Part shown: one piece after another, positions 1 to 64,000 of the stretch
Layout of the letters: the number at the start of each line of letters is the position of its first letter
How positions within the stretch are numbered: position 1 is the first letter of the stretch
Assembly (NCBI RefSeq): GCF_900156805.1
Contig: NZ_FTOQ01000002.1
Coordinates: forward strand, 496,001-560,000
Length of the DNA: 64,000 nucleotides
Direction: 5' to 3'
DNA from: Roseivivax lentus
GTDB lineage: Bacteria; Pseudomonadota; Alphaproteobacteria; Rhodobacterales; Rhodobacteraceae
Position numbers and translations under genes: made by a program
Notes under the pieces: model-generated
Told to the model about the DNA's origin: nothing
Database searches by the model: none
Seen by the model: only the letters and a program-made list of their open reading frames with translations

Positions 1-153
1 CTGATCGTGGGCGCGCTGGTCGTGATCCCGTTCTGGAAGCTGTTGCCGCGCTTCGGCATCCCGAACTGGGTGGCCATATTCGCGATTTTTCCCGTCGTGG
101 CGCTGATCCTCCTGTGGGTGATGGCGTTCAAAGACGACGGTCTGAGAGGGTAG
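1..153 (+). CDS. C-terminal end of a small membrane protein in the nuo operon (partial)
   Basis: An open frame enters from the left edge and ends at TAG 151-153, giving 50 residues. It holds two hydrophobic stretches (roughly residues 1-13 and 23-43) separated by KLLPRFGIPNW and ends in the charged tail FKDDGLRG. It stops five bases before the next start, so it is co-transcribed with the genes that follow. Its place upstream of nuoD suggests one of the unidentified frames that Rhodobacterales carry between nuoC and nuoD. The N-terminus is outside the window, so family and length cannot be judged. Confidence 0.6.
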   Translation: MIVGALVVIPFWKLLPRFGIPNWVAIFAIFPVVALILLWVMAFKDDGLRG

Positions 154-158
154 GGCGG

Positions 159-551
159 ATGGACGGCGTCACCGGCAACGACCACGAAGCCATTCGTTCT
201 CTGGCGCAGGCGTATTGCGAGGCGATCCACCATTCGACCCCGGAGGTGTTCGTCGAGATGTGCCACGACAACTTCCTGATGACCGCCGCGGACGGCTCGG
301 GCGGGGCGCAGTTCTGGGACAAGATCGCGTATCTTGCGCGCGTCGGCGGGCGCGATCCGTTCCCCGGCGCGCCGTCATACGAGATCCTCGACCTGGACGT
401 GGCCGGCGGCGAGATCGCCCGCGCGCATCTCTGGGTGGACGTGCCGCCCCGGCGGTTCGAGGATCATCTGGGTTTCATCCGCGTGGACGGCGCGTGGAAA
501 CTGATCACTAAAGTGTTCCGGACCATGGACGGTCCGGCTCTGGAAGGTTGA
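159..551 (+). CDS. NTF2/SnoaL-like (lumazine-binding-type) small protein in the nuo operon
   Basis: 130 residues starting [20 protein letters not shown]. The pattern (helix with [31 protein letters not shown], then strands such as [10 protein letters not shown] and [17 protein letters not shown]) is that of the SnoaL-like/putative lumazine-binding branch of the NTF2 fold. The ATG at 159 is preceded by a GAGGG/GGGCGG purine stretch. An in-frame upstream start at 114 would overlap the previous gene and was not chosen. The gene ends ten bases before nuoD and is one of the extra genes inside this complex I operon. No catalytic residues can be assigned; a structural or assembly role is only an inference. 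Confidence 0.75.
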
Positions 552-561
552 GGAGAACGTG

Positions 562-1779
562 ATGGACGGCTCCAAATTCGACGATGTGCAGACGCAGGAA
601 CAGCGGATCCGCAACTTCAACATCAATTTCGGCCCCCAGCACCCGGCGGCCCATGGTGTGTTGCGGCTGGTGCTGGAGCTCGATGGCGAGATCGTGGAGC
701 GCTGCGACCCGCATATCGGGCTTCTGCACCGCGGCACCGAGAAGCTGATGGAAAGCCGCACCTACCTGCAAAACCTGCCCTATTTCGACCGGCTCGATTA
801 TGTCGGCACGATGAACCAGGAACATGGCTGGTGCCTTGCCATCGAGAAGCTGACCGGTGTCGAGGTGCCGCGCCGCGCGCAGCTCATCCGGGTCCTGTTC
901 TGCGAAGTGGGCCGCATCCTGAACCACCTTCTCAACGTGACCACGCAGGCCATGGATGTGGGCGCGCTGACGCCGCCGCTCTGGGGCTTCGAGGAGCGCG
1001 AGAAGCTGATGCAGTTCTACGAGCGCGCCTCGGGCGCGCGCCTGCACGCGGCCTATTTCCGCCCCGGCGGCGTGCATCAGGATCTGCCGCCCGAGCTTCT
1101 GGACGACATGGAAGCTTGGTGCGATCCGTTCCTCGCGGTGCTCGGCGATATCGACGGGCTGCTGACCGAGAACCGCATCTTCAAGCAGCGCAACGTCGAT
1201 ATCGGCGTCATCACCGAGGAAGACGCCCAGGATTGGGCCTTCTCGGGCGTGATGGTGCGCGGCTCCGGCATGGCCTGGGACCTGCGCCGCGCGCAGCCCT
1301 ATGAATGCTACGACGAGTTCGAGTTCCAGATCCCCGTCGGCAAGAACGGCGATTGCTACGACCGCTACCTCGTCCGCATGGAAGAGATGCGCCAGTCGAT
1401 CCACATCATGCGCCAGGCCATCGAAAAGCTGCGCCTGCCCGAGAATCAGGGCGACATCCAGGCGCGCGGCAAGATCACCCCGCCGAAGCGGAGCGAGATG
1501 AAGACCTCGATGGAGGCGCTCATCCACCACTTCAAGCTTTATACCGAGGGCTTCCACGTCCCCGAGGGCGAGGTCTATGCCTGCGTCGAGGCGCCCAAGG
1601 GCGAGTTCGGCGTCTATCTCGTGGCGGACGGCTCCAACAAACCCTACCGCGCCAAGATCCGCGCGCCGGGCTACGCGCATCTGCAGGCGATGGATTTCAT
1701 GGCCAAGGGGCACCAGCTCGCGGATGTGGCGGCGATCCTCGGCTCGATGGATATCGTCTTCGGCGAGGTGGACCGCTAG
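562..1779 (+). CDS. nuoD: NADH-quinone oxidoreductase subunit D (49 kDa type)
   Basis: 405 residues, close to the roughly 410 of Paracoccus Nqo4. The N-terminus has the family signature [21 protein letters not shown], followed by [16 protein letters not shown], and the C-terminus ends [12 protein letters not shown]. NuoD lies in the connecting part of the peripheral arm and forms the quinone cavity with NuoB and NuoH. AGGAG at 551-555 sits six bases before the ATG at 562; an in-frame GTG at 559 would add only one residue. It is a separate gene from nuoC, unlike the fused nuoCD of enterobacteria. Confidence 0.97.
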
Positions 1780-1831
1780 GGCCCCAGAGGGTACGACACG
1801 CGGATTACGAAAAAAACGAGGGACCCGCGCA

Positions 1832-2152
1832 ATGAACCTGACCCGCTGGACGCTTCTGGCTGCCGTGACGGCGCTCGCCGCCTGCGAAATGCCCCCCGAG
1901 GGCACCAATGAGCAGGATGTCGCGAATTTCGACACCGCCGTAGCGTCGATCGGCTGCAACCTCGTCGACGAGGGCGATTACCAGGCGCTGGAAATTCAGA
2001 CCGGACTCAACCGGCTGCAATTGCAGGAAATGGCCGCCTTCCGGGTCGAGACCGGCGCTGCGGCGCGGCTGACCAATGGCGGCATGCGGCTGGTCACGGG
2101 GTCCTGTGCCCCGGTCGAGACGGCCGAGGCGCCCGCGGAGGATGCGGGCTGA
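1832..2152 (+). CDS. small lipoprotein between nuoD and nuoE
   Basis: 106 residues. The N-terminus is a lipoprotein signal: MNLTRWTLLAAVTALAAC, with lipobox L-A-A-C at residues 15-18. The mature part (about 88 residues) has two further cysteines (IGCNL, GSCAP) that could form a disulfide, and an acidic Ala/Pro tail. The start was chosen because it gives a complete signal peptide; the 52 bases after nuoD contain an AAAAAACGAGGGA stretch as a weak ribosome site. No family recognised. It is one of three separate lipoproteins inside the operon, with expected exposure in the periplasm, opposite to the NADH-oxidising arm. Confidence 0.7.
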   Translation: MNLTRWTLLAAVTALAACEMPPEGTNEQDVANFDTAVASIGCNLVDEGDYQALEIQTGLNRLQLQEMAAFRVETGAAARLTNGGMRLVTGSCAPVETAEAPAEDAG

Positions 2153-2271
2153 TATTCAGGGGCCGGGTCCGCGCCGCGCCGGCGGCGGACCGGTCCGAAC
2201 CGATGATGAGGGGGCAGGGCGCGCCACCGCGCCCCCGTCCCGAAACGCGCAGCGACGCGATAGGATGAACG
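2153..2271. other. GC-rich intergenic hairpins before nuoE
   Basis: The 119-base gap holds two strong inverted repeats. GGTCCGC (2166-2172) pairs with GCGGACC (2185-2191), with an inner GCCG/CGGC stem. A second GC-rich pairing lies in the GGGGCAGGGCGCG / CGCGCCCC tract around 2210-2240. There is no T-run, so these look like RNA-processing or stability elements rather than a terminator. Confidence 0.35.
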
Positions 2272-3384
2272 ATGCTGAGACGACTGCACCCCGACCAACC
2301 GGACAGCTTCGCCTTCACGCCTGAGAACCAGGCCTGGGCCGAGACGCAGATCACCAAGTTTCCCAAGGGCCGCCAGGCCTCCGCGATCATCCCGCTTCTG
2401 TGGCGGGCGCAGGAACAGGAAGGCTGGCTGACCCGTCCCGCGATCGAGCATGTCGCGGCGATGCTCGACATGGCCTATATGCGGGCGATGGAGGTCGCGA
2501 CCTTCTACTTCATGTTCCAGCTGCAGCCAGTGGGCTCGGTCGCGCATATCCAGGTCTGCGGCACCACGTCCTGCATGATCTGCGGCGCCGAGGACCTGAT
2601 CGCGGTGTGCCGCGACAAGATCGCCAAAAAGCCGTTCCAGCCCGGCGCCGACGGCAAGCTCAGCTGGGAAGAGGTCGAGTGCCTCGGCGCCTGCGCCAAC
2701 GCGCCGATGGCCCAGATCGGCAAGGATTACTACGAGGACCTGACCGCCGAACGCTTCGCCGAGATCCTCGACGAACTGGCCGCGGGCAAGGTTCCGACGC
2801 CCGGCCCGCAGCAGGGCCGCTTCGCCTCCGAGCCTGCCATGGGCTTGACATCCCTCAAGGATCTCGAGGGCGGCAACGCGCATAACGCCTCCGTCGATCT
2901 GGCGGTGACCATCGGCGACACGGTCAAGCGGATCGACGGCACCGAGGTGACGCTCGAGGCGCCCTGGCACGATTTCAGCCAGGAAAAGGGCGATGCTAAG
3001 CCCGGCCACGGCACCGTCAAGGCGCCCGAACGCCCCGTCGACGAGACCGGCATCGACAAGCGGCAGGCGCCCGCGCAGGGCAAGGCGCATCCCGAGACCT
3101 TCGCGCCTGCCGAAGCAGCCGAGGCCGCCGAGGAAGATATGGGCGAGAAGCCCGCGACGCTCGACGCCCCGCGCGGCGATGCGCCGGACGACCTCAAGCG
3201 GATCAAGGGCGTCGGTCCGAAACTGGAGAAGCTGCTGCACGAGCTGGGCTTTTTCCACTTCGACCAGATCGCGTCCTGGACCGAGGCGGAGGTGACCTGG
3301 GTCGACCACCATCTCGAGGGCTTCAAGGGCCGTGTCAGTCGTGACGCATGGGTCGCTCAGGCCAAAGAGCTTGCCGCGTCCTGA
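2272..3384 (+). CDS. nuoE: NADH-quinone oxidoreductase subunit E with long C-terminal HhH extension
   Basis: 370 residues; the canonical 24 kDa subunit corresponds to about residues 1-185. The [2Fe-2S] N1a ligands are visible as C96-x4-C101 and C137-x3-C141 (CGTTSC, CLGAC). Residues about 186-305 are an acidic, proline/alanine-rich linker. Residues about 306-370 form a helix-hairpin-helix (H3TH) domain with the motif IKGVGPKLE. The extension roughly doubles the usual length. The same domain, preceded by the same PATLD-PR motif, ends the protein encoded next (3464-4360). NuoE works with NuoF in NADH oxidation. The function of the HhH tail is not known to me. Confidence 0.95.
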
Positions 3385-3463
3385 AGTGAGAGTTTGCTTC
3401 CCGTGAAAAATTGGGCATCGTGTCTCCTAACTATGCACAAAAACACGGACAGGGAGTGAAAAC

Positions 3464-4360
3464 ATGAGTGCATCGAAGGGTGGAATGAGCTGCCAGACGG
3501 GTTGCTGGGCGCTCGCTGCAGGCGTTGGCCTGATTGTATTCGTGCTTTTGCTCGTGATGGGTGAAAGCGGCTGGATCGCCTCGATCTTCCTGGGCGGCGT
3601 GGCTTTCGTGGTGCTGGGCTTCGTCTTCAGCTGGATCTTCTGCAAGCCGCTGACCAAACCCGCCGAGGCCGCGATGGCGCTGAAGACACCCGGCTCCGCC
3701 GGGGTCAAGCCGGGATCGGCCGGGGTGAAACCGGGCAGCGCGGGCGCCGATGCGGCAGTTCCCTCTGCCCCCGCCTCCTCTTCGGGGGGCTCTGCCTCCA
3801 CCTCGGGATCGCCCGCGACGACCGGCGCCTCGCTGCCCGGCTCGACGCCGGTGGCCGCCGATGCCGAAGCCGGCGCCAAGGTGAAGCCCACGACCCAGCT
3901 CAAGGGTCAGGAGGAACTGGCGTCCAAGAAGGGCGAATGGAAATACGACGGCGGCAAAGGCGGCGCGGCCAAGCCCGAAGCCGACGCGCCGGAGCCGGTG
4001 ATGGCCGCGGGCGCCTCCACGGGCGCGGACAAGGATGCCGCGACCGCGGCGAGCCTCGATCCCGACGCGCCGCAGGACAAGCCCGCGACGCTGGACGGTC
4101 CGCGCGATGGCAGCGCCGACAACCTCAAGGAAATCAAGGGTGTGGGTCCCAAGCTCGAGATCATGCTGAACGAGATGGGCTTTTACCATTTCGACCAGAT
4201 CGCGAACTGGTCGGCGTCCGAGGTGAACTGGGTCAACCAGAATCTCACGGGCTTCAAGGGCCGCGTGACCCGTGACGACTGGGTCGCGCAGGCTAAGATC
4301 CTCGCGGAGGGTGGCGACACCGAATTCTCCAAGCGCGTCGACAAGGGCGACGTGTACTGA
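3464..4360 (+). CDS. membrane-anchored protein with C-terminal helix-hairpin-helix domain
   Basis: 298 residues. Two transmembrane helices (about 15-33 and 38-59) are followed by a low-complexity linker with three PGSAGVK-type repeats (about 76-95), then serine/alanine/acidic stretches. The final domain (219-281) is nearly the same as the C-terminus of NuoE: both share [32 protein letters not shown]. The preceding PATLDGPR also matches NuoE (PATLDAPR). AGGGAG at 3452-3457 supports the ATG at 3464. The domain belongs to the family often labelled flap-endonuclease-like, but no nuclease active site is visible. The location suggests a complex I partner or assembly protein that recognises, or was copied from, the NuoE tail. 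Confidence 0.85.
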   Translation: MSASKGGMSCQTGCWALAAGVGLIVFVLLLVMGESGWIASIFLGGVAFVVLGFVFSWIFCKPLTKPAEAAMALKTPGSAGVKPGSAGVKPGSAGADAAVPSAPASSSGGSASTSGSPATTGASLPGSTPVAADAEAGAKVKPTTQLKGQEELASKKGEWKYDGGKGGAAKPEADAPEPVMAAGASTGADKDAATAASLDPDAPQDKPATLDGPRDGSADNLKEIKGVGPKLEIMLNEMGFYHFDQIANWSASEVNWVNQNLTGFKGRVTRDDWVAQAKILAEGGDTEFSKRVDKGDVY

Positions 4361-4386
4361 TCCGCTAAGGAGGCGGTCTGCAAGCG

Positions 4387-4602
4387 ATGAACAGCGACGA
4401 TCTGGCACGGCGGGGGCGTCGAATTGCCCTCATCATCGCCGGGACCGGCGTGTTATGGATCGCGTCGACCGCAATCGGGGTGTCACAGGGCTGGACGGCC
4501 CGCACCCAGGCCCTGTTCGACCTGGCGGCGCTCGCCGGGTTCGGATGGGCTTTATGGATGATTTATGGGCTCTGGCGGGACCGCCAGAAGGACAAGGACT
4601 GA
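4387..4602 (+). CDS. DUF5337-type small membrane protein
   Basis: 71 residues: a short charged N-terminus (MNSDDLARRGRR), two transmembrane helices (about 12-32 and 42-60) and a basic/acidic tail (WRDRQKDKD). I recognise this as the Rhodobacterales family found in nuo operons and annotated DUF5337. A good AAGGAGG ribosome site lies at 4367-4373. It ends three bases before nuoF. Membrane location and operon position argue for a complex I accessory subunit or assembly helper; nothing in the sequence suggests catalysis. Confidence 0.8.
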   Translation: MNSDDLARRGRRIALIIAGTGVLWIASTAIGVSQGWTARTQALFDLAALAGFGWALWMIYGLWRDRQKDKD

Positions 4603-4605
4603 ACG

Positions 4606-5895
4606 ATGCTGCAAGATCAGGACCGGATCTTCACCAATATCTACGGGATGGGGGACCGCACGCTCCAGGGCGCGCAGGCGCGCGGCCACTGGGACGGCAC
4701 GGCCGATCTGATCAAGAAGGGCCGCGACTGGATCATCGACGAGATGAAGAAATCGGGTCTGCGCGGCCGTGGTGGCGCGGGCTTCCCGACGGGGCTCAAA
4801 TGGTCCTTCATGCCCAAGGAATCGGACGGGCGTCCGGCCTATCTCGTGGTCAATGCCGACGAGTCGGAGCCGGGCACCTGCAAGGACCGCGAGATCATGC
4901 GCCACGACCCGCACACGCTGGTCGAGGGCTGCCTGATCGCGTCCTTCGCGATGCAGGCCCATGCCTGCTATATCTACATCCGCGGCGAATATATCCGCGA
5001 GAAAGAGGCGCTGCAGCGCGCCATCAACGAGGCCTATGATGCGGGTCTCGTGGGCAAGAACGCCGCCGGATCGGGCTGGGATTTCGACATCTACCTCACC
5101 CACGGCGCCGGCGCCTATATCTGCGGCGAGGAAACCGCGCTCATCGAAAGCCTCGAAGGCAAGAAGGGCATGCCGCGCATGAAGCCGCCCTTCCCGGCGG
5201 GCGCGGGCCTGTATGGCTGCCCGACCACCGTGAACAACGTCGAAAGCATCGCCGTCGTGCCGACCATCCTGCGCCGCGGCGCGGATTGGTTCGCGGGCTT
5301 CGGACGCCCGAACAACGCAGGCACGAAGCTTTTCGCGGTCTCGGGCCACGTCAACAACCCCTGCGTCGTCGAAGAGGCGATGAGCATCTCCTTCGAGGAG
5401 TTGATCGAGAAGCATTGCGGCGGCATCCGCGGCGGCTGGGACAACCTCAAGGCGGTGATCCCCGGCGGCTCCTCGGTGCCCTGCGTGCGCGGCGAGAAGA
5501 TGCGCGACGCGATCATGGATTTCGACTACCTGCGCTCGGATCTGCAATCGGGCCTCGGCACCGCCGCCGTCATCGTGATGGACAAGGACACCGACATCAT
5601 CAAGGCGATCTGGCGGCTGTCGAAGTTCTACAAGCACGAAAGCTGCGGCCAGTGCACGCCCTGCCGCGAGGGCACGGGCTGGATGATGCGCGTGATGGAC
5701 CGGCTGGTGCGCGGCGACGCGGAGGTCGAGGAGATCGACATGCTGCTCGACGTGACCAAGCAGGTCGAGGGCCACACGATCTGCGCGCTGGGCGACGCCG
5801 CGGCCTGGCCGATCCAGGGCCTGATCCGCAACTTCCGCGACGAGATCGAGGACCGCATCAAGCACAAGCGCACGTCGCCCATCGCCGCCGAATGA
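4606..5895 (+). CDS. nuoF: NADH-quinone oxidoreductase subunit F (NADH-binding, FMN, 4Fe-4S)
   Basis: 429 residues, the normal length for the 51 kDa flavoprotein. The glycine-rich NADH/FMN loop [16 protein letters not shown] is at 51-66. The N3 [4Fe-4S] cluster ligands are C347, C350, C353 and C393 ([20 protein letters not shown]). It takes hydride from NADH onto FMN and passes electrons to the cluster chain. The start lies three bases after the stop of the DUF5337 gene, within the same reading unit. Confidence 0.97.
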
Positions 5896-5934
5896 CGATG
5901 GCTGTCCGGGCCGCTGCGTCGAAAGGGACATGAC

Positions 5935-6360
5935 ATGGACACCTTGGTGCAATACGGCCACGCGGTTGTGGCACTTGCGGCGACGACGTTCTTCGGACTG
6001 CTGGTCGGCCCGCTGACCGCAGTGGCGAAGATGACCGGCGGCCTGCAGGCGGGATCGACGCCCGAACAGGATTACGGCAACCGCCTCTATCGCTTCAACC
6101 GCGCCTATCTGAACCTCGTCGAGACGATGGGCTTCTTCGTGGCCTCGGTTGCCGCCGCGATCCTCGCGGGGGCCTCGCCCTACTGGGTCAACCTGCTGGC
6201 CTCGGTGTTCTTCGTCAGCCGCCTCGTGCTCTTCGCGGTGCATGCGGCGGGGATCGGGCCGATGAATTTCGGGCCCCGCACCTTCATCTACGTGGTGGGC
6301 TGGCTGTGCTGCCTCGTGATGTCGGTCATGGCGATTCTCGCGATCCTTAGCGCGGCCTGA
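5935..6360 (+). CDS. MAPEG-family integral membrane protein
   Basis: 141 residues, about four transmembrane helices. The stretch NRLYRFNRAYLNLVETMGFF matches the MAPEG signature (R-A-x-x-N-x-x-E). The family includes glutathione transferases and related membrane enzymes. Nothing here proves glutathione activity, but the RAxxN-E core is intact. It starts 39 bases after nuoF in the same direction and so sits inside the nuo operon between nuoF and nuoG. Its role there is unknown; it could be a passenger of the operon or a lipid-environment enzyme. Confidence 0.75.
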   Translation: MDTLVQYGHAVVALAATTFFGLLVGPLTAVAKMTGGLQAGSTPEQDYGNRLYRFNRAYLNLVETMGFFVASVAAAILAGASPYWVNLLASVFFVSRLVLFAVHAAGIGPMNFGPRTFIYVVGWLCCLVMSVMAILAILSAA

Positions 6361-6479
6361 GCCGGGGCACGTCGCCCGCACGGCCGCGACGCGTCGCGGC
6401 TTTCCAGGTAATGCCGAATGATAAACTATGCTTTTCACTGGGCCGCCGACCTCGCGCGTTCACCCTTGGAAAGGTAGAA

Positions 6480-6794
6480 ATGCCGAAAAGCCGTATCCCG
6501 TCCGTCCCGCGCAAGTCTCGGAAAGCCTCCTCCGTGGCGCTTGCCACGCGATACCTGTTCTTGTGGAACGCAAAGAGCATTTACTACTGCCGGAATTGCA
6601 GGAAAATGCGGTCTTTCTATTGGCAGTACTGCCTGCATTGCGAATGGGAGAATCCCGTTCTGATGCGGCAACCCGCGTGGTGGGCCGGGTGGGGCAAGGC
6701 GGTGCTCGGCGGCCTTGCGCTGACGCTCGGAATTGTCGTGATCGCATATGGCTACCATTGGCTGTGGGGCACGGGGTTTCCGGGACTGCAATGA
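6480..6794 (+). CDS. small zinc-ribbon membrane protein (hypothetical)
   Basis: 104 residues from ATG 6480, preceded by TTGGAAAGG at 6467-6475. It has a basic N-terminus (MPKSRIPSVPRKSRKAS), a four-cysteine knuckle pair C37-x2-C40...C51-x2-C54 that could bind one zinc, and one transmembrane helix at about 73-95. An upstream in-frame ATG at 6411 would add 23 residues but lacks a ribosome site. Base composition around 6410-6620 is more AT-rich than neighbouring nuo genes, which may mean a later insertion into the operon. No family recognised. Confidence 0.55.
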   Translation: MPKSRIPSVPRKSRKASSVALATRYLFLWNAKSIYYCRNCRKMRSFYWQYCLHCEWENPVLMRQPAWWAGWGKAVLGGLALTLGIVVIAYGYHWLWGTGFPGLQ

Positions 6795-6894
6795 GCGCGC
6801 CCCGCGCCGATCGCTGACGCGGCGTGGCGCCACCTGCTTGAAAAAGTGGGCAAACAAGGCGACAAGGTCACAAGCGACCGATCGGAGTATCACC

Positions 6895-7227
6895 ATGCGA
6901 TCCATTATTGTGCTGAGCGCAGCCATGCTGAGCCTCGCGGCCTGCGGCATCGGCGCCGAGCGGATCGCCTTCGAGGGCAATTATTACCGCGCCAGCGCCA
7001 GCGCACCGGCCAAGGATCGCGCGAACTTCACCGCCGTGGCGGGCCCGGCGAGCCAGGGTGCCGAAGGGGCCGCCGCCGCGGCCCGGCACGAGGCGGTCCG
7101 CCATTGCGTGCGCTACCTCGGCACGTCCGTCATTGACTACGCGGTGCCGGCGGGCACGCCCGCCGGGGCGCTGCCCCGCGACGGCGACCGCGTCGTGCTG
7201 CGGGGCACCTGCATCGAAAAGGGCTGA
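6895..7227 (+). CDS. small lipoprotein between nuoF and nuoG
   Basis: 110 residues with signal MRSIIVLSAAMLSLAAC (lipobox L-A-A-C, residues 14-17). The mature domain has the stretch AARHEAVRHCVRYLGTSVIDY and closes with VVLRGTCIEKG, so two cysteines remain that could pair. The start was picked because it gives a clean signal peptide; CGGAG at 6883-6887 lies seven bases upstream. It is unrelated by eye to the lipoprotein after nuoD. The family is unknown to me, though the H-C-V/I-x-x-Y-G-S pattern is one I associate with Rhodobacterales lipoproteins. Confidence 0.7.
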   Translation: MRSIIVLSAAMLSLAACGIGAERIAFEGNYYRASASAPAKDRANFTAVAGPASQGAEGAAAAARHEAVRHCVRYLGTSVIDYAVPAGTPAGALPRDGDRVVLRGTCIEKG

Positions 7228-7386
7228 CTTCTGCTCCGACCCGCTGCCCGACGCGCTGCGACCCCGCGAAGTGTTGAAACCGGGCGGCTTTTCGCTTGTG
7301 ATATTGGATAGCGCGCCCTTCAGGCCCCATCTGGAGCGGAGAGAGGTCGGTCCCCGACCGGCACCGCAATCAGCAAGGAGACGCCC

Positions 7387-7815
7387 ATGTCCCGCAAGAT
7401 CGCCCCGATGATCCCCCGTGTCGCGCTGGCCCTGATGCTCGGCCTCGGCGCCCAGACCGCCTCCGCGCAGGCCAAGCCGCCGCTGTCGCAGGTGGCCGAG
7501 ATCGACGACGCGCTGCTGATGATCGCCATCGCCGACGAGGTCCGCAACAAGTGTGACACCATCGAGGCGCGCATGTTCAAGGCCTGGAGCACGATCAACG
7601 CGCTCGAATCCCGGGCCAAGCGAATGGGGTATAGCGACGAGGAGATCGAGGATTACGTGACCTCGAAAGCCGAGAAAAAGCGCATGCGCAAGCGCGGCGA
7701 GGCCATTCTGAAGGCGCGCGGTGTCGCATTGGATAACGACGCCGACTATTGCACCTTTGGACGTGAGGAAATAGCCAAGGGCAGCCAGATTGGCGTCCTT
7801 CTGAAGGAAAGGTGA
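7387..7815 (+). CDS. DUF5333-type periplasmic protein
   Basis: 142 residues. A signal peptide (about residues 1-27, cleavage after QTASA) precedes a helical, charged domain with [21 protein letters not shown] and two cysteines (NKCDT, DYCTFG). I recognise it as the Rhodobacterales nuo-operon family called DUF5333. AAGGAG at 7375-7380 sits before the ATG. It ends nine bases before nuoG. Export to the periplasm means it cannot touch the NADH arm; it may contact the membrane-arm subunits from the outside. Confidence 0.8.
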
Positions 7816-7823
7816 GACACGAC

Positions 7824-9848
7824 ATGTCAGACCTCCGCAAGGTGAACATCGACGGACAAGAGATCGAGGTGGACGGCGCGATGACGCTGCTCCAGGCCTG
7901 CGAGGAAGCGGGCCGGGAGATTCCGCGCTTCTGCTACCACGAGCGGCTGTCGATTGCCGGCAATTGCCGGATGTGTCTGGTCGAAGTCGTGGGTGGGCCG
8001 CCGAAGCCCGCCGCGTCCTGTGCGATGCAAGTCCGCGATCTGCGTCCCGGCCCCGAAGGCCAGCCGCCGCAGGTCAAGACCAACTCGCCCATGGTCAAGA
8101 AGGCCCGCGAAGGGGTTATGGAGTTCCTGCTCATCAACCACCCGCTCGACTGCCCGATCTGCGACCAGGGCGGCGAATGCGACCTGCAGGACCAGGCGAT
8201 GGCCTACGGCGTCGATTTCTCGCGCTACCGCGAACCCAAGCGCGCCGTGGAAGACCTCGATCTCGGCCCGCTCGTTGAGACGCACATGACGCGCTGCATC
8301 TCCTGCACCCGCTGCGTGCGCTTCACCACCGAGGTCGCGGGCATTTCGCAGATGGGTCAGACCGGCCGCGGCGAGGATGCGGAGATCACCTCCTATCTGG
8401 GCGAGACGCTCGATTCGAACCTGCAGGGCAACATCATCGACCTGTGCCCCGTCGGCGCGCTCGTCTCCAAGCCCTACGCCTTCACCGCGCGCCCCTGGGA
8501 GCTGACCAAGACCGAATCGATCGACGTGATGGACGCGCTCGGCTCCTCCATCCGGGTGGATACCAAGGGCCGCGAAGTCATGCGCTTCCTGCCGCGCAAC
8601 CATGACGGCACGAACGAGGAATGGATTTCCGACAAGACCCGCTTCGTCTGGGACGGCCTGCGCCGCCAGCGGCTCGACAAGCCCTATGTGCGCGAAAACG
8701 GCAAACTGCGCCCGGCCTCCTGGCCCGAAGCGCTCGAAAAGGCGGCAGAGGCGCTGAAGGCGGCGAAGAAGCCCGTGGGTCTCGTGGGCGATCTGGCCTC
8801 GACCGAGGCCGCCTATGCGCTGAAGCAGCTCATGGACCGCCTGGGCGGGACCACCGAATGCCGCACCGACGGCGCCGCACTGCCCGCGGGCAACCGCGCG
8901 GGCTATGTGGGCACGGCGACGGTCGAGGAACTCGACACCGCCGAGGCGATCATGCTCATCGGCACCAACCCGGCCATCGAGATGCCCGTCCTGAACGCGC
9001 GCATCCGCAAGGCCTGGGCCGCGGGCGCGTCGGTCGGCCTGATCGGCGAAGCCGTTGATCTGACGTATGATTACGATCATCTGGGCACCGACCCGGCGAC
9101 CATCACCGATCTTCTGGACCGTGATCATTCGGACGTGGCCGAGAAGCCGTCGGTCGTGATCGTGGGCCAGGCGGCGCTGACCCGCGAAGACGGCGCGGCG
9201 GTCCTCGCCAATGCGATGGCGCTGGCCGAGGCGACCGGATCGACCTTCATGGTCCTGCACAGCGCGGCGGGCCGTGTGGGCGCGATGGATGTGGGCGCTG
9301 TCACCGAAGGCGGGATCGCCGCCGCGCTCGACGGCGCGGACGTGATCTTCAACCTCGGCTCCGACGAGATCGAGATCGCCAAGGGCGCGACGGTCATCTA
9401 CCAGGGCAGCCACGGCGACCGCGGCGCGCATCGCGCCGACGTGATCCTGCCCGCCGCCGCCTATACCGAGGAGCAGGGCCTCTTCGTGAACACCGAAGGC
9501 CGCCCGCAGCTGGCGCTTCGCGCAAGCTTCGCGCCGGGCGAGGCCAAGGAGAACTGGGCGATCCTGCGGGCGCTCTCTGCCGAGGCGGGCCAGCAGCTGC
9601 CCTACGACAGCCTCGCGGAGCTGCGCGCGGAGATGGTGAAGACCGCACCGCATCTCGCGGAGCTCGACATGGTGCCGGAAAACGACTGGCAACCGGTCGA
9701 GGCCTCGGGCGGGATGTCGGACGCGCCCTTCGGGCAGGCGATCGCGGATTTCTACCTGACCAATCCCATCGCCCGCGCAAGCCAGCTCATGGCCGAGCTC
9801 AGCGCCAATGCCAAGGCGCGCAGAGAGACCAAGATCGCGGCGGAGTGA
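7824..9848 (+). CDS. nuoG: NADH-quinone oxidoreductase subunit G (75 kDa type)
   Basis: 674 residues. Cluster ligands read in order: [2Fe-2S] N1b C37, C48, C51, C66; N5 as H-x3-C-x2-C-x5-C ([14 protein letters not shown]); N4 as CISCTRC plus a later C in [10 protein letters not shown]. The following domain is molybdopterin-oxidoreductase-like but catalytically silent. The extra N7 cysteine set of E. coli and Thermus is absent where it would stand ([19 protein letters not shown]), so the subunit resembles mitochondrial NDUFS1. The start at [11 protein letters not shown] was preferred over an in-frame GTG at 7812 that overlaps the preceding stop. Confidence 0.97.
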
Positions 9849-9853
9849 CCGCG

Positions 9854-10252
9854 ATGCGCGGCGCGCGGCTCTGGTCCCTGGCGCTGGCCGCTGGCCTTGT
9901 CTCGGCCTGCGGCCCGGCCGGGCAGGGGCCCGACGCGCCGTTCCAGCCGCGCTACGCGGGAATCGAGACGCGGCTCCTCGATGGCGACCTCGTGCAGTTC
10001 CTCGTCGAGATGCGCGGCGCCCGCGATGCAATCGACGTCGAAAACTATGCGGAATGCGCCGCAGCGCAGTATGCTCTGATCCGCGGCTACGGATTCGCGC
10101 GGCATTTGCGCACAAATGTCGACGAAGAGGGTGGTCTCTGGCGCGCAGATGCGATTTACACCATCTCGCCAGCGCTGCCCCGCGGGCTAAAGACGATCGA
10201 CGCCGAAGTCATCGCTCAGGCCTGCGCGGAAAACGGAATACCGATGGTGTGA
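9854..10252 (+). CDS. small lipoprotein between nuoG and nuoH
   Basis: 132 residues, signal [19 protein letters not shown] with lipobox V-S-A-C. The mature part contains [39 protein letters not shown] and a C-terminal [15 protein letters not shown], giving two more cysteines. A GTG at 9845 overlapping the nuoG stop is an alternative start adding three residues. It ends seven bases before nuoH. This is the third lipoprotein in the operon; sequence similarity to the other two is not evident beyond the signal and the pair of cysteines. Confidence 0.7.
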
Positions 10253-10259
10253 GGACCCG

Positions 10260-11297
10260 ATGTCTGACTTCCTGATGTCCCCCGGCGGTACCGCCCTGAT
10301 CATCGTGGCCCAGTGCCTCGCGGTTCTGGGCTTCGTCATGGTGAGCCTGCTGTTCCTGGTCTACGGAGACCGGAAAATCTGGGCCGCCGTACAGATGCGG
10401 CGCGGCCCCAACGTGGTCGGCGTCTTCGGCCTCTTGCAGACCGTGGCCGACGCGCTGAAATACGTGGTCAAGGAGGTGGTGATCCCTGCGGGCTCGGACC
10501 GCGCTGTCTTCATCCTCGCGCCGCTCACCTCCTTCGTGCTCGCCATGGTGGCTTGGGCGGTTATCCCGTTCAACGACACCTGGGTACTCTCGGACATCAA
10601 CGTCGCGATCCTTTACGTCTTCGCGATCTCGTCGCTCGAGGTCTATGGCGTGATCATGGGCGGCTGGGCGTCGAACTCGAAATATCCCTTCCTCGGATCG
10701 CTCCGCTCCGCCGCGCAGATGATCTCCTACGAGGTCTCCATCGGTCTCATCATCATCGGCGTGATCCTCTCCACCGGGTCGATGAATTTCGGCGACATCG
10801 TGCGCGCGCAGGATACCGGCTACGGCTTCTTCGGCTGGTACTGGCTGCCGCATTTCCCGATGGTCTTCCTGTTCTTCATCTCGGCGCTGGCCGAGACCAA
10901 CCGCCCGCCCTTCGACCTGCCCGAGGCCGAATCCGAACTCGTCGCGGGCTACCAGGTGGAATATTCCTCGACGCCGTTCCTGCTGTTCATGGCCGGCGAA
11001 TACATCGCCATCTTCCTGATGTGCGCGCTGACCACGCTCTTGTTCTTCGGCGGCTGGCTGTCGCCCATCCCGTTCCTGCCCGATGGGCCGATCTGGATGG
11101 TCGCCAAGATGGCGTTCTTCTTCTTCCTCTTCGCGATGGTGAAGGCGATCACCCCGCGCTACCGCTACGACCAGCTGATGCGGCTGGGCTGGAAGGTTTT
11201 CCTGCCCTTCAGCCTCGTCTGGGTGGTCTTCGTGGCCTTCGCCGCCAAGTTCGACTGGTTCTGGGGTATCTTCGCACGCTGGAGCACCGGGGCCTGA
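10260..11297 (+). CDS. nuoH: NADH-quinone oxidoreductase subunit H (ND1)
   Basis: 345 residues, about eight transmembrane helices. The conserved quinone-site loops are present: [32 protein letters not shown] and [29 protein letters not shown], with the acidic residues expected on the quinone-proton coupling path. Length fits the bacterial family. The start follows a GAGGACCCG ribosome-site-like stretch seven bases after the lipoprotein gene. Confidence 0.97.
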
Positions 11298-11336
11298 GCC
11301 TTTGAAACCGCGATCCAAACAGTCTAGGGACGTAAC

Positions 11337-11831
11337 ATGACCCAAACAGACTTCTCCCGCCGCGCCGGCTACTTCCTGCTCGCCGATTTCTGGGTCGGCA
11401 TGAAGCTCGGGCTGAAATACTTCTTCGGTCCCAAGGCCACGGTGAATTACCCGCACGAGAAGGGCCCGCTTTCGCCGCGCTTTCGCGGCGAGCATGCGCT
11501 GCGCCGCTATCCCAACGGCGAGGAACGCTGCATCGCCTGCAAATTGTGCGAGGCGATCTGCCCCGCCCAGGCCATCACCATCGATGCCGAACCCCGCGAG
11601 GACGGCTCGCGCCGCACCACGCGCTACGACATCGACATGACGAAATGCATCTATTGCGGCTTCTGCCAGGAGGCCTGCCCGGTCGATGCCATCGTCGAGG
11701 GCCCGAATTTCGAGTTCACCACCGAGACCCGCGAGGAGCTGTACTACGACAAGCAGAAGCTTCTCGAGAACGGCGACCGCTGGGAAGCCGAGATCGCCCG
11801 CAACCTCGAGCTGGACGCGCCCTACCGATGA
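11337..11831 (+). CDS. nuoI: NADH-quinone oxidoreductase subunit I (TYKY, two 4Fe-4S)
   Basis: 164 residues. Two ferredoxin motifs bind clusters N6a and N6b: C65-x2-C68-x2-C71-x3-C75 ([12 protein letters not shown]) and C104-x2-C107-x2-C110-x3-C114 ([12 protein letters not shown]). The N-terminal amphipathic segment (about 10-30) contacts the membrane. It carries electrons from NuoG to NuoB. Its TGA overlaps the ATG of the next gene, indicating translational coupling. Confidence 0.97.
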
Positions 11832-12235
11832 CCGACAGTCAGAACCCGTTCGAGTTTTTCATGCGGCAGGCGCAGGAGATGGCCAAGGCCTGGAACCCCG
11901 CGCTCGAGACCCTGAACACCCGCGAGATCGAGAAGTTCTGGCCGACCATGCCCAAGGACTTCATGGAGATGTCCTTCGGCAAGGGCCTCTCCAAGGACGG
12001 GCTCGATGCGAAGACGCGGCTGCTGTTGACACTGGCCGGGCTGACGATGCAAGGCGCGCAGGCGGAGACGCCGTTCCGCATGAACGTGCGCCACGCCATG
12101 GAGGCGGGCGCCACCAAGGACGAGATCGCCGAGACCATCGCGCAGATGTCGATGTTCGCCGGCATTCCCGCCATGACCCGCGCGATGGAGCTGGCGCGGT
12201 CGGTCATGGAAGACACGGAGGACGATGCGACATGA
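11828..12235 (+). CDS. carboxymuconolactone decarboxylase-like protein between nuoI and nuoJ
   Basis: 135 residues with the all-helical CMD/AhpD-type core: [17 protein letters not shown], then [34 protein letters not shown]. The AhpD redox motif C-x2-C is absent and the protein has no cysteine at all, so peroxidase-type thiol chemistry is unlikely; the histidine in RHAMEAGAT is kept. It overlaps nuoI (ATGA) and nuoJ by four bases each, which ties its translation to both. A cofactor-modifying or structural function in complex I is possible but not shown. Confidence 0.85.
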
Positions 12236-12834
12236 GCGTCTTTGCCTTTTACCTCTTTGCCATTTCGACCCTCGCGGGCGGGCTCTTCACCGTGGTCAGT
12301 CGCAACCCGGTGCATTCGGTGCTGTGGCTGATCCTGGCCTTCCTGTCCTCGGCGGGCCTCTTCGTGCTGCTGGGCGCGGAATTCGTCGCGATGCTCTTGA
12401 TCATCGTCTATGTGGGCGCGGTCGCGGTGCTCTTCCTCTTCGTGGTGATGATGCTCGATATCGACTTCTCGGCGCTCAAGGCGGAGATGGCGCGTTACAT
12501 GCCGCTCGCGCTCCTGATCGGGATCGTGATCCTGATGCAGTTCGTGCTGGCCTTCGGCGCGTGGGAGACGGCCCCCGGCGCGGCCGAGAACCTCGCCCAG
12601 GCGATCCCCGTCGACCGGCACAATACCGAAGCGCTGGGGATGATCCTCTATGACCAGTATTTCCTGCTGTTCCAGCTCGCGGGCTTGATCCTGCTGGTGG
12701 CGATGATCGGCGCGATCGTGCTGACGCTGCGGCACCGGTCGGACATCAAACGGCAGGACGTTCTGGCCCAGATCTACCGCGATCCGAAAACCGCGATGGA
12801 GCTTCGGGACGTGAAGCCGGGCCAGGGCCTCTGA
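12232..12834 (+). CDS. nuoJ: NADH-quinone oxidoreductase subunit J (ND6)
   Basis: 200 residues, five transmembrane helices. Contains the ND6 core [50 protein letters not shown], including the pi-bulge-forming [12 protein letters not shown] helix. The start overlaps the stop of the CMD-like gene (ATGA). A block of four palindromes follows its stop immediately. Confidence 0.96.
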
Positions 12835-12981
12835 GAGCGATATCCGGCGCGGATATCGCTCCGGAAAATTGACGAATTTTCCGGTCCCGGGCGGGAAGGC
12901 CCGGATCGGAACACGACGCGGAGGACGGCGCGGCCGTTTTCTTCGCCAAGAAAACGGGGCGGAAAATCCGTGATTTTCCGC
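12835..12981. repeat. row of four perfect palindromes in the nuoJ-nuoK gap
   Basis: Four consecutive inverted repeats fill the gap. (1) 12835-12845/12851-12861, 11-bp stem around GATATC. (2) 12861-12870/12875-12884, arms CCGGAAAATT/AATTTTCCGG. (3) 12934-12943/12948-12957, arms CCGTTTTCTT/AAGAAAACGG. (4) 12959-12968/12972-12981, arms GCGGAAAATC/GATTTTCCGC. Numbers 2 and 4 share GGAAAAT...ATTTTCC, so they look like copies of one element. None has a terminator T-run. They may act as RNA processing/stability hairpins or be mobile palindromic elements. Confidence 0.85.
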
Positions 12982-13006
12982 GCCCAAGACGGACGAGGGA
13001 CCGAGA

Positions 13007-13312
13007 ATGATCGGACTGGAACATTACCTGACGGTGGCGGCGGCGTTGTTCGTCATCGGCATCTTCGGGCTCTTTCTCAACCGCAAGAACGTCATCATCT
13101 TGCTGATGTCGATCGAGCTCATGCTGCTCGCGGTCAACATCAACCTCGTGGCCTTCTCGTCGTTTCTCGGCGATTTGGTGGGGCAGGTCTTCACCCTCTT
13201 CGTGCTGACCGTCGCCGCCGCGGAGGCCGCCATCGGCCTCGCCATCCTCGTCTGCTTCTTCCGCAACCGCGGCACCATCGCGGTCGAAGACGTCAATGTG
13301 ATGAAAGGCTGA
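13007..13312 (+). CDS. nuoK: NADH-quinone oxidoreductase subunit K (ND4L)
   Basis: 101 residues, three transmembrane helices, start [23 protein letters not shown]. The membrane glutamates of the family are present in the helices [21 protein letters not shown] and [21 protein letters not shown]. Length matches the family. It starts 26 bases after the last palindrome of the nuoJ-nuoK gap and ends four bases before nuoL. Confidence 0.96.
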
Positions 13313-13316
13313 GGGC

Positions 13317-15389
13317 ATGGAAACGATCATCCTCTTCGCCCCGCTCGTGGGCGCGCTGATCGCGGGATTCGGCTGGCGGATCACCGGCGAACGGGCCGCC
13401 ATGTGGATCACCACCGGCCTGCTGTTCCTGGCCTGCGCCTTTTCCTGGATCGTCTTCCTCACCCATGACGGCGTGACCGAGCAGATCCAGATCATGCGCT
13501 GGATCGAAAGCGGCACGCTCTCGACCGACTGGTCGATCCGCCTCGACCGGCTGACCGCGATCATGCTGATCGTGGTGACCACGGTTTCGGCGCTCGTGCA
13601 CCTCTATTCCATGGGCTACATGGACCACGACGCGAACTTCAAGGAAGGCGAGGTCTACAAGCCCCGCTTCTTCGCGTACCTGTCGTTCTTCACCTTCGCG
13701 ATGCTGATGCTGGTGACTTCGGACAACCTCGTCCAGATGTTCTTCGGCTGGGAGGGCGTGGGCGTCGCCTCGTATCTCTTGATCGGCTTCTACTACAAGA
13801 AACCCTCGGCCAATGCCGCCGCGATGAAGGCCTTCATCGTCAACCGCGTGGGCGATTTCGGCTTCGCGCTCGGCATCTTCGGGCTCTTTTTCCTCGTGGA
13901 TTCGGTGCGCCTCGACGACATCTTCGCCGCCGCCCCCGAGATCGCCGAGACCCAGCTCACCTTCCTCTGGACGGAATGGAACGCCGCGAACCTGATCGCC
14001 TTCCTGCTCTTCGTCGGTGCGATGGGCAAATCCGCCCAGCTCATCCTGCACACCTGGCTGCCCGACGCGATGGAAGGCCCGACGCCCGTCTCGGCGCTCA
14101 TTCACGCCGCCACCATGGTCACCGCGGGCGTCTTCCTCGTCTGCCGCATGTCGCCCTTGATGGAATTCGCGCCCGAGGCGATGGCCTTCGTCACCTTCCT
14201 CGGCGCCACTACCGCCTTCTTCGCGGCCACGGTCGGCCTGGTGCAGAACGACATCAAGCGCGTCATCGCCTATTCGACCTGTTCGCAACTCGGCTACATG
14301 TTCGTGGCCGCGGGCGTCGGCGTCTATTCGGTGGCGATGTTCCACCTCTTCACCCACGCCTTCTTCAAGGCGATGCTGTTCCTCGGTGCGGGCTCCGTCA
14401 TCCACGGCATGCATCACGAGCAGGACATGCGGAACTACGGCGGGTTGCGCAAGAAGCTGCCCTATACCTTCTGGGCGATGATGATCGGCACGCTCGCCAT
14501 CACCGGCGTCGGCATTCCGCTCACGGGCTGGATCGGCTTTGCGGGCTTCGCGTCGAAGGATGCGGTGATCGAGTCGGCCTATGTCGGCAGCCAGGGCGGC
14601 TATGCCTTCTGGATGCTGGTGATCGCGGCGCTCTTCACGAGCTTCTATTCCTGGCGGCTCATCTTCCTCACCTTCTTCGGCGAGGCGCGCGGCGACAAAC
14701 ACACCCACGAGCACGCCCATGAAAGCCCGACGGTCATGCTGGTCCCCCTGGGGGTCCTGGCCGTGGGGTCGGTCCTGGCCGGTGCGATCTGGTATTCGAG
14801 CTTCTTCGGCAAGACCAACGAGGTGGTGAAGTTCTTCGGCGGCGAATACACCGAACCCGCGCCGGAACTGGTCGAGGCCGTGGCCGAACGCAGCCCCAAG
14901 GCTTCCGAGCTGCACTACGTCATGGCCAGCGCGCCGGGCGAGGCCGCGATCTACATCGCACCCGAGAACACCGTCCTGCACGAGGCGCATTACGTGCCCA
15001 CATGGGTAAAGCTGTCGCCCTTCGTGGCGATGCTGATCGGCCTCGGGGTGGCGTATCTCTTCTACATCGTGAACCCGGCCCTGCCGCGCCAGCTCGCGGA
15101 AAGCCAGCGCCCGCTCTACCTGTTCCTGCTGAACAAGTGGTATTTCGACGAGATCTACGACTTCCTCTTCGTCCGGTCCGCCAAGGCCCTCGGCCGCTTC
15201 CTGTGGAAGCGCGGTGACGGCGCGACCATCGACGGGGCGATCGACGGGCTGTCGATGGGCGTGGTGCCCTTCTTCACCCGCCTCGCGGGGCGCGCGCAGT
15301 CCGGCTACATCTTCACCTATGCCTTCGCCATGGTGGTGGGCATCGCGGTCCTCATCACCTGGATGACCCTGTTCGGGGGGGCGCGCTGA
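13317..15389 (+). CDS. nuoL: NADH-quinone oxidoreductase subunit L (ND5)
   Basis: 690 residues, an antiporter-like subunit with about 16 transmembrane helices and the long C-terminal lateral-helix region. Recognisable blocks: [72 protein letters not shown] and [28 protein letters not shown]. It forms the distal proton-pumping unit. Its TGA overlaps the ATG of the small membrane protein that follows. Confidence 0.97.
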
Positions 15390-15622
15390 TGCCGCCGGAA
15401 TTCTACGTCATCGCCTTTGTCCTCGTCGTCGTGATGGGTCTGTCGGCGTTCTATCTCGGCGACGACCGGCGCAATGTGCGGGATCTGTCCCGCGTCGACC
15501 TCGTGGTCGGTGGTGCCGGCCTGTTCGTGGCGACCATGTATTACGTGTCGATCCTGATTGCGGTCCTGATCGTGTGTCTTCCAATCGCTCTGTTCCTGGC
15601 CTGGTGGGGAGAACTTTTCTAA
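15389..15622 (+). CDS. 77-residue membrane protein between nuoL and nuoM
   Basis: Starts by ATGA-type overlap with nuoL and its TAA overlaps the nuoM ATG, so it is locked into the operon. The sequence [19 protein letters not shown]...[17 protein letters not shown]...[27 protein letters not shown] gives three hydrophobic segments (about 5-22, 38-55, 57-73) around a charged loop. I do not recognise the family. Overlap on both sides suggests expression stoichiometric with NuoL and NuoM, as expected of a small accessory subunit of the membrane arm. Confidence 0.75.
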
Positions 15623-17178
15623 TGGATAACCTTCTGTCCATCGTCACCTTCCTGCCCGCGCTCGCCGCGGCGATCCTCGGCATCTTCCTGCGGGGCGACA
15701 GCGCGGCGGCGGCCCTCAATGCCAAGCGCGTGGCGCTTTACGCGACCGTTGCGACCTTCCTCATCTCGCTGGTGATCCTCGCGCAGTTCGATCCGAACGA
15801 TACCGGCTTCCAGATGGTGGAAGAGGGCGCGTGGCTTCTCGGGCTCAACTACAAGATGGGGGTCGACGGCATCTCGGTGCTGTTCGTGCTGCTGACCACG
15901 TTCATGATGCCGCTCGTCATCGCGGCAAGCTGGGACGTGACGCACCGCGTCAAGGAATACATGATCGCCTTCCTCGTCCTCGAGACGCTGATGCTCGGCG
16001 TGTTCATGGCGCTCGACCTGGTGCTCTTCTACCTGTTCTTCGAAGGCGGGCTGATCCCGATGTTCCTCATTATCGGCATCTGGGGCGGCAAGAACCGCAT
16101 CTATGCGAGCTTCAAGTTCTTCCTCTACACCTTCCTCGGCTCGGTGCTGATGCTGGTGGCGATGGTGGCGATGTTCGCCGATGCGGGCACCACCGACATC
16201 CCGACGCTGCTCAACCACCAGTTCTCGGCGGCGGGCATGAGCGTGCTCGGCATCCACATCGTGGGCGGCATGCAGACGCTGCTGTTCCTCGCCTTCTTCG
16301 CCTCCTTCGCGGTGAAGATGCCGATGTGGCCCGTGCATACCTGGCTTCCGGACGCGCATGTGCAGGCCCCGACCGCGGGCTCCGTGGTGCTGGCGGCGAT
16401 CCTTCTGAAGCTCGGCGGATACGGCTTCCTGCGCTTCAACCTGCCGATGTTCCCCATCGGCTCCGAGGTGATCGGCCCCTTCATCCTGTGGCTCTCGGTC
16501 ATTGCCATCATCTACACCTCGCTCGTCGCGATGGTGCAGGAGGACATGAAGAAGCTCATCGCCTATTCGTCCGTTGCCCATATGGGCTATGTGACCATGG
16601 GCATCTTCGCGGCGAACCAGCAGGGCATCGACGGGGCGATCTTCCAGATGATCAGCCACGGCTTCATCTCGGGCGCGCTCTTTCTCTGCGTGGGCGTGAT
16701 CTACGACCGGATGCACACCCGCGAGATCGACGCCTATGGCGGGCTCGTGAACCGGATGCCGGCCTATGCGCTGATCTTCATGCTGTTCACCATGGCCAAT
16801 GTCGGCCTGCCCGGCACGTCGGGCTTCATCGGGGAATTCCTGACCCTGATGGGCGTCTTCCAGGTCAATACCTGGGTCGCGATGTTCGCCACCACCGGGG
16901 TGATCCTGTCGGCGGCCTATGCGCTCTGGCTCTATCGCCGGGTGGTGATGGGCGACCTCATCAAGGAGAGCCTGAAGACCATCAAGGACATGACCCGCCG
17001 CGAGAAGGCGATCTTCGCCCCGCTCGTGGTCATGACCATCTGGATGGGCGTCTACCCCGCGCCGATCCTCGACCGCATCGGCCCCTCGGTCGAGGCGCTC
17101 GTCTCCGATTACGACACTGCCGTGGCCGAGATGCGCGCCACGTCGCAGGTCGCAGAAACAACACTCGAGGATAACTGA
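15622..17178 (+). CDS. nuoM: NADH-quinone oxidoreductase subunit M (ND4)
   Basis: 518 residues, about 14 transmembrane helices. Family blocks include [66 protein letters not shown] and [17 protein letters not shown]. The start [20 protein letters not shown] at 15622 overlaps the preceding TAA by one base; an in-frame upstream start at 15574 lies inside the previous gene and was rejected. Confidence 0.97.
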
Positions 17179-17181
17179 GCC

Positions 17182-18624
17182 ATGATCCAGTCAGACCTCG
17201 CCGTCATCCTGCCCGAGATCGTCATCGCGGTTTACGCGATGCTCGCCCTGATCGGGGCGGTCTATACCGCGAAGGACGGCCTTGCCTCGCTCCTCGTCTG
17301 GACCACGGCCGGCCTCTTCACGCTGGTCGCCCTGTGGATCGCCACGTCGGGCAGCACCACGACCGAGGCCTTCGGCGGCATGTTCATCAATGACGGCTTC
17401 GCGCGCTTCTCCAAGGTGATGATCCTGATCTCCGCCGCCGCCGTGCTGGTGATGAGCCAGGAATACATGGCGCGCCGCGGCATCCTGCGCTTCGAATACC
17501 CGATCCTGATCGCGCTCTCGGCCGTGGGCATGATGATGATGGTCTCCGCGGGCGACCTCATGTCGCTCTATATGGGCCTCGAGCTGCAATCCCTGGCGCT
17601 TTACGTCGTGGCCTCGCTGCGCCGCGACAGCGCCATCTCGACCGAGGCCGGGCTCAAGTATTTCGTCCTCGGCGCGCTGTCCTCGGGCCTGCTGCTCTAT
17701 GGCGCGTCGCTGACCTACGGCTTTGCGGGCACGACGCTCTTCTCGGGCATCATCGAGGCCGCGGGCGAGGGGCAGGCGTCGCTCGGGCTTCTCTTCGGCC
17801 TCGTGTTCATGGCCGCGGGCCTCGCCTTCAAGGTCTCCGCCGTGCCGTTCCATATGTGGACGCCCGATGTCTACGAAGGCTCGCCCACGCCGGTCACTGC
17901 CTTCTTCGCCACGGCCCCCAAGGTCGCGGCCATGGCGATGTTCGCGCGGCTGATGTTCGAGGCCTTCGGCGGCGTTGTCGGCGACTGGCAGCAGGTCGTC
18001 GCCATGCTCTCGGTGCTGTCGATGTTCCTCGGGGCCGTCGCCGCGATCGGCCAGACCAACATCAAGCGGCTGATGGCCTATTCGTCCATTGCCCATATGG
18101 GCTACGCGCTGATGGGCCTTGCCGCGGGCACGCAGTTCGGCGTGCAGGCGCTGCTCATCTACATGGCGATCTACGTCACCATGAATGTCGGCACCTTCGC
18201 CTTCATCCTGTCGATGGAGCGGGACGGCCAGCCGGTGACCGATATCGCGTCGCTCAACATGTTCTCCAAGGTCGAGCCGGGCCGGGCGCTGGCGATGCTG
18301 GTGCTCTTGTTCTCGCTGGCGGGCGTGCCGCCGCTGGTGGGCTTCTTCGGCAAGCTCTACGTGCTGCGCGCGGCCTATGAGGGCGGGCTCGCCTGGCTCG
18401 CCATCGCGGGTGTGATCGCCTCGGTGATCGGTGCGTTCTACTACCTGCGCATCGTCTTCTTCATGTATTTCGGCGAGGAGCGCGACGACACGCTCGATGC
18501 CGGGACCTCGCCGGTGCTCTACGGTTTTCTGTCGCTCTCGGCCATCGCGATGGTGGTCGGTGTCATCAACCTCTTCGGGATCGAAGGGGCAGCGGCGGCG
18601 GCGGCGGCGACGCTGGTGCCGTGA
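17182..18624 (+). CDS. nuoN: NADH-quinone oxidoreductase subunit N (ND2)
   Basis: 480 residues, about 14 transmembrane helices. Blocks typical of ND2: [59 protein letters not shown] and [20 protein letters not shown]. It starts three bases after nuoM. It is the last complex I subunit; the reading direction continues into birA after a hairpin-rich gap, as in Paracoccus. Confidence 0.97.
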
Positions 18625-18654
18625 TCCCGGCTTTTCCGCTTGATCCAATTGTGA

Positions 18655-18747
18655 CGCGGCCCCCTGGGCCGCGTCGCTGGTTTGGTGGGGTCGCATCGGC
18701 CAAGGCCGCCGCGACCAGCGCCAGCCCGGCGCGCCAAAGGCGCGCCG
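18655..18747. terminator. two GC-rich hairpins after nuoN
   Basis: CGCGGCCC (18655-18662) pairs with GGGCCGCG (18666-18673). CGGCGCGCC (18727-18735) pairs with GGCGCGCCG (18739-18747) around an AAA loop. Neither is followed by a T-run, so intrinsic termination would be partial at best. They could separate the very abundant nuo message from birA. Confidence 0.4.
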
Positions 18748-18832
18748 ATGGGGTTTGGCGCAGCATCGGTGCGACGGGGCCGGCTGGCGGCGGCTGCCAG
18801 GTCGCCCTGGGTCCGCGGTTTGGGGTCGCCCT

Positions 18833-19579
18833 ATGACCTTCCCTGCGGGCTACGACCGCGTCATCCTGCCCGAGACCGACAGCACCAATGCCGAAGCGCT
18901 GCGCCGGGCGGGCACGCTGGCGGGTCCGGCCTGGATCATGGCCCACCGCCAGACCGCCGCGCGGGGCCGACGGGGCCGTGCCTGGGCAGGCCCGGACGGG
19001 AATTTCGCGGCCACGCTCCTTCTTCACCCGTCCGAGCCCGCAGACATCGTCGCCCTGCGCTCCTTCGTCGCCGCCCTCGCGCTGCACGATACCTGCGTGA
19101 CGCTGACCGGACGGACCGAGGCCTTCGCGCTGAAATGGCCCAATGACGTGCTGCTGAACGGTGGCAAGCTCGCGGGGATCCTGCTGGAAAGCACCGGATC
19201 CGGGGGCAGGGTCGCCGCCCTCGCCATCGGGATCGGGGTCAACCTGCGCGCCGCCCCCGATCCGGCCGCGCTCGAGGAGGGCGCGCTGGCCCCCGTGGCG
19301 CTCCTGCCCGAGACCGGCGCGGATATCCCGCCGGAGGAGTTCCTCGACCATCTCGCCGCCGCCTATGCCGCCCGCGAAGCCGATTTCACCACCCATGGAT
19401 TCGGCCCCATCCGGCAGGCCTGGCTCGCCCGCGCGGCCCGGATCGGCCAGCCCATCACCGCCCGCACGCCCCGGGCCGAGACGCGCGGGATCTTCGAGAC
19501 GGTGGACGCCACCGGCAATCTTGTCCTAAAGACGCCCGAAGGGCGCGTGTCCATCGCCGCCGCCGATGTGTTTTTCTGA
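18833..19579 (+). CDS. birA: biotin-[acetyl-CoA-carboxylase] ligase
   Basis: 248 residues, the short form without an N-terminal DNA-binding domain. The biotin/ATP-binding signatures are PETDSTNAEALRRAG, AHRQTAARGRRGRAW, and KWPNDVLLNGGKLAGILLES; the C-terminal SH3-like cap ends VSIAAADVFF. It attaches biotin to carboxylase carrier proteins in the cytoplasm. The start MTFPAGYDRVILPETDSTN was chosen over an upstream in-frame start at 18755 because the family begins here. Confidence 0.93.
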   Translation: MTFPAGYDRVILPETDSTNAEALRRAGTLAGPAWIMAHRQTAARGRRGRAWAGPDGNFAATLLLHPSEPADIVALRSFVAALALHDTCVTLTGRTEAFALKWPNDVLLNGGKLAGILLESTGSGGRVAALAIGIGVNLRAAPDPAALEEGALAPVALLPETGADIPPEEFLDHLAAAYAAREADFTTHGFGPIRQAWLARAARIGQPITARTPRAETRGIFETVDATGNLVLKTPEGRVSIAAADVFF

Positions 19580-19595
19580 AAGGGGGGGACGCGCC

Positions 19596-20378
19596 ATGCT
19601 GCTCGCCGTGGATTGCGGGAATACCAATACCGTTTTCTCGATCTGGAACGGGACGGAGTTCATCGCCACCTGGCGCACCTCGACCGAGACGCAACGCACG
19701 GCGGACCAGTATTACGTCTGGCTGTCCACGCTGATGTCGCTGCAGAAGGTCGATGCGCAGATCACCGACATGATCATTTCGTCGACCGTGCCGCGCGTCG
19801 TGTTCAACCTGCGGGTCCTGGCGGATCGCTATTTCAACACCCGGCCCCTGGTCGTGGGCAGGCCTGATTGCGCGCTGCCCATCGACGTGCGCGTCGATGC
19901 GGGCACCGCTGTCGGCCCCGACCGCCTTGTAAATTCGGTCGCGGGCTACGATCTCTATGGGGGTGACCTGATCGTCGTGGATTTCGGCACCGCCACCACC
20001 TTCGACGTGGTGGACACCGACGGGGCTTATGTGGGGGGCGTGATCGCCCCCGGTGTGAACCTGTCGCTGCAGGCCTTGCACGAAGCCGCCGCCGCCCTTC
20101 CGCACGTGGATATCTCGCGCCCGCAGACGGTTGTCGGCACCAATACCGTCGCATGCATGCAATCGGGCATCTTCTACGGCTATGTCGGGGTCATCCGCGA
20201 GGTCTGCGCGCGCATCAAGGCCGAACGCGCGCGGCCCATGAAGATCATCGCCACCGGCGGGCTCGCGCCGTTGTTCCAACAGGCCGAAGAGCTATTTGAC
20301 GACTGGAAAGACGAACTCACGATGCACGGACTGACCGTGATCCATCTGTACAACAAAACCGAAAGACACCCTGAATGA
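19596..20378 (+). CDS. coaX: type III pantothenate kinase
   Basis: 260 residues. Phosphate-binding motifs DCGNTNT (6-12) and DFGTATTFDV, plus GGVIAPGV, mark the ASKHA-fold CoaX family, which carries out the first step of coenzyme A synthesis with monovalent cation and without feedback inhibition. AGGGGGGGAC lies before the ATG at 19596. The TGA overlaps the rnj ATG (ATGA). Confidence 0.95.
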   Translation: MLLAVDCGNTNTVFSIWNGTEFIATWRTSTETQRTADQYYVWLSTLMSLQKVDAQITDMIISSTVPRVVFNLRVLADRYFNTRPLVVGRPDCALPIDVRVDAGTAVGPDRLVNSVAGYDLYGGDLIVVDFGTATTFDVVDTDGAYVGGVIAPGVNLSLQALHEAAAALPHVDISRPQTVVGTNTVACMQSGIFYGYVGVIREVCARIKAERARPMKIIATGGLAPLFQQAEELFDDWKDELTMHGLTVIHLYNKTERHPE

Positions 20379-22036
20379 GTGGTAAACGATTGATCTACCT
20401 CGCGCTGGGAGGCGCGGGTGAAATTGGCATGAATTGCTATGTCTACGGCTACGGGGAGCCCGACAAGGAGCGCCTCATCGTCGTCGATCTGGGCGTGACC
20501 TTCCCCGATATGGACGGCTCGCCGGGGGTCGATCTGATCTTCCCCGACATCACCTGGCTGAAGGAGCGCCGCGACCGGATCGAGGCGATCTTCATCACCC
20601 ATGCCCACGAGGACCATGTGGGCGCGCTGGCGCATTTCTGGGAAGATCTCGGCGCGCCGGTCTATGCGCGCGCCTTCACCGCAAATATAGCGCGGCGCAA
20701 GATGGACGAGAAGGGCTTCAGCGCCGATACCGTGAAGGTCCGCGAACCCTGGCCCGAAACCCAGAAGGCCGGGCCTTTCGACGTGGGCTTCGCGCCCATT
20801 TCGCACTCGATCCCGGAAAGCTCCGGCCTCGTGATCGACACGCCCCTGGGCCGCGTCGTGCATACCGGCGACTTCAAGATCGACGCGACGCCCGTGGTGG
20901 GCGAGGCCTTCGACCGCGCGATGTGGGACGAGATCGCCGAGGGCGGCGTGAAGGCACTGATCTGCGATTCGACCAATGTCTTCTCCGAGCATGAAGGCCG
21001 CTCCGAAGCGACGGTGGGCCCCGAGATCGAGAAACTCCTGCTCGATGCCAAGGGTATGGTCGTCGCGACCACCTTCGCCTCCAACGTCGCGCGTCTGAAG
21101 ACGCTGGCCGAGGCGGGCGAACGCGCGGGCCGCTCCATCGTGCTGATGGGCCGGGCGATGCAGCGCATGGTCGAGGCCGCGGTCGAAACCGGCGTGCTGA
21201 CCGGCTTCCCCTCGGTCGTGCCGATCGAGAACGCCGCGGATGTGCCGCGCGAGAACCTGATGCTGATCGTCACCGGCAGCCAGGGCGAACGCCGCGCGGC
21301 CTCCGCGCAGCTCGCCCGCGGCAAGCATTTCGGGATCGAGGTGAAGGACGGCGATCTGTTCCTGTTCTCCTCCAAGACCATCCCCGGCAACGAACGCGGC
21401 GTGATCCGCATCATGAACCAGTTCTCCGAGAAGGGCGTCGACGTGATCGACGACAGCTCGGGCCGCTACCACGTCTCGGGCCACGCCAACCGTCCCGACC
21501 TTCTCGCGATGCACGACATCATCAAGCCGAACGTCGTCGTGCCGATGCATGGCGAACACCGCCACCTGCGCACCCATGCCGCGCTGGCCTCCTCGAAGGG
21601 CCGCAAGGGCGTGCTGTCGCCGAACGGCACGATGGTGGACCTGATCGAGGGCAAGCCCTGCGACTTCGTCGAAACCGGCCGCACCTATCTCGACGGCTCG
21701 GTGCAGATCGGTGCGCTGGACGGGGTGGTGCGCGACCGCATCCGCATGGCGCTCAACGGGCATGTCACCGTGACGCTGGTGATCGACGAGGACGACACGC
21801 CCCTGGGCGAGCCCTGGTGCGACACGATGGGCCTGCCCGAGACGGGCCGCAGCCGTCAGCCGCTGGCTGCAACGCTGGAAGAGGAGCTTGGCCAGTTCGT
21901 CGAACGCGCCAAGGCCAAGGTCCTGGCCGATGACGACGCCCTCGAAGAGGGTCTGCGCCGCGCGGTCCGCAACGCGGCACAGAACGAGATCGGCAAGAAG
22001 CCCGAGGTCACGGTGGTCATCAGCCGCCTGAGCTGA
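20375..22036 (+). CDS. rnj: ribonuclease J
   Basis: 553 residues: metallo-beta-lactamase core, beta-CASP insertion and C-terminal domain. The metal site HxHxDH is at 76-81 (HAHEDH), with later HSIPES, HTGDFKID and SGHA motifs. It acts in 5'-3' exonucleolytic and endonucleolytic RNA decay and rRNA maturation. Translation is coupled to coaX by a four-base overlap, an arrangement common in Rhodobacterales. A bidirectional terminator follows. Confidence 0.95.
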   Translation: MSGKRLIYLALGGAGEIGMNCYVYGYGEPDKERLIVVDLGVTFPDMDGSPGVDLIFPDITWLKERRDRIEAIFITHAHEDHVGALAHFWEDLGAPVYARAFTANIARRKMDEKGFSADTVKVREPWPETQKAGPFDVGFAPISHSIPESSGLVIDTPLGRVVHTGDFKIDATPVVGEAFDRAMWDEIAEGGVKALICDSTNVFSEHEGRSEATVGPEIEKLLLDAKGMVVATTFASNVARLKTLAEAGERAGRSIVLMGRAMQRMVEAAVETGVLTGFPSVVPIENAADVPRENLMLIVTGSQGERRAASAQLARGKHFGIEVKDGDLFLFSSKTIPGNERGVIRIMNQFSEKGVDVIDDSSGRYHVSGHANRPDLLAMHDIIKPNVVVPMHGEHRHLRTHAALASSKGRKGVLSPNGTMVDLIEGKPCDFVETGRTYLDGSVQIGALDGVVRDRIRMALNGHVTVTLVIDEDDTPLGEPWCDTMGLPETGRSRQPLAATLEEELGQFVERAKAKVLADDDALEEGLRRAVRNAAQNEIGKKPEVTVVISRLS

Positions 22037-22104
22037 GCGACCGCTGCCCGGCCCCGGGGCGAAGCCGGGGTCCGGGGCGGGGCCTTTCCGCCCCAGCACA
22101 GCAA

Positions 22105-22128
22105 AAAGGCCGCCCGAGGGCGGCCTTT
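22105..22128. terminator. bidirectional intrinsic terminator between rnj and the helicase gene
   Basis: AAAGGCCGCCC (22105-22115) is complementary to GGGCGGCCTTT (22118-22128). A-run on the left and T-run on the right make it usable from both strands, which fits the convergent genes rnj (+) and rhlE (-). Confidence 0.85.
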
Positions 22129-22168
22129 CGCATGTCCGGTATCCGGGTCGGCCCGGGCGCGGCGGGGA

Positions 22169-23773
22169 TCAGCCCGCCTTGCGCTCCTCGAAGCTCATCG
22201 CGATGAAGGTGGGCATGTGGTCGCCCATGCCGACGACCTTGTTGTCGTCGCGCCCGCCGCGTCCGCCACCGCCGCGCTTGCCGCGATTGTCGTCACCGCC
22301 GCGATTGCCGCGGCTGCTGTCGGCGTCGCGATTGCCGCGATTGTCGTCACCACCCCGGTTGCCACGATTGCTGTCCGCATCGCGCTTGCCGCGGTTGCTG
22401 TCGGCATCGCGGCGCGTCCGCGCGGGCTGCTCGTCCTGCGGTGCGGCCGCGTCCTTCTGGGGGGCGGGCTCCGCCGCGGCCTCGGGGGCGGGCGCCGTCT
22501 CGGGCGCGGCCTGCGACGGCGCGTCGTCGTCCTTCTTCCGGCGCGACCGCGAACGGCTGCGCTTGGGCTTCGCCTCGGTCTCGGGCGCCGCGTCGGGCGC
22601 GGACTCCTCGTCCGGGGTCGTGTCGCCCAGCGGGTTGACGAGTTTCGGGATCGGCTTGTCGATCAGCCGCTCCACATCCTCGAGGTTCTTTTCGTCCCGC
22701 GGGATGCACAGGGTGATCGCCTTGCCGTCACGCCCCGCGCGGCCCGTGCGTCCAATGCGGTGCACGTAATCCTCCGCATGGCTCGGCACGTCGTAGTTGA
22801 AGACATGGCTCACCGAAGGCACGTCGAGGCCGCGCGCGGCCACGTCCGAGGCCACGAGGATCTTCAACTCGCCGTTGCGGAACCCATCGAGCGTCCGCGT
22901 GCGCACCGACTGCTCCAGATCGCCATGGATCGGAGCCGCGTCGTAGCCGTATTTCTTGAGCGATTTCGCGACGATATCCACGTCCACCTTGCGGTTGCAG
23001 AAGATGATCGCATTGGTCAGCGACTCGCCCTCGGCATCCACCAGCGCGCGCAGCGCCTTGCGCTTTTCGCTGTCGGTGCGGTCGCGGCGCGTGGGTTTCA
23101 GCATCAGCACGCCCTGCGCGATCGTCTCCGACGCGGTGGCCTGGCGCGCCACCTCGATCCGGGCCGGGTTCGACAGGAAGGTGTTGGTGATCCGCTCGAT
23201 CTCGGCGGCCATGGTGGCCGAGAAGAACAGCGTCTGGCGCGTGAACGGCGTGAGCGAGAAGATCCGCTCGATATCCGGGATGAAACCCATGTCGAGCATG
23301 CGGTCGGCTTCGTCCACCACCATGATCTCGATGCCGGTCAGCAAAAGCTTGCCGCGCTCGAAATGGTCCAGAAGCCGGCCCGGCGTGGCGATCAGCACGT
23401 CGACGCCCTTGTCGATGAGCTGGTCCTGCTCCTTGAAGGACACGCCGCCGATCAGCAGCGCCTTCGTGAGCTTCACATGCTTGGAATAGGTCTCGAAGTT
23501 CTCCGCCACCTGCGCGGCCAGTTCGCGCGTGGGGCAAAGCACGAGGCTGCGCGGCATGCGCGCCCGGGCACGGCCGCGGGCGAGCTTGGTGATCATCGGC
23601 AGCGTGAAGGACGCGGTTTTGCCGGTGCCCGTCTGGGCGATGCCGAGGACGTCGCGGCCCTCGAGCGCGGGCGGAATGGCGCCCGCCTGGATCGGCGTCG
23701 GGGTTTCGTACCCGGCTTCGATAACGGCTTTCAGCACCTTGGGGCCGAGATTCAGGTCGGTAAATTTGGTCAT
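22169..23773 (-). CDS. rhlE: RhlE-type DEAD-box RNA helicase
   Basis: 534 residues. N-terminal Q motif (FTDLNLGPKVLKAVIEAGYETPTPIQ), Walker A AQTGTGKT (46-53), VDEADRMLD, SAT, and the C-terminal lobe motifs ARGLDVPSV and HRIGRTGRAGRDG are all present. After about residue 385 the protein becomes a disordered, charged tail: an Ala/Pro/Glu stretch, an SRSRSRRKK cluster, then five 9-residue Arg/Gly/Asp repeats. Such RG-rich tails usually bind RNA. The start MTKFTDLNLG is the conserved one; a longer in-frame extension upstream has no helicase similarity. Confidence 0.93.
   Translation of the reverse strand: MTKFTDLNLGPKVLKAVIEAGYETPTPIQAGAIPPALEGRDVLGIAQTGTGKTASFTLPMITKLARGRARARMPRSLVLCPTRELAAQVAENFETYSKHVKLTKALLIGGVSFKEQDQLIDKGVDVLIATPGRLLDHFERGKLLLTGIEIMVVDEADRMLDMGFIPDIERIFSLTPFTRQTLFFSATMAAEIERITNTFLSNPARIEVARQATASETIAQGVLMLKPTRRDRTDSEKRKALRALVDAEGESLTNAIIFCNRKVDVDIVAKSLKKYGYDAAPIHGDLEQSVRTRTLDGFRNGELKILVASDVAARGLDVPSVSHVFNYDVPSHAEDYVHRIGRTGRAGRDGKAITLCIPRDEKNLEDVERLIDKPIPKLVNPLGDTTPDEESAPDAAPETEAKPKRSRSRSRRKKDDDAPSQAAPETAPAPEAAAEPAPQKDAAAPQDEQPARTRRDADSNRGKRDADSNRGNRGGDDNRGNRDADSSRGNRGGDDNRGKRGGGGRGGRDDNKVVGMGDHMPTFIAMSFEERKAG
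22274..22408 (-). repeat. five tandem 27-bp repeats in the rhlE tail
   Basis: The repeats encode, in order, DADSNRGKR, DADSNRGNR, GGDDNRGNR, DADSSRGNR and GGDDNRGKR. Two unit types alternate, so the array probably grew by duplication of a two-unit block. Copy number is likely to vary among strains. Confidence 0.85.
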
Positions 23774-23916
23774 GTGTATCCGATGTTCACGGACACGTTC
23801 CGGCCCGTGCGTCTGCATCTGTCCGGCCGAACGCTGGGCCGGGGCGCGAAGACCTCTCCGCGCGGCGTGAGGCCTCATAGCCGAAAGGGGGTCAGCCGTC
23901 AATCTAACCCTTGTCT

Positions 23917-24882
23917 TCAAAGGATTTGTCGCGCCATTTGGCCGACGCAGTGAGGAAAGTGGCGCGCCACGCGGGAGGGCAGGTCCATATCGCGGCGATA
24001 AAGCAGCCCCTCCCGCTCGAGAGCCCCGAGAAGCGCGGGCGTGCCGGTCGCGACGTCCTCGTAGAATTGCCGGAGCGCCGCCCGGCCACCCTCCGCCTCG
24101 ATCTGCCGGAAGAGGTCGTGCAGCTTCAGCGCCCCGGGCGCGCGGCCCTGCGGATTGAGCCCGTCGCGATACGACCCGTGGGCCAGCCGGAACCGGTAGG
24201 CGGCCTCGAACGCCTCCCACGAGGCGGCGTGGAAATGCCCCAGGCGCACCGTGTCGAGCGTGGCCTGACCCGGGTTCTGTTCACCGTCGAGGATCACGTT
24301 ATGGATGCGAATCTGCAAACCCTTGGTCCCTGCGCGAAAAAAGAGCTTGCCCGCGACATGGCTGAGAAATCCACCCGACAGATGCTGCGCCCAGGCCCCG
24401 AAGATACGCGATGCGGCTGCCTGCCGGGTGGGCTGATCAAGATGAAACGCCTTGAAATACGTGATTTTATCCGAGCCCTCCGGGGTGGCCAGCGCCTCCA
24501 CCGGCCGCATCCGCGCGCAAAGCGCCGCATCGGGCAAAGCGGCGAGGGCGGCCCCGATATCGCCCTCGGGCAGTAGGAATTCGTCGACGTCGATGTGGGC
24601 CAGCCAATCGAGGTCCGTCTTGCGATTATTGGCGTGCCGGGCATTGCGGCACTGGCGGTTCTGATGCGCGTCGGGGCGCCCGCCCTTCTTCGCCCAATAG
24701 GCGGCGTCGGTTTCGGTGACGGTGATCCGGGGATGCCCGGACAGCGCCTCGCGCGCGGCGGGATCGCCGTCATCGAGATAGAGAAAAAGTTGCGACGCGC
24801 CGAGGTCGAGATGCCAGGCCGCGAAGTCCAGCAGGCGCGGCAGCGGCGCCTTGACCGTCGCCACGATGCCCCATCGCGTCAC
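23917..24882 (-). CDS. glycosyltransferase family 2-like protein (short paralogue)
   Basis: 321 residues from a GTG start at 24882, which overlaps the TGA of the upstream paralogue (GTGA). Features of the Glyco_tranf_2_4 type: WGIVATVKAPLPRLLDFAAWHLDLGA, LYLDDGDP, and the metal-binding-like WLAHIDVDEFLLPEGD. It aligns well with the C-terminal half of the neighbouring 590-residue protein, with shared GFLSHVAGK/GFLSHATGK and SWEAF motifs. It probably transfers a sugar to a surface or secreted acceptor; substrate unknown. No signal peptide or membrane segment. Confidence 0.8.
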   Translation of the reverse strand: MTRWGIVATVKAPLPRLLDFAAWHLDLGASQLFLYLDDGDPAAREALSGHPRITVTETDAAYWAKKGGRPDAHQNRQCRNARHANNRKTDLDWLAHIDVDEFLLPEGDIGAALAALPDAALCARMRPVEALATPEGSDKITYFKAFHLDQPTRQAAASRIFGAWAQHLSGGFLSHVAGKLFFRAGTKGLQIRIHNVILDGEQNPGQATLDTVRLGHFHAASWEAFEAAYRFRLAHGSYRDGLNPQGRAPGALKLHDLFRQIEAEGGRAALRQFYEDVATGTPALLGALEREGLLYRRDMDLPSRVARHFPHCVGQMARQIL

Positions 24883-26651
24883 GCCGCGCGCCCCCGGAAG
24901 ACCCGCGCCACTGCCCCGTCGAGGTCGAGCGGCCACTCCACCAGCATCCCGTGGGCTGCGAGCTTCTGCCGCAGTTCGGGCGTGTCGCGACAGACCTCGT
25001 CGAAGAAGGTCCGCAGGCCGGCCTCGCCCTCCTCGGCCTCGAGATAGGTCAGGATGTCGGCCACGCCGAGCTTGCCGGGCCGCTCGCTCTGCTTGGCGTA
25101 GGAGCCGACGCTGCGGCGGAACGGCAGGTGATGCAGGAACGCCTCCCAGCTCGGCGCGTGCAGATGCGCCAGAAGGCAGCCAGCGAGCGGCGCCCGGTTC
25201 GAGACATCCGCGCCGCGATATTTCAGCGTGTGTATGCCGAGCCGCGCATCGGGAATGCCGGTACGGGCGAAGACCTTGCCGGTCGCGTGGCTCAGGAACC
25301 CGCCGGTCAGGTGCATGCCGAAGGTCGGATAGACGTCCTGGATGCTCGCCTTGCGGATCCCTGCCGCGGTGTGGGTCATCTTGAAGGCCGCGGGCGTCGT
25401 GCCCGGTTCGGTCGCCAGCGCCTCGACCGGCGTGAGATGCGCCAGCGCCTTGTCCGGGGGCACCTCCGCAAGGAGCGCGGCCAAGGGTCTGTCGGGCAAC
25501 AGGAATTCGTCCACATCGATATGCGCGATCCAGTCGAGACTCTCGGCCTGCCGGCGCATCGTCCGGGTCGCGTTGAACACCTGGCGCAACTGGTGCGCGC
25601 TCATCCGCTCCTTGCCCGCGGCGCGCCAATAGCTGTCGTCGCAGGTGGTGATCCGCAGGCGCGGATCGTCGCCGAGCGCGCGGATCGCCTCGGGATTGGG
25701 CGCGTCGAGATAGAGATGCAGCTCATGCGCGCCGAGCTCGAGATGATGCGCGGCAAAGCGCAGGATATCGGCGCTGTCGGCCCGGACGGTCGCGACGATG
25801 CCCCAGCGCGGCGCCGTGGCGGAAGGCCGCGCGGCGCGGGCCGGGACGGGGGCGACATTCTTCTTGCGGCTCTTCTTGGGCGCGTCCGCATCCTTGCGCC
25901 GGGCTTTGCGGGCCTTCATCACCTGCAACCGCCGGAAGATCGTCGCCGGGTCCTCGATCAGTGCCTCGATGAGGTTCCGGGCAAGGGGGCGGATCACCGG
26001 GGCGGCGTCGGCTTCCTGCCAGAGCCGGCCCAGCATGTTGACGTCGAGCCCGCCGGAGCCCAGCGCATAGGCGTCCATCTGCATCGGCAGCGGGGCCTTG
26101 ACCTTGTCGTCGAGGGCGAAAGCCGCCTCGGGCGGACGGCCGGAAAAGAGCCGCTCGGTTTCGTAGAGTTTCATCGCGCCGAAAAGGGTCGACAAGGCAA
26201 GCCCGACCGCGCGTTCCTCGGCCCCCGCGCCGTGATCGCCGAAGGTCGTCACCGCCGAGACCTGCCAGCGCGCATCGAGTGCCGCGAGCAGGAAGTCGGC
26301 CTCCTCGGCCCAGAGCCTGCGGAACAGCGCCGGCGCGTGATCCGGCCAGGCGCGCTTGCGCAGATGCGCGACCAGAAGCCCGTGCAGGCAGGCCAGTTCG
26401 CTCTTGCCGGTGAATTCCTGCCGCAGCGCAAAGCGCTTGCGATGATAGGAGGAGCGGAAGGGCGGTTGCTCGGCGGGATCGTCCGCGGGGTTCGGAACAA
26501 TGGCTTTCTTCAGGGCCTTCAGGTCGATGTCGAGCGGCGGCAGACCCTCGCCCTCGGCATGGGACAACGGCTCGCGCCGACCCTCCATCTGGGTCAGGAC
26601 GGCGTCGATCCCGCCGGGGTAACTGGGCGATTTGGAAGTGCGCGCGGCCAT
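24879..26651 (-). CDS. glycosyltransferase family 2-like protein with 280-residue N-terminal domain
   Basis: 590 residues. About 285-590 is the same fold as the adjacent gene: WGIVATVRADSADILRFAAHHLELGA, LYLDAPNP, LDWIAHIDVDEFLLPDR and GGFLSHATGKVF. Residues 1-280 form a separate, mostly helical domain with RSSYHRKRFALRQEFTGKSELACLHGLL; a basic linker (KARKARRKDADAPKKSRKKN) joins the two. I do not recognise the N-terminal domain. The two genes look like a tandem duplication in which one copy lost or never had the N-terminal part. Confidence 0.78.
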   Translation of the reverse strand: MAARTSKSPSYPGGIDAVLTQMEGRREPLSHAEGEGLPPLDIDLKALKKAIVPNPADDPAEQPPFRSSYHRKRFALRQEFTGKSELACLHGLLVAHLRKRAWPDHAPALFRRLWAEEADFLLAALDARWQVSAVTTFGDHGAGAEERAVGLALSTLFGAMKLYETERLFSGRPPEAAFALDDKVKAPLPMQMDAYALGSGGLDVNMLGRLWQEADAAPVIRPLARNLIEALIEDPATIFRRLQVMKARKARRKDADAPKKSRKKNVAPVPARAARPSATAPRWGIVATVRADSADILRFAAHHLELGAHELHLYLDAPNPEAIRALGDDPRLRITTCDDSYWRAAGKERMSAHQLRQVFNATRTMRRQAESLDWIAHIDVDEFLLPDRPLAALLAEVPPDKALAHLTPVEALATEPGTTPAAFKMTHTAAGIRKASIQDVYPTFGMHLTGGFLSHATGKVFARTGIPDARLGIHTLKYRGADVSNRAPLAGCLLAHLHAPSWEAFLHHLPFRRSVGSYAKQSERPGKLGVADILTYLEAEEGEAGLRTFFDEVCRDTPELRQKLAAHGMLVEWPLDLDGAVARVFRGRAA

Positions 26652-26736
26652 GGCCGAAGCGTGGCGCAGCTTCGCGGCCAGAACAAGGCTGCAACGGGCA
26701 AATCCGGCGGCGATTGCCGCGATTTCGAGCGAAGGC

Positions 26737-28344
26737 TCAGACCATCATTTCCTTGGTCGCCGACAGGGTGATGTCGGGATAGTCGCGCACCACGCGATCG
26801 ATGTCCCATTGCAGCCGCGTGAGGTAGACGATGTCGCCGTCATTGTCCTCCGCGATGTGCTGCTTGTTGGCGTTCACGAAGGCCTCGACCGCCTTCTGCG
26901 ACCCGTGCACCCAGCGCGCGGAGGTGAATTGCGACGCCTCGAAGCGCACCGGCAGGCCGTATTCCATCTCGATCCGGCTGCCCAGAACCTCGAATTGCAG
27001 CTGGCCGACCACGCCCACGATGAAGCCCGAGCCGTAAGTCGGCTTGAACACCTTCGCCGCGCCTTCCTCGGCGAATTGCATCAGCGCCTTTTCGAGGTGC
27101 TTGGCCTTCATCGGATCGCCGGCCCGGGCCGATTGCAGCAATTCGGGTGCAAAGGACGGGATGCCGGTGACCTTCAGGATCTCGCCCTCGGTCAGGGTGT
27201 CGCCGATCCGCAGCTGGCCGTGATTGGGAATGCCGATGATGTCGCCCGCCCAGGCTTCCTCCGCCAGTTCGCGGTCCGAGGCCAGGAACAGCACCGGGTT
27301 CGAAATCGCCATCGGTTTTTTGGAGCGCACATGGGTCAGCTTCATTCCGCGTTCGAAATGGCCCGAGGACAGGCGCAGGAAGGCCACGCGGTCGCGATGC
27401 TTGGGGTCCATGTTGGCCTGCACCTTGAAGACGAAGCCCGCGACCTTTTCCTCCTCGGGCGCGATCTGGCGCGGCTCGGCGGAGGTGGGCTGCGGTTCGG
27501 GAGCGAGGCGGCCGATGCCATCCATCAACTCCTTCACGCCGAAGGAATTGATCGCGGATCCGAACCAGATCGGCGTCATGTGCCCCTCGAGCACCGCCCG
27601 CGGGTCGAGCGTGGGCAGCAATTCGCGGGCCATCTCGATCTCTTCGCGCAGCTGGCCCAGCAGGTTCTCGGGCACGTGCTTGGCAAGCTCAGGATCGTCG
27701 AGCCCCGAGATCTGCACGCTTTCGGCGACCTTGTTGCGGTCGGCGCGGTCCATGATCTCCAGCCGGTCGTTCAGCATATCATAGGCGCCGATGAAATCGC
27801 GCCCCATCCCGATCGGCCAGGAAGCGGGCGTCACGTCGATCGCGAGGTTTTCCTGGATTTCGTCGATGATCTCGAAGACATCCCGGCTTTCGCGGTCCAT
27901 CTTGTTGCAGAAGGTCAGGATCGGCAGGTCGCGCAGGCGACAGACCTCGAAGAGCTTCCGGGTCTGCGATTCCACGCCCTTGGCGCCGTCGATGACCATG
28001 ATCGCGGCATCGACCGCGGTCAGTGTGCGGTACGTGTCCTCGGAGAAATCCGAGTGGCCGGGGGTGTCCACGAGGTTGAAGCGGAAATTGCCGTAATCGA
28101 AGGACATCGCCGAGGCCGAGACGGAAATGCCCCGATCCTTTTCCATCTGCATGAAATCCGACCGCGTGCGCCGCGCCTCGCCCTTGGCGCGCACCTGTCC
28201 CGCCATCTGGATCGCCCCGCCGAAGAGCAGGAATTTCTCCGTCAGCGTGGTCTTGCCCGCATCGGGATGCGAGATGATGGCAAAGGTCCGCCGCCGCGCG
28301 ATTTCGGCGGGCAGGGCGGGGCGGTTCTGAGGGATGTCCAACAT
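26737..28344 (-). CDS. prfC: peptide chain release factor 3
   Basis: 535 residues. GTPase motifs: SHPDAGKTT (G1), DFMQMEKDRGISVSASAMSF (G2 region), DTPGHSDF (G3) and CNKMDRE (G4). RF3 removes RF1/RF2 from the ribosome after termination. The start could be 28344 (MLDIPQNRP) or 28356 (MTRSMLDIPQ); neither has a clear ribosome site, and 28344 was chosen by likeness to the family. The longer open frame upstream is non-coding. Confidence 0.95.
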   Translation of the reverse strand: MLDIPQNRPALPAEIARRRTFAIISHPDAGKTTLTEKFLLFGGAIQMAGQVRAKGEARRTRSDFMQMEKDRGISVSASAMSFDYGNFRFNLVDTPGHSDFSEDTYRTLTAVDAAIMVIDGAKGVESQTRKLFEVCRLRDLPILTFCNKMDRESRDVFEIIDEIQENLAIDVTPASWPIGMGRDFIGAYDMLNDRLEIMDRADRNKVAESVQISGLDDPELAKHVPENLLGQLREEIEMARELLPTLDPRAVLEGHMTPIWFGSAINSFGVKELMDGIGRLAPEPQPTSAEPRQIAPEEEKVAGFVFKVQANMDPKHRDRVAFLRLSSGHFERGMKLTHVRSKKPMAISNPVLFLASDRELAEEAWAGDIIGIPNHGQLRIGDTLTEGEILKVTGIPSFAPELLQSARAGDPMKAKHLEKALMQFAEEGAAKVFKPTYGSGFIVGVVGQLQFEVLGSRIEMEYGLPVRFEASQFTSARWVHGSQKAVEAFVNANKQHIAEDNDGDIVYLTRLQWDIDRVVRDYPDITLSATKEMMV

Positions 28345-28431
28345 GGATCGCGTCATAGAAGCGGGGGGCGGTCTTGGCAAGGAACCGAAGCCCGCGACCT
28401 GCCGTTGAGCTTCTTTGAGAGAAAACGCGCC

Positions 28432-28686
28432 ATGGCCCGCCCAAGCATCAAGAACGAAAAGCTGTACGACGATCTGCGCGATGACGGCATGTCGAAGGAA
28501 AAGGCGGCCCGGATCGCCAATGCCAATGCCAACGACGCGATGAATCCGTCCGAAAAAGGGGGCAAGCAGCCGCCATATGAGGACTGGACCAAGGATGAGC
28601 TGTACTCCCGTGCGCAGGAGATCGGCATCGACGGCCGATCGGACATGACCAAGGATGAGCTGATCGCCGCCCTGCGCGACCACTGA
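28432..28686 (+). CDS. small Rho-N/SAP-like protein
   Basis: 84 residues: MARPSIKNEKLYDDLRDDGMSKEKAARIANANAND, then DWTKDELYSRAQEIGIDGRSDMTKDELIAALRDH. The C-terminal part has the Rho termination factor N-terminal (SAP-like) helix-turn-helix pattern; the first half matches a family of small stress-associated proteins in proteobacteria. A weak GAGAGAAAA ribosome site precedes the ATG. It probably binds nucleic acid; function unknown. It runs divergently from prfC. Confidence 0.7.
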   Translation: MARPSIKNEKLYDDLRDDGMSKEKAARIANANANDAMNPSEKGGKQPPYEDWTKDELYSRAQEIGIDGRSDMTKDELIAALRDH

Positions 28687-28711
28687 TTCCGATTTTCGTT
28701 CCCGAATCCTC

Positions 28712-28745
28712 CTACTTGGGGTAGTGTGAACATTACGTGAACATT
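28712..28745 (+). promoter_or_regulatory. candidate operator: inverted repeat plus direct repeat
   Basis: CTAC (28712-28715) and GTAG (28721-28724) form an inverted repeat. Directly after, GTGAACATT occurs twice (28726-28734 and 28737-28745), 11 bases apart, about one helical turn. The block ends 17 bases before the next start codon, so a bound protein would cover the promoter or leader. Regulator unknown. Confidence 0.35.
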
Positions 28746-28762
28746 GAACCCGAGGATTTGTC

Positions 28763-29137
28763 ATGACCCTGATTGAAGTTGCCAATGCGCTTGTCGCCGG
28801 CTGCCGGGAAGGCCGCGAGCGCGAAAACCTCGAAACGCTCTATGCCGAGGACGCGGTCTCCGTGGAAGCGATGGCCATGCCCGGACAGGACAGCGCCGAA
28901 ATTCATGGCCGCGACGGCATTCGCGGCAAGCACGATTGGTGGGACAGCGCCATGGAGATGCATTCCGCCGAGATCGAAGGCCCGTACCTGCACGGCGACG
29001 ACCGGTTTGCGGTCTGTTTCAAGGTGGATGCAACCGACAAGGCCAGCGGCGAGCGCAGCCTGATGGAGGAGGTGGCGATCTACCACGTGAAGGACGGCCG
29101 CATCGTGCGCGAGGAATTCTTCTATAACATGCCGTGA
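28763..29137 (+). CDS. NTF2/SnoaL-like protein
   Basis: 124 residues: MTLIEVANALVAGCREGRERENLETLYAEDAVSVEAM, ...GRDGIRGKHDWWDSAMEMHSAEIEGPY..., ...SLMEEVAIYHVKDGRIVREEFFYNM. This is the SnoaL-like cone fold, used by many small isomerases and binding proteins. GAGGATT lies at 28752-28758. It is unrelated in detail to the NTF2-like protein in the nuo operon. Ligand unknown. Confidence 0.8.
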   Translation: MTLIEVANALVAGCREGRERENLETLYAEDAVSVEAMAMPGQDSAEIHGRDGIRGKHDWWDSAMEMHSAEIEGPYLHGDDRFAVCFKVDATDKASGERSLMEEVAIYHVKDGRIVREEFFYNMP

Positions 29138-29237
29138 TGCGCCGTGGTCTTGCGTGAATGGACGCACGCATGGACTTCAAAACGAAAAGCTTTGCGGCTA
29201 CGCCATGCAATTGCCGCAAAGCTTGCGCGATTTTGCC

Positions 29238-30254
29238 TTATCCGCCCGACGATTTCCGCAGGACCGAGGCCGCGTCGAGATGCGCGAGGATCTCCTCGCC
29301 GACCTCCAGTTCGCTATGTCCGCTGCGGCGGTGATCGCGTTGCAACTGGCCCAGAACGGTCGCCATCTCCGACGGCAATATGGCCCGCGTCCGCGAATCC
29401 ACGAGCATCGATTCCGCTGCGATTCCCTCGGCATAGATGATTTCGTGCTGATCGAAGAGCATCTGGTAATAATCGACGAAGCCGCCCGACAAGCGCCGGA
29501 TCGTATCGCCGTTCACGAGGTGCCGCGCGCGCACCAGCACCTCCGCCCGACCGGTCCCGAGCGCATCTTCGCGCTGGTAGATGAACAGCCGGTGATCGGG
29601 GCTGACCACCAGATCGTTCGTGTTGTTGAGCGCGCCGGCGCGGATCTGCACCGGTGCAAAGCCGCCCGTGGCGCGGGTGGTGCGCTGCCCGATCCAGCGC
29701 ACGGCCTGCGGCCCGTCGTCCCGGGTCAGCACCCGGTCGCCGACCTGCAGCTCTTCCACCGGGCATTGCGCGCCGGAAGCCAGGGTGATGAGCGTGCCGC
29801 GGGTGAACGAGACGCAGGCCAGCTGCGCGAATCGCGCCAGCACGCCCTCGGTGTCGATGCCCACGAGCGCGTAATCGAGCCGCGGTGTCAGCGGCGCGAG
29901 CGGCAGCAGGTAAAGCTCCTGCGCCAGCCCCTCCGCGTCGGTCTCCACAAGGATGATCGCCTCATGGGTCTGCCCGTCGCCCGACATCAGCGTGATCGCG
30001 CAATCGAGATGCAGATCCGCCCCGGCCCGGCCCAGCTCGGACCCGGCGACGATGGAGAACGGCGCATCGGCGCGCGCCAGCACGCGCAGCTGCACCTCCG
30101 CCGCGACCGGCGACAGACGGTAGAGGTCGTCCAGCATCAACTCGTCCGCGAAACTGACCGGATCGCCGAGATTGGCCCCGTTCACCACGCGGAAATGCTC
30201 GGCGCGGTAAACGCCGAGGGTCTGGGTCGAACGAGGGGGCACGCTGGTATTCAT
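29238..30254 (-). CDS. Hint-domain (Hedgehog/intein-type) protein
   Basis: 338 residues. Residues 1-140 are a beta-rich N-terminal domain. The Hint module begins at about C147 (CVSFTRGTLITLASGAQCPVEELQVGDRVLTRDDGPQAVRWIG) and contains SPDHRLFI at about 208-215, the typical B-block histidine region. No inteinase splice junction (terminal HN followed by C/S/T) is visible, and the protein continues for more than 100 residues after the core. Rhodobacterales carry many such Hint proteins of unknown target. No signal peptide is seen; type I secretion is possible but not indicated. Confidence 0.8.
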   Translation of the reverse strand: MNTSVPPRSTQTLGVYRAEHFRVVNGANLGDPVSFADELMLDDLYRLSPVAAEVQLRVLARADAPFSIVAGSELGRAGADLHLDCAITLMSGDGQTHEAIILVETDAEGLAQELYLLPLAPLTPRLDYALVGIDTEGVLARFAQLACVSFTRGTLITLASGAQCPVEELQVGDRVLTRDDGPQAVRWIGQRTTRATGGFAPVQIRAGALNNTNDLVVSPDHRLFIYQREDALGTGRAEVLVRARHLVNGDTIRRLSGGFVDYYQMLFDQHEIIYAEGIAAESMLVDSRTRAILPSEMATVLGQLQRDHRRSGHSELEVGEEILAHLDAASVLRKSSGG

Positions 30255-30379
30255 CGCTTCGGTCTCGTATCGAAGTCGGGAACGGATGGCATCATTTTTC
30301 GCAGAATGTCGCGCGAATATGGCATGACAAGGCCGCAGGACAGGTCTTTTGTCGACCGGCGCGACGGGGGAGACGCAGG

Positions 30380-31159
30380 ATGGATTTGGGAATTCGCGGC
30401 AAACGGGCGCTGGTGACGGCGGCCTCGAAAGGGCTCGGACGCGGCTGTGCCGAGGCGCTGGCCGAGGCCGGGGTGGACCTCGTGATCAATGCCCGCGGCG
30501 CGGAAGCGCTGGAGCAGACCGCGGCCGAGATCCGCGCCGCGCACGGCGTCGAGGTGACCGCGATCGCCGCCGACATCGTAAGCGATGCGGGCCGCGCCGC
30601 GGTGCTGGAAGCGGCGGGCGCAGTCGATATCCTCGTGACCAATGCCGGCGGGCCGCCGCCGGGGATCTGGTCTGACTGGGACCGCGCGGATTTCATTGCG
30701 GCGCTCGATGCCAACATGCTCACCCCCATCGCGCTGATGCAGGCCTGCCTGCCGGGCATGATGGAGCGGGGCTGGGGCCGGGTGGTCAACATCACCTCGC
30801 AATCGGTCAAGGCGCCCATCGCCGTGCTCGGCCTGTCCAACGCGGCGCGCACCGGGCTCACGGGCTTCGTGGCGGGCACCGCCCGGCAGGTCGCGCCGCA
30901 GGGCGTCACGATCAACAACCTGCTGCCCGGCGCCCATGACACCGACCGGATCGACGCGATGGACCGCGCCGCCTCCGAAAGCCAGGGCAAGAGCATCGCG
31001 GAGGTCCGCGCGGCCAAGTTCCAGACCATTCCCGCGCGCCGCTACGGCACCGCGGCGGAGTTCGGCGCGGCCTGCGCGTTCCTCTGCTCGCAGCATGCAG
31101 GCTATATCGTCGGGCAGAACATCCTGCTCGATGGCGGCGGCATCAACGCCACGCTCTGA
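30380..31159 (+). CDS. SDR-family oxidoreductase with altered catalytic motif
   Basis: 259 residues. Cofactor loop TAASKGLGRGCAEAL replaces the usual TGxxxGxG spacing; NAGG and the active-site strand VVNITSQSVKAP are present. Where SDRs have Y-x3-K, this protein reads LGLSNAARTG: the tyrosine and lysine are missing, as in a known FabG-like subgroup. The C-terminus NILLDGGGINATL is normal. AGGAT at 30378-30382 is not a convincing ribosome site, but GGGGGAGACGCAGG lies upstream. Its TGA overlaps the next ATG. Substrate unknown. Confidence 0.85.
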   Translation: MDLGIRGKRALVTAASKGLGRGCAEALAEAGVDLVINARGAEALEQTAAEIRAAHGVEVTAIAADIVSDAGRAAVLEAAGAVDILVTNAGGPPPGIWSDWDRADFIAALDANMLTPIALMQACLPGMMERGWGRVVNITSQSVKAPIAVLGLSNAARTGLTGFVAGTARQVAPQGVTINNLLPGAHDTDRIDAMDRAASESQGKSIAEVRAAKFQTIPARRYGTAAEFGAACAFLCSQHAGYIVGQNILLDGGGINATL

Positions 31160-32307
31160 TGGCGCGGGGGCCGGACGGCAAGGGCGGCGGGGCGGGGTTC
31201 TCGCTGTCCGACCAACTCTTCAACGCGCGCACGATCGGGCAGCTGGCGCGCGAATATGCCGCGCTGCCGGGTTTCGACGCCCCCCGATTTGAGGCCGAGG
31301 CCTTGGGCGGCCTGCCCGGGCGCGGCCTTCTGGAGCGGCTCGACTGGATTGCGACCTGCATCGAGGCGCAGCTGCCGCGCGACTTTCCCACCATGGCCGC
31401 GGCGCTGGAGGCGGCGATGCCGCCGCCGCTCGATCCCGCCCGAACCGACAACGATTTCGGCCAGTTCATCCACGCGGTGCCCGGCATTCTCGCGGTGCGC
31501 CACGGGCTCGAGACGCATCGCGACCGCGCGCTCGACCTCATCCACGCCGCAACCCGGCGCTTCTCCATGGAATTCTACATCCGGCCCTTCCTGAACCGCT
31601 GGCCGGAGGAGACGCTGGCCCGCCTCGCGCTCTGGGCCGAGGACGAGAATTACCATGTCCGCCGCCTCGTCTCCGAAGGCACCCGCCCGCGGCTGCCCTG
31701 GGCCGCGAACGTGACCCTGCCGCCGGGGCGCGCGCTGCCGCTGCTCGACAAGCTGCACGCCGATCCGACGCGCTACGTGACGCGCTCGGTGGCCAATCAC
31801 CTCAACGATCTGACCCGCCACGACCTGGAGGCGGTCCTGCGCCACCTCTCGGCCTGGCGCGCATTGGGGCAGCAATCCCCGCGCGAGCTCGACTGGATGA
31901 CCCGCCACGCGCTGCGCACGGCGCTCAAGACGGGCGCGCCTGGTGCGCTGCGCCACTTGGGCTTCGATCCCGACCTGCCGCTGTCGGCAAGGCTCGACCT
32001 CGCGCCCTGTCCGGTGGCGATCGGCACGGCCCTGCAGATCACGGCCGAGATCGCGCCCGCGGAGGACGGCAAGCTCCTGGTCGATTACCGCATCCTCTTC
32101 CACCGTCCGGGCGGACGACGCGGCGAGAAGGTGTTCAAGCTTGGCCAAGCGCAGGCCCAGGCCGGGACCGAGCTGCGCTTTCAGCGCAACCACAACCTGA
32201 AGCGGGCGGCGACCACCTTTACCTGGCATCCCAGTCCGCACCGGCTGATCCTGCAGGTCAATGGCCGCGACGTGGCCGAACAGCGCTTCGAGGTGGTGGC
32301 GCCCTGA
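31159..32307 (+). CDS. DNA alkylation repair (AlkD/HEAT-like) protein
   Basis: 382 residues, mostly helical HEAT-like repeats: RFSMEFYIRPFLNRWPEETLARLALWAEDENYHVRRLVSEGTRPRLPW, then YVTRSVANHLNDLTRHDLEAV. This is the pattern of the DNA alkylation repair family (COG4335 branch) with a C-terminal beta domain (EKVFKLGQAQ...TFTWHPSPHRLILQVNG). Members bind damaged DNA without base flipping; activity of this branch is not established to my knowledge. The start overlaps the SDR stop, so the two are co-translated. Confidence 0.8.
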   Translation: MARGPDGKGGGAGFSLSDQLFNARTIGQLAREYAALPGFDAPRFEAEALGGLPGRGLLERLDWIATCIEAQLPRDFPTMAAALEAAMPPPLDPARTDNDFGQFIHAVPGILAVRHGLETHRDRALDLIHAATRRFSMEFYIRPFLNRWPEETLARLALWAEDENYHVRRLVSEGTRPRLPWAANVTLPPGRALPLLDKLHADPTRYVTRSVANHLNDLTRHDLEAVLRHLSAWRALGQQSPRELDWMTRHALRTALKTGAPGALRHLGFDPDLPLSARLDLAPCPVAIGTALQITAEIAPAEDGKLLVDYRILFHRPGGRRGEKVFKLGQAQAQAGTELRFQRNHNLKRAATTFTWHPSPHRLILQVNGRDVAEQRFEVVAP

Positions 32308-32380
32308 CCCGCCACCGGCGACAGCCGCCCCGAACGGGCCTGGGGCCCGGCGCGCCGCCCCCCTGCGCTTGCCTCTTTCC

Positions 32381-32396
32381 AAATACCGCCGGGGGT
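32381..32396 (+). repeat. Rhodobacterales-type intergenic repeat, copy 1 (core)
   Basis: AAATACCGCCGGGGGT. The reverse complement of 33814-33829 is the same except for one base (AAATACCTCCGGGGGT). Both cores are flanked by G/C-rich palindromic tracts: here CAGAGGGGGCTGGCCCCCTTGG at about 32417-32438. The gap 32308-32452 contains nothing else that I can name. Confidence 0.7.
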
Positions 32397-32452
32397 GAAT
32401 GCGCGCCCCGGCGCGCAGAGGGGGCTGGCCCCCTTGGGCTCCGCCGCCCCCC

Positions 32453-33148
32453 TCACTCCGCCGGGGCGGTGCCCCAGCGCGTCTCCAGCGCCTCGAGCGC
32501 GGCGATGCGTTCCTCGGTCTTCGGGTGGCTCATGAGCCAGGCCGGCACTGCGCCCGCGCGCGCGCCGGTCAGCTCCTCAAGCTTGCGGAACAGCGATTTC
32601 TGCGGCCCGATCCCGATTCCGGCCTTGGCCAGAAGTGCCGCCGCATAGGCATCCGCCTCGAACTCGTCCGAACGCGAAAGCCGCGCGGCCAGGAGCGAGG
32701 CCAGGAGGTTTGCGATCCAGACGCCGACACCCGGAATGATCCGCCCGAGGATCAGCGCCAGCGCCGTGCGCAGCGCGTTCTGCCCGGAGAAATCGATCAT
32801 CCGGCGCCGGGAATGACCCAGCGCCACGTGGCCCAGCTCATGGGCGATGACCGAGGCCATTTCCTCGCCCGACACCTCGCCCTGCTGGTATTTCCGATAG
32901 AAACCGCGGGTGATGAAGATGCGCCCGTCCGGCGCGGCAAGGCCGTTCACCGGGTCTATCTCGTAGATATGCACCTTGATCCGCGGCACGTCGAGCGCCT
33001 TGGCGAGCCGCGCAAGGATGTCGCGCAGCCTCGGATCGGCAAGCTCGGTGGAGCGCTGGTCGAGCTCCTTCGCCGTCCGCCACGCCGAGAAGCGGTACAT
33101 GACGAGGCCGTAGAGCAGGGCGAGCAGGATCGGTGTGAATTTCAGCAT
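32453..33148 (-). CDS. M48-family zinc metalloprotease (HtpX-like)
   Basis: 231 residues. An N-terminal transmembrane helix (about 3-19) is followed by the peptidase domain. Zinc motif H103-E-L-G-H107 and the third ligand E162 in DEFEADAYA are present. A second hydrophobic hairpin (about 129-154) lies between them. The family cleaves misfolded membrane proteins at the cytoplasmic face or acts as an oligopeptidase. It is shorter than E. coli HtpX (293 residues), with only one clear N-terminal helix. Confidence 0.88.
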   Translation of the reverse strand: MLKFTPILLALLYGLVMYRFSAWRTAKELDQRSTELADPRLRDILARLAKALDVPRIKVHIYEIDPVNGLAAPDGRIFITRGFYRKYQQGEVSGEEMASVIAHELGHVALGHSRRRMIDFSGQNALRTALALILGRIIPGVGVWIANLLASLLAARLSRSDEFEADAYAAALLAKAGIGIGPQKSLFRKLEELTGARAGAVPAWLMSHPKTEERIAALEALETRWGTAPAE

Positions 33149-33182
33149 GGGTCTAATATGGGGCCACGGGGCGCAAAGAAAA

Positions 33183-33208
33183 AGCGCCCGGGGACCATGC
33201 CCCGGGCG
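33183..33208 (-). terminator. intrinsic terminator of the OsmC gene
   Basis: GCGCCCGGGG (33183-33192) pairs with CCCCGGGCGC (33199-33208). On the minus strand the stem is followed by a T-rich stretch (A-run at 33175-33182 on the plus strand). It lies between the OsmC gene and the M48 gene, both read leftward. Confidence 0.85.
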
Positions 33209-33248
33209 CCCATGATGTCGCAGCCCGGAAAGGACCTGCGCGTGGGCG

Positions 33249-33686
33249 TCAGACCAGTGCTGCGTCCATCGTGATCTCGGCGGTGCCGCCCTTGTAGAGC
33301 TTGGAGATCGGGCAGCCTTCCTTGGCGGCGTTGGCGGCCTCCATGAACTTGGCCTCGTCGAGGCCCGGCACGCTCGCCTTCACCTCGAGATGGACCTTGG
33401 TGACGGAAAAGCCGTCGCCGTCCTTTTCGAGGCTGACCGTCGCCTTGGTGTCGATCGCGTCGGCGGTGGCGTCGTGCTGGCCGAGGATCATCGACAGTGC
33501 CATCGAGTAGCAGGCCGCGTGGGCCGCGCCGACGAGCTCTTCGGGGTTCGAGCCGGGCTCGTCCTCGAAGCGGGTGTTGAAGCCGTAGGGCGTGTTGTCG
33601 AGCACGGTCGATTCGGTCGAGACCTGACCTTTGCCGGTCTGCAGATCGCCTGCCCAATGCGCGGTTCCGAATTTCTTGATCGCCAT
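33249..33686 (-). CDS. OsmC-family peroxiredoxin
   Basis: 145 residues. The two redox cysteines are C59 (AAHAACYS) and C125 (KEGCPIS), in the positions used by OsmC/Ohr enzymes to reduce organic hydroperoxides. The N-terminus KKFGTAHWAGDLQTGKGQVSTES matches the OsmC branch. GGAGGACATC before the ATG (minus strand) is a good ribosome site. A terminator follows. Confidence 0.9.
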   Translation of the reverse strand: MAIKKFGTAHWAGDLQTGKGQVSTESTVLDNTPYGFNTRFEDEPGSNPEELVGAAHAACYSMALSMILGQHDATADAIDTKATVSLEKDGDGFSVTKVHLEVKASVPGLDEAKFMEAANAAKEGCPISKLYKGGTAEITMDAALV

Positions 33687-34055
33687 GATGTCCTCCGTTC
33701 GTTTCTTGGTCGGGTGCAGGATCAACGCGGCAGGCCGAGGGGCGGTTCCGTGGTCCGGCGAAGATCGGATCGACGGCCTTCGGCCGCCGATCCGCTGGGG
33801 GCGCTGCCCCCAGACCCCCGGAGGTATTTCCGGTCCGATCGTGAGGGGGCGTCCGGGCTGGCGGGACATGGGGTTCGCGGACCCTTGGGGATCTTCTTGC
33901 GGCGATCTGCGGCGGCACCGTCATCCGGAGCCAAGGCGCGTTCGGCGCGCTTTCCGGATGAATCCCGGCTGCGATGCCGGGCGTCTCGCGAAGCGCCCCC
34001 GGGGCCGGTCGGGCCATCCCCGGAGCGGCGCTTCGCGTGGCGGGCTCTGGCCCGG
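33687..34055. other. intergenic region with repeat copy 2 and a long hairpin
   Basis: No gene is supported here. It holds (a) the hairpin CTGGGGGC-GCT-GCCCCCAG at 33795-33813 directly followed by the repeat core 33814-33829 (reverse complement of the 32381-32396 core), and (b) a long imperfect hairpin at 33923-33959, ATCCGG...CCGGAT with inner GCGCG-TTCGG-CGCGC. Either may terminate the leftward VWA gene message or be a dispersed repeat. Confidence 0.6.
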
Positions 34056-35240
34056 TCAGCGCGCCAGCGCGCGCATGCCGCGGTCGATTCCGTCGAGCGT
34101 CATCGGCACCATGCGGTCCTCGAAGATCTCGCGGATCATCCCGATCGACTGGGTATAGGCCCAGTATTTCTCGGGCACCGGGTTGATCCAGAGGTGATCG
34201 GGCCATTGATCCCGCGCCCGCTGCAGCCAGGTCTGGCCAGCTTCGGCGTTCCAGTGCTCGTTGGCCCCGCCCGGGATCGCCACCTCGTAGGGGCTCATCG
34301 AGGCATCGCCCACGAAGATGCACTTGTAGTCCGAGCCGTAGGTGCGCAGCACCTCGTGGGTCGGCGTCTGCTGGTCCCAGCGCCTGCGATTGTCGCGCCA
34401 GACGCCTTCGTAGAGGCAGTTGTGGAAATAGTAATGTTCGAGATGCTTGAACTCCGCGCGGGCCGCCGAGAAGAGCTCCTCGACGACCTTGACGTGATCG
34501 TCCATCGACCCGCCCACGTCGAGAAACAGCAGCACCTTCACCGCGTTGCGCCGCTCGGGCCGGGTCTTGACGTCGAGCCAGCCATGCTCGGCGGTGGCGC
34601 GGATCGTGCCGGGCAGGTCCAGCTCCTCGGCCGCGCCGTCGCGCGCCCATTTCCGGAGCCGCTTCAGCGCCACCTTGATGTTGCGGGTGCCGATCTCGAT
34701 GCTGTCGTCGTATTCGCGGAACTCGCGTTTGTCCCAGACCTTCACCGCGCGGCGATGGCGGCTTTCGTTCTGGCCGATGCGCACGCCTTCGGGGTTGTAG
34801 CCATAGGCGCCGAAGGGCGAGGTGCCGCCTGTGCCGATCCACTTGCTGCCGCCCTCGTGCCGGCCCTGCTGATCCTTCAGTCGCTCGCGCAGCGTCTCCA
34901 TCAGCTTGCCGAAGCCACCCAGCGCCTCGATCTCGGCCATTTCCTCGGGCGAGAGATGCTTTTCGGACATCTTCCTGAGCCAGTCTTCGGGCAGGTCCAC
35001 CGCTTCCAGCATCTCCTCGAAGGAGATCGCCTCGAGCCCCGAGAAGGCCGCCGCGAAGGCGCGGTCGAAGCGGTCGATATGCCGCTCGTCCTTCACCATG
35101 GCGCTGCGGGCGAGGTAGTAGAAGCCCTCCGGATCATAGGTGGCAAGGCCCGCGCGCATGGCCTCGAGGAAGGTCAGGTATTCCCGGAGCGAGACCGGCA
35201 CGCCTGCATCGCGGAGCTTTTCGAAGAACGGGACGAACAT
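34056..35240 (-). CDS. VWA-domain protein (CoxE-like), probable partner of the MoxR ATPase
   Basis: 394 residues. The N-terminal helical region (FVPFFEKLRDAGVPVSLREYLTFLEAM) and a C-terminal VWA fold are typical of the COG3825-type proteins that pair with MoxR AAA+ ATPases. The metal-ion site reads LFLDVGGSMDDH, i.e. D-x-G-x-S in place of the classical D-x-S-x-S. The partner ATPase lies 2.3 kb upstream at 37590-38435, same strand. Such pairs act as chaperones in cofactor insertion or complex maturation; the client here is unknown. Confidence 0.85.
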   Translation of the reverse strand: MFVPFFEKLRDAGVPVSLREYLTFLEAMRAGLATYDPEGFYYLARSAMVKDERHIDRFDRAFAAAFSGLEAISFEEMLEAVDLPEDWLRKMSEKHLSPEEMAEIEALGGFGKLMETLRERLKDQQGRHEGGSKWIGTGGTSPFGAYGYNPEGVRIGQNESRHRRAVKVWDKREFREYDDSIEIGTRNIKVALKRLRKWARDGAAEELDLPGTIRATAEHGWLDVKTRPERRNAVKVLLFLDVGGSMDDHVKVVEELFSAARAEFKHLEHYYFHNCLYEGVWRDNRRRWDQQTPTHEVLRTYGSDYKCIFVGDASMSPYEVAIPGGANEHWNAEAGQTWLQRARDQWPDHLWINPVPEKYWAYTQSIGMIREIFEDRMVPMTLDGIDRGMRALAR

Positions 35241-35248
35241 GCCCCCTC

Positions 35249-35416
35249 TTACACCAAGGCCTTCTCGAGGACGATGGTCGCGATCAGGCCCAGAAGCGCG
35301 CCGATGATGGCGAAGATCGTGGCATATTGCGCGATGTCGAGCCGGTTGCCCTTTCTGCGCCGGGCCGAGAGGCCGCCCCAGAGTGCCCCGATTAACGCGC
35401 TGGCCAATACGATCAT
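35249..35416 (-). CDS. 55-residue membrane protein
   Basis: MIVLASALIGALWGGLSARRRKGNRLDIAQYATIFAIIGALLGLIATIVLEKALV: two transmembrane helices joined by a strongly basic loop. Its ATG overlaps the stop of the DUF2927 gene upstream (ATGA), and it ends nine bases before the VWA gene start, so the three are one transcription unit. Homologues are often annotated apolipoprotein acyltransferase, which the sequence does not support. Confidence 0.7.
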   Translation of the reverse strand: MIVLASALIGALWGGLSARRRKGNRLDIAQYATIFAIIGALLGLIATIVLEKALV

Positions 35417-36780
35417 AAACGCCCGATCCTTCCCTTCAGCGGGTTCAACGCTTCGATCTCGCGCAGCTTGGCGCGGACCGCGTAATCCGAGCCGAAGCCG
35501 TATCGCGCCCAACCGAGGCTGTCCAGACGCACCTCGCGGGCTTCCGCGGCGCGGCCGGACAGGTCCAGCGCCTCGGCGCGCAGCATGAGAAGCGTGGCGA
35601 GCAGGGCCGCGTTCTCATGCCGCGCGGCCACGTCGATCTGCGGTGCCAGCACGGCGAGCGCCTGCTCGGGCCGGTTGCGCGCGATCGCGTGGGCGGCCAG
35701 CTGCGAGGCGACATAGGCGCGGTGCAGGCTGGTGCGGGGGGAGGCGGCGAAATAGCGGTCCGCCGCCTGGAAGTGTTGCAGGGCCGCGTCGATATCCTCG
35801 GACTGGGTGATGCGGCCCATGGCGTAATGCGCAAAGCCGCGCCGGTGATCCTGCCAGCCCATCGCGGTGGCGATCTGCAGCGCCTGCCGGGCCGCGGATT
35901 TGCGGTCCTTGGTGCCCGGCCCGAGGGCCGCCTGCACCGATTGCACGAAGGCGCGCGGGGTGGCGGCGAGCTGCGCTGTGGGCCGCGACGCGCCCGCCGG
36001 GTTGAGCCGGGCGAGGATCGCGGGCAGGCGGCTCGCCACCGCGCCCTGGGTCATGCCCGAGCGCAGTTCGGGGTCGTAATAGGCCCGCAGGATCAGCATG
36101 TCGAAGCCGGTCAGCACGGTGTGCACGTTGTCGTCGTTGAAGACCGAATCGGGCAGCCGGTAAAGATCGTTGAGCGGCCCCAGCGCCTGCGCCAGTTCCT
36201 CGTGCAGGCAATCGCGCACTTCCTGCGGGCTGGCATCGCCGGGCAGGAAGACCGCGACGCGGTCGCGCCGTGTCATGTTGGACCAGTTGATCTGCGCGGT
36301 GCGCCGCACCCGGCCGTATTCGGCCAGCGACGACACGTTCGGAACCACGAAACAGGCCGCCTGCGGCAGGTAGCGGCGGATCTCGGCGCGCGGCACCGCC
36401 TCGATCGTCACATGGGCCGGGCCCGACTGGTCGCGCGCCACGTCGATCCGCGCCTCGCTGCGCAGCCGGTAGAGCACCTGGTCGAGATCGGAATAGAGCG
36501 AGGCGGGCGGCTGCCCGGTGACCCGCACGTTGATCGGCCCCTCGAAACGGGTGAAGCGTTCAAGCTCGCGGCCCGATTCGAGGCTGAACGAGAGCGCCAG
36601 GAAATCCCGCGCGATCTCGCGGTTGGAGGCCTGCGCGGGCAGCGGGCGCGGCACCTGGAAACGTTTCATCGGCGGCAGGCTGCTTTCGCTGATGATCGCG
36701 GCCCGGGTCGTGGTATCGGGCTCCGCAGCCGGCACGCAGGCGCTCAGGAGAAGACAGAACGGTACGATGAAACGGTGCAT
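35413..36780 (-). CDS. DUF2927-type lipoprotein
   Basis: 455 residues. The N-terminus MHRFIVPFCLLLSAC is a lipoprotein signal (lipobox L-S-A-C). The middle part (about 60-270), with DFLALSFSLESGRELERFTRFEGPINVRVTG and DCLHEELAQALGPLNDLYRLPDSVFNDD, is the DUF2927 region; the HEELAQALG motif resembles a metalloprotease helix (H-E-E-x-x-x). The last 170 residues look like helical repeats of TPR type. It starts one base overlapping the GNAT stop. Function unknown; a peptidase role is an inference from the HEE motif. Confidence 0.8.
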   Translation of the reverse strand: MHRFIVPFCLLLSACVPAAEPDTTTRAAIISESSLPPMKRFQVPRPLPAQASNREIARDFLALSFSLESGRELERFTRFEGPINVRVTGQPPASLYSDLDQVLYRLRSEARIDVARDQSGPAHVTIEAVPRAEIRRYLPQAACFVVPNVSSLAEYGRVRRTAQINWSNMTRRDRVAVFLPGDASPQEVRDCLHEELAQALGPLNDLYRLPDSVFNDDNVHTVLTGFDMLILRAYYDPELRSGMTQGAVASRLPAILARLNPAGASRPTAQLAATPRAFVQSVQAALGPGTKDRKSAARQALQIATAMGWQDHRRGFAHYAMGRITQSEDIDAALQHFQAADRYFAASPRTSLHRAYVASQLAAHAIARNRPEQALAVLAPQIDVAARHENAALLATLLMLRAEALDLSGRAAEAREVRLDSLGWARYGFGSDYAVRAKLREIEALNPLKGRIGRL

Positions 36781-37235
36781 CAGGCCCTCTGGTATTTGAT
36801 GAATGGGGTCTGGATGCCGATCCGGTCGTAGAGCGTTCGGGCGGTCGTGTTGAAATCCTGCGTCAACCAATAGACCGATCCCGCGCCATGCGCGTCGGCG
36901 GCGGCATAGACCGCCTCGATCAGCGCCCGTCCGACGCCCTGTCCCCGGATCTCCGGCGCGGCATAGAGGTCCTGCAGGTAGCAGACCTCCTCGATGCGCC
37001 AGGCATGGCGGTGAAACAGGTAATGCGTCAGCCCGACGGGCCGCCCGTCCGCGCAGGCCAGGAGCGCGTTGAAATCGCGCGGGTCGTCGCCCAACAGGCG
37101 CGCGAAGGTCGTGTCGTAGACCGGCGCGGGCACCGCGGTCTCGTAAAATCCGAGATATGCGGTCCAGAGCGCCTGCCAGGCGTCACGGTCTTCAGGCGCC
37201 AGCGGACGCACGGAGATGGCCTTGCGGGAAAGCAT
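36780..37235 (-). CDS. GNAT-family N-acetyltransferase
   Basis: 151 residues: SVRPLAPEDRDAWQALWTAYLGFYET, acetyl-CoA loop YAAPEIRGQGVGRALIEAVYAAA (R/Q-x-x-G-x-G/A type) and the C-terminal NTTARTLYDRIG. It belongs to the common small-molecule or protein acetyltransferases; substrate not predictable. It is the first gene of a leftward unit GNAT-DUF2927-small membrane protein-VWA. Confidence 0.88.
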   Translation of the reverse strand: MLSRKAISVRPLAPEDRDAWQALWTAYLGFYETAVPAPVYDTTFARLLGDDPRDFNALLACADGRPVGLTHYLFHRHAWRIEEVCYLQDLYAAPEIRGQGVGRALIEAVYAAADAHGAGSVYWLTQDFNTTARTLYDRIGIQTPFIKYQRA

Positions 37236-37589
37236 CGGTCGAGGTCTGCCTGATCGTTCCAGATGCGGTCAACATCCGGGGTGTTTTTGTCCGTAGTTGG
37301 AACACTATAGGGCGAAACCGCGATTTCTGGAGACGATATGGCAACAACCCTGCAGATTGCGCGGAAATGCTGCGTGTGCCTGTCGAAATTCAATAATATC
37401 AATGTCCTGCGAGGTGCAGTTCAGCAACAGCATTAACTTCGGGGCGGGTGGTTTGCCCGCGCTTTCGCGCCGCGCGGCGGCCTTCCCCGGACGAGCCGCG
37501 CCCGGGGGAGCGGAAAAGCGCCTCAGATTCGTCTCAAAGTTTAGGTGATTCTGCGCAGCGCCTTTACCGGGCCCCGGTCGGCGCGAACG
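37236..37589. other. intergenic region, no gene seen
   Basis: 354 bases between the GNAT gene and the end of the MoxR gene. It is comparatively AT-rich around 37255-37420. On the minus strand a TATAGT stretch (complement of ACTATA, 37305-37310) could be a -10 box for the GNAT unit, but no matching -35 box is evident. The right part (37440-37560) is GC-rich without a clean stem-loop. Short open frames here have no family likeness. Confidence 0.4.
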
Positions 37590-38435
37590 TCACCGCCCCT
37601 GCTGCCGCCGCGCCATGAAGGCCAGCCGCTCGAAGAGGTGCACGTCCTGTTCGTTCTTCAGAAGCGCCCCGTGCAGCTTCGGCAGCGCATCGGCCCCGTC
37701 GCGCTTGAGGTCCGCCGGGTCCAGATCCTCGGCCAGCAGCAGCTTCAGCCAATCCAGCACCTCCGAGGTCGAGGGCTTCTTCTTCAGCCCCGGCTGTTCG
37801 CGGATCTCGTAGAACTGCGTCAGCGCCTCGGTCAGAAGCTGCGGCTTGATGCCCGGGTGATGCACCTCGACGATGCGGCGCAGCACCTCGGGTTCGGGGA
37901 ACCGGATGTAATGAAAAAAGCAGCGGCGCAGGAAGGCGTCGGGCAGCTCTTTCTCGTTGTTCGAGGTGATGATGACGATGGGCCGGTGCGTGGCACGGAT
38001 GGTCTCGCCGGTCTCGTAGACGTAGAATTCCATCCGGTCGAGTTCCTGCAGAAGATCGTTCGGAAACTCGATATCGGCCTTGTCCACCTCGTCGATCAAC
38101 AGCACCACGCGGCGGTCGGCGGTGAAGGCCTCCCAGAGCTTGCCGCGGCGGATGTAGTTGCGCACGTCGTTGACCCGCTCGTCGCCGAGCTGGCTGTCGC
38201 GCAGGCGGCTGACCGCGTCGTATTCGTAAAGACCCTGCTGCGCCTTGGTGGTGGACTTGATCGACCATTCGATCATGTCGGTGCCCAAGGCCTGCGCCAC
38301 CTGGCGCGCCAGCTCGGTCTTGCCGGTGCCGGGCTCGCCCTTGACCAGAAGCGGGCGCTCCAGCGTCACGGCGGCGTTCACCGCCATGGTCAGATCGTCG
38401 GTGGCGACGTAGGCTTCGGTTCCTTCGAACTTCAT
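37590..38435 (-). CDS. MoxR-type AAA+ ATPase
   Basis: 281 residues. Walker A GEPGTGKT (33-40), Walker B VLLIDEVDKAD (111-121), sensor-1 IITSNNEKELPDAFLRRC, and the characteristic insertion of the MoxR subfamily. GGGGAGAAGAG before the ATG on the minus strand supports the start at 38435; an in-frame extension to 38516 lacks similarity. Works with VWA proteins such as the one at 34056-35240. E. coli RavA-ViaA, a distant relative of such pairs, is linked to complex I and Fe-S maturation, which makes the nearby nuo and Fe-S genes of interest. Confidence 0.92.
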   Translation of the reverse strand: MKFEGTEAYVATDDLTMAVNAAVTLERPLLVKGEPGTGKTELARQVAQALGTDMIEWSIKSTTKAQQGLYEYDAVSRLRDSQLGDERVNDVRNYIRRGKLWEAFTADRRVVLLIDEVDKADIEFPNDLLQELDRMEFYVYETGETIRATHRPIVIITSNNEKELPDAFLRRCFFHYIRFPEPEVLRRIVEVHHPGIKPQLLTEALTQFYEIREQPGLKKKPSTSEVLDWLKLLLAEDLDPADLKRDGADALPKLHGALLKNEQDVHLFERLAFMARRQQGR

Positions 38436-38609
38436 CGGACGCTCTTCTCCCCTTGGCCCGTGCGACGCTCCGACAGCGGAATTTTCCGTTCCGCCGGGCC
38501 ACTTGTGTAGTGACACCGCGTCAGCCTTGGGCTATTCGGCTCCGCGCAGGGGTGCCAGATTATCAGGGGAATTGCCATGGCTGATGTCGGTACGATTGAG
38601 GGAGCGACC

Positions 38610-39032
38610 ATGAAACCAGAATCCTTTCTTCCAGACGATTACCGTCCGTCCGACGACGAAGAATTCATGTCCGAGCGACAGCTCGAATATTTCCGCCGCA
38701 AGCTGATCACCTGGAAGCAGGACCTGCTGGCCGATACGCGCGACACGCTCGAGGGGCTGCAGGACGGCACCCGCAACATCCCCGACGTGACCGACCGCGC
38801 CAGCGAAGAGACCGATCGCGCGATCGAGCTGCGCACCCGCGACCGCCAGCGCAAGCTCGTCGCCAAGATCGAGGCCGCGCTGCGCCGGATCGAGGATGGC
38901 GAATACGGCTATTGCGAAAAGACCGGCGAGCCGATCTCGCTCAAGCGGCTCGACGCGCGCCCCATCGCCACCATGACGCTCGAGGCGCAGGAGCGGCACG
39001 AGCGGCGCGAGAAGGTGCATCGCGACGACTGA
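38610..39032 (+). CDS. dksA: DksA-type RNA polymerase-binding transcription factor
   Basis: 140 residues. The coiled coil carries the tip motif D59-V-T-D62-R-A64 (DxxDxA) needed for action on RNA polymerase. The zinc finger is degenerate: only C102 (GYCEKTGEPIS) remains, the other three positions read T, A and T/A (LDARPIATMT). A single-cysteine DksA is known from Rhodobacter sphaeroides. GGAG at 38601-38604, five bases before ATG 38610, favours this start over 38577. A terminator follows. Confidence 0.9.
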   Translation: MKPESFLPDDYRPSDDEEFMSERQLEYFRRKLITWKQDLLADTRDTLEGLQDGTRNIPDVTDRASEETDRAIELRTRDRQRKLVAKIEAALRRIEDGEYGYCEKTGEPISLKRLDARPIATMTLEAQERHERREKVHRDD

Positions 39033-39056
39033 GCGCGGCATCTCGCGACATCGAGG

Positions 39057-39087
39057 GGCGCCGGACCGCGAGGTCGGGCGCCTTTTT
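39057..39087 (+). terminator. intrinsic terminator of dksA
   Basis: GGCGCC-G-GACC (39057-39067) pairs with GGTC-G-GGCGCC (39072-39082) around GCGA with one G-G mismatch, followed by TTTTT (39083-39087). Confidence 0.9.
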
Positions 39088-39119
39088 CATGCCCGAACCG
39101 ACCTGCGATTGAGAGGACC

Positions 39120-40313
39120 ATGGCGCTTCACGACCTGAGCATAGCGGTGATCGGCGGCGGCATCGGCGGGCTCGCGGCGGCCACGGCGCTGGCCCGGCAC
39201 GGCGCGCGGGTCACGCTTTTCGAACAGGCCGACGCCATCCGCGAGGTGGGCGCGGGCCTGCAGCTCTCGCCCAACGGGCTGAAGGTGATGGCGGCACTCG
39301 GCCTCGAGGCGGGGCTCGGCTCCGCGCCGCGCGCCTCGGCGGTCTCCTTGCGGGATTACCGCGCGGGCCGCGAGGTGCTGCGCCTCGATCTCGCCCGGCT
39401 CGGGCCGGGGATGAATTACCGCTTCGTGCACCGCGCCGATCTCATCGACCTGCTGGCCGGTGCCGCGCGCGCGGCGGGCGTCACGCTGCGGCTGTCGCAC
39501 AAGGTGCGCCGCGTCACGCCCGGCGCGCCCGCGCGCATCGAGATGGCGAATGAGACCGGGGATCAGACCGGGGATGAGACGGTCTCGGCCAATCTCGTGA
39601 TCGGCGCTGACGGCCTGCACTCGGTTGTGCGCACGGTGCTCAACGGCGATGTGCCCGCGCGCTTCACCGGCCAGGTCGCGTGGCGCGCCGTGGTGCCCAA
39701 TGTCGTGGATCATCCGCCCGAGGCGCGGGTGCATATGGGCCCGCACCGCCACGTCGTCAGCTACCCCCTGCGCGACAGCGCCTTCGTCAACCTCGTCGCC
39801 GTGCAGGAGCGCGCCGACTGGGCCGAAGAGGGCTGGTCACAGACCGATGAGGGGGACAACCTCCGCGCCGCCTTGGCCGATTTCGGCGGCGACACCGCCC
39901 GGCTTCTGGCCGCCGCCGAGCGTCCGGGCCTCTGGGGCCTCTTCCGCCATCCGGTGGCGGCGCGCTGGTGGGGCGAGGGGCTGGCGCTCTTGGGGGATGC
40001 CGCCCATCCGACCCTGCCGTTCCTCGCGCAGGGCGCCAACCTCGCGCTCGAGGATGCCTGGGAGCTCGCCGATGCGCTGGCCCGGGCGGATCGCCTCGAG
40101 GCAGGGCTCGCGGCCTACCAGGCGCGCCGCGCCGACCGCGCCGCGAAGGTCATCGCGGCGGCCAACGGCAATGCGTGGAAATACCACCTCGCGCGTCCGG
40201 GTCTGCGCGATGCGGCGCATTTCGCGCTGGCGCTCGGCGGACGGGTCGCGCCGGGGCTGATGCTGCGCCAATTCGACTGGCTCTACCGCTACGATCCGAC
40301 CTTGCCGCGCTAG
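39120..40313 (+). CDS. FAD-dependent aromatic-type monooxygenase
   Basis: 397 residues. Dinucleotide fold GGGIGG at 12-17, the DG motif in VIGADGLHSVVR, and the GD motif LALLGDAAHPTLPFLAQGANLALEDA define a class A flavoprotein hydroxylase of the salicylate/3-hydroxybenzoate hydroxylase group. GAGAGGACC precedes the start. No ring-cleavage or catabolic genes are next to it, so the substrate is open; ubiquinone-type hydroxylation is less likely from the motif set. It is followed 69 bases later by the XdhC gene. Confidence 0.88.
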   Translation: MALHDLSIAVIGGGIGGLAAATALARHGARVTLFEQADAIREVGAGLQLSPNGLKVMAALGLEAGLGSAPRASAVSLRDYRAGREVLRLDLARLGPGMNYRFVHRADLIDLLAGAARAAGVTLRLSHKVRRVTPGAPARIEMANETGDQTGDETVSANLVIGADGLHSVVRTVLNGDVPARFTGQVAWRAVVPNVVDHPPEARVHMGPHRHVVSYPLRDSAFVNLVAVQERADWAEEGWSQTDEGDNLRAALADFGGDTARLLAAAERPGLWGLFRHPVAARWWGEGLALLGDAAHPTLPFLAQGANLALEDAWELADALARADRLEAGLAAYQARRADRAAKVIAAANGNAWKYHLARPGLRDAAHFALALGGRVAPGLMLRQFDWLYRYDPTLPR

Positions 40314-40382
40314 CCCCCACCTTTTGCGCAGGCGACAGCGCGCATATCTCGGGATAGACAGGCCGCAAGGAGGAGACCCGCC

Positions 40383-41347
<965 letters not shown>

Positions 41348-41351
<4 letters not shown>

Positions 41352-42337
41352 AATTCGGACCTCTCCCCCTGTCCGAGGCCCGGGGCGCGATCCTCGCGCA
41401 TTCGGTGGCCCTGCCCGAGGGGCGGCTTCGCAAGGGCTCGGTGATCGGGACGGCGGAGCTCGCCGCGCTCGAGGCCGCTGGCATCCCCGAAGTGGTCGCG
41501 GCCCGGCTCGAGCCCGGCGATCTGGGGGAGGACGAGGCCGCCGCGCGTCTCGCGCGCGCCCTGGTGCCCGAGGGCGAGACGGGCCTGCGCATCGGACGCG
41601 CCGCGACGGGCCGGGCCAATATCTTCGCCGAAGGGCCGGGACTCGCGCGGATCGACGCGGCCCGCATCGGCGCGCTGAACGCCGTGCATCCGATGATCAC
41701 CGTCGCCACCGTGCCGCCCTATCAGCGCATGGCCGAAAGGGGCATGGTCGCCACCGTCAAGATCATCGCCTACGGCGTGCCCGAAGAGGCGCTGGCCCGT
41801 GCGGCAGCGGCGGGCGCGGGCGCGCTCGGCTTTCACGCCCCGGTTCTGAGCCGCGCGGAGCTGATCCAGACCCGCACCGACATCCCCGTCAACACCGCCA
41901 AGGGTCAGGCCGCCATCGCCGAGCGGCTGTCGCGGCTCGGCGTCGATCTGGCCCCCGAACATGTCGTGCCGCACGAGATCGACGCGCTCTCCGCGGCGCT
42001 GGCCGCGTCCGAGGCCGAAGCGCTCTTCATCCTGACGGGTTCGGCCACGTCGGACCTGCACGACACCGCGCCCGAGGCCCTGCGCCGCGCGGGCGGGCAG
42101 GTGGCGCATTACGGCATGCCGGTCGATCCGGGGAACCTGCTGTTTCTCGGCACGCTCGGCGCGAAACCGGTGGTCGGCCTGCCGGGCTGCGCCCGCTCGC
42201 CCGCGCTCAACGGGGCCGATTGGGTGATGGAGCGGCTGTTATGCGGCGTGCCCGTCACCCCCGCCGACATCGCCGGGATGGGCGTCGGGGGCCTCCTGAA
42301 GGAGATCCCCCAGCGCGGCCGCCCGCGCGAGGCTTGA
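41348..42337 (+). CDS. molybdopterin-binding protein
   Basis: 329 residues from a GTG overlapping the XdhC stop (GTGA). N-terminal domain FGPLPLSEARGAILAHSVALPEGRLRKG is MoeA/CinA-like; the C-terminal MoCF_BD-type region has HEIDALSAALAASEAEALFILTGSATSDLHDTAPEALRRAGG and GLPGCARSPALNGADWV. In Rhodobacterales this gene follows xdhC-like genes. No molybdoenzyme subunits lie in the window, so the client enzyme is elsewhere. Confidence 0.88.
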
Positions 42338-42388
42338 GCCCTCGCCGGCCGGTTCGCGCCAATGCGCGCGACCAGCCGCTCGCTCCTA

Positions 42389-42811
42389 CTAACGGGCGGC
42401 CTCGGACACGATGGATAGCCAAATGATCAGGACTGCGATCGGAACCGCCAGCGTCAGGACCCGGCCAAGCTGAGCGATGAAGTCGGCCCGCTGGGACACA
42501 AGGTCGCGAAGTTCGGCGTTCTTTTCCGTCAAGGTGACGATCTTGTCTCTGAACTCGCCCGCTCTCTCGAAGGATGCAAGGATCATCAGAATGCTGGACA
42601 GGCAAATCAGTATGGCAACGATAGGAATTTCAGGAAATAGGAGGCTGCCACGGAAGCTTTCTATCTGGCCGTTCGCACGATTTGCGCTGAGCGCTAAAGC
42701 GCCGAACAGAAAGGATTGCGATGTGATGAACCATCCCACCCTTTGCGAAATGAGATTGGCCTCGTAAGTGATCTCGTTTCTGAACTCTTTGAACTTTTCG
42801 AAGTCGGTCAT
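42389..42811 (-). CDS. small membrane protein of atypical base composition
   Basis: 140 residues, three predicted transmembrane helices (about 26-43, 60-80, 117-136) with a charged cytoplasmic-type loop (EFRDKIVTLTEKNAELRDLVSQRADF) between the last two. The gene and its flanks (about 42390-42930) are clearly more AT-rich than all neighbours and use codons such as AAA, TTT and ATA that are rare here. That suggests recent acquisition. No family recognised; it stands alone between two unrelated housekeeping genes. Confidence 0.65.
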   Translation of the reverse strand: MTDFEKFKEFRNEITYEANLISQRVGWFITSQSFLFGALALSANRANGQIESFRGSLLFPEIPIVAILICLSSILMILASFERAGEFRDKIVTLTEKNAELRDLVSQRADFIAQLGRVLTLAVPIAVLIIWLSIVSEAAR

Positions 42812-42927
42812 CTCGGGCGCTCGAAGCCTTGTGAAATCAATGCAACCGGGTGGTATGATAACTCGGCACGCGCGATTGCGAATAGAATGCCACGCGGCAC
42901 CCGTCGCAAATGCGATCTATTACAAAC

Positions 42928-42953
42928 GAAAAAGGGCGCCACATGGGGCGCCC
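42928..42953 (-). terminator. intrinsic terminator of infC
   Basis: GGGCGCC (42934-42940) pairs with GGCGCCC (42947-42953); the A-run at 42929-42933 becomes a T-run after the stem on the minus strand. It lies just downstream of the infC stop. Confidence 0.85.
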
Positions 42954-42979
42954 ATCTCATCTCGTGGATTTGGAAAGCC

Positions 42980-43522
42980 CTACTTCACCGGGCCGACCAT
43001 CATGATCATCTGACGGCCTTCCATCTTCGGCATGTTCTCGACCTTGCCGACTTCCTTCACGTCCTCGGCCACCCGTTCGAGCAATTCGCGCCCGAGGTTC
43101 TGGTGCGCCATTTCGCGGCCGCGGAAGCGCAGGGTGACCTTCACCTTGTCGCCCTTCTCGAGGAACTTGAAGACATTCTTCATCTTCACGTCGTAGTCGT
43201 GCACGTCCGTGTTAGGACGGAACTTCACTTCCTTGACCTCGATGGTCTTCTGCTTCTTGCGGGCCTCGGCTTCGCGCTTCTGCTGTTCGTACTTGAACTT
43301 GCCGAAATCCATGATCTTGCACACGGGCGGCGAGGCGTTGGGCGATATCTCCACGAGGTCGAGACCGGCCTGCTCCGCAAGCTCCCGTCCGCGTTCGGGG
43401 GTGACGACCCCGATGTTTTCTCCTTCGGCTCCGATCAAACGGATTTCCGCGACGCGGATACGGTCGTTGACGCGGGGGCCGGTGTCGCGGGTGGGCGGCG
43501 CGTTGTGAGGTCTGCGGGCTAT
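42980..43522 (-). CDS. infC: translation initiation factor IF-3 with ATA start
   Basis: 180 residues: [24 protein letters not shown]..., [51 protein letters not shown] and [15 protein letters not shown] are typical IF3 N- and C-domains. The family begins (M)ARRPHNAPP; here the codon in front of ARRPHN is ATA (43522-43520, minus strand). AAGGA sits eight bases upstream. No ATG, GTG or TTG in frame lies near; the next usable one is a TTG at 43588 with no ribosome site. A rare start codon is the known way IF3 controls its own synthesis (ATT in E. coli). Confidence 0.93.
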
Positions 43523-43535
43523 GGGAACGTTCCTT
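43520..43535 (-). promoter_or_regulatory. infC ribosome site and ATA start codon
   Basis: Minus strand: AAGGA (43535-43531), eight spacer bases, then ATA (43522-43520) followed by GCC CGC AGA. IF3 rejects non-canonical start codons, so the site should give negative autoregulation. Confidence 0.75.
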
Positions 43536-43856
43536 GAGTGATGAAGATTTCGAGGCCAAAAAATAGGCTTCTCGGGCCGGTGATTCAAGCGCTTAAACGC
43601 AAGGCCCGCGGGAAATCACGCGGCGGGCAGGCCGCGCGCGGCCCGGACGTTCCCGCGCGCGCCGCAGGGGCTGTCCGACGGGTCCAGCGGCGGCTCGGGC
43701 CGGGCATTTCGGCGGAATTCCGCGCGATCCGCTAAGGTGATCGGGAAAGTCCGATTATTATTCCCGCGGCGCGTGCAAGCATCTATAATTGCGAAAGGGT
43801 GCCCTTGCGAAAACGATTCGCCTGACCTGGCATGCCGCACTTCCGGAGGAATTGAC
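43523..43856. other. divergent intergenic region with candidate promoter
   Basis: Between infC (-) and the membrane-protein gene (+). On the plus strand TATAAT occurs at 43784-43789, with a poor -35 candidate TTCCCG at 43761-43766 (17-base spacer). TTGCGAAA is repeated at 43789-43796 and 43805-43812. The ribosome site CGGAGGA lies at 43844-43850. The left part (43590-43700) is GC-rich with no clear element; the infC promoter must lie here too but I cannot pinpoint it. Confidence 0.4.
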
Positions 43857-44468
43857 GTGAACGAGGCGGGGCAGATCGGATCGTGCTGGCGTCTGCGCAT
43901 CGCGCAGCTCGGCGTCCTTGTCTCCTGCCTGCCGATTCTGGGCTGGGCGACCGGCACCCCGTGGCTCGTGCGCGCCTCGGCCACGCATGCCGCCATCGTG
44001 CCGACGACGGCCTTGGGTTTCTGCCTGCTGTTTCTGAGCGCGGCCCTGATCGAGGCCGGACGCCGCGAGCAGCTTCAGGCCCGCCTGATCCTCGCCGCGG
44101 CGGGGCTCGTCATCGCCGACCGGCTCTATCCCGACCTGCAGGCGCTGCCCGCGATGCTGGGGATCGCACGGGACGCGCCCGCGCCCGGCGATGCGATGTC
44201 CCTGCCCACGGCGGGTGGTCTTCTGCTCGGTGCGCTGGTGCTGTGGCGGTTGCGGCAGGACCGTGACAGCGTGGGCACACTGGCGCTTACCTTGCTCGGC
44301 ATGTCCTCGTCCGTGGCGATCCTGCTCGGCCATTCCTTCGAACCGGGGTCGATCTACGCCCTGCCGGTCTTCGCGACGCTGTCGGAATACACGATCGGGC
44401 TTTTCGTGCTGTTCTTCACCACGCTGCTGTTGCCGCAACGCGAAAGCGCGCTGTCGCCGCCGGTCTGA
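43857..44468 (+). CDS. polytopic membrane protein of unknown function
   Basis: 203 residues from GTG 43857, chosen because CGGAGGA stands seven bases before it. About six hydrophobic helices, e.g. IAQLGVLVSCLPILGWATG, AIVPTTALGFCLLFLSAALI and LSEYTIGLFVLFFTTLLL. The layout resembles membrane sensor (MASE-type) modules but no signalling domain follows; the protein ends directly after the last helix. It could be a truncated sensor or a stand-alone protein. No family recognised. Confidence 0.6.
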   Translation: MNEAGQIGSCWRLRIAQLGVLVSCLPILGWATGTPWLVRASATHAAIVPTTALGFCLLFLSAALIEAGRREQLQARLILAAAGLVIADRLYPDLQALPAMLGIARDAPAPGDAMSLPTAGGLLLGALVLWRLRQDRDSVGTLALTLLGMSSSVAILLGHSFEPGSIYALPVFATLSEYTIGLFVLFFTTLLLPQRESALSPPV

Positions 44469-44528
44469 CGCGCGTCACGACGAACCGCCGCGCGCCGCGG
44501 CGGCCCGGCCCGCGCGAGACCGCGCCCC

Positions 44529-45383
44529 TCAGTCGAGAAACGCCTTTTCCACCACGTATTGCTTCGGGTCCGAATTCGCCCCTTCCTCGAGCCCGTAGCC
44601 TTCCAGAAGCTCCTTGATCTCGAGGTTGAAGGCGAGGTTGCCGCAGACCATCGCGCGGTCGGTCTCGGGGTTGATCGGCTCCACCCCCAGATCGGCGAAC
44701 ACCTCGCCCGAGCGCATCAGGTCGGTGATCCGGCCCATCTTCGGGCTCTCCTCGCGGGTGGTGGTCGGATAATAGCGCAGCTTGGCGAGGTTCTCCGCGC
44801 CGATCAGCTCGTTCAGCATCTCGTCCGCGCGGATCTCCTCGATCAGCTTGCGGCCGTATTCCAGCTCGCCCACTTCGCGGCAGGTATGGGTGATGATGAC
44901 CTCGTCGTAATCCTCATAGGTCTGCGGATCGCGCAGCAGCGACGCGAAGGGCGCAAAGCCCGTGCCGGTGGCGAAGAACCAGATGCGCTTGCCGGGCAGC
45001 AGCGCGTCATGGACCAGCGTGCCCACGGGCTTGGGGCGCAGGATGATCTCGTCGCCGGGCTGGATGTGCTGCAGCCGCGAGGTGAGCGGGCCGTCCTGCA
45101 CCTTGATCGAGTAGAATTCCAGCTCCTCGTCCCAGGAGGGCGAGGCGATGGAATAGGCCCTGAGAAGCGGCTTCTGCTTGCCGGTCTTCGGATCCGGTTC
45201 GCCCATCAGGCCGATCATCACGAACTCGCCCGACCGGAAGCGCAGGCTCGCGGGCCGCGTCACCCGGAACGAGAAGAGCCGGTCGGTCCAATGGGTGACT
45301 TCAGTCACGGTCTGGGCGTCGGGGATGGCCATCTTCCTGACCGGCGTCGCGTCACTGTCTTTCACGGGTCTCTGCTCTGTCAT
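44529..45383 (-). CDS. fpr: ferredoxin--NADP reductase
   Basis: 284 residues. FAD-binding part with RFRSGEFVMIGLMGEP and LLRAYSIASPSWDEELEFYSIKV; NADP part with ATGTGFAPFASLLRDP and MVCGNLAFNLEIKELLEGYGLEEG; the C-terminal tail QYVVEKAFLD is that of the Rhodobacter-type (bacterial subclass) enzyme. It exchanges electrons between NADPH and ferredoxin or flavodoxin. Its location just after the cys operon, same strand, 99 bases away, suggests it supplies reductant to sulfite reductase. Confidence 0.92.
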   Translation of the reverse strand: MTEQRPVKDSDATPVRKMAIPDAQTVTEVTHWTDRLFSFRVTRPASLRFRSGEFVMIGLMGEPDPKTGKQKPLLRAYSIASPSWDEELEFYSIKVQDGPLTSRLQHIQPGDEIILRPKPVGTLVHDALLPGKRIWFFATGTGFAPFASLLRDPQTYEDYDEVIITHTCREVGELEYGRKLIEEIRADEMLNELIGAENLAKLRYYPTTTREESPKMGRITDLMRSGEVFADLGVEPINPETDRAMVCGNLAFNLEIKELLEGYGLEEGANSDPKQYVVEKAFLD

Positions 45384-45439
45384 GGCGTCTTCGCGGGGTG
45401 GGTGCCCCGCGCCTTCTGCAATAGTCGAATTCGAATGGA

Positions 45440-45473
45440 GGGGCAAAGGGGGCGTTTGGTCGCCCTCTGCCCC
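45440..45473. terminator. hairpin between the cys operon and fpr
   Basis: GGGGCA (45440-45445) pairs with TGCCCC (45468-45473), and after an AA bulge GGGGGCG (45448-45454) pairs with CGCCCTC (45461-45467). No T-run on either side, so partial termination or message processing is more likely than full termination. Confidence 0.4.
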
Positions 45474-45482
45474 GGCAAAGCC

Positions 45483-45866
45483 TCAGCCGCGCAGGCGCGC
45501 CTGGTAGTCATGCGCCTGCCAATCGGCGCGCAGGCGCCACTGGTCCTCGGGCTGGCGGGCGGCGAGGGCGTCGTCGATCTCGACCTCGTCGAAGCCCGCG
45601 CGGCGCGCCATGGCGTATTGATCCGCGATCACGTGACCGCGCGCCCGAAGCCGCCCGCGATAGCCCCGAAGCCGCAGGAGCCGCGCCAGCGTGAAGCCGC
45701 GCCCGTCGGCGGAGGAGGGGAAGTCGATCACGACCATCTCCGCACCGAGCGCCGCATCCAGCGCCTCGGGCGCGGTGTCGGATGGCATCGTCACGGCCTC
45801 TCCGGATCGGGGGTCGGGGCTGTGGGTGTCGGGGCCGAAGCCCGCATCTGTCACGATCACGCTCAT
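45483..45866 (-). CDS. DUF934-family protein of the sulfate-assimilation operon
   Basis: 127 residues: DALDAALGAEMVVIDFPSSADGRGFTLARLLRLRGYRGRLRARGHVIADQYAMARRAGFDEVEIDD. This is the DUF934 pattern (F-x-D-G-R-x-Y/F-S/T-x-A-x-x-L-R), a family that almost always follows cysH or cysI. It overlaps the cysH stop by four bases. No cofactor motif is visible; it may help deliver electrons or assemble the reductases. Confidence 0.88.
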   Translation of the reverse strand: MSVIVTDAGFGPDTHSPDPRSGEAVTMPSDTAPEALDAALGAEMVVIDFPSSADGRGFTLARLLRLRGYRGRLRARGHVIADQYAMARRAGFDEVEIDDALAARQPEDQWRLRADWQAHDYQARLRG

Positions 45867-46663
45867 GTCGTCTCTCCCTGCCGCTGCGGTCTGCGGACCG
45901 CGCGGCCGTTTTCGAAATGGATGCCGCATTCCTCCTTGGGCTTGTCCCGCCAGCGACCGGCGCGCGGGTCCTCGCCCGGGGCCACCCGGCTGGTGCAGGG
46001 CGCGCAGCCGATCGACGGAAAGCCCCGCGCCACCAGCGGATGCCGGGGCAGGCGGTTCTCGTCCATATAGGCGGCGACGTCGCCCGGCGCCCAATGCGCC
46101 AGCGGGTTGACCTTGATCCGGCCGGTGGCTGCGTCGAGCTCAAAGAACTCCATCGCCGCGCGGTCGCGGGTCTGGTAGCGCTTGCGCCCGGTGATCCAGC
46201 CGTCGAAGCCCCCGAGCGCCGCCTCGAGCGGCTCGACCTTGCGCAGGGCGCAGCAGGCATCGGGGTCGGAATGCCGCAGCGCCCCGTAAGGGTCGCGCGC
46301 CTGCAGCGTCTCCGCGTCGGTCTGCACGATGCGCAGATCGCGCAGGCCCAGCCGTTCGGCCACCTCCTGCTGGTAGACCAGCGTCTCGGTGAACAGGAGC
46401 CGCGTGTCGATGAAAAGCACCGGCACGTTGCGGTCCACCATCGCCACGAGATGCAGCAGCGCGACCGATTCCGCGCCGAAGCTCGACACCATGGCGATCT
46501 GCCCGGCCTCGGGGTCGCGCAGCGCGCCGCGCAGCACGGCCGTCGCGCCGTGATGCCGGTAGCGCGCGTTGAGCGCGGCCACGCGGCCCGCGCGCGCGGC
46601 AAGCTCCGCCGCGCTCAGGGCGCCCGTGTGGGCGTCCTCGCGGGGCTTGGGATCAGGCCGCAT
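45863..46663 (-). CDS. cysH: adenylyl-sulfate (APS) reductase, 4Fe-4S type
   Basis: 266 residues. PAPS-reductase fold with SSFGAESVALLHL and FIDTRLLFTET. Unlike enterobacterial PAPS reductase it has the cluster-binding set C137-C138 ... C220-x2-C223 (DACCALRK; IGCAPCTSR), which marks assimilatory APS reductases. The redox-active cysteine is in KEECGIHF (C246). So reduction starts from APS and needs no APS kinase. It overlaps cysI upstream by 11 bases and the DUF934 gene downstream. Confidence 0.94.
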   Translation of the reverse strand: MRPDPKPREDAHTGALSAAELAARAGRVAALNARYRHHGATAVLRGALRDPEAGQIAMVSSFGAESVALLHLVAMVDRNVPVLFIDTRLLFTETLVYQQEVAERLGLRDLRIVQTDAETLQARDPYGALRHSDPDACCALRKVEPLEAALGGFDGWITGRKRYQTRDRAAMEFFELDAATGRIKVNPLAHWAPGDVAAYMDENRLPRHPLVARGFPSIGCAPCTSRVAPGEDPRAGRWRDKPKEECGIHFENGRAVRRPQRQGETT

Positions 46664-48332
46664 CGGCGCGCGCCTCCTTGTCCGGCGCGTCGTAGAGCGC
46701 GGCCTTGAACGGCGCCATGCCGATCCGCCGGAAAGTCGCGAGGAAATCCTCCTCCGCACCCGCGCGCTCAGCGAGATACGTTTCGACGATGCGCTCCACC
46801 GCCGGCACGATCTCGTCCGCCGAAAAGCCCGGTCCGGTCCGCTGACCCAGCGCCGCATCCGGTCCCTGATCGCCGCCAAGCGTGATCTGGTAGTTCTCCA
46901 CGCCCGCGCGGTCGAGGCCCAGTATGCCGATATGGCCCACATGGTGGTGCCCGCAGGCATTGATGCAGCCCGAGATCTTGATCTTCAGATCGCCCACCTG
47001 GTGCTCGATCTTCAGCGCATCGAAGCGCAGCGCGATCTCCTGCGCGACGGGGATGGAGCGCGCCGTGGCCAGCGCGCAGTAATCCATGCCCGGGCAGGCG
47101 ATGATGTCCGACACCTTGCCGATATTGGCGGTGCCGAGCCCATGGGCGCGCAGGATCGCGTGCAGCGCGGGCAGGTCCGACAGATGCACATGCGGCAGCA
47201 CGACGTTCTGCTCGTGGCTGATGCGCAATTCGTCATGGCCGTAGCGCTCGGCGACATCGGCCAGAACGCGCATCTGCAGGGCGCTGGCATCGCCGGGCGT
47301 CGCGCCATGGGCCTTCAGCGAGACCTGCACGATCGCGTAGCCCTCGGCCCGGTGCGCGGCGAGGTTGCTGTCGGTCCAGGCGCGGAACACGGGATCGGCG
47401 TCGCGCGCGGCGTGGTAGGCGTCAACCGGCGCGTCGCGGAAGGCGGGCGGGGCGAAGGCCGCGCGGATCCCGGCCAGCATCACCTGGTCGATGCCCGAAA
47501 AGGCCGCGCGGGTCTCGGCGAAGCGCGCCTCCACGAGGCGGCGGATCTCGTCGATGCCATGCTCGTGCACGGTGATCTTGATCCGCGCCTTGTACTTGTT
47601 GTCGCGCCGCCCGAGCAGGTTCCAGACCGACACGATCGCCTCGAGATAGGGCAGAAGGTCGGCCTCGGGCAGCGCGTCATGCAGCACCTTGCCGATCATC
47701 GGCGTGCGGCCGAGACCGCCGCCCACCAGCACCTGGTAGGCGATGCCGCCATCCGCGGCCCGCACGATCCTGAGCCCGATGTCATGCGCTGCCGTCACGG
47801 CGCGGTCGGCGGGGCTGCCGGTCACGGCAATCTTGAACTTGCGCGGCAGGAACTGGAATTCCGGATGATCGGTCGACCATTGCCGGATCAGCTCGGCCAC
47901 GGGCCGGGGATCGGCGACCTCGTCGGCGGCGGCGCCCGCGAAATGGTCGGCGGTCACGTTGCGGATGGTGTTGCCGGAGGTCTGGATCGCGTGCATCTCC
48001 ACCTCGGCCAGCGCATCGAGGATGTCCGGCACGTCGCCCAGCACCGGCCAGTTGAACTGGATGTTCTGGCGCGTGGTGAAATGCCCGTAGCCCTTGTCCC
48101 AGCGCTCCGCGATCTGGGCGAGCTGGCGCATCTGGCGGCTGTCGAGCGTGCCGTAGGGGATGGCCACGCGCAGCATGTAGGCATGCAGCTGCAGGTAGAG
48201 CCCGTTCATCAGCCGCAGGGGCTTGAACTCGTCCTCGGTCAGGCTGCCGTCGATGCGGCGCGCGACCTGGGCGCGAAACTGGCGGTTGCGCTCGGCGACG
48301 AAGCCGGCGTCGAAATCGGTGTAGCGGTACAT
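46653..48332 (-). CDS. cysI: sulfite reductase (siroheme, 4Fe-4S)
   Basis: 559 residues. Nitrite/sulfite reductase duplicated fold: YGHFTTRQNIQFNWPVLGDVPDILDAL, TSGNTIRNVTADHF, and the cluster/siroheme ligands in IIACPGMDYCALA and GCINACGHHHVGHIGILG (about 413-457). It is a single-polypeptide type; no CysJ flavoprotein gene is present, so ferredoxin fed by the nearby fpr product is the likely donor. The start MYRYTDFDAGF is the conserved one. Confidence 0.94.
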   Translation of the reverse strand: MYRYTDFDAGFVAERNRQFRAQVARRIDGSLTEDEFKPLRLMNGLYLQLHAYMLRVAIPYGTLDSRQMRQLAQIAERWDKGYGHFTTRQNIQFNWPVLGDVPDILDALAEVEMHAIQTSGNTIRNVTADHFAGAAADEVADPRPVAELIRQWSTDHPEFQFLPRKFKIAVTGSPADRAVTAAHDIGLRIVRAADGGIAYQVLVGGGLGRTPMIGKVLHDALPEADLLPYLEAIVSVWNLLGRRDNKYKARIKITVHEHGIDEIRRLVEARFAETRAAFSGIDQVMLAGIRAAFAPPAFRDAPVDAYHAARDADPVFRAWTDSNLAAHRAEGYAIVQVSLKAHGATPGDASALQMRVLADVAERYGHDELRISHEQNVVLPHVHLSDLPALHAILRAHGLGTANIGKVSDIIACPGMDYCALATARSIPVAQEIALRFDALKIEHQVGDLKIKISGCINACGHHHVGHIGILGLDRAGVENYQITLGGDQGPDAALGQRTGPGFSADEIVPAVERIVETYLAERAGAEEDFLATFRRIGMAPFKAALYDAPDKEARADAA

Positions 48333-48396
48333 GGGAAGTCTCCTGCCATCGCGGCCGGGGGCCACGTTTCTCGGGGAAAACGCGGGCTGAATTGTC

Positions 48397-48711
48397 TTAC
48401 AATTCAGCGCCCGGCCGGTGTTCCTGTTTGCCATGGGCGTAGTTCGAGGGACCCTTGCGGCGGAAGGCCTCGCGGAAATGCGCGGGCTCGGGGCCGCGCG
48501 GACCCGGCGTCACGTCGGCGAGATACGCGCCGACGATCTCGCCCGGGCGCGATTGCGCATCGAGCAGGCGCAGCTGCGCATCGGCCTCGTCGCTCAGCAC
48601 TTCGGCCTCGGCGAGATCGCGGGTCCAGTCGCCGGTCTCGGTAAGGTAGATCACGTCGCCTTCCAGAAGCGCGTTGCCGGTGACGACTTTCGGGGTGAAT
48701 GCGCGGGGCAT
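48397..48711 (-). CDS. DUF2849-family protein
   Basis: 104 residues: AFTPKVVTGNALLEGDVIYLTETGDWTRDLAEAEVLSDEADAQLRLLDAQ, then GPSNYAHGKQEHRPG. This matches DUF2849, which in alphaproteobacteria lies between cysG and cysI. Its start overlaps the cysG stop by one base. The GDVIYLTETGDW core is beta-rich. No function established to my knowledge; constant linkage points to a helper of sulfite reduction. Confidence 0.85.
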   Translation of the reverse strand: MPRAFTPKVVTGNALLEGDVIYLTETGDWTRDLAEAEVLSDEADAQLRLLDAQSRPGEIVGAYLADVTPGPRGPEPAHFREAFRRKGPSNYAHGKQEHRPGAEL

Positions 48712-50105
48712 CAGAGCGCCTCCTTCATCAATCGCGTGGCGGTGGCTTCGGCGCTGCGCGGGGCAAGGCCGAAGAGCGTCAGGGCCGGGCCCGAGAGCGC
48801 CGCCTGCGCCAGATCGGACGCCAGCGCGGCGAGCGTCGTGGCGAGGATGCGCTGATCGGGCCGCGAGGCGTTCTCGATCACCGTGACCGGGGTGTCGGGC
48901 CCCGCCCCATGCATCAAGAGGCGCCCCTGGATGAAGCGCGCGGCGCGCTTGCCCATGTAGATCGCCGCGACCTCGCCGGGGCGGGCCAGCGCCTTCCAGT
49001 CGTGATCGGCAAAGCCCTTCATGTCGTGGCCGGTCAGAAACCGCACGCTCGCGTTGCGCTCGCGCTTCGTCAGGCTCTGCCCGATGGTGGCGACGGCGGC
49101 GGAGGCGGCGGTGATGCCCGGCACGATCTCCCAGGCGATGTCCGCCGCGGTGACCGCGTCGATTTCCTCGTCGAGCCGGCCGAAGACCGTCGGATCGCCG
49201 GATTTCAGCCGCACGACCTGCGCGCCCGCGCTTGCATGTTCGACGATCAGCGCGTCGATATCGGCCTGGCTCATGGAGGGGCCGAACCCCTCCTTGCCGG
49301 CATCGACGAGGATCGCCTCGCGGCGCGCCAGCTCCAGGATCGCGGGTGAAATCAGCCGGTCATGGATGACCACGTCCGCCTCGTCGAGCGCGCGGCGCGC
49401 CTTCAGGGTCAGCAGGTCCGGATCGCCCGGCCCCGCGCCCACGAACAGGACGCGCCCCGGCCGCGGCGCCTCGGACAGATGCGCCTGCAAAAGCGTGTCG
49501 AGCGTCGCGCGCACCGCTTCCTCGCCGCCCGCGCGTAGGGCCTCGCTGCCCGCCCCGCCGTAAAAGGCGGCCCAGAAATCCCGGCGCTTGCGGCCCATGG
49601 GCAAGGCGTCGGCGACCTTGCGGAAGGCCTTTCCGATCCGCGCCAGCGGGCCCAGATCGGCGGGCAGGCGTTCCTCGAGATCGCGCTTGATCGCGCGGGC
49701 CAGCACCGGGGCCGCGCCCTCGGTGCCGATCGCCACGGTCACCGGGTCGCGGTCGACGATGGCCGGGGTGATGAACTGGCTGTCCTGCAGATTGTCGACG
49801 ATATTGGCGAGCGCGCCGTCGGCGCGGGCCAGCGCCACGTCGCGCGCATCCTGCGCCGCGTCCTCGTTGGCGGCATAGAACAGCACCGCGCAAAGCGCGT
49901 CGCCCGGCGCCATGGCGCGCCGCGCGAGCCTGAGCTTCCCGGCCTCGGCCCAGGCCGCGATCTCGGGGGCGGGATCGGGGGCGAAGACGGTCAGGTTGGC
50001 CTCGGTCTTCATCAGAAGCCGGAGCTTCGCGAGGGCCGCCTCACCGCCGCCCGAGACGACCACGCGCCGTCCTGCGAGCGCCACGAAGATGGGAAAATGC
50101 TGCAT
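48711..50105 (-). CDS. cysG: siroheme synthase (trifunctional)
   Basis: 464 residues, full length. The N-terminal part (1-150) is the precorrin-2 dehydrogenase/ferrochelatase (VALAGRRVVVSGGGEAALAKLRLL), the C-terminal part (about 215-464) the uroporphyrinogen-III methyltransferase with VGAGPGDPDLLTLKARRAL, VIHDRLIS, RLKSGDPTVFGR and VPGITAASAAVA. It makes the siroheme needed by the sulfite reductase in the same operon. First gene of the leftward cys unit. Confidence 0.95.
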   Translation of the reverse strand: MQHFPIFVALAGRRVVVSGGGEAALAKLRLLMKTEANLTVFAPDPAPEIAAWAEAGKLRLARRAMAPGDALCAVLFYAANEDAAQDARDVALARADGALANIVDNLQDSQFITPAIVDRDPVTVAIGTEGAAPVLARAIKRDLEERLPADLGPLARIGKAFRKVADALPMGRKRRDFWAAFYGGAGSEALRAGGEEAVRATLDTLLQAHLSEAPRPGRVLFVGAGPGDPDLLTLKARRALDEADVVIHDRLISPAILELARREAILVDAGKEGFGPSMSQADIDALIVEHASAGAQVVRLKSGDPTVFGRLDEEIDAVTAADIAWEIVPGITAASAAVATIGQSLTKRERNASVRFLTGHDMKGFADHDWKALARPGEVAAIYMGKRAARFIQGRLLMHGAGPDTPVTVIENASRPDQRILATTLAALASDLAQAALSGPALTLFGLAPRSAEATATRLMKEAL

Positions 50106-50153
50106 GTCGGGCCTTCTGAACTTTCGCCGTTTTCCTGCCTATAAATAGAATAT

Positions 50154-50222
50154 TGTCCGTCAGGATATCTAGATACTTGTGGAAACAAGGACATATGTTC
50201 TATCTGTCCGCGACAAGGACAG
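50154..50222. promoter_or_regulatory. candidate operator between cysG and the Lrp-type regulator
   Basis: Half-sites TGTCC/GGACA occur four times: TGTCC 50155-50158 region, GGACA 50189-50193, TGTCC 50205-50209 and GGACA 50217-50221. ACAAGGACA is a direct repeat (50185-50193, 50213-50221). CTGTCC (50204-50209) and GGACAG (50217-50222) form an inverted repeat. TATCTAGATA (50166-50175) and CTTGT/ACAAG (50176-50189) are further palindromes. This density in a 129-base divergent gap fits multi-site Lrp/AsnC binding. Confidence 0.6.
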
Positions 50223-50234
50223 GGAGTATTCCAA

Positions 50235-50714
50235 ATGGCTGCGAAAGACGGGACAGAGGTCCGGCTCGACGACACGGATCGGAAAATTCTCGGCGAGCTG
50301 CAGCGCGATGCGAGCCAGTCCCTCGACGATATCGCCCGGAATGTGGGCTCGTCGAAGACGCCGGTGTGGAATCGCATCCGCAAGATGCGCGACGCGGGCA
50401 TCATCGGCGCGCAGACCGTGCAGCTCGATGCCGAGGCGCTGGGCTTCGAGGCCTGTTTCTTCGTGCTGATCCGCACTTCCGAGCACGAGGCGGAGTGGCA
50501 GCGCCGGTTCCTGCGCGCGCTGCAGGAGCGGCCCGAAGTGCAGGAGGCGCACCGGCTCGCGGGCGATATCGACTATATCCTGAAGGTTCGGGTGAAGAAC
50601 GCGCGCGCCTACGACGCCTTCTACCAGGCGCTGATCTCGGAGGTGAAGGTGCACAACGTGACGGCCCTGCTGTCGATGGAGGAGATCAAGTCGACCACCG
50701 CCTTGCCGCTCTGA
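50235..50714 (+). CDS. Lrp/AsnC-family transcriptional regulator
   Basis: 159 residues. N-terminal winged helix: LDDTDRKILGELQRDASQSLDDIARNVGSSKTPVWNRIRKMRDAGIIGAQTVQLD; C-terminal RAM/AsnC ligand domain: FVLIRTSEHEAEWQRRFLRALQERPEVQEAHRLAGDIDYILKVRVKNARAYDAFYQ. AGGGAG precedes the ATG. It is divergent from cysG with only 129 bases between, so it probably controls the cys operon and itself; the effector could be an amino acid such as cysteine or its precursor. Confidence 0.9.
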   Translation: MAAKDGTEVRLDDTDRKILGELQRDASQSLDDIARNVGSSKTPVWNRIRKMRDAGIIGAQTVQLDAEALGFEACFFVLIRTSEHEAEWQRRFLRALQERPEVQEAHRLAGDIDYILKVRVKNARAYDAFYQALISEVKVHNVTALLSMEEIKSTTALPL

Positions 50715-50817
50715 GCCGCGCGCCGCTCCTTGGCGCTTGCGCGCCGCCTCGCTTGGGCCTTGGGCTTTGACAAATGGGCGATGCGCGGGCGGGGAAGCTT
50801 CGGATCTTCTGCTGAGA

Positions 50818-50851
50818 GGCGTTTCAGGGGCAGGTCTGCCCTGAAAGCGCC
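50818..50851. terminator. hairpin after the Lrp-type gene
   Basis: GGCGTTTCAGGG(G)CA (50818-50832) pairs with TGCCCTGAAA(G)CGCC (50837-50851) around GGTC, with one bulge on each side. About 13 pairs; the T-run is missing. Confidence 0.5.
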
Positions 50852-50932
50852 CTTGCGATCCTCGGTGCGAGTCGCGCGCGCCTCAAGGACAAGCCGGGCC
50901 GAGGCCCGGTCGCCTGCGGCGATCCTTGACCC
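50830..50932 (+). repeat. dispersed intergenic repeat, copy A
   Basis: Shares ordered blocks with 59707-59809: GCAGGTC at the left end, CCTC-AGG-CAAGCC in the middle, AGGCCCG, GCCTGCGGC and GACCC at the right end, and the same overall length of 103 bases. Inside it AAGGA...TCCTT encloses a CCGGGCC/GGCCCGG stem (50894-50909). Both copies stand beside the 3' end of a gene read leftward. Confidence 0.6.
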
Positions 50933-50941
50933 GCGCCCGAC

Positions 50942-52117
50942 TCACGAACGGGCGACGATCAGCCTTTCGAGCCCGTGGAAATGGTAGGTATCGCCGTAGC
51001 GCGGCGGCGCGGCGAGGGTCAGGCCGGGCATCCGCGCGAAGAGGATGGGCAGGGCGATCTGCATCTCGAGCCGCGCCAGTGGCGCGCCGACGCAGAAATG
51101 AAGCCCGCCGCCGAAAGCGAGGTGCCGCGCGGGGGCGCGGCCGGGATCGAAGCGGTCGGGATCGGGTCCCAGCGCCCCGTCGCGCCCCGCCGAGGCCAGC
51201 AGCAGCCCCACCTCGTCGCCGCGCCGGAACCGGTGGCCGAACAGCGTGACCTCCTCGTAGGCGATGCGGGTGAAGAGGTGCAACGGCGGGTCGTAGCGCA
51301 GGATTTCCTCCGCGGCGGCCTCGGCGCTGTCCGGGGTGACCGTCCGCCCGTGCTCCAGCAGCGCCTTCACCCCGTTGCCGATGCTATGCACCGTCGCCTC
51401 GTGCCCGGCATTCAGAAGCAGGATCGCGGTGGCGATCAGCTCGTCGGTCGACAACCGCGCGCCGTCTTCCTCGGCCGCGATCAGGTGCGACAGCAGGTCG
51501 TCCGCGGGGCTCTGCCGCCGTGTCGCGATATGGCCCCGCAGGAAGTCCGAAAAGGCCGATGCGGCGCCCGCCGCCGCTTCCTCGTCCGCGCGGCTGCGGC
51601 CCGCCTGGTACATGCCGACCATGGCGTGGCTCCAGGCGAGGAGGTCGTCCGCGCGGTCCTCGGGCACGCCCAGAAGCCGGGCGATCACGATCACCGGCAG
51701 GCGTTCGGCGAAGACCGGCAGCAGGTCGAACGGTCCCGCGGGCGCGGCATCGAGCAGCGCATGGGCGAGCGCCGCGATCTCGGGCGCGAGCCCCGCGATC
51801 CGGCGCGAGGTGAAGGCGCGCAGCACGAGGCCCCGCAGGCGGGTGTGGCGCGGCGGCTCCAGCTCCAGCATGGAATGGTTTTCGACCGCGTAGAACGGCG
51901 CCAGATGCGCGGGCCGGGGCGGGGTGAGGTCGGCGGGCCGTTCGCGCCCGAAGCGGCGGTCCTTCAGCAGCGCCGACACCGCCCGGTGCGTGGGCGCGCA
52001 GACCATGCCGTATTCGTCCCAGACCACCAGATCGCCCAGCTCCCGGGCCCGGGCATAGAACGGATAGGGATCCTGGACGAAGGCGGGATCGGTGGGAGAT
52101 TGGCTCAGATGCTGCAT
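50942..52117 (-). CDS. cytochrome P450
   Basis: 391 residues. Heme loop FGGGLHFCVGAPLARLEMQ with the ligand at about C342; I-helix LLNAGHEATVHS; the K-helix AAEEILRYDPP; and PERF-region RFDPGRAPARHLAFGGG. Soluble, class I bacterial type without a membrane anchor. No ferredoxin gene adjoins it, so the redox partner is elsewhere (the fpr product at 44.5 kb is a possible reductase). The start MQHLSQSPTDPAFVQDPYPFY was preferred over an in-frame ATG at 52141. Confidence 0.9.
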   Translation of the reverse strand: MQHLSQSPTDPAFVQDPYPFYARARELGDLVVWDEYGMVCAPTHRAVSALLKDRRFGRERPADLTPPRPAHLAPFYAVENHSMLELEPPRHTRLRGLVLRAFTSRRIAGLAPEIAALAHALLDAAPAGPFDLLPVFAERLPVIVIARLLGVPEDRADDLLAWSHAMVGMYQAGRSRADEEAAAGAASAFSDFLRGHIATRRQSPADDLLSHLIAAEEDGARLSTDELIATAILLLNAGHEATVHSIGNGVKALLEHGRTVTPDSAEAAAEEILRYDPPLHLFTRIAYEEVTLFGHRFRRGDEVGLLLASAGRDGALGPDPDRFDPGRAPARHLAFGGGLHFCVGAPLARLEMQIALPILFARMPGLTLAAPPRYGDTYHFHGLERLIVARS

Positions 52118-52179
52118 CGCCGGCCGAGCTTGGCGCGCCACGCTGGCGCAGGCAAGCCGCCTCGGGCTAGGAAGGGGAC

Positions 52180-53922
52180 ATGAGGCGTTCTTTCGATCTT
52201 CGAGCGGGGCTCGTCGTCCTGTTTCTGGCCGCGGTGGCGGGCCTTGGCGCCGTGGTCTGGCGCACGGGCTACGTGCAGGCGCTGCAGCCCCTGTCGCAGG
52301 CCGGGGCGTCCGACCTGACCGTCGCCGCCGACCGGCTGGTCACGCAATTGTCGCGCTACCGGGAATTCGCCGTGCTGATGTCCGACCACCCGGCGCTCTG
52401 GGCGCGCCGCGCGGGCGGATCGCGCGAGGCCGCCGATGCCGCGCTGATCGAGGCCACCGACCGCACCGGCACCGCCGCCGCCTTCTTCCTGTCGCCCGAG
52501 GGCCGCGTGCTGGCCGCCTCCCGCCCCGGCGATCCCCGGGCGCTGACCGATCCCGCGGTGATCATGCGGGCGGGGCAGGGGGCGCTCGGCGCCGGGCTCG
52601 GCACGCTCGAAGGGGAGCGGGTCTTCGTCTTCGCCGCGCCGCATTTCGGCGCGGCGGGCGCGGTGGCGGGCGCGCTCGTCGTGGCGGTCGATCTGGCCGC
52701 GCTGGAACGCGAATGGCGCGGCTCGCTGCCCACGGTCTATTTCACCGATCCCGACGGCCGGGTCTTCGTCACCAACCGCTCCGAGCTGCTCTACTGGCGC
52801 CAGGACGGCGCGTCGAGCTTCGTGGCCCCCGACGGGCGCCGCTTCGCGCTGGGCGCGGACGCGGTGGGCGGGCTCACGATCCGGCGGCAGCAGATGTCGC
52901 CCTACATCCCCGCCGAGGCGCTTTACCTCACCGATGCGCTGCCGGTGATCGGGCTCACCGGCCACGCGCTGATCGACGTGACCGAGGCCAAGCGGCTGGC
53001 CGGGCTGCAGGCGGCGGTCGCGGTCGCGCTCTGCCTCTTCTTCGGCGCGCTGCTGTTTCTCGCCACCGAGCGGCGGCGCACACTGGCGCTGGCCAACCAG
53101 CGGCTGGAGGACCGGGTCGCCGAACGCACCCGTGCGCTGTCGGAGACCAATGCCGCGCTGCGCCGCGAGGTCGCCGAACGCGAGGAGGCCGAGCGGCGCC
53201 TGACCCGCGCCCAGGCGGAGCTGGTGCAGGCGGGCAAGCTGTCGGCGCTGGGGCAGATGTCGGCGGGGATCAGCCACGAGCTGAACCAGCCCCTGATGGC
53301 GATCCGCTCCTACGCCGAGAACGGCGCGGCCTTTCTCGACCGGGGCCGGCCCGAGGCGGCGGCGGAAAATCTCGGCCGCATCAGCCAGATGGCGGGCCGG
53401 ATGGGGCGCATCATCCAGAACCTGCGCGCCTTCGCCCGGCAGGAGGCCGCGCCCGCGACCGAGGTCGGGCTGGCCGGGATCGTCGATGCCACGCTCGACC
53501 TCGTGGAGCCGCGGATCCGCTCCGAAGGCGTCGCGGTCGACTGGGTGCCGCCCAATGCGCCGGTCACGGTGATCGGCGGCGAGGTGCGGCTGGGCCAGGT
53601 CGTGCTGAACCTCATCACCAACGCGCTCGACGCGATGGCCGAAAGCCCCGAGCGGCGGCTGCGGATCCGCATCGACGGCGACGATCATGGCCATGCGCTC
53701 CTGACGGTGCAGGATACCGGTCCCGGCATCGCCGAGCCTGAACGCATCTTCGATCCGTTCTATTCCACCAAGGCGGTGGGCTCGGGCGAGGGCATGGGCC
53801 TCGGCCTGTCGATCAGCTACGGCATGATCCAGAGCTTCGGCGGCAAGCTGCGCGGCGCCAATGCGGCCGGTGGCGGCGCGATCTTCACGGTCGAGCTCGA
53901 CCGCGCGCGGGAGGCCGCATGA
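52180..53922 (+). CDS. dctB: C4-dicarboxylate sensor histidine kinase
   Basis: 580 residues. TM1 (about 8-27), a periplasmic double-PDC-like sensor domain (about 30-270, with YFTDPDGRVFVTNRSELLYW), TM2 (about 274-296), coiled coil, then HisKA with H366 in GISHELNQPL and a HATPase domain (NLITNALDA, DTGPGI, GMGLGLSIS). The arrangement and the NQPL motif are those of DctB, which senses external dicarboxylates and phosphorylates DctD. It is divergent from the P450 gene with 62 bases between. Confidence 0.92.
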   Translation: MRRSFDLRAGLVVLFLAAVAGLGAVVWRTGYVQALQPLSQAGASDLTVAADRLVTQLSRYREFAVLMSDHPALWARRAGGSREAADAALIEATDRTGTAAAFFLSPEGRVLAASRPGDPRALTDPAVIMRAGQGALGAGLGTLEGERVFVFAAPHFGAAGAVAGALVVAVDLAALEREWRGSLPTVYFTDPDGRVFVTNRSELLYWRQDGASSFVAPDGRRFALGADAVGGLTIRRQQMSPYIPAEALYLTDALPVIGLTGHALIDVTEAKRLAGLQAAVAVALCLFFGALLFLATERRRTLALANQRLEDRVAERTRALSETNAALRREVAEREEAERRLTRAQAELVQAGKLSALGQMSAGISHELNQPLMAIRSYAENGAAFLDRGRPEAAAENLGRISQMAGRMGRIIQNLRAFARQEAAPATEVGLAGIVDATLDLVEPRIRSEGVAVDWVPPNAPVTVIGGEVRLGQVVLNLITNALDAMAESPERRLRIRIDGDDHGHALLTVQDTGPGIAEPERIFDPFYSTKAVGSGEGMGLGLSISYGMIQSFGGKLRGANAAGGGAIFTVELDRAREAA

Positions 53923-54082
53923 GCGCGCCCTGTGCCATCGCGCGCCGCCCGGGCGGCCCCATGCGTGCCGCTGCGCCCTGCCGAACCGGCCCGGCGCATG
54001 GCCCCGCGCGCGCACCGCGCCGTACAGAAAAATCCGCGCGGACCACGCCGCGCCCACCAAAGCATCAATGGGAGCCCCGGCC

Positions 54083-55309
54083 ATGACCCGCGCCGTCCTG
54101 CTCGTGGATGACGACGCGGCGGTGCGCGAGGCGCTCGCCCAGACCCTCGATCTGGAAGGGCTCCAGCCCGTGACAGCGGGCTCCTTCGTCGAGGCCAAGG
54201 ACCGCATCGGCCCGGATTTCGAGGGTGTGATCCTGTCCGATATCCGCATGCCCGGCCGCGACGGCTTCCACCTGCTCGACTATGCCCATCGCGCCGATCC
54301 CGAATTGCCGGTGATCCTGCTGACCGGTGAGGGGGACATCCCGATGGCGGTGCGCGCGATGGCCGCGGGCGCCTTCGACTTTCTCGAAAAACCCTGCGCC
54401 CCTTCGGATCTCGTCGCGGTGATCGGCCGCGCGCTGAAGACCCGCGCGCTGGTCCTCGAGAACCGCCGCCTGAAGGCCGAACTTGCCGCGGGCGATCCCG
54501 CCGCCCGGCTCATCTTCGGGCGCTCCCGGCAATCGGAGGGGCTGCGCGACCAGGTGCGCATCGCTGCGCGCTCGGGCGCGGCCACGCTGGTCAGCGGCGC
54601 GCCGGGGACCGGCATTCCGAAGATCGCCGAGGTGCTGCATCTCTGCTCGCCGCGCGCCAAGCAGCCCTTCGAGAAGCGCGCCGCGCGCAGCCTCGACCGC
54701 GCCGCCTTCGCCGAGCTGTGGTCGCAGACGGCTCCGGGCACGCTTTTTCTGGACGAGATCGGCCAGCTTGGTCCGGACCTGCAGATGGCGCTCGCCGATG
54801 CGCTCGATGCCGGCGGGCCGGTGCTGGTCGCGGGCACGAGCGAGCGGCTGGACGACGCCGTGAGCCGCGGCGCCTTCTCCGCCGATCTCTATTACCGGCT
54901 CGCGGTCTGCCGGGTGGAGATCCCCACGCTGGCCGAAAGGCCCGAGGACATTCCGGTGCTCTTTCGCCATTACGTGGCCCAGGCCGCCGAGCAGGCGGGC
55001 CTGCAGCCGCCCGAGATTACCGAGGACGTGATCGCCGATCTGATGGCGCGGGACTGGCCCGGCAATGCCCGCGCGCTGATGTCCGAGGCGATGCGCTTTG
55101 CGCTGGGGCTGCGCAACGCGACGCAGGTGCCCGATCCGGGTCTCGGTCTTGCCGACCGCATGGCGCAGGTCGAACGCTCGCTTCTCAGCGAGGCGCTGGC
55201 GCGGGCGGGCGGGCAGGCCAGCCGCGCGGCGGAGGCGCTGAAACTGCCGCGCAAGACCTTCTACGACAAGCTCGCGAAATACCGCCTGAAGCCCGAGGAC
55301 TTCCGCTAG
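54083..55309 (+). CDS. dctD: DctD-type response regulator lacking GAFTGA
   Basis: 408 residues. Receiver domain with D53 (LSDIRMPGRDGFHLLDYA) and K103; AAA+ domain about 143-345; Fis-type helix-turn-helix at the end (SRAAEALKLPRKTFYDKLAKYRLKP). The AAA+ part is degenerate: Walker A reads SGAPGTGIPK instead of GETGTGKE, and the sigma54-contacting GAFTGA loop that should precede Walker B (LFLDEIGQL, 221-229) is absent. Thus it probably does not work with sigma54, like the NtrC of Rhodobacter capsulatus. ATG 54083 with GGGAGC upstream was chosen. Confidence 0.9.
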   Translation: MTRAVLLVDDDAAVREALAQTLDLEGLQPVTAGSFVEAKDRIGPDFEGVILSDIRMPGRDGFHLLDYAHRADPELPVILLTGEGDIPMAVRAMAAGAFDFLEKPCAPSDLVAVIGRALKTRALVLENRRLKAELAAGDPAARLIFGRSRQSEGLRDQVRIAARSGAATLVSGAPGTGIPKIAEVLHLCSPRAKQPFEKRAARSLDRAAFAELWSQTAPGTLFLDEIGQLGPDLQMALADALDAGGPVLVAGTSERLDDAVSRGAFSADLYYRLAVCRVEIPTLAERPEDIPVLFRHYVAQAAEQAGLQPPEITEDVIADLMARDWPGNARALMSEAMRFALGLRNATQVPDPGLGLADRMAQVERSLLSEALARAGGQASRAAEALKLPRKTFYDKLAKYRLKPEDFR

Positions 55310-55419
55310 GCGCCGCGGGGCTGGCCCGCGCCGGGGCGCCGCCGGCACGCGCCCGGGCCGCGATAGCGCGAAACGGCGCGCCATGCTAAGATCGGGATTT
55401 TTACGCAAGGAATTTCCCG

Positions 55420-56091
55420 ATGAAGCATTCGTTTTCCGCCTGGCTCACCTCCACCCGCGATGCGGACCTGACCGAGTTGCGCGCCGTGGTCCAGAACGCG
55501 CCCGCCGAATGGGAGGATGTCGAAACCCTGCCGCAGGCGCAGGCCCGGATCGAGGCGCTGGCCGGGGTCGACGACCAGACCCGCCGGGCCCGCCAGATGG
55601 ACCTCGCCCGCGCCTTCCTGTCCTTCGAGAAGGCGCGTGCCCGGCCCCGGGGCGTCGGGCTCTTGTCCTTCGGACCCAGCGTCTTCGCGCTGATGGCGAT
55701 CGTGCTTGGCGTGATCTCCTTCGGGATCTTCTCGAAGACCGAACCGACGCTTCTCGACCAGCTCTCCGATACCGAGACCGCGCGCGGGCTCATTACCTTC
55801 ATCTTCGCGCTGGGGGTCATGTCGCTGGCGCTCATCATCGTGAGCGCGAGCTTCATCTCGGACGGATCGCGCCCGCATGCCTTCGACCGCGCGAAGGAGG
55901 TGTTCACCTCGCTCGTGGCGATCCTCGGCACGATCCTGGGCTTCTATTTCGGCGTGGGCGAGGCCGAGCGGCTGGAGGAGGCGCAGGCCAATGCGGCCCA
56001 GTCCTCGCTCGTGGCGCCGAACGCGCCCCAGACCGGGATCGTCGCGCCCGATCCGGCGCCCATGCCCGATCCCGCGCCCGGGACCGAGTAG
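55420..56091 (+). CDS. membrane protein of unknown function between dctD and dctP
   Basis: 223 residues. A soluble, charged N-terminus (about 1-80, FSAWLTSTRDADLTELRAVVQNAPAEW...), three transmembrane helices (about 86-104, 123-144, 162-179) and a Pro/Ala-rich acidic tail. AAGGAA at 55405-55410 precedes the ATG. I recognise no family. It lies in the middle of the dct cluster, same strand, but gaps of 110 and 300 bases on either side leave its membership open. Confidence 0.65.
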   Translation: MKHSFSAWLTSTRDADLTELRAVVQNAPAEWEDVETLPQAQARIEALAGVDDQTRRARQMDLARAFLSFEKARARPRGVGLLSFGPSVFALMAIVLGVISFGIFSKTEPTLLDQLSDTETARGLITFIFALGVMSLALIIVSASFISDGSRPHAFDRAKEVFTSLVAILGTILGFYFGVGEAERLEEAQANAAQSSLVAPNAPQTGIVAPDPAPMPDPAPGTE

Positions 56092-56391
56092 CGCGGCGCG
56101 GGGTGGGCGCATCATGCCCCGCTTCAGACGATTCGCAGGCGTGCGCGCCTTGTGCGGCTTTTCGCACTGTGAGCGGCCAAACTTGTGCGGAATTCCGCAC
56201 AAGGCCCCGGGCGCCCCTCAGGGGGCGCAGGGCAACATCATGAAAATAAATGGAAAACTGCAGCCATAGCGCGGCGAATCAATTATCTTGTCAGGACCCG
56301 GCGAACGGCGTTCCCTGCTGCGAGCGCCGGGCGGGATCGCCCCGCGCCCAAGATCGATGCACGACTGCATCCAAACGTCTGGGAGGACCTA
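56092..56391 (+). promoter_or_regulatory. dctP upstream region with two GTGCG-N6-CGCAC palindromes
   Basis: Site 1: GTGCG 56152-56156, CGCAC 56163-56167. Site 2: GTGCG 56185-56189, CGCAC 56196-56200, extended to a perfect 22-base palindrome at 56182-56203. CTTGTGCGG begins both (56149, 56182), 33 bases apart, so they lie on one face of the helix. They resemble the tandem activator sites described for DctD in rhizobia. They stand about 190-240 bases before the dctP start. I find no -24/-12 (GG-N10-GC) sigma54 promoter between them and the gene. The rest holds no coding sequence. Confidence 0.7.
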
Positions 56392-57411
56392 ATGAAGACA
56401 TTCCTGAAGACCACCGCCGCCGTTGCGGCCCTCGCGGTCTCCGCCACCACCGCCTTTGCCGCCGAGCATGAGGCCGGGTGCGACGACGGCGAGATGGTCA
56501 TCAAGTTCAGCCACGTCACCAATTCCGACCGCCACCCCAAGGGCCTCGCCGCGACCCTCCTGCAGGAGCGCGTCAATACCGAGATGAACGGTGTGGCCTG
56601 CATGGAGGTCTATCCGAACTCCACGCTTTACAACGACGACCAGGTGCTCGAGGCGATGCTGCAGGGGGACGTGCAGATGGCCGCGCCCTCGCTGTCGAAA
56701 TTCGAGCAGTTCACCAAGGTGTTTCGCATCTTCGACCTGCCCTTCATGTTCAAGAACATCGAATCCGTGGACGCGTTCCAGAATTCCGAGACCGGCCAGG
56801 CGATGAAGGAATCCATGGCCCGCCGCGGTCTGCTGGGCCTCGAATTCTGGCACAATGGCATGAAGCAGATGTCGGCCAACAAGCCGCTCATCCTGCCCAC
56901 CGATGCCGCGGGCCTCAAGTTCCGCGTCCAGCCCTCCGAGGTGATCAAGGCGCAGATGGAAGCGATCGGCGTCTCGCCGCAGCCCATGGCCTTCTCCGAG
57001 GTCTACGGCGCGCTGCAGACGGGCGTCGTCGACGGTCAGGAGAACACCTGGTCCAACATCTACGGCCAGAAGTTCTTCGAGGTGCAGGACGGCATCACCG
57101 AGACCAACCACGGCATCATCGACTACATGGTCGTGACCTCCACCGATTGGTGGGATAGCCTCGACCCGGCGGTGCGCGATCAGCTCTCCACCATCCTCAG
57201 CGAAGTGACCACCGAGCGGAACGCCGCGGTGGGCCAGGTCGACGCCGATGCCCGCCAGGCGGTGCTCGATGCGGGCTCCACCATCGTCGAGCTGACGCCC
57301 GAGCAGCGTCAGGCCTGGGTCGACGCGATGAGCCCGGTCTGGGATCAGTTCCGCGAAGATGTCGGCCAGGAGAACATCGACGCGGCGCAGGCGATCAACG
57401 CCAGCATGTAA
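56392..57411 (+). CDS. dctP: TRAP transporter substrate-binding protein (C4-dicarboxylate type)
   Basis: 339 residues. Signal peptide MKTFLKTTAAVAALAVSATTAFA (cleavage near residue 23). The mature part has VIKFSHVTNSDRHPKGLAA, QGDVQMAAPSLSKF and the ligand-carboxylate arginine in GLKFRVQPSEV; the ENTWSNIYGQKFFEVQDGI segment is typical of DctP. It binds C4-dicarboxylates in the periplasm and hands them to DctQM. GGGAGGACC precedes ATG 56392. Confidence 0.94.
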   Translation: MKTFLKTTAAVAALAVSATTAFAAEHEAGCDDGEMVIKFSHVTNSDRHPKGLAATLLQERVNTEMNGVACMEVYPNSTLYNDDQVLEAMLQGDVQMAAPSLSKFEQFTKVFRIFDLPFMFKNIESVDAFQNSETGQAMKESMARRGLLGLEFWHNGMKQMSANKPLILPTDAAGLKFRVQPSEVIKAQMEAIGVSPQPMAFSEVYGALQTGVVDGQENTWSNIYGQKFFEVQDGITETNHGIIDYMVVTSTDWWDSLDPAVRDQLSTILSEVTTERNAAVGQVDADARQAVLDAGSTIVELTPEQRQAWVDAMSPVWDQFREDVGQENIDAAQAINASM

Positions 57412-57430
57412 GCCGGGACAGCCACGGTTT

Positions 57431-57463
57431 GCGCCCGTCCGCACCGATCTTGCGGACGGGCGC
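57431..57463 (+). other. strong hairpin between dctP and dctQ
   Basis: GCGCCCGTCCGCA (57431-57443) is perfectly complementary to TGCGGACGGGCGC (57451-57463), loop of seven. No T-run. A stem of this kind after a binding-protein gene usually protects the 3' end of its message, giving more DctP than permease. Confidence 0.75.
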
Positions 57464-57510
57464 AGGCCCGTGCGGAACCTTCATTCGCAAACCTGGACAG
57501 GGAGAGAGCC

Positions 57511-58200
57511 ATGTCCTCTCATTACGAGCCGAAAGGGCCCGTCGGCCGTTTCGTGCATGAGCTCGAGGAAACGGCGATTGCGGTGATCCTCGGTCTGATG
57601 ACCCTCATCACCTTCGTCAATGTCGTGCTGCGCTATGGTTTCCAGACTGGATTGACCTGGGGGCTCGAGGCGGTGTCTTTCCTCTTTGCCTGGCTGGTCC
57701 TGTTCGGGGTGTCCTACGCGGTGAAGGTCACCGCCCATCTGGGCGTCGACGCGGTCACCAACATGTTCGCGCCCAATGTCCGCCGCGTGCTGGCGCTGGT
57801 CTCGGCGGCGGTCTGCATCGCCTACGGCTTGCTGCTGATGAAGGGGGCCTGGGATTACTGGGCCAATTTCGCCAACCTGCCGCAGACCACGGGCCGCTGG
57901 TTCCCCACCGGCTTCGAGGAGATGACTCGCACCTCCTATCGCAGCTGGTACGAGGTGCTCGAAGTGCCGATGCCCGAATTCCTGCGCTTTCTGGAGCCCT
58001 TGATGAACGAAGGCGAGACCTACGAGAAGATGCCGCGCTTCATCCCCTACGCCATCCTGCCCATCGGCATCGCGCTGCTGCTCTTTCGCTTCATCGAGGC
58101 CGGATGGCGCATCTGGACCGGCGAAAGCGACAGCCTGATCGTCAGCCACGAAGCCGAGGACGCCGTCGACGACGTCGCCCACATGAACAAGGGGGACTGA
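57511..58200 (+). CDS. dctQ: TRAP transporter small permease
   Basis: 229 residues, four main transmembrane helices. Core blocks: ELEETAIAVILGLMTLITFVNVVLRYGF and WGLEAVSFLFAWLVLFGVSYAVKVTAHLGVD. A longer than usual loop (about 115-175, with TTGRWFPTGFEEMTRTSYRSWYEVLEVPMPEF) lies between helices 3 and 4, as in some DctQ of alphaproteobacteria. GGGAGAG precedes the ATG. It forms the membrane complex with DctM. Confidence 0.92.
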   Translation: MSSHYEPKGPVGRFVHELEETAIAVILGLMTLITFVNVVLRYGFQTGLTWGLEAVSFLFAWLVLFGVSYAVKVTAHLGVDAVTNMFAPNVRRVLALVSAAVCIAYGLLLMKGAWDYWANFANLPQTTGRWFPTGFEEMTRTSYRSWYEVLEVPMPEFLRFLEPLMNEGETYEKMPRFIPYAILPIGIALLLFRFIEAGWRIWTGESDSLIVSHEAEDAVDDVAHMNKGD

Positions 58201-58204
58201 GATC

Positions 58205-59581
58205 ATGGAAGTCGCCATTCTCTTTGCCCTCGTCATCGGGCTGATGCTGATCGGCGTGCCGATCGCGGTCAGCCTCGGCATGGCCTCGACCATCTTCCTG
58301 CTGGTCCTGTCCGACACCTCGCTCGCCTCCATCGCGCAGAGCTTCTTTCAGGCGATGGCGGGGCATTACACCCTGCTGGCCATTCCGTTCTTCATCCTGG
58401 CCTCGAGCTTCATGTCGACGGGCGGCGTGGCGCGGCGGATCATCCGCTTCTCCATCGCCATCGTCGGGCACTTCCCGGGCGGGCTCGCCATTGCGGGCGT
58501 CTTCGCCTGCATGCTCTTCGCGGCGCTTTCCGGCTCGTCCCCGGCCACGGTCGTCGCCATCGGCTCCATCGTGATCGCGGGCATGCGGCAGGTAGGCTAT
58601 TCCAAGGACTTCGCCGCGGGCGTCATCGCCAATGCGGGCACGCTCGGCATCCTCATCCCGCCCTCCATCGTGATGGTGGTCTATGCCTCCGCCACGGACG
58701 TGTCGGTGGGCCGGATGTTCCTCGCGGGCGTCATTCCGGGCCTTATGGCCGGCACCATGCTGATGCTGACGATCTACATCATCGCCAAGGTGAAGGATCT
58801 GCCCAAGGGCGACTGGCAGGGCTGGACCGAGGTCTTCGCGGCGGGCCGCGACGCTTCCTGGGGTCTCTTTCTCATCGTCATCATCCTGGGCGGCATCTAT
58901 GGCGGCATCTTCACGCCCACCGAGGCTGCGGCGGTGGCGGCGATCTACGCCTTCCTGATCGCCAATTTCGTCTATGCCGACATGGGCCCGCTCGCCACCG
59001 GCGAGGGCCAGCCCAACAAGACGCTGCTGCACAAGCCCATCGCGCTCCTGAGCGTGTTCTTCCACCGCGACACCAAGAACACCCTCTTCGAGGCCGGCAA
59101 GCTGACCATCACGCTGATGTTCATCATCGCCAACGCGCTGATCCTGAAGCACGTGCTGACCGACGAGCAGATCCCCCAGCATATCGCCCGGGTGATGCTC
59201 GATGCGGGCTTCGGGCCGATCATGTTCCTCGTGATCGTGAACGTGATCCTGCTGATCGGCGGGCAGTTCATGGAGCCCTCGGGCCTTCTGGTGATCGTGG
59301 CCCCGCTGGTCTTCCCGATCGCCATCCAGCTCGGCATCGACCCCATTCATCTGGGGATCATCATGGTGGTGAACATGGAGATCGGGATGATCACGCCGCC
59401 CGTGGGTCTGAACCTCTTTGTGACCTCGGGCGTCGCGGGCATGTCGATGACGCGGGTCGTGCGCGCGGCGCTGCCCTTCCTCGGGGTGCTCTTCGTGTTC
59501 CTGATCATGGTGACCTACATCCCGATCCTGTCGACCTGGCTGCCGACGCTGCTGATGGGACCCGAGATCATCACCTACTGA
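58205..59581 (+). CDS. dctM: TRAP transporter large permease
   Basis: 458 residues, about 12 transmembrane helices. DctM signatures: LMLIGVPIAVSLGMAS, FAALSGSSPATVVAIGSIVIAGMRQVGYSKDFAAGVIANAGTLGILIPPSIVMVVYA and FTPTEAAAVAAIYAF. A cytoplasmic-type insertion around 255-300 (GQPNKTLLHKPIALLSVFFHRDTKN) is present. It uses the sodium gradient to import dicarboxylates. Starts four bases after dctQ; terminator follows. Confidence 0.94.
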   Translation: MEVAILFALVIGLMLIGVPIAVSLGMASTIFLLVLSDTSLASIAQSFFQAMAGHYTLLAIPFFILASSFMSTGGVARRIIRFSIAIVGHFPGGLAIAGVFACMLFAALSGSSPATVVAIGSIVIAGMRQVGYSKDFAAGVIANAGTLGILIPPSIVMVVYASATDVSVGRMFLAGVIPGLMAGTMLMLTIYIIAKVKDLPKGDWQGWTEVFAAGRDASWGLFLIVIILGGIYGGIFTPTEAAAVAAIYAFLIANFVYADMGPLATGEGQPNKTLLHKPIALLSVFFHRDTKNTLFEAGKLTITLMFIIANALILKHVLTDEQIPQHIARVMLDAGFGPIMFLVIVNVILLIGGQFMEPSGLLVIVAPLVFPIAIQLGIDPIHLGIIMVVNMEIGMITPPVGLNLFVTSGVAGMSMTRVVRAALPFLGVLFVFLIMVTYIPILSTWLPTLLMGPEIITY

Positions 59582-59633
59582 CCGGGCGCACCTCTTTGGC
59601 CCTTGCGGGCCGCATCGGGTGAGTACGAGTGAC

Positions 59634-59666
59634 GGGCGGCGCTTCGGATCGGAGCGCCGCCCTTTT
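59634..59666 (+). terminator. intrinsic terminator of the dctPQM unit
   Basis: GGGCGGCGCT (59634-59643) pairs with AGCGCCGCCC (59653-59662) around a nine-base loop, followed by TTTT (59663-59666). Confidence 0.9.
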
Positions 59667-59706
59667 ACTGTCGGTCGGGGATGTTTGCCGGGAAGGCGCC
59701 CGAACG

Positions 59707-59809
59707 GCAGGTCCGCCTCGCAAGACGCCCGATCGCAGGGGCGGCGCGGTGCCGGGGCCTCGAGGTCAAGCCGCGGGCAGGCCCGCGGGGCCTGCGGCCA
59801 CCTCGACCC
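59707..59809 (+). repeat. dispersed intergenic repeat, copy B
   Basis: Counterpart of 50830-50932, same length, with shared blocks GCAGGTC, CCTC-AGG-CAAGCC, AGGCCCG, GCCTGCGGC, GACCC in order. It contains the stem CCGCGGGC (59771-59778)/GCCCGCGG (59781-59788), and GAGGTC...CCTCGACC forms an outer pairing. It ends ten bases before the tpiA stop. Confidence 0.6.
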
Positions 59810-59818
59810 CTCGGCGCC

Positions 59819-60556
59819 TCACACGGAAGCGTCGAGCGCGTCGATGATCCCGCCGAAATCGCTGGCCTTGAGCGAGGCCCCCCCGACGAGCGCGCCATCC
59901 ACATCCGCCACGCCGAAGATCTCGGCGGCATTGCCGGGCTTCACGCTGCCGCCGTAGAGAAGCGCCATGTCGCTGCCGGTCGCGAACCGCTCCGACAGGG
60001 TCTTGCGCATGAAGGCATGCACCTCGCCGATCTCCTCGAGGCTCGGCACCTTGCCGGTGCCGATCGCCCAGATCGGTTCATAGGCGATGACGAGGGTCTC
60101 GGCGGTCGCACCGTCGGGCACCGAGCCCGCAAGCTGCGCGCCCACCACGTCCAGCGTCCGGCCCGCCTCGCGCTCCGCGAGGCTTTCGCCGACACAGAGG
60201 ATCACGGTGAGCCCCGCCTCCCAGCCCGCTCTGGTCTTGGCCGCCACGTCGGCATCGCTTTCGCCGTGATCGGCGCGGCGTTCGGAATGGCCGGTGATAA
60301 CATAGGTCGCGCCCGCGTCGCGCAGCATCTCCGCCGACACGTCGCCGGTATGCGCCCCCGAGGCCGCCGCGTGGCAATCCTGCCCGCCGATGGCGACGGG
60401 GCCGGCCTTGTCGACGGCCCGGCTGATGAGGGTGGCAGGGGGGCAGATCACCATCTCGGCGGTGCCGGGCGTCCGCGCGGCCAGCGTCTCAAGCTCGGCG
60501 AGGCTCGCGCCCGTGCCGTTCATCTTCCAATTGCCTGCGGCGATCTTGCGCGTCAT
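59819..60556 (-). CDS. tpiA: triose-phosphate isomerase
   Basis: 245 residues. Active-site motifs: AAGNWKMNG (N and K), VITGHSERR (catalytic histidine), [14 protein letters not shown] (catalytic glutamate and loop 6) and [12 protein letters not shown]. It interconverts dihydroxyacetone phosphate and glyceraldehyde 3-phosphate. The start [11 protein letters not shown] was chosen; an in-frame extension to 60601 is not part of the family. Confidence 0.96.
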
Positions 60557-60637
60557 CGGTGCTTCTCCGGATTTGGGGTCGCCCGCATCATCGCGGAGCA
60601 TGCCCTGAGGTCAAGCACCCGGGGCCGGAGCGATGCG

Positions 60638-61021
60638 TCAGCCTTGGCTTTCGCGCTCGGCCTGCAGCTCGTCCACATCCTTGAACTTGATCGACTCGCC
60701 GCATCCGCAGGCATCGACCACGTTCGGATTGCGGAACTTGAAGCCCGATTCCAGCAGCGAGGTCTCGTAATCGATCTCGGTGCCGAAGAGGAACATCTGA
60801 GCCATGGGCGCGATCATCACCCGCGCGCCGTCCTGTTCGACCACCTCGTCATGGGGATCGGCGGCGTCGACGTAATCCATGGTGTATTCCATGCCCGCGC
60901 AGCCGCCCTTCTTGACGCCGATCTTCAGGCCGTGACGGCCGTCGCGCGCCATGAGCTTGGTGATCTGCCGGACCGCCGCCGGGGTCATTGTCAGCGGCGC
61001 TTGTCCCGGGATGCCGAACAT
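60638..61021 (-). CDS. A-type iron-sulfur carrier protein (IscA/SufA/ErpA family)
   Basis: 127 residues. The three conserved cysteines are C41 (GGCAGMEY) and C105, C107 (CGCGES), which bind iron or a [2Fe-2S]/[4Fe-4S] cluster. LTMTPAAVRQITKLM is the usual N-terminus; a 15-20 residue acidic tail follows the CGCGES motif. It passes clusters to targets such as complex I, APS reductase and sulfite reductase encoded in this window. AGGAGGCACCC upstream on the minus strand supports the start. Confidence 0.92.
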   Translation of the reverse strand: MFGIPGQAPLTMTPAAVRQITKLMARDGRHGLKIGVKKGGCAGMEYTMDYVDAADPHDEVVEQDGARVMIAPMAQMFLFGTEIDYETSLLESGFKFRNPNVVDACGCGESIKFKDVDELQAERESQG

Positions 61022-61087
61022 GAGGGTGCCTCCTTGGATGTTGTGGAAACATAAGCGAAGCGCGCAGCAATTCCAATGGGTCGGCCG

Positions 61088-61636
61088 CTATGCGTCGCGG
61101 ATCCGTGCGGGATTGCCCATCACCGTGGCACCGGGGGGCACGTCGCGCGTCACCACCGATCCCGCGCCGACGATGGCCGCGTCGCCCACCGTGACGCCGG
61201 GCAGGATGATGGCCCCCGCGCCCAGCCAGACATCGCGGCCGATGACGATGGGATAGGCGCTTTCGAGGCCGGCCTTGCGGCTCGCGACATCGCGCGGGTG
61301 ATCGGCGGTCAGAAGCTGCACGAAGGGGCCGATATCGCAGCCATCGCCGATCACGATCGGGGCGCAATCCAGCAGGTAGCAGGAATAATTCATGAAAATT
61401 CCCGACCCCAGCGCGATGTTGTAACCGTAATCGACGTAGAGCGGCGCGCGGATCGCGCATTTCTCGCCGACATGGCCCAAGAGCCCGGCCAGGATCGCGC
61501 CGCGCCCCTCATCGCCGTAGACGGTCTGGTTGTAGTCCCGCATCAGGCGCTGCGCGCGCTTTCGGTCCCGGACCAGCTCCGGATCGCTGGGGTCGTAGGG
61601 GTCCCCAGCGATCATCTTCTCTTTCTCGCTCGTCAT
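61088..61636 (-). CDS. sugar O-acetyltransferase (maltose/galactoside type)
   Basis: 182 residues. N-terminal Mac domain (EKEKMIAGDPYDPSDPELVRDRKRAQRLMRDYNQT) and left-handed beta-helix hexapeptide repeats: IALGSGIFMNYSCYLLDCAPIVIGDGCDIGPFVQLLTADHP, IVIGRDVWLGAGAIILPGVTVGDAAIVGAGSVVTRDVPPGATVMGNPARI. The catalytic histidine is in TADHP. It acetylates sugars with acetyl-CoA; the exact acceptor is not predictable. Confidence 0.92.
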   Translation of the reverse strand: MTSEKEKMIAGDPYDPSDPELVRDRKRAQRLMRDYNQTVYGDEGRGAILAGLLGHVGEKCAIRAPLYVDYGYNIALGSGIFMNYSCYLLDCAPIVIGDGCDIGPFVQLLTADHPRDVASRKAGLESAYPIVIGRDVWLGAGAIILPGVTVGDAAIVGAGSVVTRDVPPGATVMGNPARIRDA

Positions 61637-61680
61637 CCCAGGCCTCCGTCACCGCGCACCGGCGGCGACGGTGGACCGGA

Positions 61681-62925
61681 TCAAAGGCCTTTGCAATTGG
61701 CGTAATAGGTGACCGTCGCGGGCCAGTCCGAGAAGACGCCGACGACGCCCACATCCTGCGCCAGCACGTCCAGCACCTCGTAGTAATCGCCGTCTCTGTC
61801 GATGGCATCGGTCACGGACTGGAAGTACCAGCCGCCGCCGCCGCCGAGCGGGCCGGAGCGTTCCAGCGTCCATGTGATGATCCCGAGCTCTGCCGCCGCT
61901 GCCTCCTCGGCATAGACCGAGGGCACGATCTCGCCGCTCTCGTCCAACGTGACAAGCATCCAGAGCGGCGGCGCGATGTAGTTCACACCCATCGCCTTCA
62001 ACTCGGCCATGGTCGGCTTGAAGGTCGCGGCATCCATCGGGTCGATCAGGCCTTCATCCGCGTCCTCGGCCTCGTAACGGTCATCGAGATAGACCGCCTG
62101 CGCGCCGAATTCGGGCTCGTTCTCGATCCAGTAGAGAACGTCGTCGAGGTTGAAGCTCTGCGCCCAGACGCGGCTCGGGTCGATCCCGGCGGCCTTGTAT
62201 TCGTCGATCAGCTTCTGGGCATAATCCGCCTGGCTGAACCCGTCGAAGGGCATGTCCACCGAGGCGCCTTTCAGCTCCGGGGTGAAGTCGGCCCCGAGGC
62301 TGTCGAACAGCGCGATGGACTCCGCATGGGTCATCAGCGTCGCGTCGTCCTCGTAGAGCGTGGTCCGCCACGGGGCGACGCCGCCGATATAATCCTCGGG
62401 GGTGGTGGCGGCAGCGTTGGCCGCATCCATGGTCGGCGCGAGCCTGCGGAATTCCGCAAGCGTGAGATCGGAGGTGCGGCATTCCGCCCGGGCGTCGCTA
62501 TCCCCCTCGGCCGGGCTGAAGGGCTGGGTGCATTTCGCGCCAAGATCGGTCGCGACGATATTCGTCGTCGTGTGCAGGTCGTTCTGCGCGTGGCGGCAGA
62601 CCAGCTCCTTGTCGGCGGTGAAGGTCACGTCGCATTCGAGGATGCCAGCCCCCTGCAGCGCCGCGGCCCGGTTCGATTCCACCGTGTGTTCGGGATACAT
62701 CAGCGGCGCACCGCGATGGCCGATGGAAAACGCCGTCCGCGCGGGCGTCTGGCCCATGCAGGCCGCCAGCTCGTCCTTGAGCGGGCCGTCGGCCATCTTC
62801 GAGATCAGGAAGGCCGGACGCTGACCGTAGCTGAGCCCGGTATCGGCGGCGTTTTCATGCCCGGCGGAAAAGGCCGGAGCGGCAAGCGCGGTCAGCGCGC
62901 CGCCGAGAAGAAAAGATCGTGTCAT
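61681..62925 (-). CDS. glpQ: periplasmic glycerophosphodiester phosphodiesterase
   Basis: 414 residues. Signal peptide [21 protein letters not shown]. Catalytic histidine and metal ligands: [46 protein letters not shown]; later PELKG and [11 protein letters not shown]. It splits glycerophosphodiesters into glycerol 3-phosphate and alcohol. A longer than usual insertion (about 135-200, [30 protein letters not shown]...) is present. It starts after a leader with Pho-box-like half-sites. Confidence 0.9.
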
Positions 62926-62941
62926 GGAAGACCCTCAATAG

Positions 62942-63000
62942 CGTGACAGATGTCTTCCGCTTGAACCGCTTCCGTAACGGGCAGGTGATGGTCTTGTGAC
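62942..63000 (-). promoter_or_regulatory. candidate PhoB-like half-sites upstream of glpQ
   Basis: Minus strand: GTCAC (63000-62996) and ATCAC (62989-62985) are 11 bases apart, the spacing of Pho boxes, and CTGTCAC (62948-62942) is a further half-site. Matches to the alphaproteobacterial consensus (CTGTCAT/C repeats) are only partial. Confidence 0.25.
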
Positions 63001-63020
63001 GGTTCCGTAACCGCCTTTGC

Positions 63021-63047
63021 GGCCCGCAGGAAGCCGTCCTGCGGGCC
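63021..63047. terminator. hairpin after the SufT-like gene
   Basis: GGCCCGCAGGA (63021-63031) pairs with TCCTGCGGGCC (63037-63047), loop AGCCG. It lies 15 bases beyond the stop on the minus strand. T-run weak, so terminator strength is uncertain. Confidence 0.55.
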
Positions 63048-63061
63048 CGGTGCCGCCGCGC

Positions 63062-63424
63062 TTACATGAACCCCAGTTCGAGCCGCGCCTCGTCCGACAT
63101 CATGTCCATGCCCCAGGGCGGATCCCAGGTGATTTCCACGTCGACCTGCTTCACGCCCTCCACCGGCTCGACCGCATCGGCCAGCCAGCCCGGCATCTCG
63201 CCGGCCACCGGGCAGCCCGGCGCGGTCAGCGTCATGATGATCCTGACTTCGTTCTCGGGCGAGATGTCGATCGTGTAGACAAGGCCCAGATCGTAGATAT
63301 TCACAGGGATTTCCGGGTCGTAGACACCGCGACAGGCCTCGACGATCCGGTCGTAGAGCGGGTGGTCCGTGCTCGACGGCTGGATCAGCGGTGCGCCTTC
63401 GAGTTGCGGGCTCTGATCGTTCAT
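63062..63424 (-). CDS. SufT-like (DUF59/MIP18) iron-sulfur assembly protein
   Basis: 120 residues. DUF59 signature VYDPEIPVNIYDLGLVYTIDI, then IIMTLTAPGCPVAGEMPGWL with the single conserved cysteine, and a C-terminal VDVEITWDPPWGMDMMSDEARLELGFM. In suf operons this family is named SufT and aids Fe-S maturation of selected targets. GGGACG stands before the ATG on the minus strand. It is divergent from the CIA30-family gene. Confidence 0.9.
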   Translation of the reverse strand: MNDQSPQLEGAPLIQPSSTDHPLYDRIVEACRGVYDPEIPVNIYDLGLVYTIDISPENEVRIIMTLTAPGCPVAGEMPGWLADAVEPVEGVKQVDVEITWDPPWGMDMMSDEARLELGFM

Positions 63425-63439
63425 GGAGCGTCCCTTCGC

Positions 63440-63458
63440 ATCAATTCCGACAATTGAT
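63440..63458. promoter_or_regulatory. 19-base perfect palindrome between the SufT-like and CIA30 genes
   Basis: ATCAATT-CCGAC-AATTGAT: arms 63440-63446 and 63452-63458 are exact reverse complements. It lies 15 bases before the SufT-like start codon and about 56 (or 77) bases before the CIA30 start. It is a candidate operator shared by the divergent pair; the spacing of TTGAT arms does not fit the FNR box (TTGAT-N4-ATCAA). Confidence 0.5.
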
Positions 63459-63534
63459 ATAAGGAATAGCCCCGAGCGGGTAAAGGGCGCGTGCCGTTCT
63501 TGGCCGCACCGTGATGTCGCGCTACCTTGCGGGC

Positions 63535-64000
63535 ATGAACCGACGCAATGCCCTTTTCGGCGGAGCCGCCGCTGCCCTTCTTGCCGCCGCTCCGGCAACC
63601 GCAGGCCCCTTGATGCAGGACAGTTTTGACGACCGCCCCGAAACCCGCTGGCGCTTCTTCACCGATGGCGTGATGGGCGGCGTTTCCTCGGGGCAGGTAA
63701 CCTTCCTCTCCGAGGGCGGGCGCCGCATCGCGCGCCTGTCGGGCGAAGTGTCGACCGCCAATAACGGCGGCTTCATCCAGATGCGCCGGGCCCTGTCGGA
63801 CGTGCCGCCCGGGGCCGAGGGCGTGCGTCTCGTCGTGCGCGGCAACGGCGAACGCTACTTCGTGCACCTGCGCACCGAGGCGATGTACCTGCCTTGGCAG
63901 CATTACCGCGCGGGCTTCGTCGCGGGGCCGGACTGGGGCGAGGTGCGCCTCCCGTTCGCGAGTTTCTCCGCGCAGGGCCGCCCGCTTTCGGCCACCCCCG
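63535..64000 (+). CDS. CIA30-family protein with Tat-like signal (partial)
   Basis: The first 155 residues are in the window; the gene runs off the right edge. The N-terminus MNRRNALFGGAAAALLAAAPATAG has a twin-arginine-like motif and a hydrophobic stretch, so export is likely. The domain with WRFFTDGVMGGVSSGQV, RLSGEVSTANNGGFIQMRR and LRTEAMYLPWQHYRAGF is CIA30/NDUFAF1, known in mitochondria as a complex I assembly factor. An in-frame ATG at 63514 would add seven residues. Export would place it on the outer side of the membrane, so the role may differ from NDUFAF1. Confidence 0.8.
   Translation, partial: MNRRNALFGGAAAALLAAAPATAGPLMQDSFDDRPETRWRFFTDGVMGGVSSGQVTFLSEGGRRIARLSGEVSTANNGGFIQMRRALSDVPPGAEGVRLVVRGNGERYFVHLRTEAMYLPWQHYRAGFVAGPDWGEVRLPFASFSAQGRPLSATP

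Follow-up and report, generated by a model that had tools for sequence, protein, structure and literature searches.

A helix-hairpin-helix module shared by NuoE and a protein-O ortholog in the nuo cluster of Roseivivax lentus and its relatives

NuoE of Roseivivax lentus and the membrane protein encoded next to it end in one and the same helix-hairpin-helix (HhH) module, and the membrane protein is almost certainly an ortholog of protein-O, known from photosynthetic RC-LH1 complexes. The explanation that best covers the observations as a whole is that protein-O is a membrane protein of the nuo cluster that was recruited by phototrophs, that gene conversion acts between its tail and that of NuoE, and that the module serves as a docking head, perhaps with a nucleic-acid target; we give this combined reading a probability of roughly 0.42.

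The window analysed here is a stretch of 64,000 nucleotides (contig NZ_FTOQ01000002.1, positions 496,001 to 560,000) of the R. lentus assembly GCF_900156805.1, a genome of 4.44 Mb in 46 contigs. This genome contains two adjacent Photo_RC genes above the cut-off, which are read here as pufL and pufM and which make the host a phototroph by gene content. Among the 80 nearest named loci, the NuoE closest to that of the window belongs to Roseivivax halotolerans (79% identity). The genes at the locus follow the order nuoE, protein-O ortholog, DUF5337, nuoF, and the following features were distinguished:

2272..3384, + strand: nuoE, 370 aa (ORF, Pfam, PRK12373)
NuoE residues 24-169: [2Fe-2S] thioredoxin-like core (Pfam match)
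NuoE up to residue 233: segment in common with the NuoE of 8QBY, followed by a linker and the C-terminal HhH tail
3148..3381, + strand: HhH tail of NuoE, residues 293-370 (AlphaFold2 mean pLDDT 95.2)
3145..3362, + strand: direct DNA repeat, copy 1, 79% identical to copy 2
3464..4360, + strand: protein-O ortholog (almost certain), 298 aa, with a two-helix membrane hairpin, a long linker of low complexity, an HhH tail and a C-terminal peptide
3482..3643, + strand: N-terminal membrane hairpin, residues 7-60, with Cys10 and Cys60, resembling chain O of 8YY9
4079..4312, + strand: HhH tail of the protein-O ortholog, residues 206-283
4076..4293, + strand: direct DNA repeat, copy 2, 79% identical to copy 1
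4313..4357, + strand: C-terminal peptide GDTEFSKRVDKGDVY of the protein-O ortholog
4387..4602, + strand: DUF5337 gene, 71 aa, between protein-O and nuoF
4606..5895, + strand: nuoF (Pfam)

Scanning of positions 1700-4800 gave two terminator-like sequences, against 2.0 expected, and one promoter-like sequence on the minus strand, against 0.2 expected.

Alignment of the C-terminal parts of NuoE and the membrane protein covers 136 columns with 49% identity (BLASTP E 9e-36), rising to 64% in the HhH core, and a direct repeat of 218 bp, 79% identical, underlies both tails in the DNA; the sharing of an HhH domain between NuoE and the next gene, as proposed in the initial annotation, is thereby confirmed. 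The common motifs listed there, including WVAQAK, are all present in both proteins, and the suggested membrane anchor was recovered in the model of the membrane protein, in which two N-terminal helices (residues 7-32 and 37-60) are followed by a linker of low confidence and then by the HhH domain. The domain itself comprises about 70 residues. The extension of NuoE had been given as 185 residues ending in HhH, of which the ending stands and the length does not: about 137 residues are extra, because residues 1-233 can be aligned with the 239-aa NuoE of 8QBY, which we take to be that of Paracoccus denitrificans. The copy on the protein-O ortholog continues into a C-terminal peptide, TEFSKRVDKGDVY, that has no counterpart in the window NuoE, and a strict TEFSKRV-type pattern is commoner on O tails (52 of 158) than on NuoE tails (8 of 193). 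Pfam HHH_5 scores stay below the gathering cut-off (18.2 and 13.5 bits vs 27), a PHROGs search with the tail gave no match, and NuoE including its tail belongs to the known NCBIfam family PRK12373 (NF009040), with 575.7 bits against a cut-off of 514.

The assignment of the membrane protein to protein-O is based on both sequence and structure. Phmmer searches against the PDB matched it to 8yy9_O (E 3e-52) and 9wqv_a (E 3e-33), the likeness spanning the soluble part and the tail; the second chain was deposited as 'NADH:ubiquinone oxidoreductase 41 kd complex i subunit', and the entry titles describe 9WQV as LH1-RC from Rhodovulum sulfidophilum and 9LTS as RC-LH1 from D. shibae. The modelled hairpin matches chain O of 8YY9 over 48 columns with a TM-score by target of 0.82 and an rmsd of 1.0, the Foldseek E-value of this match being weak (0.46) and its probability 1.00. 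Protein-O of Dinoroseobacter shibae (ABV93056.1; PDB 8YY9, 8YZ2 and 9JPB) sits between the reaction centre and the LH1 ring; its trace in 8YY9 covers just residues 8-59 and includes a Cys10-Cys59 disulfide whose cysteines lie on the cytoplasmic side (PMC12079452). In the window protein Cys10 and Cys60 are the counterpart of this pair and may likewise be bonded. Its gene lies between nuoE and nuoF, as that of protein-O does, with DUF5337 additionally before nuoF. Both this gene position and the NuoE-like C-terminus had already been noted for D. shibae in PMC12079452, which, in the sections drawn on here, gives the function of protein-O as unknown and leaves open whether the gene is native or acquired.

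The distribution of the two proteins was surveyed in 149 genomes of Rhodobacteraceae, one per genus, with the nuo region of most of them examined. NuoE was found in 143 genomes, 140 of which were classified at first and 138 finally; left out were G022, G102 and the NuoE contig of G144, which run into contig edges, and G028 and G098, with no nuoF in the stretch. A "tail" means here an HhH match to a profile built in this analysis, and a "phototroph" a genome with a match to Photo_RC (PF00124), which incomplete genomes could hide. The named set, i.e. the 80 nearest loci by NuoE likeness (69 of them with protein-O), was excluded from the frequencies, and the phototroph and non-phototroph counts and the tree likewise come from the survey set only. 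The collection of 158 O and 193 NuoE tails, with 147 loci holding both, pools the survey with the named loci and is not free of duplicates, L100 and L116 apparently being a single genome.

An HhH tail was found on NuoE in 111 of the 138 genomes, and a two-helix protein with an HhH domain follows nuoE in 89. The tail, which had been called unusual, is thus common among the genera of the family, and tailed NuoE occurs in some other families too and has its own NCBIfam model. Tail and protein-O are found together in 78 genomes, the tail only in 33, protein-O only in 11 and neither in 16 (n = 138), so that they co-occur more than expected (Fisher p 0.0065, kinship uncorrected); re-examination of the C-termini of the 11 O-only NuoE revealed the module in none. 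Among these 11, the NuoE of G107 has a long extension without the module, and the frame of that of G015 is closed by a TGA which the search had counted inside the match, and this gene may therefore be broken or misread.

Protein-O lies beside nuoE in 43 of the 55 genomes with a Photo_RC match, leaving 12 phototrophs without it there, and in 46 of the 83 without such a match, among them the single-contig genomes G003, G055 and G141. A purely photosynthetic protein-O is ruled out by these 46 genomes. It is commoner in phototrophs (Fisher p 0.007, kinship uncorrected), and a kinship-corrected test on the NuoE-core tree, with just 2-3 supported pairs, had no power. The two cysteines of the hairpin go together: among the 43 phototroph proteins 22 have both, 21 neither and 0 a single one, among the 46 from non-phototrophs 36 have both, 9 neither and 1 a single one, and for the whole set of 158 O sequences, some duplicates included, the figures are 114, 42 and 2; the pair is kept at least as well without a reaction centre as with one. 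Many non-phototrophs keep protein-O and its cysteine pair and would therefore have a use for it outside photosynthesis, and we regard it as probable that this membrane protein belonged to the nuo cluster first and was taken into RC-LH1 by phototrophs afterwards. Its enrichment in phototrophs would also be compatible with a mainly photosynthetic role followed by loss of the reaction centre. A wide presence of protein-O outside phototrophs, with the cysteine pair better kept there, did not turn up in our literature search.

The tails of NuoE and protein-O have very probably undergone recurrent gene conversion within the cluster. Across genomes, mean tail identity is 0.673 between NuoE copies, 0.679 between O copies and 0.666 between NuoE and O, while within a genome the NuoE-O value is 0.697, which none of 2000 shuffled pairings reached. 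The same codon is used at 0.559 of the comparable positions within genomes, where 0.483 would be expected from the codon use of the same domains, and at 0.491 across genomes (expected 0.454). In a tree of the tails from the 78 genomes holding both, the NuoE and O labels change 36 times (200 shuffles gave a mean of 52.5 and a least value of 42), and longer tracts of near-identity between the nuoE and O genes were found at L193 (327 bp, 96.6%) and L100 (235 bp, 91.5%). A single old duplication giving two clean tail families was rejected, the NuoE tails not forming one clade (p-AU 1.1e-5). Given this mixed tree and the likeness within genomes, gene conversion is the simplest reading. Once the NuoE core is accounted for, the distances of the two tails still show a weak correlation (partial r 0.188; 14 of 999 permutations gave as much); neither this coupling nor gene conversion needs physical contact between the tails, and neither excludes it. 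Gene conversion between the NuoE and O tails was not found reported in our literature search.

The module is not confined to these two proteins. A third copy in the host genome forms the diverged tail of ribosomal L21, and the NCBIfam models matching the tail are those of NuoE, L21, S2 and the phasin PhaH. It was detected in 22 of 230 genomes of a class-wide sample and in 40 of 200 of a phylum-wide sample, 39 of the latter within the window's own class, Alphaproteobacteria, and the sole match outside it weak (E 6.4e-6); the HhH module is largely alphaproteobacterial. In the loci that were read it is carried by NuoE, L21, S2 and anchored proteins, some of the carriers having two HhH copies. The anchored carriers have one or two N-terminal membrane helices (three were predicted once) and long linkers or coiled coils. 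A second anchored kind within the family, consisting of one helix, a coiled coil and the tail, comes after an OmpA-domain protein in the four loci with a Pfam-checked neighbour. A strict search for relatives of PhaH (230 genomes, E <= 1e-40) found none.

The fold of the module leaves its ligand undecided. The best structural matches of the tail model are N-terminal domains of RadA, with TM-scores by query of 0.58-0.60 for the top three chains; Rad51, NusA AR2 (bound to SuhB), SAM domains and DNA polymerases follow lower down, and no Foldseek match reached E <= 0.001. NusA AR2, solved with the protein SuhB, was ranked 16 and 1 in two structure comparisons (TM-score by query 0.55) and thus fits about as well as the nucleic-acid binders, so that fold does not decide. 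Over 62 tails 15 columns are invariant, and H, D, Q, W and F residues flanking the GVG hairpin are invariant or nearly so. The module has kept the hGhGPK form of the hairpin that is typical of DNA-binding HhH domains. Its charge, counted from sequence, is -2 net in both HhH domains of the window and on average -1.4 in the 70-residue module of NuoE (n=193), -0.5 in that of protein-O (n=158) and -1.9 in a third ORF (n=15). The hairpin part is not basic, and the basic charge found around the hairpin of ordinary HhH domains was not seen in this count; control stretches from the host genome, judged by eye to be RuvA-, UvrC- and Tex-like, gave +3, about +2 and +4. The acidic charge counts mildly against DNA binding.

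We weakly infer a docking role for the module, as a head that a long flexible tether holds in the cytoplasm. Since the hairpin cysteines are cytoplasmic in 8YY9, the O tail would hang in the cytoplasm, as the NuoE tail must, and since the two heads differ little, both proteins would probably bind one common target, near which complex I and the O-containing membrane complex would then be held. A link to nucleic acid had been raised in the initial annotation and is plausible; nucleic acid, whether nucleoid or polysomes, is a tentative candidate for this tether target, short of an even chance, and the likeliest that can be named, because the same module ends PhaH, a reported DNA binder. In a review, the N-terminal end of PhaH is described as binding storage granules and its C-terminal end as binding DNA non-specifically through HhH; deletion of phaH is shown there to lead to disordered granules, and PhaH is reported to place granules along the nucleoid (PMC13052382). 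By analogy, the heads of NuoE and protein-O would hold complex I, and protein-O with its partner, to the nucleoid or to polysomes.

The module may alternatively be a protein-protein docking domain of NusA AR-like or SAM-like type rather than a nucleic-acid binder, a serious possibility that we place somewhat short of even. NuoE, protein-O, L21, S2 and the anchored proteins would then share a single protein partner in the cytoplasm, or recognise the modules of one another, and this would gather ribosomes and the respiratory and photosynthetic complexes at the membrane. The near-invariant H, D, Q, W and F beside the GVG hairpin, the occurrence of SuhB-bound NusA AR2 and of SAM domains among the structural matches and the membrane helices of many carriers other than NuoE, L21 and S2 are consistent with this, as is a module more acidic than the three ordinary HhH stretches of the host genome; in view of those charge controls (+2 to +4), the odds of a nucleic-acid target were lowered slightly and those of protein docking raised slightly, and the probability of our main reading was brought down from 0.45 to 0.42. 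The retained hGhGPK form argues the other way, as does the reported DNA binding of PhaH, which has the same module (PMC13052382). Present evidence does not separate a nucleic-acid target from a protein target. The broader proposal that one DNA-binding HhH head is a general alphaproteobacterial tether of membranes, ribosomes and granules to the nucleoid was also marked down a little for the same charge controls and appears unlikely; were it true, NuoE, protein-O, L21, S2, the anchored coiled-coil proteins and phasins would all be held to the nucleoid, and gene conversion would let the heads of NuoE and protein-O stand in for each other.

More doubtful again is the heterodimer suggested in the initial annotation, in which the NuoE and O tails would pair and tether the NADH arm to the membrane protein, in phototrophs to RC-LH1. 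The two genes are adjacent, tail and protein-O co-occur above expectation (the Fisher test above, uncorrected for kinship), their distances correlate beyond the NuoE core with the partial r given above, and G170 has the same divergent type of tail on both proteins, all of which would suit a pair. However, the likeness of the tails is explicable by gene conversion, 44 of the 138 genomes have a tail or protein-O alone, and in four genomes outside the family (G205, G330, G332 and G336) a tailed NuoE was read with no second module match adjoining; protein-O, moreover, was found inside RC-LH1 in the structures described in PMC12079452. These results speak against the tether as first proposed, and an obligate NuoE-O pair is ruled out by the 33 tail-only and 11 O-only genomes. 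That the domain was duplicated, stays alike through gene conversion and has no selected role, the tails being near-neutral passengers, is very improbable: an HhH match is missing from the NuoE tail in 27 of the 138 genomes, and the 239-aa NuoE of the 8QBY complex I ends before it, as might be expected of a dispensable part, yet the invariant columns, the closely similar module on unrelated host proteins and the conserved membrane hairpin and cysteines of protein-O are difficult to reconcile with the absence of a role.

Complex I, RC-LH1, ribosomes and storage granules are linked through one small domain, the HhH head, and what this head binds becomes a testable question; a common head on complex I, RC-LH1, the ribosome and a phasin together was not found reported in our literature search. 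Ordinary bacteria that do not photosynthesise offer a place to test what protein-O does, as 46 of the 83 sampled genera lacking a reaction-centre gene retain it.

Compared with known systems, the module shares with PhaH of Caulobacter (NF045508) the C-terminal HhH (model positions 143-233 of 234, E 2e-20), whereas the window proteins have no phasin part and score 73.8 and 61.7 bits, far under the family cut-off of 250. L21 (PRK12278) and S2 (PRK12311) carry the same C-terminal module on a different host protein, and the L21 tail of the host genome is diverged and without the FKGR stretch. The structural relatives RadA/Rad51 and NusA AR2 have 11-30% sequence identity to the tail among the best 50 of 158 matches. 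With PRK12373 the match stops at model position 385 of 400, the window NuoE being without the final C-terminal peptide of the model.

The closest known systems are protein-O, chain a of 9WQV and the 'Protein LRC' of 9LTS/9LTV. The window protein resembles protein-O in its two-helix N-terminal hairpin, its Cys10/Cys59-60 pair, its long linker and its HhH C-terminus, as well as in a gene placed between nuoE and nuoF in a host with reaction-centre genes, and differs from it in being longer (298 vs 239 aa). Protein-O has been seen in structures, whereas the window protein is a putative RC-LH1 subunit. Many genera that have no reaction-centre gene also carry members of the protein-O family, a point on which section 2.3 of PMC12079452 is silent. 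The likeness of the tails is in print for D. shibae, and the window adds a further member of protein-O standing beside a tailed NuoE.

In ten of the 138 Rhodobacteraceae genomes classified, an additional ORF with a helix-hairpin-helix (HhH) domain and fewer than two predicted membrane helices lies between the protein-O gene and nuoF (loci L122, L124, L138, L145, L155, L163, L185, L205, L231 and L232), so that, with the tails of NuoE and protein-O, three copies of the module are possible in a single nuo cluster. The divergent, L21-like version of the tail, found in genome G170 (L257) on both NuoE and the protein-O-like gene, is a further sign that these two proteins change jointly. The nuo cluster of the window contains three extra genes, the first of which gave no match in Pfam:

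1832-2152, lipoprotein-like ORF
5935-6360, MAPEG-family membrane protein
7387-7815, DUF5333 protein

Membrane proteins with two tandem HhH modules were observed in genomes from another family of the Alphaproteobacteria (L261:177-1697 and L294:790-1875). A separate anchored HhH family has a single membrane helix, followed by a coiled coil and then the HhH tail, and includes the following members:

L281:3648-4277
L282:3944-4534
L283:3988-4557
L284:3777-4397
L285:3853-4473
L286:3853-4749

In L281, L283, L284 and L286 its gene directly follows that of an OmpA-domain protein (in one case with a BON domain over the cut-off), and this adjacency suggests a link from the envelope to the cytoplasm. Searching with the tail profile also returned a weakly similar HhH domain in the ribosomal protein eL32 (PDB 9l94_Q, E 1.3e-4), which, weak as the match is, constitutes a further instance of a ribosomal protein carrying such a domain.
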